Part shown: piece by piece, positions 1 through 37,192 of the stretch
Position numbering within the stretch: position 1 is the first letter of the stretch
How the letters are laid out: the number at the start of each line of letters is the position of its first letter
Made by a program: the position numbers and the translations under genes
Virus record (IMG/VR): IMGVR_UViG_3300032092_000111
Span: 1-37,192 of that record
Origin: a virus
Direction: 5' to 3' (one strand)
DNA length: 37,192 nucleotides
Notes under the pieces: model-generated
Seen by the model: only the letters and a program-made list of their open reading frames with translations
Databases searched by the model: none
Told to the model about the DNA's origin: nothing

Positions 1-221
1 AGGTTAGAAGCACTAGCCGCAAATACCGTAATTACGCTACCAAACCGACCAGCGAAACTCGTTAGCAACTCAGCACCAGCGGTATTCGAGTAATTAGCCT
101 CACCCTGAAATGGCGCATAACCGTTAGTAACCGGATAACAGTTCACAGCATCCGTTACAGCCCCTGAAACTCCGGGTTGATCTGGTAACCACTCACCAAA
201 CATAATCTTTGATTTAGCCAT
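1..221 (-). CDS. P22 gp10-like tail hub protein, N-terminal fragment (second copy)
   Basis: Reading leftward from the ATG at 221, this encodes the first 73 residues of the same protein that is complete at 35722-37149, and then runs off the window edge. It is not a separate gene: the window overlaps itself because the genome unit is circular or circularly permuted. Relative to the complete copy there are six base changes in the coding part. Five are synonymous and one changes residue 32 from Ser to Thr. The ATG overlaps the TAA stop of the upstream gene by one base (TAATG). See the complete copy for function. Confidence 0.9.
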   Translation of the reverse strand, partial: MAKSKIMFGEWLPDQPGVSGAVTDAVNCYPVTNGYAPFQGEANYSNTAGAELLTSFAGRFGSVITVFAASASN

Positions 222-264
222 TATTGTCTCGTCCAGCTATTCGTTGATCCTGCCACCTGAGTCC
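1..264. repeat. Direct terminal overlap, left copy (non-identical to 36929-37192)
   Basis: Bases 1-264 align without gaps to 36929-37192. The first 126 bases are identical. The rest carries eight substitutions, at 127, 129, 147, 177, 186, 195, 253 and 254. The overlap shows that the molecule closes on itself, giving a 36,928-bp unit. A true terminal redundancy of one virion should be identical, so the differences are better explained by two strain variants in the source population. Confidence 0.9.
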
Positions 265-1471
265 ATGTATTGCTATTAGCCGCTACGACATCCCAGTTAT
301 TTGATCCAGCAGTTACTTGAGTCCAAGTATTACTGTCAGGTGTCTGCTCAGTCCATGTATTAGCTTCTGGAATAACATCCGACCATTCCTCACCAATAAT
401 GCCACCATTGGCAACTAACAGAGCTACAGCATTAACAGAGGCAATTCCAGCAAATGTCGCATTAGGAACGCATCCGACTATTGCCTCACATTCAACGTGA
501 GCAGTACCATCGTAAAGAACGCCACCAATAGCCGTAAATGTTGCTTCAGCATAGACATTCGCATTACCTAGTCGAACTCTAATGCCATTCGCTGTAACTG
601 TTGTAGTTGTGACAACAGCCGCATTGCCAAACTGCACCCTTCTACCATTCGCCGTAAATGTTGCATTGCCTGTAACTGCCGCATTGCCAGCAAAGACACC
701 AACACCATTCGCTGTAACTGTTGCAAGTCCATTAACTGATGCAACACCAGCAATGACTAAGCCACCATTAGCGGTAAACGTCGCTATTCCATTAACAGAA
801 CCAGCACCTAACTGAACTCTGATACCGTTAGCTGTGACCGTTCCTGTTGCATTAACCGCAGCAGCAGCGAATTGAATCCTGATGGCATTAGCCGTAACCG
901 TAGCTGTTCCGTTGACAGCCGCATTACCTAGCCGTACTCGAATCGCATTAGCTGAGAACGCACCCGTAGCACTTACCGCAGCAGTTCCTAGCGCAACTCG
1001 AATACCCGCTGCCGTAACCGTAGCTGATGTAATAAATACACCAGCACCGAATTGCACCCTGCTACCAGCCGCAGTAACCGTAGCATTGCCTGTTACCGCT
1101 GCATTGCCAAATTGGATACGAATTGCATTTGCTGATACCGTTGCGGTTCCATTAACAACAGCATTGCCAAGCCGTACCCTAATCGCATTAGCAGTAACAG
1201 TAGCTGATCCACTAACAGCAGCCGATGCTAACTGGATTCTTATACCAGCCGCAGTAACTGTTGCTGTGCCGTTGACATTCGCAACACCAGTTTGAACCCT
1301 GATGCCAACCGCAGTAACCGTAGCCGTACTAGATATTGCTGCATTGCCTAATGCGACCCGAATACCATTAGCGGTAACTGTCGCTGTTCCGTCAATACTC
1401 GCACTACCAAACTGCGTAGACCCCGCTAACGAGGAATAAGGAGTTTGAGCAAATGCGCTGATACCGAACAT
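221..1471 (-). CDS. Highly repetitive virion (fibre/decoration-type) protein
   Basis: 416 residues. After a 31-residue leader, residues 32-351 are sixteen tandem copies of a 20-residue unit with the consensus VTANGIRVQLGNAAVNGTAT. Residues 362-416 then form about five and a half copies of a 10-residue unit built on N-T/S-W-T. Alternating small and beta-branched residues with a fixed 20-residue period suggest a beta-solenoid or beta-helix rod. The Trp repeats may form a tip or docking segment. No enzymatic motif is visible. The gene lies between a fibre-like gene and the tail hub gene, so a head or neck fibre or decoration protein is likely. The start follows the stop of 1472-1972 directly (TAA then ATG). 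I do not recognise a named family. Confidence 0.8.
   Translation of the reverse strand: MFGISAFAQTPYSSLAGSTQFGSASIDGTATVTANGIRVALGNAAISSTATVTAVGIRVQTGVANVNGTATVTAAGIRIQLASAAVSGSATVTANAIRVRLGNAVVNGTATVSANAIRIQFGNAAVTGNATVTAAGSRVQFGAGVFITSATVTAAGIRVALGTAAVSATGAFSANAIRVRLGNAAVNGTATVTANAIRIQFAAAAVNATGTVTANGIRVQLGAGSVNGIATFTANGGLVIAGVASVNGLATVTANGVGVFAGNAAVTGNATFTANGRRVQFGNAAVVTTTTVTANGIRVRLGNANVYAEATFTAIGGVLYDGTAHVECEAIVGCVPNATFAGIASVNAVALLVANGGIIGEEWSDVIPEANTWTEQTPDSNTWTQVTAGSNNWDVVAANSNTWTQVAGSTNSWTRQ
224..388 (-). repeat. 10-residue (30-bp) Trp repeats at the C-terminus
   Basis: Codes residues 362-416 of the repetitive virion protein. Units start EWSDVIPEAN, TWTEQTPDSN, TWTQVTAGSN, NWDVVAANSN and TWTQVAGSTN, and end in the partial SWTRQ. 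The Trp is invariant. The overlapping contig end shows an Ala-to-Ser change inside the last full unit, so this tip varies in the population. Confidence 0.85.
419..1378 (-). repeat. 16 tandem 60-bp coding repeats (20-residue units)
   Basis: Residues 32-351 of the repetitive virion protein divide into sixteen exact 20-residue units with no indels between them. The best units carry (V/F)TAN(G/A)IRV at the front and GNAAV(N/T)G(T/N)AT at the back. The last two units (residues 312-351) are the most divergent. At DNA level the units are diverged, so the array looks old and selected rather than a recent expansion. Confidence 0.9.
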
Positions 1472-1972
1472 TTAGACAATCACCCATCTAGCACCAGTCG
1501 GAACCGTTACCGTCACGCCAGTATTCAATGTGACGTTTCCAGAACTCAGACCGTTGTAATTCGTTGGCAATGTCAAAGATGTCGCTACAGTATTAGCATT
1601 TAGATAAATACCGTTAGACGCAGCAAAAGATGCCTCATAAGCTATATCTGAAGCATCGCCATAGACAGCCTTACTAGACGGATACGTTACAAATACATCC
1701 TTACTATTAGCCGCAAAGTTAATTGCAGCCGTAGTACCAGAGGAGTTAGAGAGAATCGTAGTTCTAGCTAAGGTAGTGCCAGAAGCCGTATAAGTACCGA
1801 TCCCAACTTCCCAAGTACCCGCTGTGGAATCAACAATGGCGTAATACGTTGTGTTGCCATTGCCAATATCCGCAAACGAACGGAATCCAGATACAGCACC
1901 CGCTAAGGTCAACGTACCTGTACCCGCTGTGGTACTCGTTTCCCTGATCCTGTCCTTTACGACTAAAGGCAT
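1472..1972 (-). CDS. Phage fibre-like protein with C-terminal VTVPTG-RW-IV module
   Basis: 166 residues. The N-terminal part (VKDRIRETSTT, TLAGAVSGF, then WEVGIGTYT and KDVFVTYPSSKA) has the look of a module common in phage tail or head fibre proteins. That resemblance is family knowledge from memory, not a search. The last residues, VTVTVPTGARWVIV, match the end of the 211-residue fibre protein at 28771-29406 (ATVTVPTGSRWIIV), which suggests a shared C-terminal trimerisation or attachment hairpin. It lies between a small virion gene and the repeat protein, and its stop abuts the next ATG. Probably structural; the exact location on the virion is unknown. Confidence 0.7.
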   Translation of the reverse strand: MPLVVKDRIRETSTTAGTGTLTLAGAVSGFRSFADIGNGNTTYYAIVDSTAGTWEVGIGTYTASGTTLARTTILSNSSGTTAAINFAANSKDVFVTYPSSKAVYGDASDIAYEASFAASNGIYLNANTVATSLTLPTNYNGLSSGNVTLNTGVTVTVPTGARWVIV

Positions 1973-1981
1973 GATCTATCC

Positions 1982-2368
1982 TTATGCCAGAGTTACACTC
2001 AAGCTACCAATAGCAATACGGAAAATATCACCAGAAGCAATCGTCTTAGAAGCATCTAGTGGCGTGTGATACAGCATATTGCCTGTGGTCAACGCATCAC
2101 GAATAGCCACATGAGTAATCGTTCCCCATGAGCCTGTAGCCTGTGGGAATTCAATCGCAGCCGAGTTCGTAGATACGCCATTACTAGGCGCACCAAACGT
2201 AATCGACTGACGAGCATACGAACCACCTGAAACCTCAGTTCCAGTATCCGCATCCGTTGGATCAGTCGTGTACAAAGCCAGATAAACAACAGTAGGACTT
2301 GTAAAAGCTGTATTTCGTAGAGTAGCGTTAATCAGCGCGTTCTCAAGATAATTCGACATTTCTGCCAT
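1982..2368 (-). CDS. Small virion protein, family often annotated as putative tail fibre
   Basis: 128 residues. It shows the conserved pattern LINATLRNT, then PTVVYLALYTTDPTDADTG, then GGSYARQSITF, and a Gly/Ser/Thr-rich beta C-terminal half ending with FRIAIGSLSVTLA. Proteins of this pattern are frequent in tailed phages and are usually labelled putative tail fibre or head-tail protein. The start is ATG at 2368; an in-frame ATG at 2359 is an alternative. It sits directly after the adaptor-type gene, in the head-completion region. Confidence 0.6.
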   Translation of the reverse strand: MAEMSNYLENALINATLRNTAFTSPTVVYLALYTTDPTDADTGTEVSGGSYARQSITFGAPSNGVSTNSAAIEFPQATGSWGTITHVAIRDALTTGNMLYHTPLDASKTIASGDIFRIAIGSLSVTLA

Positions 2369-2372
2369 GATT

Positions 2373-2993
2373 TCACCTCACGTTATAAGACATTGACATA
2401 GGTTGACCACTATACTCACTTGATTGATCTGATGTGTTAATAGCACTAATCGCACGATCATACAAAGCAGACCATGTTTGCAATCTTGCATCATTCATCA
2501 GATACGGCTCTGCTTCCCCTAACGACGCATATAACAAAGCATCAGGATAGTTCGCTAGGAATACATTGCTCGTATTCGCATCACTCAACAGCGTAGGCTT
2601 AGAGTAATACAACATTTGCAACGTATAAGTGGTATCAGGAATTGGTGCTAACTGAATCTCTGAGCCGAGAATCGTGTAGTCCACAGGTCTACCACTCTCG
2701 GTAGTCCTTGCAGTCTCATAGAAGCTATTAGGAGCCTTGTAGCGCAACGTAAACACCGGCATAGTGTTTAGATGTACATCGCGCATCTCTAAGAAGTCAG
2801 TCGGTAAGCCAACCGTAGAACCACCGCCAGTCGTTGTCGCTATGGCAACTACAAGCATCTGACGAGTCCGAATGTCTCGTCTTAGCCGTTCTTCTGCTAG
2901 TCGGACAAAATCAGGAATGACGGTTGTCAAATCACTACGGGCTAGATAGCTTGCTACCGTAGTCTTTAAGTCCGAATAGGAAGTAAACGGCAT
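2373..2993 (-). CDS. Head-tail adaptor-type protein (P22 gp4-like role)
   Basis: 206 residues. The N-terminal half is helical with the signature TSYSDLKTTVASYLARSD and PDFVRLAEERLRRDIRTR. The second half is beta-rich and includes LPTDFLEMRDV and YTLQMLYYSKP. This pattern is typical of adaptor proteins that dock beneath the portal in podoviruses with P22-like necks. Position supports the role: it lies after the capsid gene and before neck and fibre genes. Start ATG at 2993; it is spaced one base from the stop of the upstream gene. Assignment rests on pattern and synteny. Confidence 0.65.
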   Translation of the reverse strand: MPFTSYSDLKTTVASYLARSDLTTVIPDFVRLAEERLRRDIRTRQMLVVAIATTTGGGSTVGLPTDFLEMRDVHLNTMPVFTLRYKAPNSFYETARTTESGRPVDYTILGSEIQLAPIPDTTYTLQMLYYSKPTLLSDANTSNVFLANYPDALLYASLGEAEPYLMNDARLQTWSALYDRAISAINTSDQSSEYSGQPMSMSYNVR

Positions 2994-2994
2994 A

Positions 2995-3648
2995 TCATTC
3001 CTCTAATTGCTCAAAATCTTTCCATCCGTACTCATAGGTTCCTATGTGTCGAATGTGCATGGACAGTTCATGGTCAACGTAGGTCGGGAATCCCTCTGAT
3101 GCAGCCTTGACGCAGAAATAAACATCCTCGCCACAGACTCCATTCTTACCCCATCCAGCATCAAACCAAGGTCTGCCAGTCTTTTCAAATACTTCTTTGC
3201 GGATCAGTACAGCACCAAAGCCAATCGCTGTAACTTCCTCAATACCCTCTTTACCACGACTATCGATGTTCTCCCATTTATGGACTAACGTCTCACCGTC
3301 CATATACTTCGTCATCATCTTAGCCGTAGGTGTTACAGGCTTCCTTCTCGTAGTCGCATTAACGCCAACGATAGGCACTTCACGACTCAGCAGAATAGTA
3401 ATGATGTCAGGAGGAAACCGCATATCGCTGTCCACAAAGAACAACGCATCACAGCCCTCTTTCAACGCTACCTCTGCCAACTTCTCACGCTGGTCAAATA
3501 TCAGCGTTCCCGGCATCGTGTAAAGGCTTAAACCACCCTTACCATCCTTGCACCGGACAGACGCATCATGTGCAGCCATCTTCGCAAAGTCGAACGCAAA
3601 TGCCGTGTGAACCTCATCCCTTGCAGGAACGCAAACACCAACTCTCAT
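2995..3648 (-). CDS. Glycosyltransferase family 2-like protein
   Basis: 217 residues. The N-terminus MRVGVCVPARDEV and the acidic motif FFVDSDMRFPP (DSD at residues 73-75) fit a GT-A fold, in which the DXD-type motif binds the nucleotide-sugar and metal. Later elements, AIGFGAVLIRKEVFE and GEDVYFCVKAASEG, resemble the acceptor-side region of such enzymes. It is embedded among head genes, so it may glycosylate a virion or host surface component. Alternatively it could act on modified bases; nothing here decides. ATGA-type overlap with the upstream 100-residue gene. Confidence 0.75.
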   Translation of the reverse strand: MRVGVCVPARDEVHTAFAFDFAKMAAHDASVRCKDGKGGLSLYTMPGTLIFDQREKLAEVALKEGCDALFFVDSDMRFPPDIITILLSREVPIVGVNATTRRKPVTPTAKMMTKYMDGETLVHKWENIDSRGKEGIEEVTAIGFGAVLIRKEVFEKTGRPWFDAGWGKNGVCGEDVYFCVKAASEGFPTYVDHELSMHIRHIGTYEYGWKDFEQLEE

Positions 3649-3947
3649 ACTGTACCTCGATACGTTTTCCAGACAGCATTATCAGGATCATTCAGCCACT
3701 TGGCAAATCCAACGTCATCTACAATATGAAAGCCTCTCATAATCCCCATCTGGTTAAGTACATCAATAACCGTGAAAGGTATTCTGGCTACATGGTGCAG
3801 ATCGTTTAGATGTCCAGTTCTAGCTTTATCGAAATCTAACTGAGCCTTGTTAGCCTCAATGATCTCGGTTACATCCTGCTTCGTCTCGATGACAATCCCG
3901 CCGTCACCGTCCTCATATACTGTTTGAGTCCGTATCTGGTTACTCAT
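3645..3947 (-). CDS. Conserved head-region protein of unknown function
   Basis: 100 residues, soluble and mildly acidic, with no membrane segment. It begins MSNQIRTQTVYEDGDGGIVIET. The central RIPFTVIDVLNQMGIMRGF and C-terminal DDVGFAKWLNDPDNAVWKTY look like a compact alpha/beta domain. The same kind of protein follows the major capsid gene in related podovirus-like genomes, as far as I recall. It is the first gene after the strong hairpin at 3964-3987 and overlaps the glycosyltransferase gene by four bases. Function not recognised. Confidence 0.6.
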   Translation of the reverse strand: MSNQIRTQTVYEDGDGGIVIETKQDVTEIIEANKAQLDFDKARTGHLNDLHHVARIPFTVIDVLNQMGIMRGFHIVDDVGFAKWLNDPDNAVWKTYRGTV

Positions 3948-3963
3948 AAATCCTTTCGTAGTT

Positions 3964-3987
3964 CCCCCTAGCCCGTAGGCTAGGAGG
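3964..3987 (-). terminator. Strong hairpin after the major capsid gene
   Basis: On the leftward transcript a 10-bp stem closes a UACG loop, the very stable C(UACG)G class. One stem pair is G-U on the leftward RNA but a C/A mismatch on the opposite strand, which fits a leftward role. No U-tract follows, so it could be a weak terminator, an mRNA-stabilising 3' end for capsid mRNA, or a processing site. It lies 13 bases after the capsid stop. Confidence 0.7.
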
Positions 3988-3999
3988 ATTTGCTACTAA

Positions 4000-4944
4000 T
4001 TACAGCGACATATCCAAGTCAGCGATAATGCCATGTGCTGCTTCGTTCTTAACTTCCAGAGTGACTTCAGCCAGCAACTGAGTATTCTCAGAGTCACCAG
4101 TCTTAGCCAGATCGTTAGTCTGGAACGGACGCAGATACGCTAGTGCTGCGTATTCTGGATCGAGTACCAGAGCTTCACGATTTCTCATGAATCTTTGAGG
4201 TATGACCTGCATCGTGCCGAAGTCGCTCAAATAAACATCAGCCGCGCCAATGATGGTAGTAGGGGTATTCGACGGAGCCATGTAACGCTGTTGTGCGATA
4301 CCAGCAAAGGTCGAAACCTTCTGCTTACCAGCCGAACCAACCATCAGAATCTTAGGTGAGCCACCCGACTCAAACACCTCTGCAACAACGGTTTTCAGCA
4401 GAGCTTCGGTGAAAGTACGCTGAGTGCCATCGGTACGAGTCGATACACCGATAGTCGCAGGATCAGAACCGCCCGAACCTACCGAGCTATTGGTCTTGAT
4501 CCATGACAGCAGCGAACCCATACGACGAGCAATAGTCGTAGTACCAGCGTTACGACCTTGGTTAGCGGTCAGGATAGTCTCCAGATCACGCTTGATCTCA
4601 GCCGATGCTTTAGCCAGTTGATAAGCCTTTTCCGACTTACGACCTGCCTTGTTTACTGTGTCCAGAGTACCCGAAACCTGAACGGTCTTTTGGATAATCT
4701 GAGTGTAGTTACCAAGACGAACCGTAGGAGCCAGAGTAGCCGAAGTAGCATCTGCACCTTCAATCGCTGCGTTACCAGTCGTAGCAGCAGCCAACGAGTC
4801 AGTCTGCCACTCGTGATAAACGGCAGTTGCTTTAGTCTTTCCAACCGAACTCATAAAAGGAGTCTCAGTAGGCGAGATGTCATAGATGATGTCGGTCAAA
4901 TCTTCCCGCTGACCAATCGCGGTATGTGCTGTAAATGTAGGCAT
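4000..4944 (-). CDS. Major capsid protein (DUF5309/SU10-like type)
   Basis: 314 residues. The N-terminus carries TAHTAIGQREDLTDIIYDISPTETPF followed by GKTKATAVYHEWQTDSL, a signature of SU10-type major head proteins with an HK97 fold. The mid region GNYTQIIQKTVQVSGT and the C-terminal half with LSDFGTMQVIPQRFM also fit. It follows the scaffold gene by eight bases, and the order portal, scaffold, capsid is classical. A stable hairpin lies just downstream. No N-terminal delta domain is apparent, consistent with the separate scaffolding protein. Confidence 0.88.
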   Translation of the reverse strand: MPTFTAHTAIGQREDLTDIIYDISPTETPFMSSVGKTKATAVYHEWQTDSLAAATTGNAAIEGADATSATLAPTVRLGNYTQIIQKTVQVSGTLDTVNKAGRKSEKAYQLAKASAEIKRDLETILTANQGRNAGTTTIARRMGSLLSWIKTNSSVGSGGSDPATIGVSTRTDGTQRTFTEALLKTVVAEVFESGGSPKILMVGSAGKQKVSTFAGIAQQRYMAPSNTPTTIIGAADVYLSDFGTMQVIPQRFMRNREALVLDPEYAALAYLRPFQTNDLAKTGDSENTQLLAEVTLEVKNEAAHGIIADLDMSL

Positions 4945-4952
4945 GATAGTTC

Positions 4953-5936
4953 CTATAAGAATCGTTCAAATGCTCTTGCGGCATCAGCAACCCTTCCGGT
5001 TTGCTTTGCTCGCGCCTTTAACTTATTCAGTTCCTCGTTACTGTCTCTGCTCTTTCCTACACCCGACTTCATAACTTTCGGGGCTTCGTTCACCTTCTTC
5101 GTGATGGCAGGTTTCGAGCTTTGCAACTTATCGTATTGCATCGCCTTGTATAACGCTAGAACTGCACGAGAGTCATAAACTCCCGCTAACTCTTGTTCAG
5201 AGAATCCTAGTTTGAGTCCAAACTCCCTAAGTTCCCGCTTCATCGCATCACCACGCTTCGGGTCAGCATACTCAGGAATAACCTCTGCCAGCTTACGAGC
5301 CTCAGCCTGTATCACAGACCCTAGCTGCTCCTGACGTTCCTGCTCCTGCTGCTGTGCAATTCGCTGTCGTTCAGCCTGAACTTGAGCTAACTGCTTCTCC
5401 CGTTGAGAGAGTTCTGCGACCTTAACGGCATAACCGATAGGATCGTTTTCCTTCAAATAGTCCAGATTCTCTGTCTCTGGCTGCTGGTTGAGCATCTGCT
5501 CGATAACCTGCAACCGTTCCGCATACTGGTCTCGTAGGTACTTGGCTTCTTCAATGCGCTGTCGTTCAGCCTCGACTACCTTACGTTCTTCAGCTACGGC
5601 TTGCGATTTCTTTGTATAGTCTGTGCCAAGTTGATAAGACTTGATAAGCTCATCAAGGGTTACCTCACGTTCTTCTCCGGCTGCTTTCACCCGGAACGTC
5701 TGAGGCTCCTCTTGCTCATCCTGCTCATCTTCTTGTTCTACCTCATCAGAATCGTCTGCTTGCGCTTCGTATTCCTCAGATTCGGCTTCGCTATCGTTGG
5801 CTTCGGTTTGAGATTCAGGTTGTTCCTGTTCGGAGCCTTCTTCCCCACCCATAAGACCCAAAATAGCGTCGGCTGCACTACCTACATTCAACTCTGGACT
5901 ACCGGATTCCGGTGTCGTTCCTTGAGTATCGCTCAT
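4953..5936 (-). CDS. Scaffolding protein
   Basis: 327 residues. A low-complexity acidic stretch at about residues 30-80 (many Glu, Asp and Gln) precedes a long Gln/Glu/Arg-rich coiled coil at about 110-210 with repeated AEERKVVEAERQRIEEAK-like heptads. A basic C-terminal tail (residues about 275-327, with KKVNEAPKVMKSGVGKSRD) follows. Acidic head, coiled coil and basic capsid-binding tail is the usual scaffold layout. It is placed between portal and capsid genes. Start ATG at 5936; the 41-bp gap upstream has only short competing stems. Confidence 0.85.
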   Translation of the reverse strand: MSDTQGTTPESGSPELNVGSAADAILGLMGGEEGSEQEQPESQTEANDSEAESEEYEAQADDSDEVEQEDEQDEQEEPQTFRVKAAGEEREVTLDELIKSYQLGTDYTKKSQAVAEERKVVEAERQRIEEAKYLRDQYAERLQVIEQMLNQQPETENLDYLKENDPIGYAVKVAELSQREKQLAQVQAERQRIAQQQEQERQEQLGSVIQAEARKLAEVIPEYADPKRGDAMKRELREFGLKLGFSEQELAGVYDSRAVLALYKAMQYDKLQSSKPAITKKVNEAPKVMKSGVGKSRDSNEELNKLKARAKQTGRVADAARAFERFL

Positions 5937-5977
5937 CTTTTCTTTCCTAAATTATATCGGGAACCGCCCGAAACGGG

Positions 5978-6208
5978 TTACAAAATCTTTAACCGCTTCT
6001 CCTCAATTAGCTTGTCTGACGCTAACCCTTCGAGATACGTTTCAATCGACTCTAATGCCCTCAACTGACGATAAGCAGACTCTCTAACCTCTACCTGACC
6101 ATAATCGCTAGTTGCGAACTTGGCAATCTCTTGCGACCGGAGTTCTTCCATCATTTGCTGAAAGTTCTCGTCCTTCAGGAGTATCTCAGCCCAGTATGCT
6201 TTACTCAT
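5978..6208 (-). CDS. Small conserved head-module protein
   Basis: 76 residues, highly charged and helical: MSKAYWAEILLKDENFQQMMEEL-like start, then RESAYRQLRALESIETYLEGL. No membrane segment and no catalytic motif. It lies between the portal-distal gene and the scaffold and overlaps its upstream neighbour by four bases (ATGA). Its size and place suggest a head assembly accessory protein, but the function is not recognised. Confidence 0.65.
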   Translation of the reverse strand: MSKAYWAEILLKDENFQQMMEELRSQEIAKFATSDYGQVEVRESAYRQLRALESIETYLEGLASDKLIEEKRLKIL

Positions 6209-6564
6209 CTGCTCTCCAGTAATCCAACAGGCATACGCAGTTCAGTCGGTTCCGCGAATGGACTCTGACCGCTAGCCTGACGAGACTGAGCAAACATCAT
6301 CGCCTTGTTGTAAATGTCCTCAGTCGGCTGACCGCCTTGTAGCAGGTAATTAACCTCCTGCTGCGTTAGCGTAGGAACTAGCAACGGGAAACTCATACCC
6401 TGATCGTTAGTAGCCGAGATTTCAGTCGAGACACCTTCTGAACTAGGCAACATACCAAAGTAACCCTTACCCTTCATCGATAACGGCTCACTAGGACTCT
6501 CAGCGTATCTAGCCCCATACGAGGCTATACCCTGCTGAATCATGTCGTGTAGAAGCCCGTTCAC
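6205..6564 (-). CDS. Conserved hypothetical protein next to portal gene
   Basis: 119 residues from a GTG at 6564 that overlaps the portal stop as GTGA. An ATG at 6543 is the alternative start. The sequence has GKGYFGMLPSSEG, then MSFPLLVPTLTQQEVNYLL and IYNKAMMFAQSR, a pattern I associate with small proteins encoded beside portal genes in many podovirus-like phages. No catalytic or membrane features. Probably head-module related; the exact role is unknown. Confidence 0.6.
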   Translation of the reverse strand: MNGLLHDMIQQGIASYGARYAESPSEPLSMKGKGYFGMLPSSEGVSTEISATNDQGMSFPLLVPTLTQQEVNYLLQGGQPTEDIYNKAMMFAQSRQASGQSPFAEPTELRMPVGLLESR

Positions 6565-8660
6565 GCTGTCAGATTCCCTAGCTCTTTGATCGCCTTCAGG
6601 ACAATATCAGCCTGTTTAGCTCTCGTATCCTCATCAGCCAAGTCCATCGCTAAGATAGCCTGTAGCTGTTTAACCGCTAACTCAGCCTCACGAATCCTCA
6701 TGTCAGCCTCTTGCTGTTGGGCTTTCATGCTCATTTCCATGCCCTTACGGGTAAACTCAGCCTCTAACGACTGACGCTCTAGGTCTAGCTTCGCAGCCTC
6801 GATCTGAGTCTTAGCTTCGGTCTTTTCACGCTCTACCTGAGCCAACATCTGAGCTACTTCTGCCTGTTGATCTGGTGCTGGTGGCTGTGGCTGAGACAAC
6901 TGCTCATTCAACTCTGGAGAAATCTCATTAAGGAAAGCGTTAGCATCTTTGAAACCAGCCGCTTCAATCATTCGAGCCAATGTATCTCGGTACTGAGCAA
7001 CGCTAACCAACGGATTACTTGCGCCGAACTGAGTCAGAATCTGCTCCTGCTTGCCCATAATCATCTGGAGCATAGCCAATTTCTGCTCACGATCCCCTGA
7101 ACCCAACCCAACGTTAATGGCTACGTCGTACTGGTTAGTCCACGATCTAGGGTCAAACGTCACAAACTTGCCACGCATACGGACAATCTTTGCCTGATCC
7201 TGATACTTGCCCAATAGGTGCAGAATCCCCTTAAACAAGCTCTTAACGCCTGTCTCAGCAAAGATACGAGCGATTAACTCCAGCTTGCCAGAGTTAGACT
7301 TCATCATCGCAGCAATAGCCGTAGCGGAAACATTGTTCAGTACATCTGGATCAAGACCCTGTTGCTGGTCATTAACACCTGTTCGTTTAGCCTGAACGCC
7401 ATCCATGTACTCAAGCAATGGGAAAGCCTGAGCCGTTACAGCAGGAACCTCAATAGGCGCAATAGCACCACCCGACTTCACACGGATCAATCCACCCGGC
7501 GTAGCGTTCAGCGCATCATCCAGATTAACCTGACCCTCAACCACAGCAATACGAGCATTGTTCGTCAGATACAGGTTATCAAGCATCTGTCTCGTAACAG
7601 TAGACTTGATAAGCTGGATGTCCATAGTCCGGTCTGCCAACGACTGACCAAAGAACTTATGCGGGATCGGGATAGGGCAGAGACTGTGGAACGGAACTAG
7701 GTCACATTCCTCGTCATCGAGGATTTCGTTGCCAGAATAGGTAATCTTGCGTAGCTCGGCTATACCATCGCCATTCACATCAATCTGGATATAGCACTCG
7801 TAGACCTCAACCACCTGCATCGTGTAGTCAAGGCTGATGTTCTCATCCGGCTGCTCACCTTGAGAAAACCTAGCTACTCGTTCAGGAGTGTACTGAAGGT
7901 CATCATAGCTAGGCAAACCTTCCACAATGTCCTTATCGAACCCCATAGCCGTTAGCTCTGAGCGCGTCATCAAACGACGGTGAGCTACGAACGGACTATC
8001 CTCAATGGTTCGTGCAGACTTGCTAATCAGGAATTCTTCCGGCGGTACGTTCTCAATCTTTACGCAGCCGTACTTCTTAACCTTCTTGACCTTGACCGTG
8101 TACATAGGAATCTGAATAGGCATCCCCATCATATCCACGCCACCATCAAGCATCTCAACCTTTTGGCTAGTCACCTCAATAGCAGGATCGCTAAGAAGCA
8201 GAGCTAACTCATCTTCAGTCAGGTTCTTGTAAGTTTCCTTGTTGACATCTTCCTTAGCTTCCCAGTACGCCTTGACTACGCCGACCTTCTGCATCAGCGC
8301 ATCTTTGAACCAGTTGTGCAGGATGATTAGACCGTCATTCTCGCGGTAAAAGACCCAGTTACAGTAGTCTGTAGCCTGTCTAGCGGACTCCTCATCTTCT
8401 GGAGTCTGAGGCTCAAAGGAAACAATATCCTCTGTGGTGGTAAACACACGGATTAGCTGAGGCAAAGACCCGTCAATCGCTTCGGCTACTTCCCCCGTCA
8501 CAATCTGGCTACGACCTTCTACCTCGTTGCCATAGGGATAACGCAGGTAATACTCTAGTGCCTTAGCACGTTGGTCGGTAGTCTCGGTATCGACATAGCC
8601 AATCGCATTGTCGATTTCATTCTCAAGAATACTCTTGATCTGCCCTTCGTCCATCTTCAT
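6561..8660 (-). CDS. Portal protein (P22-like)
   Basis: 699 residues, close to the P22 portal in size. The N-terminal part has AEAIDGSLPQLIRVFTTTED and FEPQTPEDEESARQATDYCN, and the middle has VPPEEFLISKSAR and SLADRTMDIQLIKSTVTRQM, all characteristic of podovirus portal proteins. The C-terminal 120 residues form a long Gln/Glu/Ala/Lys coiled coil like the P22 barrel. It would form the dodecameric DNA channel and genome packaging motor dock. Start ATG at 8660 is preceded by AGGGG. It follows the large terminase gene. Confidence 0.9.
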   Translation of the reverse strand: MKMDEGQIKSILENEIDNAIGYVDTETTDQRAKALEYYLRYPYGNEVEGRSQIVTGEVAEAIDGSLPQLIRVFTTTEDIVSFEPQTPEDEESARQATDYCNWVFYRENDGLIILHNWFKDALMQKVGVVKAYWEAKEDVNKETYKNLTEDELALLLSDPAIEVTSQKVEMLDGGVDMMGMPIQIPMYTVKVKKVKKYGCVKIENVPPEEFLISKSARTIEDSPFVAHRRLMTRSELTAMGFDKDIVEGLPSYDDLQYTPERVARFSQGEQPDENISLDYTMQVVEVYECYIQIDVNGDGIAELRKITYSGNEILDDEECDLVPFHSLCPIPIPHKFFGQSLADRTMDIQLIKSTVTRQMLDNLYLTNNARIAVVEGQVNLDDALNATPGGLIRVKSGGAIAPIEVPAVTAQAFPLLEYMDGVQAKRTGVNDQQQGLDPDVLNNVSATAIAAMMKSNSGKLELIARIFAETGVKSLFKGILHLLGKYQDQAKIVRMRGKFVTFDPRSWTNQYDVAINVGLGSGDREQKLAMLQMIMGKQEQILTQFGASNPLVSVAQYRDTLARMIEAAGFKDANAFLNEISPELNEQLSQPQPPAPDQQAEVAQMLAQVEREKTEAKTQIEAAKLDLERQSLEAEFTRKGMEMSMKAQQQEADMRIREAELAVKQLQAILAMDLADEDTRAKQADIVLKAIKELGNLTA

Positions 8661-8683
8661 AGCAAACCCCTAAGTTTTGCTCA

Positions 8684-9940
8684 TTATACAATCCATTTAG
8701 TCGAAATTGGCAACGATGTCTGCCATGAAGTATCTGTCTCGTCAAGACCAATCGCTAAGTACCTAAACGAGTCTGCAAAGTGTGATGACCAATCGTGGAG
8801 AGGCTTCTCATAGAATATCTGTCTACGCTCATCATGCTCTCGACGGTAGTTCCGTAGCGCATCTAGTCCGTTCTTGGTTCTCGGATTGAACCAGCATCTC
8901 GGCAACATACGTCGCACAGCCTGTATCCCGTCGGCAACGCTAAGTCTCGGAGCGACTGTGATGCTAAGTCCAGCTTCCTCCAGCACTTCCTTACGGCTCT
9001 TGCCTGTTCCGAGTTCTCTAACCTGTACGTCATGGGGCAGGATTTGGTCAAACTTCCCATAGTCGTTATCCTTCAACCAGCCGACATACCAGTCTAGACC
9101 TACGCCATGATTCTCTACGCAATCAATGAGTCTGACCTCTTTCCCGGCAATCTGTGCAATCCATATCGCAGTCGAATCACCCATGCCCAAATCCCAAGCA
9201 ACGAAGCTACGGCACAGACCGTCAGTAGGAAAGTCGCTAATACGACCGTTGCTCTCAAGATCGTTAATGAGCTTGCCATAGTAAGACCCCTCAACCGCTG
9301 CGTTAAAGGAACACTCGAACTCTTGGTTATACCTGTCCTCACCCATCTCACGATAGGCAGCTTTAAGTTCTGAGTCGGGCAGGACTCCCGTCTGGCTAGC
9401 CTTGAACTCTAGGAACTTCCAGCCTTGCTCAGACTTGGCTCTGTCCGCTAGTTCAGCGAAATGGTTATTGCCTTTAGGAGTACCAATGAAGCAAGCCCAC
9501 CCAAGCCTATCGGCAAGAGCAGGTCTGACGATCTCGTTCCATATTCTCGGATTCTGATCGCCAACTTCGTCGATAACCACGCCATCGAAATACTGACCAC
9601 GCAAGCTGTCAGGATTGTCAGACCCGTAAAGACTAACCCTACGCCCAAAGAAATCAGCACGAAGCTCAGAGACATTGTAGGTAGCTCCTAGTGGTCTGGT
9701 GTACTTCTGAAGGTAATCCCACGCTACTCGCTTGGCTTGTCCGTAGGTAGGCGCAATGTAGGCAAATCGTGGGTCTGGCTTGTCGCACTCGATAGCGGAC
9801 TTGATAAGGTGATTGATTGCGCTAACAGTCTTTCCCATACGACGATGGGCAACCACCACAGTAAAACGATGCTGCTCAATGGCATCATGTATCTCTAGCT
9901 GCTGAACCCTCGGTTCATAATCTATGACAATCTCAGTCAC
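8684..9940 (-). CDS. terL: Terminase large subunit
   Basis: 418 residues from a GTG start at 9940, two bases after the cupin stop. The Walker A-type loop AHRRMGKT is at residues 31-38 and the Walker B GVVIDEV has D123-E124. The coupling region GTPKGNNHF is followed by a C-terminal RNase H-like nuclease with AWDLGMGD near residue 250, PHD near 303 and HFADSFRYLAIG near 395. It is the ATP-driven packaging motor and the nuclease that cuts concatemeric DNA. A slightly short but complete TerL. The order small terminase, large terminase, portal is standard apart from the inserted cupin. Confidence 0.93.
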   Translation of the reverse strand: MTEIVIDYEPRVQQLEIHDAIEQHRFTVVVAHRRMGKTVSAINHLIKSAIECDKPDPRFAYIAPTYGQAKRVAWDYLQKYTRPLGATYNVSELRADFFGRRVSLYGSDNPDSLRGQYFDGVVIDEVGDQNPRIWNEIVRPALADRLGWACFIGTPKGNNHFAELADRAKSEQGWKFLEFKASQTGVLPDSELKAAYREMGEDRYNQEFECSFNAAVEGSYYGKLINDLESNGRISDFPTDGLCRSFVAWDLGMGDSTAIWIAQIAGKEVRLIDCVENHGVGLDWYVGWLKDNDYGKFDQILPHDVQVRELGTGKSRKEVLEEAGLSITVAPRLSVADGIQAVRRMLPRCWFNPRTKNGLDALRNYRREHDERRQIFYEKPLHDWSSHFADSFRYLAIGLDETDTSWQTSLPISTKWIV

Positions 9941-9941
9941 T

Positions 9942-10385
9942 TTACGTTTGCCTGTTTTCTTTATAGGAACCTGTGTTCTTCTGGTCTACCCAGTCATCCC
10001 CTACAAACTTTGGCTCAACTCCATTTAGCCATTTCTGGACAGAAATAAAACAACCACCTCTATCACCAAACTTCCCACCATGCCAACTATTCGGATAAAC
10101 CCTGATTGAATCACCAATCATGTTCTGCCCAAACCATTGACCATTACACATAAAATCAATATCGCCACCTATGTACACCTCAAATGAGTCTACATTTGGA
10201 TGTATGTGCGGCTCTATTTCTGAATTTGGCTTAACTAAAAACATCTCAACTTGGTAACAGCCCTGCCTGTATAAAACTACGCCATGCGTTTCTGCCACAT
10301 ACGTTAATGATCTTATGTCTGGCGTGTTTAGTGGTCTGTTGACTAGCCACCAGTCTTTGAACTGCTCTAAATCATCGAACTGCAT
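9942..10385 (-). CDS. Cupin-fold protein
   Basis: 147 residues. Cupin motif 1 is visible as EPHIHPNVDSFEVYIGG (two His and a Glu as metal ligands). Motif 2 is RVYPNSWHGG with a third His. Such single-domain cupins bind metal and act as dioxygenases, isomerases or sugar-binding proteins, and the substrate cannot be read from the sequence. It lies between the two terminase genes, an unusual place. It overlaps the zinc micro-protein gene upstream by 14 bases. Possibly an auxiliary metabolic or surface-sugar enzyme. Confidence 0.75.
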   Translation of the reverse strand: MQFDDLEQFKDWWLVNRPLNTPDIRSLTYVAETHGVVLYRQGCYQVEMFLVKPNSEIEPHIHPNVDSFEVYIGGDIDFMCNGQWFGQNMIGDSIRVYPNSWHGGKFGDRGGCFISVQKWLNGVEPKFVGDDWVDQKNTGSYKENRQT

Positions 10386-10467
10386 ACTTCTGATACCCGC
10401 AGTTAAGGCACTTATTACTGACCAGAAATGCGCTGCACATAGGGCAGTTAGTCGGCTTGTAACTCAT
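10372..10467 (-). CDS. 31-residue zinc-ribbon micro-protein
   Basis: A 32-codon reading frame that starts with ATG at 10467, overlapping the stop of the small terminase gene as ATGA. It ends 14 bases inside the cupin gene. The peptide contains C-P-M-C at residues 8-11 and C-L-N-C at 20-23, a compact four-Cys zinc ribbon, in only 31 residues. Coupled start and a perfect pair of CxxC knuckles argue that it is expressed. It could be a nucleic-acid or protein-binding knuckle linked to packaging; the function is unknown. Confidence 0.65.
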   Translation of the reverse strand: MSYKPTNCPMCSAFLVSNKCLNCGYQKYAVR

Positions 10468-10790
10468 TTCTTTCCTCCCCACTTGATAACCATCTCTTGA
10501 GCTTCCCCATCCTTGCCCGTTACTTCTGTCCTAGCTAGCTTAGGGATATGGTACTCACTCATCTTCAGCATAATGTCCAATGCCTTGTAAGGATCAGGCT
10601 TCATGCCTAAGACTTCATCGCCCTCTGCGACCCTCTGTAGCCATCTGTCCATGTACTGACTATTACGGCTTAATAGCTCTGCAATAGCCTCTCTTACGAC
10701 CTTAGTAGACTTGTTTACTGCTCCTTTAGGTCTACCCTTGCCGAATCCATTTTCTTTTTCTTCGGCTATTTTATTTTCTTCTGTTTCCAT
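10464..10790 (-). CDS. Probable terminase small subunit
   Basis: 108 residues from ATG at 10790. A non-ATG extension to 10829 exists but overlaps the previous gene heavily. The sequence GFGKGRPKGAVNKSTKVVREAI suggests a basic DNA-binding helix-turn-helix start. PYKALDIMLKMSEYHIPKLARTEVTGK is the typical C-terminal motif of many small phage terminase proteins. It would recognise the packaging start site and recruit TerL. It is separated from TerL by a zinc micro-protein and a cupin. Confidence 0.7.
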   Translation of the reverse strand: METEENKIAEEKENGFGKGRPKGAVNKSTKVVREAIAELLSRNSQYMDRWLQRVAEGDEVLGMKPDPYKALDIMLKMSEYHIPKLARTEVTGKDGEAQEMVIKWGGKK

Positions 10791-10953
10791 AATTGCAATA
10801 CCTTTCGGTGTCTTGCTGTAGTTGCTCAAGTTCTAATTCTAAACGCTCAATCGCTCTTTGCGCTCTCTCTTTTTGCTCTTTGCTATGAGTTTGCTTTAAT
10901 ACAACTTTTTGCCAATATAAGCTAGTTTCGATAGCTCCAATAGTGTTCGGCAT
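10771..10953 (-). CDS. Small coiled-coil protein
   Basis: 60 residues. Residues 22-49 (KEQKERAQRAIERLELELEQ region) form an amphipathic coiled coil. There is no membrane segment. The ATG shares its A with the stop of the 698-residue polyvalent protein gene (TAATG), and the end overlaps the small terminase gene by 20 bases. The tight coupling to packaging genes suggests an assembly role. The family is not recognised. Confidence 0.6.
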   Translation of the reverse strand: MPNTIGAIETSLYWQKVVLKQTHSKEQKERAQRAIERLELELEQLQQDTERYCNYGNRRK

Positions 10954-13049
10954 TACTTTACCTGTCTAACCGCTGTTGGGTTCCATACGATAGCCTTTGA
11001 CGGATCAAGTAAACCACCATACCCATATTCTTTCGTTAAACGCTCTAAGTCTGTCAACATCTGCGGCTCATCTCGTCTACCCTGTCCATATTTTGCAGAA
11101 TAACTTGTCACATTACGGATATTAGCCAACCGCCCTAAACTTAATGGATCAGCAGTAATATCATATAAATTTGGCAATGTTGCTGTATATATATTAGTTC
11201 CTAGTCCGGGTTCTGGCGTTACTGATCCCGGCTCCCCTCGATAAAAATAACTTCTTCCAATCACAGGGTTTCTTGTTTGCGCCAGTCTTCTAGCTTCTTC
11301 ACCTTTGATCCCTGTTCCGTATTTTGTTGGATCAAGCCCAAGCAAACCTGCTTGTTTACTAAAATGAGTTAATGCCTCTGGCGCAGTTTCTAGCGGTACT
11401 TTTTGAGTTGTTTGTAAGTATTCCGGCATCCCACCTGCAAAATCCAGCCTTGTAAACTCAGGCGGCAGAACAAGTGAAGCCTGTTTTGCATATTTTGTGT
11501 CGTTCCCCATTTCTCTCAAAAGCTGACCAATTTCATTTACCGCACCAATATCCCCCTCACGCTTTTTGTTCCATTGAATTTCTCTTAATTGTTCCATTGC
11601 TTCGGTTAAACGAGCATTGATTGGCGTGTAATTGACAAAACTATTCTGACCACGGGTTTCGCTAGTCATCGCAATTCTTGCTAAAGGTGAATACATTTGA
11701 GCATGAGAACCCCACGCCACTTCTTCCCCTAACGCGCCAAAGCTATTCCCTCGAATACCATGACCGAACGCATCATGCACAGCCCGGAACATCTCATTAC
11801 TGTTTAAGCCAGTTTCCTTATCGATATTGTGCAGAAATTCGTGTCGGTCTCCACCTTTGTAAACTGTTAGGTTGCCATGCAGAAGCATATCTCGCACAGC
11901 TTCAGGAGAATCAAGATAATTCCCTTCACCTCTGTGGAATTGCAAACGGAAAGGCAATTTCCTAAATTGGTCTACTGTTTCTTTTTCTAATTGTTGGTAT
12001 GACTTTGCAACCAAATCATCGTAATTTTTAATCTTGAATTGCTGAATGATTTGTGCAAATTCCGGGTCATTGGCATAAGCATTGAATACAGCGTCTTTTT
12101 GTTGCTTCGACGCATCAACCATAATCTCATACGATCTACCAATGCCACTTTGTTTTGCCAAACTGCCTTCTGGCATCTTCAAATTTAGATCATACGGCTT
12201 ACCTAAAATGCTTTGCGTGTAACTGTTTGCTACGTTTAGTAACGGATTTTGTTGCGGATTGCTTAGTCGAGCAAGAACTTGCCGGTTCGCCTCTTGTTCA
12301 TCAAAGCCATATATAGCTTGTCCTTTTCCTCTGGTGGTAGCGGCAGTTCCGGGGTATAACCCGATTCCCTGTACTTGCTTAAAAGCATCTCCGCTTTCTG
12401 CAAGCTGGCGGGGAGTGACGTTGTAGAAACCGCCTTCTTCTGAGATTTGGTAGTTTTTGGCATCTTTTAATCCTTTTCCGAATGAAGGCAAGGCACTATT
12501 CATGCCAGTCCTTACCCCGCTTAAAACAGCTTTCCCAACCCTCGCACCAGTCATTGCAGCCTTAGCTGGCAAATACCCTACCGCTGCTACGTCGAGTACG
12601 TCTAATGGCTGTGGAGCCTTCCCTAAACCAACATCTGTATACGCTTTTTCAAACCCTGTCAGACCTAAAACATCAGCAGGTTTAATCGCACCTAGCACCT
12701 GACCTAAATTTGCATCTTGAGTCTGCAACCCGCCGGGAATAATCTCACCCGTAGGAGCTTGCTTCGGAGCAAAGTTATATCCTGTTGGAATCGTGACCTT
12801 AGTCTGAGGCTTGTAACCCGGAAACAGTTTCGCTATGTCAGCAGCCGTACCAATACGGTTTACAAACTGTCCAGACGTTCTCGCACCACCAGCAATCTTC
12901 TGGAATACGTTTTCTGGAATAGGACTTACTGTCGTACCGCTAGCCAATGCCTCCTGAGCAATCTGCTGAGGATTCTTAACCCGCATCTGCTCCATAAAGA
13001 GCATATTCTGGAGTTCTGCTTGTGTCGGTAGCTTTCGAAACTCAGCCAT
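10953..13049 (-). CDS. Large polyvalent protein with HxxxxH domain and ART-like C-terminus
   Basis: 698 residues. Residues 1-230 are Pro/Gly/Ala-rich with a conserved leader. A middle domain holds FRAVHDAFGHG (H425 and H430) followed by SFGALGEEVAW and MTSETRGQ (E464). The C-terminal 120 residues (RSYFYRGEPGS... LTDLERLTKEYGYGGL... AIVWNPTAVRQV) resemble the ends of phage polyvalent proteins with ADP-ribosyltransferase-like domains. Polyvalent proteins are thought to be injected with DNA and to act on host defence or metabolism. The H-x4-H plus a downstream Glu recalls the iron site of aromatic amino-acid hydroxylases, which is only a hypothesis. It overlaps both neighbours by a few bases. 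Confidence 0.65.
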   Translation of the reverse strand: MAEFRKLPTQAELQNMLFMEQMRVKNPQQIAQEALASGTTVSPIPENVFQKIAGGARTSGQFVNRIGTAADIAKLFPGYKPQTKVTIPTGYNFAPKQAPTGEIIPGGLQTQDANLGQVLGAIKPADVLGLTGFEKAYTDVGLGKAPQPLDVLDVAAVGYLPAKAAMTGARVGKAVLSGVRTGMNSALPSFGKGLKDAKNYQISEEGGFYNVTPRQLAESGDAFKQVQGIGLYPGTAATTRGKGQAIYGFDEQEANRQVLARLSNPQQNPLLNVANSYTQSILGKPYDLNLKMPEGSLAKQSGIGRSYEIMVDASKQQKDAVFNAYANDPEFAQIIQQFKIKNYDDLVAKSYQQLEKETVDQFRKLPFRLQFHRGEGNYLDSPEAVRDMLLHGNLTVYKGGDRHEFLHNIDKETGLNSNEMFRAVHDAFGHGIRGNSFGALGEEVAWGSHAQMYSPLARIAMTSETRGQNSFVNYTPINARLTEAMEQLREIQWNKKREGDIGAVNEIGQLLREMGNDTKYAKQASLVLPPEFTRLDFAGGMPEYLQTTQKVPLETAPEALTHFSKQAGLLGLDPTKYGTGIKGEEARRLAQTRNPVIGRSYFYRGEPGSVTPEPGLGTNIYTATLPNLYDITADPLSLGRLANIRNVTSYSAKYGQGRRDEPQMLTDLERLTKEYGYGGLLDPSKAIVWNPTAVRQVK

Positions 13050-13749
13050 AAATTACCCCGTACATATCCGGTCTGTGAGCCTTGATCCACTCTCTAGGCT
13101 CCTCATGGCATTTCTTGTAGTCCATCCCTACTGTCTGTGATCCAGCATGGTGAACATACGCCCTGCTTACGAAATGCCTAAATCCCGCTTCTTGCAGGTC
13201 ATGGCAGATTATATTATCTGAATACCAATTCGTGCTAGGAAACTTGGCTACCTTCCAAGCCTCTCTCGTTATCGTCGCAAATATTGGTGCTATGACAGCC
13301 GTTTCCTTAATCTGCCCCTCGCTAGCCCAATACAATCCTTGCCGCCTATCGTCATGTACCGGGAACCTAATGTTCTGGTCTGGCAATACATAGTCGCTTC
13401 TTGCTCCCAAAAATCCTACTTTATGAGCATTTTCCCGCAAAATCAGCCTGTCCTCGCCCAATAACTCAATAGTTTGAGGATTCAGCACTACGTCATCGTT
13501 AGCCACAATCAATGAATCGACTGCGATCCTTCCAAAAACGTCGCTGATGGCTTCATTATATGAGTCTCCAAAATTTCGACAAGTATTGGGTCTGACGATA
13601 ACATTGGGAAGGATTCGCTTGAATCTCTCTCCTCTGGCAACGTCAACACTATAAATGTAAACCGGGATGGTAGGTGCATATACCTTGATGCTCTCTAGCA
13701 ATACCGAGATACCCGGATTGCTTACATGACATATGACTATGGCTTGCAT
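13042..13749 (-). CDS. Glycosyltransferase-like protein (NDD motif)
   Basis: 235 residues from ATG at 13749 (a non-ATG extension to 13758 is possible). It begins MQAIVICHVSNPGISVLLES, a GT-A type first strand. LIVANDDVVLNPQTIELL supplies an NDD metal/nucleotide-sugar motif at residues 84-86. A late HDLQEAGFRHFVSRAYVHHAGSQ element resembles the catalytic end of family 2-like transferases. It sits directly after a methyltransferase gene with a 13-base overlap, so the pair may act in one surface-sugar or base-modification pathway. The acceptor is unknown. Confidence 0.65.
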   Translation of the reverse strand: MQAIVICHVSNPGISVLLESIKVYAPTIPVYIYSVDVARGERFKRILPNVIVRPNTCRNFGDSYNEAISDVFGRIAVDSLIVANDDVVLNPQTIELLGEDRLILRENAHKVGFLGARSDYVLPDQNIRFPVHDDRRQGLYWASEGQIKETAVIAPIFATITREAWKVAKFPSTNWYSDNIICHDLQEAGFRHFVSRAYVHHAGSQTVGMDYKKCHEEPREWIKAHRPDMYGVIYG

Positions 13750-14255
13750 AAGCCCCAAAAATATAGGTCTGCTGGATTAGAGTTACTGCTGAACTCGTAA
13801 TGTAGGAACCTGTCCATGTCGCAGTTCTCTAGGAAATCCTGTTCCGTTAGGTTCCTGTAGTAATCACCGCAAAATGGCGCATCCTGTGGGCTTGTACGCC
13901 TCGTTCCATGCTCTGCCCTGCCAGTCGTAGCACAGGTCATAATAACGATCCCTGAAGCCATCCTAGCCATGTTCTCGAACGTCTTGACCCATTCAGGATT
14001 ATGCTCGAAACACTCACAGGATATTGCGACGTTGAAACTCTTGTCAGGAAAGTCTAGCTCCTCTCCCTTGGCAACAAGGTCAACTCCCTTGCCCTCGCCT
14101 AAATCAACGCCTAGATACTCACAGTTATCAAAGAACTGACGGACTGAACCGTTAATGTCCAGACTACCTACCTCTAGGACTTTCTTATCGGAAAAGAATT
14201 GAGGAAAGCGACGCTTAACCATCGCTACAAAGTCTAGCTGGCTCTGATGACTCAC
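13737..14255 (-). CDS. SAM-dependent methyltransferase (class I)
   Basis: 172 residues from GTG at 14255, which overlaps the upstream stop as GTGA. Motif I is KVLEVGSLDINGS (about residues 25-37), acidic residue D51 in YLGVDLGEG would bind the SAM ribose, and FPDKSFNVAISCECFEHNPEW is the motif IV region typical of small-molecule or sugar methyltransferases. No target-recognition domain, so DNA methylation is less likely. Together with the adjacent glycosyltransferase it suggests modification of a glycan or small molecule. Confidence 0.75.
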   Translation of the reverse strand: MSHQSQLDFVAMVKRRFPQFFSDKKVLEVGSLDINGSVRQFFDNCEYLGVDLGEGKGVDLVAKGEELDFPDKSFNVAISCECFEHNPEWVKTFENMARMASGIVIMTCATTGRAEHGTRRTSPQDAPFCGDYYRNLTEQDFLENCDMDRFLHYEFSSNSNPADLYFWGLCKP

Positions 14256-14554
14256 TTTTTATTTCGCGCTGAAATGGCTTTAGCCTTTGCCTTAGCATCA
14301 GCTTTAGAACTAGCTCCCCATGCTTTCAGGCTCAGGAGTAACCGAGTAGGCTCACCGTTAGGCTTACGCTCTGCCCCCGGCATATTCCCCATGCGTGCTA
14401 AAAAACTCGCTCTCCGGGGATTGTCACCAGCTTTGACTGGAGCCTTTAGGTCAGAACCGGGATTAGCAGCTTCGTAAGACTTGCGACCTTTTTCGTTAAG
14501 ACCGCCCTTCTTGTTCTTACCCTCAGAACGCTGCCAAGCCTCAGTCTTTGCCAT
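14252..14554 (-). CDS. Small basic phage protein (AWQRSEGKN-KGGLN family)
   Basis: 100 residues from ATG at 14554. The N-terminal motif AWQRSEGKNKKGGLNEKGR and the following KAPVKAGDNPRRASFLARM mark a widespread family of unknown function in phages. I recall it as a domain of unknown function (DUF6321-like), from memory. Very rich in Lys, Arg and Ala, especially the C-terminal tail. It is likely nucleic-acid associated and may be virion internal. It overlaps neighbours at both ends. Confidence 0.7.
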   Translation of the reverse strand: MAKTEAWQRSEGKNKKGGLNEKGRKSYEAANPGSDLKAPVKAGDNPRRASFLARMGNMPGAERKPNGEPTRLLLSLKAWGASSKADAKAKAKAISARNKK

Positions 14555-14696
14555 TTTTACCCTTCTTTTTGCCCATAAGAGGGATTTTGATTTCAATCTC
14601 TATCTCATTCACACCGTTCTTTTTCTTCTCTTTCTCGTCCTCAAGATACTGCTTTAGCAATTCCTTGTCGGACATCTTCTTTCCGTTCTTCATCAT
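14541..14696 (-). CDS. 51-residue Lys/Glu-rich micro-protein
   Basis: 52-codon frame starting ATGATG at 14696, overlapping the stop of the previous gene as ATGA. It encodes a Met-Met-Lys-Asn-Gly start, a charged helix (DKELLKQYLEDEKEKKK), then alternating EIEIEIKIPL and a GKKKGKNGK tail. No domain recognised. Tight coupling on both sides and consistent codon structure support that it is real. It belongs to the cluster of four tiny basic genes. Confidence 0.6.
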   Translation of the reverse strand: MMKNGKKMSDKELLKQYLEDEKEKKKNGVNEIEIEIKIPLMGKKKGKNGKD

Positions 14697-14845
14697 TTTT
14701 TCTTCCCCTTAGCAGTCTTAGCAGCTTGTTTGAAAGCCTTAGCAGTAGGCGCACCTTCTGATCCCGGCTTCCGCATCTTCTCTTTGCTGCCAGCCTCAAT
14801 GCGCTTACGTTTAGCGTGAATGTTGGCATAGAGTCCGGGCTTCAT
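14693..14845 (-). CDS. 50-residue basic protein (MKPGLYANIHAKR family)
   Basis: The protein starts MKPGLYANIHAKRKRIEAGS and continues with EKMRKPGSEGAPTAKAFKQ, a pattern seen repeatedly in small phage proteins. It is strongly basic with a Lys-rich C-terminus. ATG at 14845 overlaps the upstream TGA as ATGA, and the stop overlaps the next ATG. Function unknown. Its company suggests a DNA- or RNA-binding or virion-internal role. Confidence 0.65.
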   Translation of the reverse strand: MKPGLYANIHAKRKRIEAGSKEKMRKPGSEGAPTAKAFKQAAKTAKGKKK

Positions 14846-15006
14846 TTCTTACCCTTCTTAGCCATTCCAGCCTCGCTAAGAGCAATGGCAATCGCTTGTT
14901 TAGGGTTCTTGACTACCTTGCCACCCTTACCGCTATGGAGAGTGCCTTCCTTGTACTCACCCATAACCTTGCCGACCTTTTTCTGCGCCTTAGTCATCTT
15001 TTTCAT
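14842..15006 (-). CDS. 54-residue basic protein (KVMGEYKEGTLHSG family, DUF6496-like)
   Basis: The peptide contains KVGKVMGEYKEGTLHSGKGG followed by KNPKQAIAIALSEAGMAKKGKK, which matches a well-known small domain (DUF6496-like, from memory) common in phages and some bacteria. It is basic and soluble. ATG at 15006 overlaps the stop of the HNH-like gene as ATGA. First of a run of four tiny basic genes down to 14252. Function unknown. Confidence 0.72.
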   Translation of the reverse strand: MKKMTKAQKKVGKVMGEYKEGTLHSGKGGKVVKNPKQAIAIALSEAGMAKKGKK

Positions 15007-15296
15007 AGGATCACCTGTAAATGTCCATTGTCAAAAAGCAAACCTATCGTCTTTCTATGCGCTTCTTCCCACATTTCTAGACGTTCTGCTTTGCTTAAAT
15101 TCTTACCCTGATCGAGTTCCGCATGGCACATAAAACAAAGGCTAGCGACCCTGTAATCACTAGCCTTTATACCTTTTCCTTTACCATCTCGCAACTGGTT
15201 TGAATGTGCTGCGACTACCGTTCCATCCTGCTTTCCGCAATGCTGGCAAGGAAAGTTTCTTAGTATCTCTAAGAGCTTTTTATTTCTAAAAACCAT
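15003..15296 (-). CDS. HNH-type (YbcO-like) putative nuclease
   Basis: 97 residues. C17-x2-C20, H31 in VVAAHSNQ, and SLCFMCHAELDQG with C54-x2-C57-H58 form a zinc-stabilised HNH-like fold. GKGKGIKASDYRVA resembles the loop of YbcO-type nucleases found in lambdoid recombination regions. It would nick or cut structured DNA. The start ATG at 15296 overlaps the zinc-ribbon gene by 11 bases. The catalytic assignment is from pattern only. Confidence 0.65.
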   Translation of the reverse strand: MVFRNKKLLEILRNFPCQHCGKQDGTVVAAHSNQLRDGKGKGIKASDYRVASLCFMCHAELDQGKNLSKAERLEMWEEAHRKTIGLLFDNGHLQVIL

Positions 15297-15492
15297 TCTT
15301 TTCCTTCAGCTTGGCAATCCTCTCAGCCCTCTCTACCGTGTAGTCAGCCATATTATCAACCTCACCACACTCAGGACACTCGGTTAGGTAATCCTCAGAC
15401 CACGGACATCTGCCCTTTGGAATCTCATCCCAATAGTCCACAAACCCACAGGAGCAGCATTGTGCTAGTTCGGTATCGTCTATCTCGTTCAT
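15286..15492 (-). CDS. Small zinc-ribbon protein
   Basis: 68 residues with CCSC at residues 12-15, C29 and CPEC at 39-42, which can build one zinc ribbon. The C-terminal YTVERAERIAKLKEKNGF is a charged helix. No catalytic motif. It lies between an uncharacterised coiled-coil gene and the HNH-like gene, so it may be an accessory nucleic-acid-binding factor. Start ATG at 15492 has a GAGGAAAT-type ribosome binding site. Confidence 0.65.
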   Translation of the reverse strand: MNEIDDTELAQCCSCGFVDYWDEIPKGRCPWSEDYLTECPECGEVDNMADYTVERAERIAKLKEKNGF

Positions 15493-15500
15493 ATTTCCTC

Positions 15501-15830
15501 CTATTGAGTAATCCGGTCTAATGACCTATTGCTAGCTTCCTGAGTTCTGTACACATCGATCCTAGCCTGTGCTGCTACCAGCATCCATCTCAGCCTCTCA
15601 GCCTCCTCTACAGCCGCTTTAAGACCTTCCAGTAGCTCTAAGTATTCTGGATGGCTATAGGCGTAGGATTCTTTGTCAGCAATGGTATTCCCCATCGCAC
15701 TAGCGAAAAGAATAGCCTTCTTAGACTTACGATACTGCTCCAGATAAGTCACCTCAGCCTTAGCTTGTGCGTAGGCTTTGGCGTTCTTAATCATGTAGTT
15801 GATTGCTTCGTGAGGATCGATTGAGTTCAT
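15501..15830 (-). CDS. Conserved phage protein (YLEQYRKSKKA family), recombination-associated
   Basis: 109 residues, all helical: YMIKNAKAYAQAKAEVTYLE, then YRKSKKAILFAS, and a second helix pair EEAERLRWMLVAAQARIDVYR. This pattern is common in phages, often near annealing and SSB genes; the biochemical role is unknown to me. The ATG at 15830 comes only seven bases after a perfect 7-bp GAAA-loop hairpin and has no clear ribosome binding site, so its translation may be controlled. In-frame ATG at 15794 is an alternative. Confidence 0.65.
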   Translation of the reverse strand: MNSIDPHEAINYMIKNAKAYAQAKAEVTYLEQYRKSKKAILFASAMGNTIADKESYAYSHPEYLELLEGLKAAVEEAERLRWMLVAAQARIDVYRTQEASNRSLDRITQ

Positions 15831-15837
15831 AGTAGAA

Positions 15838-15855
15838 ACCGGGGTTTCCCCCGGT
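15838..15855 (-). terminator. GNRA-loop hairpin between two genes
   Basis: On the leftward RNA, ACCGGGG and CCCCGGT form a perfect 7-bp stem with a GAAA tetraloop, followed by UUUCUACU. It lies just after the stop at 15858 and seven bases before the next ATG. It may be a terminator with a weak U-tract, or a translational block on the next gene. Confidence 0.65.
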
Positions 15856-15857
15856 AT

Positions 15858-16061
15858 TTAGACGCTTTGTTTTCTTAAATCCATCTTAGTGTTTACTTCG
15901 GCTTGTTTGCTGGTTCTGCACTTCAAGCACTTGTGTTCTTCGCGTTCGGCTTTGAATTCTTCCCAATTTACCGACATTGGCGTTCTCAAGATGTTTCTGC
16001 CGCAAGCCGTTTTGCTGGTGAACCCTGATCCGCTTTTGTTTAGGTGCATTTGGTATGACAT
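15858..16061 (-). CDS. Small putative zinc-binding protein
   Basis: 67 residues. H6, C20 and the pair C45-x2-C48 (EEHKCLKCRTSKQ) are candidate zinc ligands. KSGSGFTSKTACGRN is a conserved-looking segment. Start ATG at 16061 has AGGAG eight bases upstream. An overlapping frame starting at 16068 lacks proper spacing. The gene is isolated: a 97-bp intergenic region with two operator-like sites lies upstream and a stable hairpin follows, so it may be its own transcription unit. Confidence 0.65.
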   Translation of the reverse strand: MSYQMHLNKSGSGFTSKTACGRNILRTPMSVNWEEFKAEREEHKCLKCRTSKQAEVNTKMDLRKQSV

Positions 16062-16108
16062 ATCTCATCTCCTAGTAGGGAACACAGTCGTTGTGTCCAT
16101 GTGTGAAA

Positions 16109-16158
16109 TTCTATCGAGAAACATTTAATGGGTGTTAGACAATTATTTCTATCAAGAA
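16109..16158. promoter_or_regulatory. Two copies of the TTCT-ATAGAA motif
   Basis: The sites TTCTATCGAGAA (16109-16120) and TTCTATCAAGAA (16147-16158) lie in the only sizeable gap of this stretch of the leftward block. Read on the minus strand they are TTCTCGATAGAA and TTCTTGATAGAA. The same motif recurs in the divergent control region at 20191-20249. Likely operators or promoter elements for the 67-residue gene downstream; no canonical -35/-10 pair is obvious. Confidence 0.5.
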
Positions 16159-16449
16159 TCATTCCTCAATAGTTTCATTACAGGCAAGTCTTACAGCCTT
16201 GATAGCAGCCTGTGGGTTAGACACTACCGCTACCTGACCTCGCCACATCTTGTGCCATATCTCCTGATCCGGACTTAGCTTGGCTTTTTCGTCTTTCTTT
16301 ATTTCTAACAAAATGTTTCTACCTTTGTAACCCACCAGAATATCCGGACAGCCATGATGGACAGTATGCAAGTGGACTACCTCCATGCCTAGCCTTCTCA
16401 ATTCCTTGACGATTTGGGTCTGGTTATTGTCCACGCGCTTAAAGACCAT
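16159..16449 (-). CDS. VRR-NUC-type PD-(D/E)XK nuclease
   Basis: 96 residues from ATG at 16449, with GAGGG just upstream. A non-ATG extension exists but is less likely. The active-site pattern is clear: CPDILVG (D36) and NILLEIKKDE (E49-x-K51), preceded by the conserved E16 helix. VRR-NUC domains are stand-alone phage nucleases, probably acting on branched DNA. It overlaps the upstream gene by 11 bases and lies in a recombination/replication neighbourhood. Confidence 0.8.
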   Translation of the reverse strand: MVFKRVDNNQTQIVKELRRLGMEVVHLHTVHHGCPDILVGYKGRNILLEIKKDEKAKLSPDQEIWHKMWRGQVAVVSNPQAAIKAVRLACNETIEE

Positions 16450-16729
16450 TGTTTTCCCTCTTATCGTAAGCAGCAATTAACCTCTGGTAAGCAAGTTCTG
16501 TGTTATGCCGACCCTTGACCCGGATGAGATTGGCTACAGCCGCATATAGCCTGTCAGAATCTTTAACCACAGCGTCATGTAGTTCCATGTAAGTGTTGCA
16601 CTTCTCTTGCCATTCAGCAGAGACAAGATCAGCAAAGCGTTCAAGCCCATCAAGGTGGGCTAACCAAACATCATTTGCATTAGAAACACCAGCCTCTTGC
16701 GCCATCCTAATAGTGTCATCTCTAGTCAC
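16439..16729 (-). CDS. Small phage protein with IIRMA-EAG N-terminal motif
   Basis: 96 residues from a GTG at 16729 that overlaps the upstream stop; a longer TTG-initiated form to 16783 is unlikely. The start TRDDTIRMAQEAGVS mirrors NTEDIIRMAREAGIS of the rightward gene at 23188, and FADLVSAEWQEKC mirrors its FAALVYAE segment. The rest is helical. This short motif is widespread in phage accessory proteins; function unknown. Confidence 0.6.
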   Translation of the reverse strand: MTRDDTIRMAQEAGVSNANDVWLAHLDGLERFADLVSAEWQEKCNTYMELHDAVVKDSDRLYAAVANLIRVKGRHNTELAYQRLIAAYDKRENNGL

Positions 16730-16925
16730 GCCAATCCCCCTTTCTGCCTCGGTTTCCTCTCGACCATTGATCCTTACACACAATCTCTAGCTGGTCAGCT
16801 ACCTTATCGCCACGTTTCTGCCGGACAACGCTCAGGTACTTTAGTGCTGAATCCCTGTCTGCGGTTCTCCAAGCCAAAATTTGCCTCACTTCACACCTAA
16901 ATCGCTCAATCTCTAAATTTTCCAT
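16722..16925 (-). CDS. Small conserved phage protein after helicase
   Basis: 67 residues from ATG at 16925, overlapping the helicase end by 20 bases. The sequence RCEVRQILAWRTADRDSALKYLSVVRQKRGDKVADQLEIVC is a compact helical domain that I recall from many phage genomes next to replication genes. It has a basic C-terminal tail (SRGNRGRKGDWRD). No catalytic residues are evident. A longer non-ATG start at 17021 would overlap the helicase by 116 bases and is rejected. Confidence 0.6.
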   Translation of the reverse strand: MENLEIERFRCEVRQILAWRTADRDSALKYLSVVRQKRGDKVADQLEIVCKDQWSRGNRGRKGDWRD

Positions 16926-17907
16926 TGTTATCAAAGTCCATAGGTCTTGATCCTGCCGATTCAACAAACTGCTGGCTAGCTTGGTGATACCAAAGCTGAT
17001 ACCACTCCTGAGCCTCGCCATTCCTCTGTTTCTCGTTCATTAGGTAAGTGTCTCCCTGAGACTCATCTATCTGTTCGCCACGGTTCCTCTGGTTTTCCTT
17101 CTTCTTATTGCGCCACACAAGAAAGACGTTATCAACCTGATCGCTAATGGAACCAGAGCCTTTTAGGTCGTTTTTATTCGGAGTTACCTCGTCTGAAGCC
17201 TGTTTCCGGATATGGTGGACTAGGTGGATATGGATATTGTGGTCTCTAGCCAATGCCGTTAGCTCGTCGATAAAAGACTTCTGACCGTTAAAGTCATCCT
17301 CATTTCGCACACACTTCATCAGGCTGTCGATAAAAACGTGCTGAACACCTAATTCCATAGCGCAATATCTCGCCATTGCAATAACTTTGTCTGGTGACGT
17401 AGTTCCCTGCTGATCGTAAAAGTATAAAGAGTCAGCCGTATATTTCTCTAATCTTCCTAGAAGTTTCGTGATGTAAGCCTCTCGGTCTGACGCTAACGGA
17501 TCATCAATATACTCACCTGCAAACTGCCTGAGCATCCTCTCTATCGTCTTGACAGGCTTCATCTCAAACGATGCGATACAGACCTTTTGACCCTGCTTCA
17601 CTAGATGCAGCGCGATTTGTCCGGTTAGCAAGGACTTACCACCACCGTTAGAACCAGCGTAAACAGTCACCTCACCCGATCTAAACGCAAAAGAATCATG
17701 CGTCTTAGTCCAAGGCAGTAGGATTTTTGTATTTTTAGTCGTACTTAGATAGTTTTCTTTAATTGCGTCTAGGAAATCCCTACATTGCCTAACCTTTATG
17801 GTTACATCGTTAGCATGGAGATATTTCTCTACGTCAATAGAATCGCTCTTAATAACTCTCAATCTCCTCGCTTCGTCTAGCTCCGCTGCTCTCTGTTCCA
17901 GACTCAT
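16906..17907 (-). CDS. Replicative helicase-type RecA/DnaB-like ATPase
   Basis: 333 residues. Walker A GSNGGGKS at 85-92, IASFEMKP with the catalytic-type E115, and Walker B VFIDS at 191-195. IHLVHHIRKQ is the H3 region and LKGSGSISDQVDNVFLVWRN is the H4/arginine-finger region, as in the C-terminal half of T7 gp4 and Twinkle. The N-terminal 75 residues hold no primase. It should be a hexameric 5'-3' helicase at the fork. The zinc-finger primase-like domain is encoded separately at 18437-18853. Confidence 0.87.
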   Translation of the reverse strand: MSLEQRAAELDEARRLRVIKSDSIDVEKYLHANDVTIKVRQCRDFLDAIKENYLSTTKNTKILLPWTKTHDSFAFRSGEVTVYAGSNGGGKSLLTGQIALHLVKQGQKVCIASFEMKPVKTIERMLRQFAGEYIDDPLASDREAYITKLLGRLEKYTADSLYFYDQQGTTSPDKVIAMARYCAMELGVQHVFIDSLMKCVRNEDDFNGQKSFIDELTALARDHNIHIHLVHHIRKQASDEVTPNKNDLKGSGSISDQVDNVFLVWRNKKKENQRNRGEQIDESQGDTYLMNEKQRNGEAQEWYQLWYHQASQQFVESAGSRPMDFDNNGKFRD

Positions 17908-18013
17908 CCTGTCTCCCTTGTTGATAAAGTTTATTTAACGCAAATACGCTGCCTACCCAAAACCCCGGTGATACTTCAGAGAAGCCTAACTCAATCAACT
18001 TACTTTCTTTCAT
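17849..18013 (-). CDS. 54-residue small protein overlapping the helicase start
   Basis: ATG at 18013 has AAGGA six bases upstream and overlaps the nuclease stop by 14 bases. The frame ends 59 bases inside the helicase gene. The first half (KESKLIELGFSEVSPGFWV then SVFALNKLYQQG) looks like a genuine short folded segment. The C-terminal 20 residues fall in the overlap and are polar. It fills what would otherwise be a 93-bp gap. Function not recognised. Confidence 0.55.
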   Translation of the reverse strand: MKESKLIELGFSEVSPGFWVGSVFALNKLYQQGRQDESGTESSGARRSEEIESY

Positions 18014-18440
18014 CGTTTTCCTTTACAACTTTCCCATACTTAAAAAGTAACTCTTTCGGTATCAAAAACGCCTTTTTTTGATTCTTGTCGCCAGCACCAA
18101 CGAACTCTACATATTGCAGCTTATTCAGGATGATGCAAGCAAAAATGTTTCTCAGCTTTATCCAAGCAAATACATTTCCGTCGTAAAAAACCCACCACGT
18201 TGCTTGAGTCGCAAACAATGCTGACGGAACTCCTGACATTTCTATCTCTACAACGATGTTCCCTGTCTCGTTTGACATCGGATCGTACTTAACCTCAATC
18301 CCCTGTCTGATCTCCGGTATCCAAATGTCGTAACCCTTGAAACCTTCAATCAACGTAGCGCATGGGTGTTTCTTTCTGATAATCGCTAGTACCTTTTGCT
18401 CTACAGCAATCCCTCGCTCAAGGTCTGCACGAAAATTCAT
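18000..18440 (-). CDS. PD-(D/E)XK family nuclease-like protein
   Basis: 146 residues. KGYDIWIPEIRQGIEVKYD provides D38 and E49-x-K51, the classic PD-(D/E)XK core. The following beta strands (NIVVEIEM, WWVFYDGNVFAWIK) fit a Holliday-junction resolvase or restriction-like fold. It overlaps the zinc-finger gene by four bases (ATGA). In this replication cluster it is probably a recombination or junction nuclease. The exact substrate is unknown. Confidence 0.7.
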   Translation of the reverse strand: MNFRADLERGIAVEQKVLAIIRKKHPCATLIEGFKGYDIWIPEIRQGIEVKYDPMSNETGNIVVEIEMSGVPSALFATQATWWVFYDGNVFAWIKLRNIFACIILNKLQYVEFVGAGDKNQKKAFLIPKELLFKYGKVVKENDERK

Positions 18441-18853
18441 AGATAACCCATCGCTTCGTTAATTCGCGTAAAAGCCGTTTTAAGCCGTTTTTTATCACCG
18501 TCTGATACCTGCCTACCCTCAGCCATATCAAACGCCGCTATGGACGTAATAAGGGCTTCAAAATGGATTATTTTCATTAGGTCTGTGGCATAGAAAGGAC
18601 GCTTGACAGGTTTATTGCCGTTATGGGGTGTAAAAGATTGATCTTTAGGAAACAGATCAGTCAAGTCCATGCCTACGGCTGAAACCACTTCGTAAGCACT
18701 ACAGCCAGCAAAGCACTTCAGCAGAATCCTGCCATCGTCAGTCTCGGTAATCGCTAGGCTAGGACGCTTATCCTCATGCGCTGGACAACAGGCTACCCAA
18801 TGACCACGTTTACCTTGGACTTTTTCAAGCTTGTTTAAGAAATCGCCAATCAT
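18437..18853 (-). CDS. CHC2-type primase zinc-finger protein
   Basis: 138 residues. ACCPAHEDKRPSLAI (C23, H26) and ILLKCFAGCS (C47, C51) form a primase-type zinc ribbon that reads the priming site. The C-terminal half (YATDLMKIIHFEALITSIAAFD) is helical. No TOPRIM/RNA polymerase domain is present, so the protein is only the recognition part of a primase or a regulator. Coupled by ATGA to both neighbours. The helicase lies two genes downstream. Confidence 0.8.
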   Translation of the reverse strand: MIGDFLNKLEKVQGKRGHWVACCPAHEDKRPSLAITETDDGRILLKCFAGCSAYEVVSAVGMDLTDLFPKDQSFTPHNGNKPVKRPFYATDLMKIIHFEALITSIAAFDMAEGRQVSDGDKKRLKTAFTRINEAMGYL

Positions 18854-19557
18854 AGTGGTCTCCTTGCAAAGCCTGTCTCAGTTAATTTCTGGTCTTTAGG
18901 CTTTAACCAATCAGCCTTAAAACCTTGCCAGCCTTGAGTACACATCTCTTGCATAGCCCTTTCCAAAGACCATCCAAGTTTTGTTGCCTCTTTAGCAATA
19001 CCGTCAATCACCGTAGGTGTAACTGGAGCTTTCTTAGTTTTCCTTAACGCAACAAAATCATTCCATGTGCTTTCGGAAACATTCTCAGGACAGGTAATAA
19101 TTATTTTTTTATTAGAAGATGAAGATGAAGATGAAGGGGTTGGAATTTGTTTATCCTCAATTTCAACCTTGTGGTTAACGTCAAGGTTAACCTTATCGCC
19201 TTTCATAAGAGCAGGATTGCCACCTAATTTCCCGCCTTTTGCCCTGATTTCTCTTAGGTTTTCGTCACGGATCATTCGTCTGGATATGATGACCCCATCA
19301 TCGCCAATGTCGTAAACACCAGCTACCTTGAGTTCATCTAACCAACCCTGAACAACCTCTAAGGTTTCACCAACCATACGAGCAAGGTTAGAAGGAAGGA
19401 TAACCTTATCGCCAACCTTCAGGTGTCCATAAGGATTACCTTCATGCATATAGCAGATCATGTCGATCCACAGTCCTCTTGCTCCTGTAGAACATGACCT
19501 GAGCGCAGTATCCCGCAACCAATCAGCAGGATAGAACTGGAAAGATGGTCTTTTCAT
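18850..19557 (-). CDS. Replication protein O / DUF1376-like replisome organiser
   Basis: 235 residues. The N-terminal domain (FYPADWLRDTALRSCSTGARGLWIDM, then PYGHL and LARMVGETLEVVQGWLDEL) is the winged-helix type found in phage replication initiators. A linker with a seven-Ser run follows (about residues 140-150). The C-terminal domain (WNDFVALRKTKKAPVTPTVIDGI... GWQGFKADWL) resembles helicase-loader tails. It probably binds the phage origin and loads the helicase. First large gene of the leftward block, so the origin may be in or near it. Confidence 0.78.
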   Translation of the reverse strand: MKRPSFQFYPADWLRDTALRSCSTGARGLWIDMICYMHEGNPYGHLKVGDKVILPSNLARMVGETLEVVQGWLDELKVAGVYDIGDDGVIISRRMIRDENLREIRAKGGKLGGNPALMKGDKVNLDVNHKVEIEDKQIPTPSSSSSSSNKKIIITCPENVSESTWNDFVALRKTKKAPVTPTVIDGIAKEATKLGWSLERAMQEMCTQGWQGFKADWLKPKDQKLTETGFARRPL

Positions 19558-19565
19558 GTGACCAC

Positions 19566-19781
19566 CTATACTTCTTCTTCAGTATGAATATCTATCCCAT
19601 TATTCCAAATTTCATTGATATACCCTTCGTTCGAATGAACCCAAGTGTGCATCTGTTGAAACTGATCCAATGTGATGTAAAGATAGATATTTCGTTGTGT
19701 CTCTAAAGAAAATTGTTTAAGGCAAATAAAACCTTCTCCAGTAACTGAAAACTCAACTCCGAGTGTATGCTTTAATTTCAT
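19566..19781 (-). CDS. Small protein, first gene after structured leader
   Basis: 71 residues from ATG at 19781, with GAGG six bases upstream. The upstream ATG at 19793 overlaps that ribosome binding site and is rejected. The sequence LGVEFSVTGEGFICLKQFSLETQRNIYLYITLDQFQQMHTW is a compact beta-rich fold with an acidic end; no motif is recognised. It is separated from the upstream sequence by a terminator-like structure (19797-19882), so its expression likely depends on read-through or on a conformational switch. Confidence 0.6.
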   Translation of the reverse strand: MKLKHTLGVEFSVTGEGFICLKQFSLETQRNIYLYITLDQFQQMHTWVHSNEGYINEIWNNGIDIHTEEEV

Positions 19782-19796
19782 AGCTTTCCTCAAATG

Positions 19797-19906
19797 AAAA
19801 AAGCCCTAGGCGAGACTCTCACCAGACTGCAGGTCTAGTGTTGGCGGACTGGTGGGTACCAGCAGAGTCCCGGCTAGGGCTTACCCAAACACGCCGCCAA
19901 GCGTGT
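19797..19906 (-). ncRNA. Structured leader RNA with terminator-like end and alternative pairings
   Basis: On the leftward RNA a small hairpin (19889-19906, 6-bp ACACGC/GCGTGT) precedes a long structure. The outer stem is 9 bp (19801-19809 with 19874-19882) and a second stem of 8 bp (19812-19819 with 19864-19871) contains a G-U pair that would be a mismatch on the other strand. Inside, bases 849-853 (offset 19000) can pair with 858-862 or with 821-825, which exclude each other. The 3' side ends in six U (19797-19802). This looks like an attenuator, riboswitch or small RNA in front of the 71-residue gene. Confidence 0.65.
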
Positions 19907-19911
19907 GTAAA

Positions 19912-20085
19912 TCATACTTTAACGTTACGCAGGTTGCAACTCCTGCATAAATCGTTATTCACGAACTGAGCTACTGACCTAGTTCGCTTACATCCCGGAC
20001 ATAACTTAGTTGCAAAGTTATAAATCGTTTCCGAGCCAGACCGTTCTAACCCGCGACGTAAGGGTTTTGAATCTTTGCTGTCCAA
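19912..20085 (-). CDS. Zinc-ribbon protein, possible C-terminal part of a frameshifted gene
   Basis: 57 residues if started at the TTG at 20085, which has GAGG eight bases upstream. The frame shows LCPGC and LCRSC, a two-knuckle zinc ribbon, within SETIYNFATKLCPGCKRTR and VAQFVNNDLCRSCNLRN. The other frame, from ATG at 20167, has a Lys/Pro/Gln-rich N-terminus and runs out shortly after their overlap. The two could be one protein split by a +1 shift near 20060. Function unknown; the zinc ribbon may bind nucleic acid. Confidence 0.5.
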   Translation of the reverse strand: MDSKDSKPLRRGLERSGSETIYNFATKLCPGCKRTRSVAQFVNNDLCRSCNLRNVKV

Positions 20086-20167
20086 TCGGTTGTCCTCGCG
20101 GTGAAGTCTTGGGCAATAACTGCGGTTGCTTAGGTTGCTGTTTTGGTAAGTCTTTTTTCTTAGCCAT
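20018..20167 (-). CDS. Basic Pro/Gln-rich ORF, possible N-terminal part of the zinc-ribbon gene
   Basis: 49 codons from ATG at 20167. The first 35 residues (MAKKKDLPKQQPKQPQLLPK, then TSPRGQPIG) look like a natural low-complexity basic leader. The last 14 look random and end at a stop inside the zinc-ribbon frame. No clear ribosome binding site. It is either a short independent gene or, more likely, the start of a gene completed in the +1 frame. Confidence 0.4.
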   Translation of the reverse strand: MAKKKDLPKQQPKQPQLLPKTSPRGQPIGQQRFKTLTSRVRTVWLGNDL

Positions 20168-20190
20168 AATTCTGCCAGAGATGGTAAGGT

Positions 20191-20250
20191 TTCGTTATAG
20201 AAAGTTTCTATTGAGATACAGTTCTCTATAGAAATGTTTTTGTTTAGAAA
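20191..20250. promoter_or_regulatory. Divergent control region with four TTCT-ATAGAA-like sites
   Basis: Rightward copies are TTCGTTATAGAA (20191-20202), TTCTCTATAGAA (20222-20233) and TTTTGTTTAGAA (20238-20249); an inverted copy, ATCTCAATAGAA on the minus strand, is at 20206-20217. Bases 20197-20211 form a perfect 7+1+7 palindrome. The rest of 19782-20301 holds only the leader RNA and two small frames. This cluster probably governs both opposing blocks; the Cro-sized HTH protein at 22275 is a candidate binder. No canonical sigma-70 pair stands out. Confidence 0.55.
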
Positions 20251-20301
20251 TATGCTGTATTCCTTTACTATCTTTTTGCCGTATTCACTAGGAGATTAAA
20301 T

Positions 20302-20637
20302 ATGAACGACAAGCAAGAGCTAGAGCAGTTCCTCATCGGTACGTTACAAGATGCTTTCCCCGGTGAGTTGACTGCCCTTTTCAAGGATACACAAAATCAG
20401 TCGCGTGAGGAACGGTTAGAGGAAGAACTCTGCCTATTACTTGAGACTTGTGCCATATTCCAGTTTGATGCTGCCAAACTACAAGCAGCAGTCCGTAGAC
20501 ATTTGGTCGGTATCGTTAATCGACTGGTTAAAGAATCGCATCTACCCGATTACGTCGAATCCGCTGAAGATCGTGAACGTGATCGCGGTGATTGGCTATA
20601 TCAGGAAATGAAAGACCGTGAGGCAGAAGGCAGATGA
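20302..20637 (+). CDS. First rightward gene, hypothetical
   Basis: 111 residues, acidic and helical, starting MNDKQELEQFLIGTLQDAF. A GGAG box lies seven bases before the ATG. EERLEEELCLLLETCAIFQFDAAKL and RHLVGIVNRLVKESHLPDYV look like a helical bundle. No membrane segment and no catalytic motif. As the first gene of the rightward operon it is probably expressed early. Family not recognised. Overlaps the next gene by four bases. Confidence 0.6.
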   Translation: MNDKQELEQFLIGTLQDAFPGELTALFKDTQNQSREERLEEELCLLLETCAIFQFDAAKLQAAVRRHLVGIVNRLVKESHLPDYVESAEDRERDRGDWLYQEMKDREAEGR

Positions 20638-20834
20638 ATCCTAGTCAAGCAGAGATTAGTAACTGGCAACTAGCTGAGATCGTGTACTGTCTCCGGTTAC
20701 TAATCGATAGAGTAGAACGTAGAGCAGCATCAGATTCGGATAAAGAAATCATCTTTATGGCATACAGAGCCATACAGAACGCACCTGATGCAGTTATTCA
20801 ACTCGTAGACGAATTAGAAAGAGGCAACCAATGA
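20634..20834 (+). CDS. Small helical early protein
   Basis: 66 residues: NWQLAEIVYCLRLLIDRVERRA and EIIFMAYRAIQNAPDAVIQLVDELERG are two amphipathic helices. It is coupled to both neighbours by ATGA overlaps (20634 and 20831). No motif recognised. Likely a host-takeover or regulatory small protein, judged only from position in the early operon. Confidence 0.55.
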   Translation: MNPSQAEISNWQLAEIVYCLRLLIDRVERRAASDSDKEIIFMAYRAIQNAPDAVIQLVDELERGNQ

Positions 20835-20944
20835 GAAAGTTATTCAATCCAGACGATAAGTTAGCTGACTTCATAGACCGCCATGCAGGAGTAGTCTTAG
20901 CGTGTATGCTATTACTTTCCCTGCTAATGGACAGCTTTGCATGA
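20831..20944 (+). CDS. 37-residue membrane micro-protein
   Basis: 38-codon frame starting in an ATGA overlap with the previous gene and ending in another ATGA overlap with the next, so it fills the space exactly. The N-terminal 20 residues are charged (MRKLFNPDDKLADFIDRHAG) and a hydrophobic helix follows (GVVLACMLLLSLLMDSF). A single-span inner membrane peptide is likely. It may modulate a host membrane target. Function unknown. Confidence 0.6.
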   Translation: MRKLFNPDDKLADFIDRHAGVVLACMLLLSLLMDSFA

Positions 20945-21123
20945 AGAAGGTTTTTCCATCAATCTTAGACCAGAACTTTAAATATGTTCCTTCGGGCAAG
21001 ACGAACATTCGCAAGACTTTTGATCGTATTCGCAAAGAGCAAAAGGAGGCTGCAACGGTACAAACTATTCAGGAATCACAATCTCACAATATCATTTTCA
21101 ATAAGAAATTCTTTCAAGGATAA
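20941..21123 (+). CDS. Small basic early protein (FKYVPSGKTNIRKTF family)
   Basis: 60 residues from ATG at 20941, chosen over the longer frame from 20902 because it makes an ATGA junction. VFPSILDQNFKYVPSGKTNIRKTFDRIRKEQ resembles short proteins often found before ERF/SSB genes in phages. It is basic and probably binds nucleic acid or a partner. No membrane segment. Five-base gap to the ERF gene. Confidence 0.6.
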   Translation: MKKVFPSILDQNFKYVPSGKTNIRKTFDRIRKEQKEAATVQTIQESQSHNIIFNKKFFQG

Positions 21124-21128
21124 ATAAT

Positions 21129-21752
21129 ATGACCTCGATGAATGTTTACCAGAAACTTCAACTAGCTCGTGTCAAGTTACAGAACGTTGAGCTAAAGAAG
21201 TCTGGTCACAATAAATTTGCTGGCTATCGTTACTTTGAGCTTGCTGACTTCCTACCTACGGTCAACTCTATCTTTAATGAAGTCGGTTTATCTCATACCC
21301 TAGAGTTCACAGATACTCTAGCGACAATGCAGGTTATCGACTTTGAGAAAGGTGGCATAGCTAAGTTCACTTGCCCTATGGCTACGGCTGAACTTAAAGG
21401 CTGTCATCCAGTCCAGAACCTCGGAGCATCGATAACGTATATCACTCGTTATCTGTTGGTCATGGCTCTAGCGATCTGTGAACACGATGCACTAGACGCT
21501 ACGACTGGTAAGGATGAGCCTAAATCAGCCAAACCAGTCACCAAAGACGTATTCGATACGTTAGACGAGCAATCTCAGAATGAGATTAAGAGCTATGCGG
21601 CTGACATCATTATGATGATTCATAAGGATAAGGTCGGAGATGCAGTCGAGTACATCAATTCTCTGGAACTAGATGCAGACTGGAAAACTGCACTTTGGTC
21701 ACAGTTGGATAGTAAGCAACGATCAGCCATTAAGAAATTTGCTCAAGGATAA
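21129..21752 (+). CDS. ERF-family single-strand annealing protein
   Basis: 207 residues. The ERF core is seen in NKFAGYRYFELADFLPTVNSIFNEVGL (residues about 27-53) and QNLGASITYITRYLLVMALAICEHDALDATTGK (about 97-130). Such proteins anneal complementary single strands and drive phage recombination and end repair. The C-terminal 60 residues are a helical tail. It is followed four bases later by an SSB-like gene, the usual partner. No exonuclease gene is adjacent. Confidence 0.85.
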   Translation: MTSMNVYQKLQLARVKLQNVELKKSGHNKFAGYRYFELADFLPTVNSIFNEVGLSHTLEFTDTLATMQVIDFEKGGIAKFTCPMATAELKGCHPVQNLGASITYITRYLLVMALAICEHDALDATTGKDEPKSAKPVTKDVFDTLDEQSQNEIKSYAADIIMMIHKDKVGDAVEYINSLELDADWKTALWSQLDSKQRSAIKKFAQG

Positions 21753-21755
21753 AAC

Positions 21756-22013
21756 ATGGAATACGACAATACGAATCGCGGAACACTAGGTAAGAACCTG
21801 AATAAGAAGTCTGACAGTCATCCTGACTATAGTGGTCAGTTGAACATTGACGGTACGGATTACTGGCTCTCAGGCTGGCTTAAAGAGTCTAAGAAGGACG
21901 GTTCTAAGTTCTTTTCTCTAGCGGTTAAGCCAAAGGACTCTAAGCCTTCTAAGGCTCGTAAAAAGGTTGTAGATGATTTTGAGGATGATGATCTTAGTGA
22001 TACGCCGTTTTGA
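21756..22013 (+). CDS. SSB-like single-stranded DNA binding protein
   Basis: 85 residues. A short OB-like core (YSGQLNIDGTDYWLSGWLKE then KFFSLAVKPKD) ends with a strongly acidic tip, VDDFEDDDLSDTPF, matching the C-terminal protein-interaction peptides of SSB proteins (DDxxF-type). Small for an SSB, as in some phages. It is coupled to the ERF gene and likely delivers it to single strands. A 261-bp non-coding stretch follows. Confidence 0.72.
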   Translation: MEYDNTNRGTLGKNLNKKSDSHPDYSGQLNIDGTDYWLSGWLKESKKDGSKFFSLAVKPKDSKPSKARKKVVDDFEDDDLSDTPF

Positions 22014-22035
22014 TCTACGGGGGAAAACTTATTTA

Positions 22036-22255
22036 CAGACAAGTGAGTCTGGAAGGATAGATAAGCGAGTACCTCACCCTTATGGAGGAAAGCGGATACT
22101 AGGTCGATGTTAGCGCACCGACGAATTCCACTAGACGCAGCGATTACTCCTAACGCCTAGCTAGTGGTGGCGTGTAACCCTAGCAGCATACGCAATGACC
22201 TCCTTCGTGTTGTCTCCCGTGATTGTGAGTATGCGGACACCTCGGAAAGACGAGG
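22036..22255 (+). ncRNA. Candidate structured RNA between SSB-like and HTH genes
   Basis: Base-pairing stems in order: CAGAC/GTCTG (22036-22040, 22047-22051), ATAAG/CTTAT (22061-22065, 22079-22083), GTCG/CGAC (22103-22106, 22119-22122), CCACTAG/CTAGTGG (22128-22134, 22161-22167), GCGTGT/ATACGC (22170-22175, 22188-22193) and CCTCG/CGAGG (22240-22244, 22251-22255). GGAGG (22084-22088) can pair with CCTCC (22199-22203), closing a junction around the three central stems. No credible long ORF. No U-tract follows. It may be a regulatory or small RNA; the family is not recognised. It could instead be an untranslated leader of the HTH gene. Confidence 0.55.
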
Positions 22256-22274
22256 ATTAACCTAAGAGGAAACC

Positions 22275-22466
22275 ATGAAACTGTTAGATTTTCTGAAAGA
22301 GAGATTCAACATTAAGAATGACCGTCATCTAGCTTTGGCTATGGGTGTTCGTGCGCCAGCTATCAGCAAGATCAGGAACGGTCATACAGCGATTACGCCA
22401 GCGTTTATCCTGATTGTCCATGAGACATTTGATATCCCTGTGAAAGAGATTAAGGCATTGATATGA
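22275..22466 (+). CDS. Cro-sized helix-turn-helix DNA-binding protein
   Basis: 63 residues. RHLALAMGVRAPAISKIRNG (residues about 17-36) is a helix-turn-helix of the XRE/Cro type. TPAFILIVHETFDIPVKEI forms the following helix. AGAGGAAACC precedes the ATG. Single-domain Cro-like size suggests a dimeric repressor or switch protein. It may bind the repeated motif at 20191 and 16109; that is inference. It overlaps the next gene by four bases (ATGA). Confidence 0.78.
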   Translation: MKLLDFLKERFNIKNDRHLALAMGVRAPAISKIRNGHTAITPAFILIVHETFDIPVKEIKALI

Positions 22467-22768
22467 GCTATGAATCTACGGAGCTTGAAGTCGTTAGATG
22501 GGGGGAGGCTAGAGGAATCGTGCAGAACTCAGATAGTAAAACTCAATTACTCAAGGCTTTCTCAGAGATGGGGGAATTAGCAGATGCGATTACCAAACGA
22601 GATCGTGACGGAATTATCGATGGACTTGGCGACGTTCTTGTATGTCTTACTATGGTGGCTGCTATTGAAGATGTCGATCTGAAACAATGCTTTGCTTCAG
22701 CATACGAACAGATTAAAGATAGAAAGGGCTACCTCAATGCCACAGGAGTATTCGTCAAAGATGCTTGA
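22463..22768 (+). CDS. MazG-like nucleotide pyrophosphohydrolase
   Basis: 101 residues. KAFSEMGELADAI gives E35, E38 and D41, and IIDGLGDVLVCL gives D53 and D57, matching the divalent-metal site of MazG/dUTPase-like all-alpha NTP pyrophosphohydrolases. YEQIKDRKGYLNATGVFVKD is a typical C-terminal end. Such phage enzymes cleave NTPs or alarmone-related nucleotides. Coupled with the HTH gene. Single-domain form. Confidence 0.82.
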   Translation: MSYESTELEVVRWGEARGIVQNSDSKTQLLKAFSEMGELADAITKRDRDGIIDGLGDVLVCLTMVAAIEDVDLKQCFASAYEQIKDRKGYLNATGVFVKDA

Positions 22769-22955
22769 AGAACTCCAAAAGGTTATAGCTATGGTCAATA
22801 CATGGTGGGCTAAGTCGATGGTCGCTATTGTTTTAGCCGTAATTGGTTATAACGTAGGAGCAATCCAGACTGAGATTAGGATAGCGTCAGATTGTAAGTT
22901 TGCTAACGCTTTTAGAGTAGATATTCAGGCATTTAGTTGCCAGAGGAAATTATGA
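22761..22955 (+). CDS. Small single-span membrane protein
   Basis: 64 residues from ATG at 22761, an eight-base overlap with the MazG gene. Alternatives are ATG at 22737 or 22791. After a short amphipathic start, WWAKSMVAIVLAVIGYNVGA is a membrane helix, and the rest is polar with two Cys. Position in the early operon suggests a host-membrane factor. No family recognised. It overlaps the next gene as ATGA. Confidence 0.5.
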   Translation: MLEELQKVIAMVNTWWAKSMVAIVLAVIGYNVGAIQTEIRIASDCKFANAFRVDIQAFSCQRKL

Positions 22956-23191
22956 ACAAAGAGCAAATTAACCGAATCATCCAAGATAACGAGTTATTTC
23001 ACGGGATGATGGCATTAGGCGTAGTTATGGATGCGAACCACCTTGAGAAGTTTGCCAAGCTAGTTGCAGCAGAGGAGCGCGAGGCGTGTGCGAAAGAGAT
23101 TAACGCTGAAATTAATGATGAAATTGAGGATGAGGCTTATTGCATTCTTGTTACGCTATTAGCCCGTATCCGCGCAAGGGGACAGGGATGA
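22952..23191 (+). CDS. Small early protein, EREACAK family (tandem paralogue 1)
   Basis: 79 residues from ATG at 22952 (ATGA junction; the longer frame from 22937 is not needed). LEKFAKLVAAEEREACAKEI and the end LLARIRARGQG match the next gene (FAALVYAEG, AEREACAKVMAW, AAIRARGQ). This FA-LVAAEEREACAK element is common in phage accessory proteins. All-helical and charged. Function unknown. The paired genes probably arose by duplication. Confidence 0.62.
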   Translation: MNKEQINRIIQDNELFHGMMALGVVMDANHLEKFAKLVAAEEREACAKEINAEINDEIEDEAYCILVTLLARIRARGQG

Positions 23192-23454
23192 ACACAGAAG
23201 ACATTATCCGCATGGCGCGGGAGGCTGGAATATCTAAGCCGTGGGATCAGGAGCCTGTGAAATGGGAAACGCTTGGACGCTTTGCCGCCCTTGTGTATGC
23301 AGAAGGGCATAAGGATGGGCTTGATGATTTTGAAGCCTGTGTTCTTCCTGCGGCAATAAAAGCAGAGCGCGAAGCGTGTGCGAAGGTAATGGCGTGGCTT
23401 TTGAAGATGCCTGAGAACGATGTAAGTGCCGCTATCCGCGCAAGGGGGCAATAA
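23188..23454 (+). CDS. Small early protein, EREACAK family (tandem paralogue 2)
   Basis: 88 residues from ATG at 23188 (ATGA junction; an extension to 23140 would overlap paralogue 1 and is rejected). MNTEDIIRMAREAGISKPW is a widespread phage N-terminal motif, also seen in the leftward gene at 16439. The C-terminal half carries AIKAEREACAKVMAW and AAIRARGQ, shared with paralogue 1. Function unknown. Confidence 0.65.
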   Translation: MNTEDIIRMAREAGISKPWDQEPVKWETLGRFAALVYAEGHKDGLDDFEACVLPAAIKAEREACAKVMAWLLKMPENDVSAAIRARGQ

Positions 23455-23654
23455 TGGGCAGACCTAGAAAGAACCCGGATGATCCTAAGTGGAACAAAGA
23501 AACTGAGATTAAGCCTTCCAGAGACTATGACTGGAACCTGTTCTTTGCAGCCGCTTTGGGCGGTTTAATTGCTAAGGGTGGTCTGTCCTATGACCAGCTA
23601 ATAAAAACGGCTTCTAGCATCGCTACAGAGGCTCAGGACTCACTTTCTGAGTGA
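23454..23654 (+). CDS. Last rightward gene, small hypothetical
   Basis: 66 residues. It begins MGRPRKNPDDPKWNKETEIK, a basic AT-hook-like GRPRK start, then DWNLFFAAALGGLIAKGGLSYDQLIKTASSIA, partly hydrophobic but not a clear membrane span. The TAATG junction with the gene before is tight. Its stop overlaps the convergent Rz gene, inside the hairpin at 23637-23657. May bind DNA through the N-terminal hook; not recognised. Confidence 0.55.
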   Translation: MGRPRKNPDDPKWNKETEIKPSRDYDWNLFFAAALGGLIAKGGLSYDQLIKTASSIATEAQDSLSE

Positions 23655-23657
23655 GTC
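23637..23657. terminator. Bidirectional hairpin at convergent gene ends
   Basis: GACTCACT and AGTGAGTC form a perfect 8-bp stem with a five-base loop. The stop codons of both opposing genes (plus TGA at 23652-23654, minus TGA at 23642-23640) lie symmetrically inside the arms. No U-tract on either side. It probably limits read-through between the two transcription blocks or protects 3' ends. Confidence 0.6.
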
Positions 23658-24104
23658 ATATTGTGCATAGCATTGCTTCAACGCGAGTCTCAGGGTATCA
23701 GCCTCTATTGCTATTTGGACAAGACTTTCTGCATCTTCTCTAAAAAGGTCTTTTCCAGAACATCCTGAGATACCGGGTCTAGTGCTGGTGGAACCGGACA
23801 CGGAACCTGCTTGGGAGGAGCTTGGACGGTGCTGCAAGCTGTTAGTGAGAGCAGTAGTCCTAGCATTAAGGTCACGGATTTCACGGTCTTTCTCCTGTCT
23901 TAATCGGTCTGCATTTGCCTGTAGCTCCTGTTCCTTCGCCCTAGCCGCTTCTTGACCCTTGGCATATTCCGCATATTGAGCGGCTTTTTCCTTGTCCCAC
24001 AAGTTTTGTATCTTCGCCTGACCATGCTCTGAACCCTGAAAATATCCTGCACCTGCTGCCGCGATAACGGCAACCAAGGAACCGAGTAGAAAGTAAGGAT
24101 TCAT
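23640..24104 (-). CDS. Rz: Rz-like inner-membrane spanin
   Basis: 154 residues. The N-terminal helix FLLGSLVAVIAAAGAGYF (residues about 5-22) anchors in the inner membrane, and residues 32-95 form a periplasmic coiled coil rich in Ala, Glu, Gln and Lys (KEQELQANADRLRQEKDREI). This is the i-spanin layout that bridges to the outer-membrane o-spanin for final lysis. A second gene, Rz1, is nested within it in another frame (23711-23884), which explains the Ser-rich segment around residues 90-115. The ATG makes an ATGA junction with the upstream gene. Confidence 0.82.
   Translation of the reverse strand: MNPYFLLGSLVAVIAAAGAGYFQGSEHGQAKIQNLWDKEKAAQYAEYAKGQEAARAKEQELQANADRLRQEKDREIRDLNARTTALTNSLQHRPSSSQAGSVSGSTSTRPGISGCSGKDLFREDAESLVQIAIEADTLRLALKQCYAQYDSLRK
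23711..23884 (-). CDS. Rz1: Rz1-like outer-membrane spanin lipoprotein nested in Rz
   Basis: 57 residues from GTG at 23884, with GGAG seven bases before it, in the +1 frame of Rz and wholly inside it. The signal VKSVTLMLGLLLSLTAC has a lipobox-type LTAC (Cys17). The mature part is short and Pro-rich (VQAPPKQVPCPVPPALDPV) with a charged C-terminal helix. This is exactly the o-spanin pattern: a lipoprotein in the outer membrane that binds Rz across the periplasm. Length and nested arrangement match lambda Rz1. Confidence 0.8.
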   Translation of the reverse strand: MKSVTLMLGLLLSLTACSTVQAPPKQVPCPVPPALDPVSQDVLEKTFLEKMQKVLSK

Positions 24105-24286
24105 TTAGACGGTATTTTGGTCGAGTCGAGCTTCTTATGGACTTTAACCTCTCTACAGACTTCTTTCTCTTTACCACCCTTAACCTTCTCAACGTGACAG
24201 ACTTTTTTAGTCTCGGCAGCATGAATCTGGAACACCAAGAAAGCACTTAGCAGAACGGTAACAGCCATGCGTAGGTAGATAATCAT
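24101..24286 (-). CDS. Small secreted or membrane-anchored lysis-region protein
   Basis: 61 residues. A hydrophobic N-terminal helix ends at AHAA-like cleavage sequence (LSAFLVFQIHAAET), so a signal peptide or anchor is likely. The remainder is basic with two Cys (KVCHVEKVKGGKEKEVCREVKVHKKL), which could form a disulfide in the periplasm. No known motif. ATGA junctions on both sides place it firmly in the lysis operon. Confidence 0.6.
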   Translation of the reverse strand: MIIYLRMAVTVLLSAFLVFQIHAAETKKVCHVEKVKGGKEKEVCREVKVHKKLDSTKIPSK

Positions 24287-24720
24287 GTGATCTCCGGGTG
24301 AGGTGGTTGTTCGGGTTTCTCTTTAAGGCTCGTCACAGGGGCTATAGAAGGCTCTATACGGGCTTGTATAGGGCTAGGCGACTTAGGTGCTGGTGGAGTA
24401 GGCGTATCTGACCGTTCCTTCTCTGTGGACAGATTAGGTGGCACAAACTGAGGCAGAGCATCCTTACCCTTGACCGCTAGGAGCGTTGCCAATGAGCCAA
24501 GAATATACTTGCTCATGTCAGATAGGATCAGGAAGAACTGCTTATCCGCTGGAGCCATACCGTTCATAGGCTGCGTTACAAACACAACGCTATAAAGCGA
24601 TACTCCGACCATGATAATGACCGTACAGCAGAAGGTTACAGCGATACAGAACTTAATTACGGCATCGTGCTGCTCCTGCGTCATTGCAAGGAACTGGCTT
24701 ATCAACTTTAGCGGGTTCAT
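24283..24720 (-). CDS. Holin candidate (two membrane segments)
   Basis: 145 residues. Hydrophobic segments at about 22-48 (FCIAVTFCCTVIIMVGVSLYSVVF) and 68-84 (ILSDMSKYILGSLATLLAV), separated by a short loop, then a Pro/Ser/Lys-rich cytoplasmic-type tail (about 90-145). Two spans plus polar tail suit a small holin that opens the inner membrane for the endolysin. Its position two genes after the GH19 endolysin agrees. Other membrane proteins nearby are rivals. Confidence 0.6.
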   Translation of the reverse strand: MNPLKLISQFLAMTQEQHDAVIKFCIAVTFCCTVIIMVGVSLYSVVFVTQPMNGMAPADKQFFLILSDMSKYILGSLATLLAVKGKDALPQFVPPNLSTEKERSDTPTPPAPKSPSPIQARIEPSIAPVTSLKEKPEQPPHPEIT

Positions 24721-24886
24721 CCTTAATTTCCTCTGGCTTAGTCAACTGATCCGGGCAGGTTCCTGTTGCCGAACAATAGGGTCTCTGGCATTGCTTAGTT
24801 TCCCAATTCTCAGGGTCTTGGCAGGGATAACGGAACCTATCACAGCCACTAAGAGCTAGAACCAAACATAGACAAAGCAATCTCAT
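24653..24886 (-). CDS. Small Cys-rich lipoprotein
   Basis: 77 residues from ATG at 24886 (an upstream ATG at 24907 is possible). MRLLCLCLVLALSGC is a signal peptide with an LSGC lipobox. The mature part is Cys-rich (RFRYPCQDPENWETKQCQRPYC then CPDQL) and likely held by disulfides in the periplasm. It overlaps the endolysin by 38 bases and the holin candidate by 68. It could be a second outer-membrane lysis lipoprotein or an exclusion factor. Confidence 0.7.
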   Translation of the reverse strand: MRLLCLCLVLALSGCDRFRYPCQDPENWETKQCQRPYCSATGTCPDQLTKPEEIKDEPAKVDKPVPCNDAGAARCRN

Positions 24887-25493
24887 AATGATGTTTCCTA
24901 TCCTCATAGCCTATATAACCGCCATTAATAGCGCGAGTTAAGCCCTTAAAATCATCTGCATCTACGAATCGATTGAGTTTATTCTCACTCCAAAACCAGC
25001 AAGCACTCTGACAGGCTCCTTCGAATGTTTCCAAATAGTCAACAGCTTGTTCAGGCGTAATCTCTAGGCTAGCTGCAAACCAAAAGTAGTTATTTTTGCC
25101 CGTTAGCTGCAAAATCCCACGACCACGGAATTTGAACCCATCACCAGAGGCTTCATCACCGTTACCCATACGATCAGCATAGACCTTCGAGGCAATCTTC
25201 TTAGGATTGCGCTCGTATTGCTTGGCAATCTCATGGGTAGGAAAGTATTTAGGAAATACCCGCTGTAGACCTGATGCAGAGTAGTTCAGGTTCTCTGTGA
25301 CAAAGACAAATCCACCGGATTCGTGACCACATTGGGCTAGGAAAGCAGCGACTCGTTTAGGTGTGTTGATCTCGTATTCCTCTAGCAGAGACTTACCTCC
25401 TAGCTCATCCTGCTTGCTAAAGAGTGCGTCATACCATTGCTGCGGATACTTGGTGTTAGGAGCAAACTTTTTGAACTGTGCCAGAGTTATCAT
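24849..25493 (-). CDS. Endolysin, GH19 chitinase/lysozyme family
   Basis: 214 residues. The GH19 signature includes AFLAQCGHESGGF with catalytic E58, TENLNYSA with second acid E67, and FKFRGRGILQLTGKNNY near residues 121-135. A C-terminal INGGYIGYEDRKHHYEIAL completes the fold. It would cleave peptidoglycan glycan strands once the inner membrane is opened. No signal peptide or SAR helix at the N-terminus, so it depends on a holin. Single-domain, no binding module. Confidence 0.92.
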   Translation of the reverse strand: MITLAQFKKFAPNTKYPQQWYDALFSKQDELGGKSLLEEYEINTPKRVAAFLAQCGHESGGFVFVTENLNYSASGLQRVFPKYFPTHEIAKQYERNPKKIASKVYADRMGNGDEASGDGFKFRGRGILQLTGKNNYFWFAASLEITPEQAVDYLETFEGACQSACWFWSENKLNRFVDADDFKGLTRAINGGYIGYEDRKHHYEIALSMFGSSS

Positions 25494-25795
25494 TTACTGT
25501 ACATCCTCTCAATCTGTATCTCTTTGCGTAACTCTTTCATCTTGCGAACCTCAATAACGGCTGCTTGAGTTGCATAATACATATCGTAGTACATAAATGC
25601 TAGTACAGGCATTACGATAAAGAACATTAAGATCACAGCTAGGACTACTGTAATCAAAGACCAAGGTACGTCCTCTGAATCGCGCTTTTCGTTACTAGCC
25701 ACAGTAGACCCGTTGCCCACATTACCGTAAACACGACTGCCCCAACGTAAATCAGACGCGCCTTGAGACGATTTATCGCCCTTCTTCGTTGCCAT
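25490..25795 (-). CDS. Small membrane protein overlapping its upstream neighbour
   Basis: 101 residues with a central membrane helix, WSLITVVLAVILMFFIVMPVLAFMYY (about residues 45-70), flanked by a polar N-terminus (MATKKGDKSSQGASDLRWGS) and a charged coiled C-terminus (AAVIEVRKMKELRKEIQIERM). It overlaps the 232-residue gene by 142 bp in another frame and the endolysin by four bases. Either a holin/antiholin-like factor or a virion-linked membrane protein. ATG at 25795; no internal start would remove the overlap. Confidence 0.6.
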   Translation of the reverse strand: MATKKGDKSSQGASDLRWGSRVYGNVGNGSTVASNEKRDSEDVPWSLITVVLAVILMFFIVMPVLAFMYYDMYYATQAAVIEVRKMKELRKEIQIERMYSK

Positions 25796-26352
25796 CTAGC
25801 CGCCTGAATCTTTCTCGTCTCTATCGCTAGTGCTTCGGCTTGCTCATTCTGTATATCAGTCCATGCCTTCTCAAACCTAGCCCATACTGACCCTAACTCT
25901 GGTGGCGTGTTATAGACCATCTGTTCCCTTACCTGAGCCAGCATCTCGTTGAGCTTAGATTCCAATCTAATACGCTCTAATGCCCTACGACCTAACGATA
26001 AATCACCCCTATAGACTTCTTTAGCCTCAGCCTCACTCTGGATGTATATCTTTGCTAATGCTTCGTACTGGTCAATAAAGTTACCAAGGTTAGACCAAAT
26101 ATCGTTAAGCACATCATCAGGTACAGCCTTGGCTACTTCCTGAACCTTCTTAACTTCTTCGTTATATTGTTTTTTCTGCTCAGGACTAGGATCAACGATC
26201 TTGTTATATTGTTCCTTTAAGTCCTTTAATACGCCACTTACGTCATTTCCAGTATTTTTTATTTGCTTGTAAAGGTCTACGCCTTTCTTGGCGAGGTCGA
26301 TTGCTGTGGTACAAGCCTTATAAGCAAGAGCTATACTCGCAGGATCGATCAC
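25654..26352 (-). CDS. C-terminally anchored coiled-coil membrane protein
   Basis: 232 residues from GTG at 26352, placed just after the stop at 26354. The N-terminus IDPASIALAYKACTTAIDLAKKGVDLYKQI and the long charged helices up to about 190 are soluble. One membrane helix, LIYVGAVVFTVMWATGLLWLV (about 200-220), ends the protein. The last 46 codons overlap the next gene. The IDPxS-type start is found in other phage proteins near lysis genes, as far as I recall. Function unknown. Confidence 0.6.
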   Translation of the reverse strand: MIDPASIALAYKACTTAIDLAKKGVDLYKQIKNTGNDVSGVLKDLKEQYNKIVDPSPEQKKQYNEEVKKVQEVAKAVPDDVLNDIWSNLGNFIDQYEALAKIYIQSEAEAKEVYRGDLSLGRRALERIRLESKLNEMLAQVREQMVYNTPPELGSVWARFEKAWTDIQNEQAEALAIETRKIQAARWQRRRAINRLKARLIYVGAVVFTVMWATGLLWLVTKSAIQRTYLGL

Positions 26353-26353
26353 A

Positions 26354-26632
26354 TCAGAATAGGTGTAGCTGTTTCTTCATGCTAATGATTTCGTTATGCA
26401 AGGCATGGTTAGCTTCCTCGCATTTACGGTTTTGTTCCTCGACAGCAGACAAACGCTCTGACAAACGTGATACTTCATCGCGCAAAGCCGTAACTATTTG
26501 TTCCCAAGCAGCACCAGTAACGTCAGCAGCATGATTGTTACGGTTATCAGCCTTGATCTTCTGGTACATAGCCCAAGCTCCAGCACCAATACCACCAAGA
26601 CCTACGACAAATTGTGAGATTAGGTTATCCAT
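26354..26632 (-). CDS. Small membrane-anchored coiled-coil protein
   Basis: 92 residues. FVVGLGGIGAGAWAMY (residues 8-23) is a short hydrophobic anchor. Residues 45-90 form a heptad coiled coil (RDEVSRLSERLSAVEEQNRK region). The topology, with an N-terminal anchor and a coil, resembles spanin or holin-like small proteins. It opens the membrane-protein group at the start of the lysis region, two bases after the fibre gene stop. Function unknown. Confidence 0.6.
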   Translation of the reverse strand: MDNLISQFVVGLGGIGAGAWAMYQKIKADNRNNHAADVTGAAWEQIVTALRDEVSRLSERLSAVEEQNRKCEEANHALHNEIISMKKQLHLF

Positions 26633-26634
26633 GA

Positions 26635-27174
26635 CTATTCATAAATGATGTTGATAGTTCCAGCGTCGAAGGTATCTGTGCCGTTGATTGTGGTGATGCG
26701 GACTCGATCTAGAGTGCCAGAAAGAGTTATATTGCCGCCGAAATATGCCATGCGACCAGCACCATCCACATACAAAATTCCAGTAGCAACCCAAGTATTT
26801 CCACTAATGTTTGTAAATATGGCATGACCTGATGCAACACTAGCTGCTGTGCTGGTATAACCACCAGTCACTATATAAGTAGTTACAGCGTTAGATCCAT
26901 TTGTTGTACTTGACGTTGTTGTAGAAACACTTGCTGCTCCTGAAAGATAACCAGTATTGGCAATACTTCCAGCACCTATCTGAAACACATAGTTAGAAGT
27001 TCCGCTTAATGAAACCCCACTCAACATCACCGTAATCCGACGCACCCAACTAGGGATCGACGTAAAGTCCACCGACGTACCGGATGCAGACACCGCAGTA
27101 CCTCTCTGCAAGCTGTCATACACCGCACCGCTGTTCGTGGTAACCCCTGCGCTACCGTTAATCGTGACAGTCAT
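26635..27174 (-). CDS. Tail fibre-like protein, paralogue of 28180-28758
   Basis: 179 residues, Ser/Thr/Gly-rich beta protein. SVDFTSIPSWVRRITVMLSGVS (about residues 35-56), FQIGAGSI and the end TLDRVRITTINGTDTFDAGTINIIYE are nearly identical to the paralogue at 28180. The middle differs. Conserved ends with a variable centre suggest receptor-binding or fibre-tip variants. ATG at 27174 overlaps the stop of the 107-residue gene. Probably a distal tail fibre subunit. Confidence 0.7.
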   Translation of the reverse strand: MTVTINGSAGVTTNSGAVYDSLQRGTAVSASGTSVDFTSIPSWVRRITVMLSGVSLSGTSNYVFQIGAGSIANTGYLSGAASVSTTTSSTTNGSNAVTTYIVTGGYTSTAASVASGHAIFTNISGNTWVATGILYVDGAGRMAYFGGNITLSGTLDRVRITTINGTDTFDAGTINIIYE

Positions 27175-27497
27175 TATGCTTCTCCTTCAGGTGTAGGCTC
27201 AGGCTCTGCTACTGGCTCAGGCGTAGGTTCCACTACAGGCTCTGGTGTAGGCTCTGGCACTACTTCAGCAACCACAGCACACGATAGTGCCTTTAGTTCA
27301 TCGGTAGTCGTGCAAGCATCTACCTGATTGGTAATGTCGCGTAGACGCTGCTTCTCAGCCACAATCGCTGCGGTGTCGCTATTCGACTCTAAGGCTCGTT
27401 GGAATAGCACATCCTGAGCAGCTAGGAGTGGTGTGCGTTCAGCACGAAGCCGATCTTTGGTCAGGGTTTTGGCTTTGTCTAGGTCGATAACAATCAT
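27174..27497 (-). CDS. Tail-associated small protein with Pro-Glu-Pro-Thr tail
   Basis: 107 residues. The first 75 residues (IDLDKAKTLTKDRLRAERTPLLAAQD and REL-like helices) form an alpha-helical hairpin. This pattern occurs beside fibre genes in many phages, possibly as an assembly chaperone, from memory. The last 27 residues are P-E-P-T-type repeats, a stiff acidic linker. It is coupled to both neighbours by start/stop overlap. Confidence 0.6.
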   Translation of the reverse strand: MIVIDLDKAKTLTKDRLRAERTPLLAAQDVLFQRALESNSDTAAIVAEKQRLRDITNQVDACTTTDELKALSCAVVAEVVPEPTPEPVVEPTPEPVAEPEPTPEGEA

Positions 27498-27691
27498 GCT
27501 TTCACCTCTGCACCAGTAAAGTCAGCAGTCCACGCATTACGGAACTCGCGGTCTGTCGGAATGTCAGCAGCGTCAACGATTAGGTACGGCTTTCCGCTAG
27601 GAATGTCACGCATGGCTAGTTCAAACGATTCGATTGGCACAATGATCGACACGCCGCCATTGTCGTTAGGAAAAATTATTCGTTGGTTCAT
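27494..27691 (-). CDS. Small tail-fibre-associated protein
   Basis: 65 residues: MNQRIIFPNDNGGVSIIVPI, then GKPYLIVDAADIPTDREFRNAWTADF. This compact domain recurs as a short gene next to tail fibre genes in tailed phages, usually paired with the helical protein that follows here. It could be a chaperone or part of the fibre base. ATGA junction with the next gene. No catalytic motif. Confidence 0.65.
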   Translation of the reverse strand: MNQRIIFPNDNGGVSIIVPIESFELAMRDIPSGKPYLIVDAADIPTDREFRNAWTADFTGAEVKA

Positions 27692-27701
27692 GATTTATCC
27701 T

Positions 27702-28169
27702 TTAGCGGAAAACAGCAACATTTGCGTAATTTGTGTCTATCTCTGCTGCATTAGCAGCGGTATTTGAGCCGGTTTTTGACAATAAATTAACACTACTTGC
27801 GGTTGGTGTTGTTCCAAATTTTATGCCAAATGTATAACCACTTCTTGTAGAACTTGAAGTCGGAACTATTTCAGTAGTAGCAACTAAAGAATAATTTGCA
27901 TCAGGCAACGCATTCGTAAAGTTCACCGTATAGTCACCTGTGCCGTTATCCAGAATGCTCGATACATTAAACGACCCGCGAACACCAGTCATCGAAGCAG
28001 GGTTCGTAACAGTCGTACCATTAAAATTCACCCACGCCAGACAGAACGTACCAATCTGCGTACCAGCACTATCCTGAATCGTAGGAGGCGTATTAGCTAC
28101 ACCGTTCTTTAGCACTAAGGTGCTAGTACTAGCGGCTTGTAGCGTATCTGCGACAACAGTTCCAGCCAT
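27702..28169 (-). CDS. Tail fibre C-terminal-type protein
   Basis: 155 residues. LAWVNFNGTTVTNPASMTGVRGSFNVSSILDNGTGDYTVNFTNALPDANYS matches a frequent phage tail fibre receptor-end module. The N-terminal part (VVADTLQAASTSTLVLKNGV) is a typical fibre repeat start. It lies between two related fibre genes, which suggests a set of distinct fibre tips. No enzymatic motif. Confidence 0.72.
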   Translation of the reverse strand: MAGTVVADTLQAASTSTLVLKNGVANTPPTIQDSAGTQIGTFCLAWVNFNGTTVTNPASMTGVRGSFNVSSILDNGTGDYTVNFTNALPDANYSLVATTEIVPTSSSTRSGYTFGIKFGTTPTASSVNLLSKTGSNTAANAAEIDTNYANVAVFR

Positions 28170-28179
28170 GATTTACCTC

Positions 28180-28758
28180 TTACTCGTAAAGGATGTTTAT
28201 TGTGCCAGCGTCGAAGGTGTCTGTGCCGTTGACTGTGGTGATGCGGACGCGATCGAGGGTGCCGCCAAGTGCAAGCGTTCCACCGCCAATAAGCGTTTGC
28301 CCTGCATCACTTTGCCCAAGTAGCCCATTAAAAAACCAAATATTACTTGCCGGTGTAGCTAAAGATGCCATGCCATGACGAACAAAAGCTGCGGTTTGGG
28401 TACTTTGCCCTATACCAAAGCCAGTTGTGTAGTTGCTAGAGCCAACAGTTGAGGCAATTGACGATCCGCTTCCCAAATAACCGCTGCTTGTTATGGAACC
28501 CGCGCCAATTTGAATCAGTATGCCGGAAGAACCGTTCGTACTTACGCCCTGAAACATCACCGTAATCCGCTTTACCCACGACGGTATGCCTGTGAAGTCA
28601 ATGCTGGTTCCGCTGGTTGATGCAACCGCCGTACCACTCACAATCGGTGCTAACGTACCTGTGACATTCACCAGCGTCTGTGTCGTACTACCCGCAACCG
28701 CTGGAGCAGATACCGTAATCGAGCCGGATGTATCGCCTGATAGAACTAAAGAAGCCAT
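28180..28758 (-). CDS. Tail fibre-like protein, paralogue of 26635-27174
   Basis: 192 residues with the same conserved blocks as its paralogue: SGTSIDFTGIPSWVKRITVMF (about residues 48-68), QIGAGSI and the end TLDRVRITTVNGTDTFDAGTINILYE. The central part (about 85-160) diverges. The N-terminal LVLSGDTSGSITVSAPAVAGS is another common fibre start. Likely arose by duplication, then diversified in the part facing the host. Confidence 0.7.
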   Translation of the reverse strand: MASLVLSGDTSGSITVSAPAVAGSTTQTLVNVTGTLAPIVSGTAVASTSGTSIDFTGIPSWVKRITVMFQGVSTNGSSGILIQIGAGSITSSGYLGSGSSIASTVGSSNYTTGFGIGQSTQTAAFVRHGMASLATPASNIWFFNGLLGQSDAGQTLIGGGTLALGGTLDRVRITTVNGTDTFDAGTINILYE

Positions 28759-28770
28759 GATTTGATCCTT

Positions 28771-29406
28771 TTACACGATTATCCAACGCGAACCAGTAGG
28801 AACAGTCACAGTTGCACTAGAGGCAATAGTTATATCCCCTGCTGAAATAGCGTTCTTATTTGTCGTAATTGTATAACTTGTATTAACAGTATTGCCATTT
28901 TCTTGGAATACTTCATCCGTTCCACCGCCTGTAGCACCACCACCAATACCACCCCATGCTGTCGTATAGCCCTCAAATCGACCCGCATCGGTGTTATATC
29001 GAATCTGACCAGCAGCAGCCGTAGGACGTTGTGCATCAGTTCCAGAAGGCAATTTAATAGCCCCTGTACTGCTTACCGTTAGTGCAGAAGGAGCAACAAT
29101 CGTAGCCGCATTTAGCGTCAGACTATTCGTAGTCGATGCGCCGATAGTTACGTTATTGTTAAATGTAGCAAGGTTAGCAACATACATCGTGCTGCTGAAC
29201 GTAGCGGCTCCAGTAGCGGTAAATGCACCTCCGACAACGAAGTAATCTCCGTCTGTACCGGCTTGCATATCCTTGATCTGCGCCATGATTTCACGCATGG
29301 CATTGTTTACCCCACTAGGAGCCATGCCTTCAGCGATGTTGATACCACCCACATCGCTATTGTTTGCAGCCGTAGAACTCCACTCGCTAACTTTGTCTTT
29401 TGGCAT
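28771..29406 (-). CDS. Tail fibre protein
   Basis: 211 residues. The N-terminal WSSTAANNSDVGGINIAEGMAPSGVNNAMREIMAQIKD is a well-known attachment motif of phage tail fibre or appendage proteins. A mid beta repeat region (ATFSSTMYVANLATFNNNV) and LPSGTDAQRPTAAAGQIRYNT are typical collar segments. The last residues, ATVTVPTGSRWIIV, equal the C-terminal module of the 166-residue protein at 1472. Follows the ejection protein genes. Confidence 0.8.
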   Translation of the reverse strand: MPKDKVSEWSSTAANNSDVGGINIAEGMAPSGVNNAMREIMAQIKDMQAGTDGDYFVVGGAFTATGAATFSSTMYVANLATFNNNVTIGASTTNSLTLNAATIVAPSALTVSSTGAIKLPSGTDAQRPTAAAGQIRYNTDAGRFEGYTTAWGGIGGGATGGGTDEVFQENGNTVNTSYTITTNKNAISAGDITIASSATVTVPTGSRWIIV

Positions 29407-29408
29407 GA

Positions 29409-31448
29409 TTATTCCCTGCTTTCTAGTATTCCGTAATCAGCTAACAACTGAGCAGTACCAGCCCATCTCTTAGCGGAAGTAGGTGACATCTGACGCAATT
29501 CCTTAAGCCTGTTAATACCGTCTGGACTTGTGATTATGTTAGCAATATTTCCTGCATTTGCAGCAGCATCTCGCCGAATTGCCCAATCAGAAATCATCTT
29601 GCCCCAGTTCAACGGCTGTAACGCAACGCCAGCAGTTCTAGCAATGCCAGTCGTTACGCCAGTAACCGGAGGATTCTTAAACAGTTCCTCGTTAATCAAC
29701 TGGTTAAACGCTGTATCAGAGCCTAGTTTCTTAGCCCTACCAGCAGCCTCTAGGACTTCTGCCAAGTCACGCAATGCCTTGAACTGATCCGGTGACAAAG
29801 CTGCTTGCATAGCCTTCATCTGCTTCGGATCACCAATGATAATGTTTTGCCAAGTATTTCCGGTATCTAACTTAGCTCCCTGCTGAGTCTTTGCAGGTTT
29901 CTTAGCAAGTGTCCATTGTTCCTCTAGGAAAGCCCTAGTAACTGCGTTCCATGCTTCCTCACCACCACCAGCAATAATCTGCTTCTTAGCGTACTGGATA
30001 GTTCCCGGACTAGGATTAGCAAATATCCTATTTGAAAAGTTCTTGATGTTGTCTGGTGACATCTGCATCAAGGAAACGCCCGTTATACGCTCGTTGAACT
30101 CATTGAGAGGCTGAGAAAAACGCTCAAATGCCCTATTCGCTTCAATGTAAGCAGGGTTATCCTTGCCCATTTGGGTAAGCAAGTTTTCCTTAATGGCAGA
30201 TAGTTTTGCCTGAACAGTCTTATCCAAAGAGCTAAACGCATCTTCTTTGAACATTGCGTCAATCTCAAACTTAGAGTTTTGCAGATTTGGCAACCTATTC
30301 TCTGGCATTAATGTCTTTAGCTCATTGCCATCAACATCAATCTCTGGACGTTGCAGTAAGTCCTTAATCTTGCGTAGGTATCCAGCAGCACGACCGTTAG
30401 ATGGCTGAGTCTTTAGCATATTGTCGATCTGGTTCAGCACAGGAGCAGTATCAACAGGCACAGAACGCTCAAACGCTGCCGTATAGATAGGTTCAGTAGC
30501 AGCCTCACGATCAGCTATTAGCTTACGTCTTTGCTCCTCTAACGCAGCAACGCCCCTGTTACCAGCAATAGCGGCATCTTCAACCTGAGAAAGCGTACCC
30601 AAATAGTCATCTACGGCACTCTGTACCTTAGCTTCTCTTTCCTTGTAGAACTTCTGCATCTTTACAGAAGAATCTGGTGCGTTACCGATGACCTTCTGCT
30701 GACCTAGCAATGACGATAGACCAGTCAACTCACCCGGAGTCAATGGAATGTTGTATTTACCAGCCTTAGACCGCAAGGATTGAACAACGCTTGGATTAAC
30801 CTGAGCAATATCTCTAGCTGTTCTACGCTCTACAAATCCCTTACGAATAGCAGGAGCCAACTCAGCACCACCAGATAATAGACCAGCAATAATCGGCTGA
30901 GATACGTCAAATTCCTGACCCGCTAGACGTTCAGCAATCTTCTGACGGATGATGTTAGTACCAGCCGCTACACTACCAACCGTTGTAGCAGCAGCCGCAG
31001 TACCAACAGGGCTAGAAATAGCTACCGGAGCCATAGCCACACCAGCAGCTACGTCTGGAGCCATCTCCAATACATCCGGTGTGTAGTAAGCAATGTTAGG
31101 CAATACACCAGAGACTTCCTTGTAGAACTTGCCATCATCAGCCTGATACGCAATATCGCCACCAATGACCTGATAACGGTTCTCTGGAATACCTCGACGT
31201 TGGGCAAAGAATCGAATAGCAGCCTGTTTATCTGTAGGCACACCAGCCATGAACGATGTCAAAGCACCAGCACCCATAGAAGGCTCTGAAATAGCTACAG
31301 GAGGCTTCTCTATCGGAGCAAATTCACCAGTACCTACCTGTCTACCAGACGTAGCCCTATCCCCATAAAGCAACTGATCCGTAACACTTACTCGATCTGA
31401 TGATTTTCTTACTGGAAACGAGTAAAGCAGTTCTTCCGTAGCGCCCAT
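29409..31448 (-). CDS. DNA ejection/transfer protein (P22 gp16-like role)
   Basis: 679 residues. A hydrophobic Ala/Val/Gly-rich segment (about 140-170, VAAGVAMAPVAISSPVG) precedes a mostly helical body with coils around 270-330 and 440-500. No enzyme motif is clear. In podoviruses such large helical proteins with one or two hydrophobic segments are injected with DNA and help cross the cell envelope. Location before the tail fibre and after two smaller virion proteins matches. Assigned by layout. Confidence 0.62.
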   Translation of the reverse strand: MGATEELLYSFPVRKSSDRVSVTDQLLYGDRATSGRQVGTGEFAPIEKPPVAISEPSMGAGALTSFMAGVPTDKQAAIRFFAQRRGIPENRYQVIGGDIAYQADDGKFYKEVSGVLPNIAYYTPDVLEMAPDVAAGVAMAPVAISSPVGTAAAATTVGSVAAGTNIIRQKIAERLAGQEFDVSQPIIAGLLSGGAELAPAIRKGFVERRTARDIAQVNPSVVQSLRSKAGKYNIPLTPGELTGLSSLLGQQKVIGNAPDSSVKMQKFYKEREAKVQSAVDDYLGTLSQVEDAAIAGNRGVAALEEQRRKLIADREAATEPIYTAAFERSVPVDTAPVLNQIDNMLKTQPSNGRAAGYLRKIKDLLQRPEIDVDGNELKTLMPENRLPNLQNSKFEIDAMFKEDAFSSLDKTVQAKLSAIKENLLTQMGKDNPAYIEANRAFERFSQPLNEFNERITGVSLMQMSPDNIKNFSNRIFANPSPGTIQYAKKQIIAGGGEEAWNAVTRAFLEEQWTLAKKPAKTQQGAKLDTGNTWQNIIIGDPKQMKAMQAALSPDQFKALRDLAEVLEAAGRAKKLGSDTAFNQLINEELFKNPPVTGVTTGIARTAGVALQPLNWGKMISDWAIRRDAAANAGNIANIITSPDGINRLKELRQMSPTSAKRWAGTAQLLADYGILESRE

Positions 31449-31450
31449 GA

Positions 31451-33274
31451 TTACTCCAGTAATCCAAATTCTTTAGCCAATACCCTTCTGACAATTTCCT
31501 CATGATCTTTATTCTTTGGATCAAATTTATTTTCTCTAAAAATCTGATCTTCTCTTTCTTTCATCAGTCTAGGAATATCATCAACTTTTACATCAGTTAA
31601 TTTCTTCAACCCTTTTGTTTTAATGTATGCAAGACGAGCCTCAAACAAACGACCTTCCTGAATCTTGTTCCGCAACTTAGACAGGAATTCAGTTGGGCTA
31701 TCTTTCTGTGGGTCTGGAACACCCTTACGAATACGAGCTTCTTCCTCACCAGAACCTACAGCAGCACCAGTAACCTCGTTAATATAAGAGTTCAAACGAC
31801 CATAAGCATCTTGAGTAAATGCAGCATAGGCACTTAGTTCTTTTTGATCTTTTGGTGGCAATTTGCCAAGTAGATATTCTTGTGTACCAAGAGCTTTCAT
31901 TTTTAATTTGAAAGGCGCAGTCAAATACTTAGGATCAAACTTTTGAGCAATCCCTTGCAACTGCATACGACCAGCACCAAGTGTCAGCAGTTCCTTATCA
32001 ACAATATTTGAACCCTCTTTACCCGGAACTACAGCACCCGGAGGATAAAGAACAGTAGCACTAGCCTTACGTCGTGCCATTTCTGCTGCTTGCAACTTAG
32101 GGTCAAGATCAGCAAGAATCTTAGAATCAGCATCTAGGATAGCCTTAGTTTCTTCATTGATCTGATCTCTAGTCAATGTTGAGGATCTAGCAATAAGGTT
32201 ATTTGCTCTATTCTGGAGTGTCGGGTAAACATTCGTAAACTGCCCCGGCAATGTCTTAATAAGTTGTGCTTTATCCAACTCAGTAGACTCAGTACCCTCA
32301 ATCCTAGAGATTTTCCCACTAGGATCACGCTGATAAACTTGTCCTCTATCTGTAGGCAACCGCAATGAAGTAGATTCTTCTGGAGTCAAAGTTTTAGTTT
32401 CAAAGACTTTCATTAATACGCCACGCCGACTAGAAACTAAATACCCATCTCTAAATGTGATGGTTTCATCGGGGTTCAAAATCTTAGCTTGCCTTCTATA
32501 CTCATCCCCAATAGCTTTATCACCATATAAGTCTGCCTCAACAGCAGCCGCATATAGGCGATCTGATTTTGCTTGATCTTCAGGACTTACTAAAATATTT
32601 TTTGTAGCGGAAGGAGTAGCAGCACTAGGCGCAAGTACTGGAGCAGCAGGACTCGTAACAGCAGGAGGAGGGGCAGCAGGTGCTGGTTGAACAGTACCTG
32701 TTCCAACGCTACCGTAACCGCCACCCAAAAATCCACCACCATCAGAAGCCATTAGACCAGCCGGAGCAGCAGGAGCAGGAGGCTCAACAACAGCAGGAGC
32801 AGCACTAGGCACAGCATTAGTAGCAGCACTAGGAGCAGCATTAGGATTAGTCAAAAGCCCATACCTTTTTGCTCTCTCACGAGCAGATACAAGACGTACA
32901 AATTCATCAGGACTAACATCAGCAAGATAAGCTATATCAGGATTAGCCGTTTTCATTGCAGCCAAACCAGAAATTTGACGCTTTGCCTGAGCCAACTTCA
33001 TTACATTACTGACCTGATTCAGACCAGCATCGTAAGTCTGACCAGCAGCACCATAACCAGCACCTAGCGCAGTAAGAATGTTCTGAGCAGCACTACGACG
33101 GTATCCTTGTGGACTCATTCCTTGAGCCAATGCACCAGCAAAGCCTAGCAAGCCGCCAATGTTTGCTCTGTTTTCTAAAGAAGCCCGTTCAGGAGCATCT
33201 AATAGCCCACGATAAACCTCTGGAGTCGTTCCAAAGACTTTAGGTAACTTAGAGAGAAAATCTTCAATAGCCAT
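31451..33274 (-). CDS. Large internal virion/ejection protein with Pro/Ala linker
   Basis: 607 residues. The first 120 residues (IGGLLGFAGALAQGMSPQGYRRSAAQNILTALGAGYGAAG) are Gly/Ala-rich and helical, suited to membrane contact. Residues about 146-235 form a Pro/Ala-rich flexible linker, and the rest is a helical domain with RAYIKTKGLKKL-like charged ends. Second member of the ejection cluster. No catalytic motif. Family not recognised with certainty. Confidence 0.6.
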   Translation of the reverse strand: MAIEDFLSKLPKVFGTTPEVYRGLLDAPERASLENRANIGGLLGFAGALAQGMSPQGYRRSAAQNILTALGAGYGAAGQTYDAGLNQVSNVMKLAQAKRQISGLAAMKTANPDIAYLADVSPDEFVRLVSARERAKRYGLLTNPNAAPSAATNAVPSAAPAVVEPPAPAAPAGLMASDGGGFLGGGYGSVGTGTVQPAPAAPPPAVTSPAAPVLAPSAATPSATKNILVSPEDQAKSDRLYAAAVEADLYGDKAIGDEYRRQAKILNPDETITFRDGYLVSSRRGVLMKVFETKTLTPEESTSLRLPTDRGQVYQRDPSGKISRIEGTESTELDKAQLIKTLPGQFTNVYPTLQNRANNLIARSSTLTRDQINEETKAILDADSKILADLDPKLQAAEMARRKASATVLYPPGAVVPGKEGSNIVDKELLTLGAGRMQLQGIAQKFDPKYLTAPFKLKMKALGTQEYLLGKLPPKDQKELSAYAAFTQDAYGRLNSYINEVTGAAVGSGEEEARIRKGVPDPQKDSPTEFLSKLRNKIQEGRLFEARLAYIKTKGLKKLTDVKVDDIPRLMKEREDQIFRENKFDPKNKDHEEIVRRVLAKEFGLLE

Positions 33275-33282
33275 ACGTCACC

Positions 33283-33828
33283 TTAGATGAGACTAACTTG
33301 TGGCATTGCCATCGCATACTGCTGAGGCTGTTCCTGAGATGGAGTACCTCTCAACAATCCCGGTGTAGGTGCTGCTGCCATAGGTTGAGGCTGATTCAAA
33401 CTCTGGAACGCACTAGAACCTACCTGACCGACCATAGGGTTTTCACGATTAAACTGACCAAGACCCTGAAGTCCACCCCTCATTTGTTCCATAAATGTAG
33501 GACTAGTGCCTATCGCAGTCTGACCCACATTCATTACGGCATTCCCACCTGCTTGTAGTGATCCTGCTGCTGCGGGTGTTCCTGCTGCGAAATAAGTACC
33601 AGAGGCAGCGGGATTAGCTAACTGAGTTCCAGCCGTAAACATTCCTGAGCCACCACCACCAGCTAGACCAGCAGTTCCAGCACTACCAGCAGCCTTAAAT
33701 CCAGTTGCAGCAGCACCACCAAAACCACCTAACGCACCACCTAACAACGCACCCTGTAGAGGCTTTCTAGGATTGGTCATAGCACCTACGCCAGCACCAA
33801 TCATCGCCATAGTTACCGGATCGCCCAT
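33283..33828 (-). CDS. Gly/Ala-rich internal virion protein
   Basis: 181 residues. Residues 1-65 are Gly/Ala runs (MIGAGVGAMTNPRKPLQGALLGGALGGFGGAAATGF) that resemble membrane-inserting segments. The C-terminus is Gln/Pro-rich. Small virion proteins like this often form part of the ejection channel in podoviruses. TAATG junction with the upstream gene. Assignment is by composition and position. Confidence 0.6.
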   Translation of the reverse strand: MGDPVTMAMIGAGVGAMTNPRKPLQGALLGGALGGFGGAAATGFKAAGSAGTAGLAGGGGSGMFTAGTQLANPAASGTYFAAGTPAAAGSLQAGGNAVMNVGQTAIGTSPTFMEQMRGGLQGLGQFNRENPMVGQVGSSAFQSLNQPQPMAAAPTPGLLRGTPSQEQPQQYAMAMPQVSLI

Positions 33829-34532
33829 TATTTACCTCCCTGCGGAGTAGAAGTCGTCGTCGTTTCCAATGGCGCACCATAGATTACATTAGCAGCACGT
33901 TGCAATCTCTGAGTAGGAATGTCAGCAGCAGCCAATCGACCTTGAATATCTTGCAGTTGATATTGCTCTCTGCCTTGACCAACTCTTAGCAATTTTTCAA
34001 TATCGCTGTAATCAGCAGCACCAAGAGTAGGAGCTAGTTGAGATGCAGCAACTTGACGAGCGCGTTCTGCTTCAGACGAGCTATATGCTAGTTGCTTATA
34101 AGCATCACCAAGCCCCTGACTAATGCCATAACCTGCTCTTTCTGCTGCTTGTGACATGGCTCCAGAACCATAACGCCCTCTGGATGATGCCTCAGACTGA
34201 AGCCCTCGAATAGCCTCTTGACCAGCCATTGTCGTAGGACGATATAGAGCCTCAGCAGCACCCGCTAGGAATGGGTTAATCCCCCGACCTTGAATCGTAG
34301 CCAGTTGTTCTTCCTGACCAGCCCGCAGTAGCGGAGAACCTGCAATAGCTCGTTGTTGAGCCATCTGGAGAGCTTGCTGAGTCTCTGCTGATGGACCAAC
34401 AGCCAAACTCTCAGGAGGAGGAGCCATGCCCTCATATAGCCTTCTAGACTCATTTATGAGGAAGCGTAAATCCGGCTTAAATTCCGGATCAAGTTCCGTT
34501 TTATTTACTGTAGTTCCGCCGCCGCCACCCAT
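33828..34532 (-). CDS. Internal virion protein, gp14-like role
   Basis: 234 residues. Five N-terminal Gly, then LDPEFKPDLRFLINESRRLYEG, ETQQALQMAQQRAIAGSPLL and EGLQSEASSRGRYGSGAMSQAAERAGYGIS-like repeats of Ala/Gly/Arg. The helical, Ala-rich character fits the small core proteins injected by podoviruses. It starts the run of four ejection-type genes. Family by layout only. Confidence 0.6.
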   Translation of the reverse strand: MGGGGGTTVNKTELDPEFKPDLRFLINESRRLYEGMAPPPESLAVGPSAETQQALQMAQQRAIAGSPLLRAGQEEQLATIQGRGINPFLAGAAEALYRPTTMAGQEAIRGLQSEASSRGRYGSGAMSQAAERAGYGISQGLGDAYKQLAYSSSEAERARQVAASQLAPTLGAADYSDIEKLLRVGQGREQYQLQDIQGRLAAADIPTQRLQRAANVIYGAPLETTTTSTPQGGK

Positions 34533-34533
34533 A

Positions 34534-34971
34534 TCACACCTCGCAAATCCATCGTCTAGGACGGAAACCTAAAGCCTTAGCCCTACGCTGCCATCCATGC
34601 CTATGACTCGAAAACGTCAGGTATTTCATCCCTGCTTGACGAGCCATGTCTTTTATGTATTTTAACCCTGAATCTACCAGTTGATAATCATTTTCTAACG
34701 TCCAAGCAGCCCATACATGACACTCATTACCCATCGGCTGCAAGATAAAGAACCCCGCAAATCGCTGGTTCTTTAACACCACCCACAGCATAGCCTTCTG
34801 GTTAAAACAGTCCGTGTAAACGTCCTCAACAATCCAGTTCTCAGGACTCCGAGTCTTTACCTTCTCTAATCCCGGCTTAATAGTCCCCCACCAGTTCCTT
34901 AGTTGATCGACTGGTATGTATCGGAACTCAACCGACAACGATATATCCGTAAGTTTTGTCTGCTGTAGCAT
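34534..34971 (-). CDS. GNAT-fold acetyltransferase-like protein
   Basis: 145 residues from ATG at 34971; GTG at 34998 and a TTG at 34938 are other possible starts, the last giving the smallest overlap with the jelly-roll gene. The core NWIVEDVYTDCFNQKAMLWVVLKNQRFAGFFI and GLKYIKDMARQAGMKYLTFSSHR with AKALGFRPRRW fit a GNAT-like alpha/beta fold. The CoA loop is not clear. Such genes are found among podovirus tail genes; the role (possibly structural) is unknown. Confidence 0.6.
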   Translation of the reverse strand: MLQQTKLTDISLSVEFRYIPVDQLRNWWGTIKPGLEKVKTRSPENWIVEDVYTDCFNQKAMLWVVLKNQRFAGFFILQPMGNECHVWAAWTLENDYQLVDSGLKYIKDMARQAGMKYLTFSSHRHGWQRRAKALGFRPRRWICEV

Positions 34972-35725
34972 TTGCCCAATGTGTAATAGTTGCTTCACCC
35001 TGTTGCTGAGTAGAAACGTATAAGTTAGTCGTTGCTGATGGTGCTACATAATGCAAAGTAATGATGGCACTAGGAATAGACGGTCTAGTCGGACTCGTAC
35101 TCGTAGGATACTGCTCAATAGAAACACCTACGTCAGATACTCGCCACATTACCTCAACATAATCTCCAGCGTTCATTTCCAGAAAGAAATTCATCGCAGC
35201 AATCAAGTGACTAGGATCACCCGTACTCTTTCTCGCTGGCATTGAGAACCGACTATTAGACCCTGCTACGTTAGTTCCGTTCTTCCTAAACCAAATATCC
35301 GTATCCTGAGAGTCGTTCGTCGTATTCTTTAGCTGAATAGAAAACTGAATATTGTAAATTCCATAATTCCTGACATTAAGACGAGAACTATTAGAAAGAT
35401 AAACTCCATTGCTATAGTCTGTCGTATCAAGCGTAACAGCATAGGCGGTTGTCGTATTAGCAGCAGTCTGGTCTGTGGTGTCCTGAAACGCCCCGTAAGG
35501 AGCCGAATCTTCCTCAGCAGCCTCAGACAATGGCACAAAGAATATCAGGCTGTCATAGCCTATACGGTCATCGTAAAGGGTAGTGCTAGTAGCGTTCCCT
35601 GTAGCTAGGGTAATTTCCCCTGTGTTATTCGTTTTGCCATTCATAGCACCACGAACAACCTCAGCAACCTGCCTCTGGTCTGCACCAAATACAGGTAACG
35701 TCTGGAATTGAAGCCTTCTGGTCAT
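34928..35725 (-). CDS. C1q/TNF-like jelly-roll virion protein
   Basis: 265 residues. The core (residues about 110-230) shows the C1q/TNF pattern: YGIYNIQFSIQLKNT, DIWFRKNGTNVAGSNSRFSMP, NFFLEMNAGDYVEVMWR and ends with IPSAIITLHYVAP. Such jelly rolls trimerise and form phage neck or fibre knobs that bind host surfaces. The first 100 residues give an attachment segment. ATGA junction with the tail hub gene. Confidence 0.75.
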   Translation of the reverse strand: MTRRLQFQTLPVFGADQRQVAEVVRGAMNGKTNNTGEITLATGNATSTTLYDDRIGYDSLIFFVPLSEAAEEDSAPYGAFQDTTDQTAANTTTAYAVTLDTTDYSNGVYLSNSSRLNVRNYGIYNIQFSIQLKNTTNDSQDTDIWFRKNGTNVAGSNSRFSMPARKSTGDPSHLIAAMNFFLEMNAGDYVEVMWRVSDVGVSIEQYPTSTSPTRPSIPSAIITLHYVAPSATTNLYVSTQQQGEATITHWANATADKTYGYIVVG

Positions 35726-37149
35726 CGAGTACCCTGCTGCACGACTTCTACCTCAGTTCCAACCAATGTTTTCCAGTTAGTACCAGTAGCAGTCACTTTA
35801 ATACGGTGATATTCCCCATTAGACCGCAAAGAACACCTATTCTCAGCATCAGCAGCTACCGAATCACCAAAAAGTACCTGATCTGACAACAAATCCCGAC
35901 TAGCTACCGCTACAGACGCACTTCCACCGTCCACAATCGGCTTTGCTAGCAAAACTGTAGACCTACCAACGTCAATATCACCAGAAACTACACTAGCAGT
36001 CTTTTTAGAGTTACCAAACGTGATAATCCGCTGACCACTTACCCCTGCAAAGATCAAAATACCACCTGCCCATTGAGGATCGTCTAGCGAAACCACCAAA
36101 GCATCCAGATTTGCTGAGTAATTATCAAGATTCTCCAGCGTAACAGTCGCAGTCATCAGCGTATTGATAGCAGCAGCCGTAGTCTGGACGTAAGACCACT
36201 TCTGCAAGGGTATCGAATATACCAATAACTCAAATCCACCCGACTGTAGCGGATAACACCAGATAACTAGCTTCTTAATTGGTTCCACAGCAGAAGAAAT
36301 CGCATACCTCATGTTGCTTCTCTGCACTCTATCAAAGAACCAACGGTTTACCTTCTCCTCGCCAATGTTAGTCATCGACTCGCCATTGGTCATGTAGAAC
36401 CCATCATCCGCTAGGAAGTAGGTTAGACCACCAAACTGCGCTACAGAACCCGGAGCTATACACCCCAACGTCCTAGAAATGGCATCAAACTGGAAAAAGA
36501 ACGGGCTACCAGCATAGGTCATCCGGTAAATCGCTCTCTCTAGGAAGATTAGACCGAATTCACCACCCGCTAGACCCGTAATATCCCCACCGTCAGGGAT
36601 TACCTGAAAGTCAGATTGGCTAGCAGCACCCGGAGTCCAGTCAGTCTCATCGTTAATGTCCGACCAGTAGACCGTACTCTCGTTTCCACCAGCAACATTA
36701 GCCGCTACAACGAAGTCTTTGACTACCGTTACATACTTAGCCTGTGGAGCAGCAGCCGCTAAGTCACCGAAATAGGTGCTAACCCCTAACTCATAAGCCT
36801 GTAACTTGTCTGCTCCGTTAGCAGCAATCATCTTGTTACCGTACTGAGTTACATCCCAATACTCAATGGCTGCATAACCCGTAGTCGTTAGCGGATCAAG
36901 TGACGTATCACCCGCATCAAACTTGTACAGGTTAGAAGCACTAGCCGCAAATACCGTAATTACGCTACCAAACCGACCAGCGAAACTCGTTAGCAACTCA
37001 GCACCAGCGGTATTCGAGTAATTAGCCTCACCCTGAAATGGCGCATAACCGTTACTCACCGGATAACAGTTCACCGCATCCGTTACAGCCCCTGAAACTC
37101 CGGGCTGATCTGGCAACCACTCGCCAAACATAATCTTTGATTTAGCCAT
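35722..37149 (-). CDS. Tail hub / packaged DNA stabilisation protein (P22 gp10-like)
   Basis: 475 residues, full copy of the gene whose start is also at 1-221. The sequence is beta-rich with repeated GxxYxF-type blades: GAVTDAVNCYPVSNGYAPF, TVYWSDINDETDWTPG and LGCIAPGSVAQFGGLTYFLADDGFYMTNG, a beta-propeller style shared by the P22 gp10 tail hub family. It would close the neck and retain DNA after packaging. The ATG shares a base with the stop of the repetitive virion gene across the circular junction. Confidence 0.72.
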   Translation of the reverse strand: MAKSKIMFGEWLPDQPGVSGAVTDAVNCYPVSNGYAPFQGEANYSNTAGAELLTSFAGRFGSVITVFAASASNLYKFDAGDTSLDPLTTTGYAAIEYWDVTQYGNKMIAANGADKLQAYELGVSTYFGDLAAAAPQAKYVTVVKDFVVAANVAGGNESTVYWSDINDETDWTPGAASQSDFQVIPDGGDITGLAGGEFGLIFLERAIYRMTYAGSPFFFQFDAISRTLGCIAPGSVAQFGGLTYFLADDGFYMTNGESMTNIGEEKVNRWFFDRVQRSNMRYAISSAVEPIKKLVIWCYPLQSGGFELLVYSIPLQKWSYVQTTAAAINTLMTATVTLENLDNYSANLDALVVSLDDPQWAGGILIFAGVSGQRIITFGNSKKTASVVSGDIDVGRSTVLLAKPIVDGGSASVAVASRDLLSDQVLFGDSVAADAENRCSLRSNGEYHRIKVTATGTNWKTLVGTEVEVVQQGTR

Positions 37150-37192
37150 TATTGTCTCGTCCAGCTATTCGTTGATCCTGATACCTGAGTCC
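36929..37192. repeat. Direct terminal overlap, right copy
   Basis: Matches bases 1-264 without gaps and with eight substitutions (positions 37055, 37057, 37075, 37105, 37114, 37123, 37181, 37182). The first 126 bases agree exactly. It shows that the molecule is circular or circularly permuted; the unit is 36,928 bp. Confidence 0.9.
37149..37192 (-). CDS. C-terminal end of the repetitive virion protein (second copy)
   Basis: The last 13 codons and stop of the gene complete at 221-1471, cut by the window edge. It ends in TQVSGSTNSWTRQ, where the complete copy has TQVAGSTNSWTRQ, so the tip repeat differs by Ala to Ser. Two adjacent base changes, plus none in the rest, separate the copies. Confidence 0.85.
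   Translation of the reverse strand, partial: TQVSGSTNSWTRQ

Follow-up and report, generated by a model that had tools for sequence, protein, structure and literature searches.

A structured leader RNA ahead of a replication operon

The window, i.e. the whole stretch of DNA that was analysed, is a freshwater phage record of 37,192 bases. Its minus strand carries an operon whose first gene (19566–19781) encodes a protein of 71 aa without a PHROG match, and whose second gene (18850–19557, minus strand) encodes an O-like replication initiator (phrog_678, E 1.9e-18). A primase and a DnaB-like helicase follow, and the divergent arm holds Erf. A scan of 30 of the proteins of the window revealed no integrase, and a single small HTH regulator was the only repressor candidate. 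A gap of 260 nt also occurs between rightward genes (22014–22274), for which no same-strand ORF of at least 60 aa is listed.

Directly in front of the operon lies an RNA element (19905–19797, minus strand) of five helices and two pseudoknots, which begins at a promoter. The promoter (19911–19939, minus strand) consists of TTGCAA (-35) and TATGAT (-10) separated by 17 nt, with a predicted transcription start at about 19903–19905, and the predicted leader RNA is about 105–110 nt long. On this minus-strand RNA the hairpin P1 comes first (19890–19905, CACGC-TTGGCG-GCGTG), and its 6-nt loop UUGGCG (19900–19895) is the 5' strand of pseudoknot PK1. Two nucleotides further on, J1/2 (UGGGUA, 19882–19887) provides the 5' strand of PK2 and directly adjoins the terminator stem, whose 5' strands P2 (AGCCCTAG) and P3 (GGGACTCT) occupy 19864–19881, were assigned by covariation and contain a conserved single mismatch zone at 19873–19872. 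A single G separates P3 from the hairpin P4 (19849–19862, CTGG-TACCCA-CCAG), the loop of which, UACCCA (19858–19853), is the 3' strand of PK2. Then follow an invariant UC (19848–19847), J4/5 (CGCCAA, 19841–19846) as the 3' strand of PK1, an invariant C (19840) and the hairpin P5 (19821–19839), which is variable in both length and sequence and in relatives often has a GNRA-type loop. After a further G, the 3' strands of P3 (AGAGTCTC) and P2 (CTAGGGCT) complete the stem (19802–19819, from the fold and covariation), and a U6 run (19802–19797) forms the end of the intrinsic-terminator-like structure. The run is seen in the letters and in relatives, including four members that were found by a model and not by a DNA pattern.

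PK1 accordingly joins the P1 loop to the strand 3' of P4, and PK2 joins the P4 loop to the strand 3' of P1. The two hairpin-plus-3'-flank units thereby interlock, each loop pairing with the flank of the other unit, and the terminator stem P2/P3 encloses P4 and P5 in a three-way junction.

The initial annotation had described a 9-bp outer stem (AAGCCCTAG/CTAGGGCTT), an 8-bp inner stem (GGGACTCT/AGAGTCTC, with one G-U pair), a U6 run and a ribosome binding site behind it. All of these were confirmed on the minus strand, where the ribosome binding site reads GAGGA (19791–19787) and the ATG lies at 19781. An 84-nt stretch of this strand folds with -44.9 kcal/mol (z -6.4), which no dinucleotide shuffle equals, and the weaker fold of the plus strand (z -3.65) agrees with the leftward orientation that had been proposed. 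The promoter, the P1 hairpin, both pseudoknots, the three-way junction and the start at about 19905 go beyond that description. A G+C-rich hairpin that runs directly into a U run ahead of a gene is what is expected of an intrinsic terminator. A simple terminator scan did not pick it up, because the stem encloses a junction.

Relatives of the RNA in other viruses

We gathered 54 related loci by means of the O-like protein encoded behind the RNA, and several of these contained the same element in the same place. A first DNA pattern, combining the P1 hairpin, CCAAC and the U run, was run on IMG/VR, and only matches in which PK1 and P2 can pair were kept. This resulted in at least 105 non-identical members, falling into about 36 clusters at 85% identity; nine pattern matches in the viral set were clear chance matches and were dropped. 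A second pattern, silent on P1 and the P1 loop, returned 118 distinct sequences, 53 of which were beyond the reach of the first. The two patterns combined gave at least 158 distinct sequences, essentially all of them viral. An extra pattern that specified the letters of P5 proved too restrictive and gave one match. None of the loci searched contained a second strong match, so that each has one RNA.

Bacterial copies are few. In 84,980 bacterial and archaeal genomes a single true member, from an uncultured Burkholderiales bin (L269), was present among the 112 distinct pattern matches listed, and a model search of 300 Burkholderiales genomes found two. A role as a prophage immunity RNA was rejected on account of these numbers and of the 30 scanned window proteins, which include no integrase and, apart from the small HTH regulator, no repressor. 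Among phage records with similar DNA, only MW202462 and MW202544, both from a spring, contain the RNA.

Covariation supports the fold

Covariation analysis, which the initial annotation had proposed as a check, gave overwhelming support for all helices. In the 105 members of the first set, 99.2% of the cells of 34 pairs are standard pairs, and 26 of the pairs change on both sides. The covariation score of 0.614 was reached by no shuffle (0.180 when shuffled) and dropped to 0.095 or less when the strands were slid; the shuffle statistics are inflated by the relatedness of the members, whereas the slide control retains this relatedness and many different double changes are present. In the terminator stem P2/P3, 15 of 16 pairs have changed on both sides. 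Three P1 pairs and four PK1 pairs appear invariant in this set, as they were fixed by the search pattern.

The second set resolves these two elements. Its P1 arms covary (CGC/GCG, CCC/GGG, CAC/GTG, TGC/GCA and CTC/GAG), and the PK1 alternative UUGACG/CGUCAA occurs. The P1 loop and J4/5 (19846–19841) pair at six of six positions in all 118 members, a test in which the pattern prescribed the AAC in the target strand and the script chose the best-pairing hairpin loop. For PK2 the mean pairing score was 6.22, compared to 3.96±0.09 when loops were exchanged between members, and about 50 different complementary segment pairs were seen. The loop has 6 nt in 37 members; in these, 95% of the PK2 cells pair, and four of the six pairs change on both sides. 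Covariation thus shows that the predicted fold comprises P1, P2/P3, P4, P5 and two pseudoknots, wrapped by the terminator.

Conserved letters are concentrated at a few places. Invariant or nearly so are the CUG at and immediately above the top of P3, the UC after P4, the C after PK1 and the GAG before and in P3, and these near-invariant letters surround the junction. The length of P2/P3 is kept in nearly all members, and 96 of the 105 have a mid-stem mismatch at one of two adjacent positions. Hardly any conserved stretch remains unpaired in the alignment, and none is long enough (7 nt) to serve as a seed on another RNA.

A switch had also been suggested for this region, in which ACCAG (19849–19853) would pair with either 19858–19862 or 19821–19825, the latter being a CUGGU segment within P5. 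The letters are indeed complementary, but any partner of the second kind was found in only 9 of the 105 relatives, in some of them through a gapped 4-nt segment, and a cross-sequence control gave 5.0±1.7. Furthermore, the segment falls in the variable P5 hairpin, and forcing the alternative pairing costs 7.5 kcal/mol, which makes this particular switch highly improbable. Of the earlier interpretation, a functional structured RNA with a terminator-like end before the leftward operon therefore stands, supported by covariation, but the described switch is not conserved.

Promoter and operon context

The surroundings of the RNA are as regular as its fold. A -10-like hexamer is located 9–26 nt before the CGC of P1 in 103 of 104 members, compared to 20 of 104 in a control stretch. 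The -35 element is weaker, with a match of at least 4/6 in 51% of the members and in 26% with shuffled upstream DNA. A start codon is found 1–19 nt past the U run, mostly 10–17, in 102 of the 103 loci with an open frame. Conservation of this layout shows the RNA to occupy a promoter-like position, with a predicted next gene within 20 nt. With the start codon so near to the U run there is no room for a private promoter, so the mRNA of the operon contains the leader and the polymerase must pass the terminator.

The gene that follows varies. Judged from translations, it may encode replication initiators of several types, HNH and GIY-YIG nucleases, a ParB-like protein, a PolA-like exonuclease or small unknown proteins, and despite this changing next gene the RNA heads early or replication operons. 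Since the next gene differs so widely, the element serves the operon and not a metabolic gene. The upstream gene frequently encodes a small Cro/YdaS-type regulator, again as read from the translation. Together with the operon layout of the window, this makes the slot resemble the cro-to-O region of lambdoid phages.

Two further observations concern the flanks of the RNA. In the window a small frame with zinc-finger-like spacing (C-x2-C...C-x2-C; 19915–20085, minus strand) ends inside the promoter, its TGA overlapping TATGAT, and similar frames occur in L003, L063, L067 and L146. On the other side, the stretch of the ribosome binding site often has a complement in the 3' end of P2 together with the U tract, in the window at 19809–19782 (GGCUUUUUU/AGGAAAGCU) and in members such as L066, L105, L111 and L139; other types are UGGG/CCCA and AAUCC/GGAUU. 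The mean score of this complementarity was 7.57, compared to 6.57±0.13 when partners were swapped among members, with kinship uncontrolled in the comparison. Such pairing could hide the ribosome binding site in the readthrough mRNA when P2 is open.

A possible role in terminator readthrough

We give roughly even odds (a probability of about 0.5) to the reading that the RNA is a cis-acting leader that is transcribed from its own promoter at the head of an early or replication operon of the phage and controls whether the polymerase reads through the intrinsic terminator that the leader contains. The 3' half of the terminator would be made only after P1, PK2, P4 and PK1, which would hence form first. 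The 5' strand of P2/P3 would then be pinned at both ends, by PK2 without any linker and by P4 with one of a single nucleotide, and the 3' strand, still held by the polymerase, would have to wind round this doubly fixed strand, so that winding would be hindered. The base of the terminator stem would close late or poorly, and the polymerase would read into the operon. If PK2 is slow to form, melted or blocked, the 18-bp stem would be expected to zip and transcription to stop after about 108 nt. A protein, the polymerase itself or a ligand bound at the invariant junction (G, UC, C and G around P3/P4/P5/PK1) may set the balance. If the RNA switches at all, the conserved candidate would be PK2, formed by the P4 loop and J1/2, with its 5' strand running directly into the terminator stem.

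Modelling with rigid A-form helices is consistent with such a competition. In combination with both pseudoknots, a straight 18-bp stem clashes and stays about 8 Å short of closure, and the strain is relieved by one open base pair at the base of the stem or by a bend of 40–60 degrees at the mismatch; stems of up to 15–16 bp fit freely with both pseudoknots. According to the models the closed form would be possible but strained exactly at the terminator base, which favours competition. Strict geometric exclusion of PK2 and the terminator was rejected, as the strain amounts to only about 8 Å and a bend permits coexistence. A static, fully folded RNA in which the pseudoknots and the full terminator exist together is possible in these models, and the constant length of the stem would be expected of a static tertiary fold no less than of a switch.

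From sequence alone a riboswitch, an attenuator and an antitermination element cannot be told apart. One tentative and rather unlikely proposal is that no protein or ligand takes part. The reciprocal interlock of the hairpins would then lock the terminator's 5' strand topologically, and folding order during transcription alone would set readthrough into the operon, by an RNA-only antitermination unrelated to the put RNAs considered below.

Comparison with known RNAs

No Rfam family was matched at gathering or permissive thresholds, for the window (E up to 1) or for ten diverse members, and the models of c4 antisense RNA (RF01695) and Polynucleobacter-1 RNA (RF01718) gave no match to the window or to diverse members. 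With at least 158 distinct viral sequences and the covariation described above, the predicted RNA is a well-supported structured class that is absent from the Rfam release searched. Its fold, with two hairpins interlocked loop-to-flank and wrapped by a terminator, is not met among the families compared, the literature covered being that under open licence. The class opens an experimental way into the timing of replication genes in freshwater phages.

The int-alpA RNA (RF02996) deserves separate mention. Its gathering cut-off of 35.8 was not reached by the RNA of the window or of ten diverse members, and the one match in L061 is a separate element. In relatives that lack the present element, int-alpA RNA often occupies the slot right after the -10 box, and L061, L165 and L174 carry both RNAs, in L061 and L174 on divergent units. 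Like the present RNA, it is located after a -10 box and close before the first gene, in some cases behind a similar HTH gene, and its consensus has an outer stem round two hairpins followed by U residues. It differs in its core (CUAG, GAAAAG and CCUGCC) and has neither P1 nor the interlocked pseudoknots. The shared slot and the three loci with both RNAs make a common function plausible and suggest that int-alpA RNA belongs to the same functional slot as the present RNA. No description of the role of int-alpA RNA was found in the open-licence literature.

Antitermination of the put type was considered as well. The interlocked pseudoknot domain would in this case bind RNA polymerase and make it resist the RNA's own terminator first, and later ones thereafter. 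Lambdoid early genes lie behind terminators, and HK022 putRNA, which counters terminators, lies near a promoter, with putL just downstream of its own (PMC9378689). The present RNA is likewise structured and starts at the promoter of an early operon, and the occurrence of int-alpA as a second RNA class in the same slot, with two of the three shared loci having the RNAs at the heads of divergent units, fits such a function. However, putRNA is about 70 nt, consists of two stem-loops without a terminator in the fold and is present in two copies per phage, whereas the present RNA has five helices, two pseudoknots and a U run and is found in one copy per locus. As no sequence or Rfam relation to put tested positive either, we regard this explanation as unlikely.

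The promoter–terminator distance of about 108 nt would also suit a stand-alone sRNA equipped with a promoter and a terminator of its own. Such an sRNA would act in trans, on targets of the phage or the host, and the expression of the operon would be residual readthrough. A precedent is IsrK of the Gifsy-1 prophage, a phage RNA that lies in front of genes, likewise has its own promoter and its own terminator, and is at once a short terminated RNA and the leader of a readthrough mRNA, giving two isoforms (PMC4825925). IsrK pairs in trans, whereas in the present RNA, which gave no match in the Rfam scan, conserved internal pseudoknots take up both hairpin loops and both linkers, and neither the variable P5 loop nor any other unpaired part offers a conserved 7-nt seed. 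The c4 antisense RNA, although phage-encoded and structured like the present RNA (PMC2864571), similarly acts through free loops, which here are paired. Relatives in host genomes are moreover few, and a role in trans is thus distinctly unlikely.

A riboswitch, in which a small molecule at the invariant three-way junction stabilises or breaks the terminator stem, appears improbable. The compact conserved core, the covarying frame and the terminator do have the usual look of one, and the crcB and pfl motifs, which are terminator-gated riboswitches, are likewise structured leaders that overlap a terminator (PMC2864571). Those motifs precede related sets of cellular genes, however, while the gene downstream of the present RNA changes freely and is not metabolic. 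The aptamer would also have to lie inside the terminator itself, where the stem encloses the core, which is unusual.

Other structured leaders were encountered among the loci collected. Two more unrelated structured terminators (z -4.5 and -6.5) precede the same replication gene, in L018, L019, L020 and L021 just before the matched gene and in L042 at about 3830–3980. In both, the interior of the terminator loop (GGUUCUA; GCUUUCAAC) has its complement in a segment located upstream (UAGAACC; GUUGAAAGC). Yet another leader, also conserved and structured, was recognised by eye upstream of the match in L031, L038 and L039. Its outer stem is long (GUCUCCAUCG/CGAUGGAGAU), and internal stretches of the leader are, also by eye, complementary to the upstream GGUGGUAUUUGAAAU.
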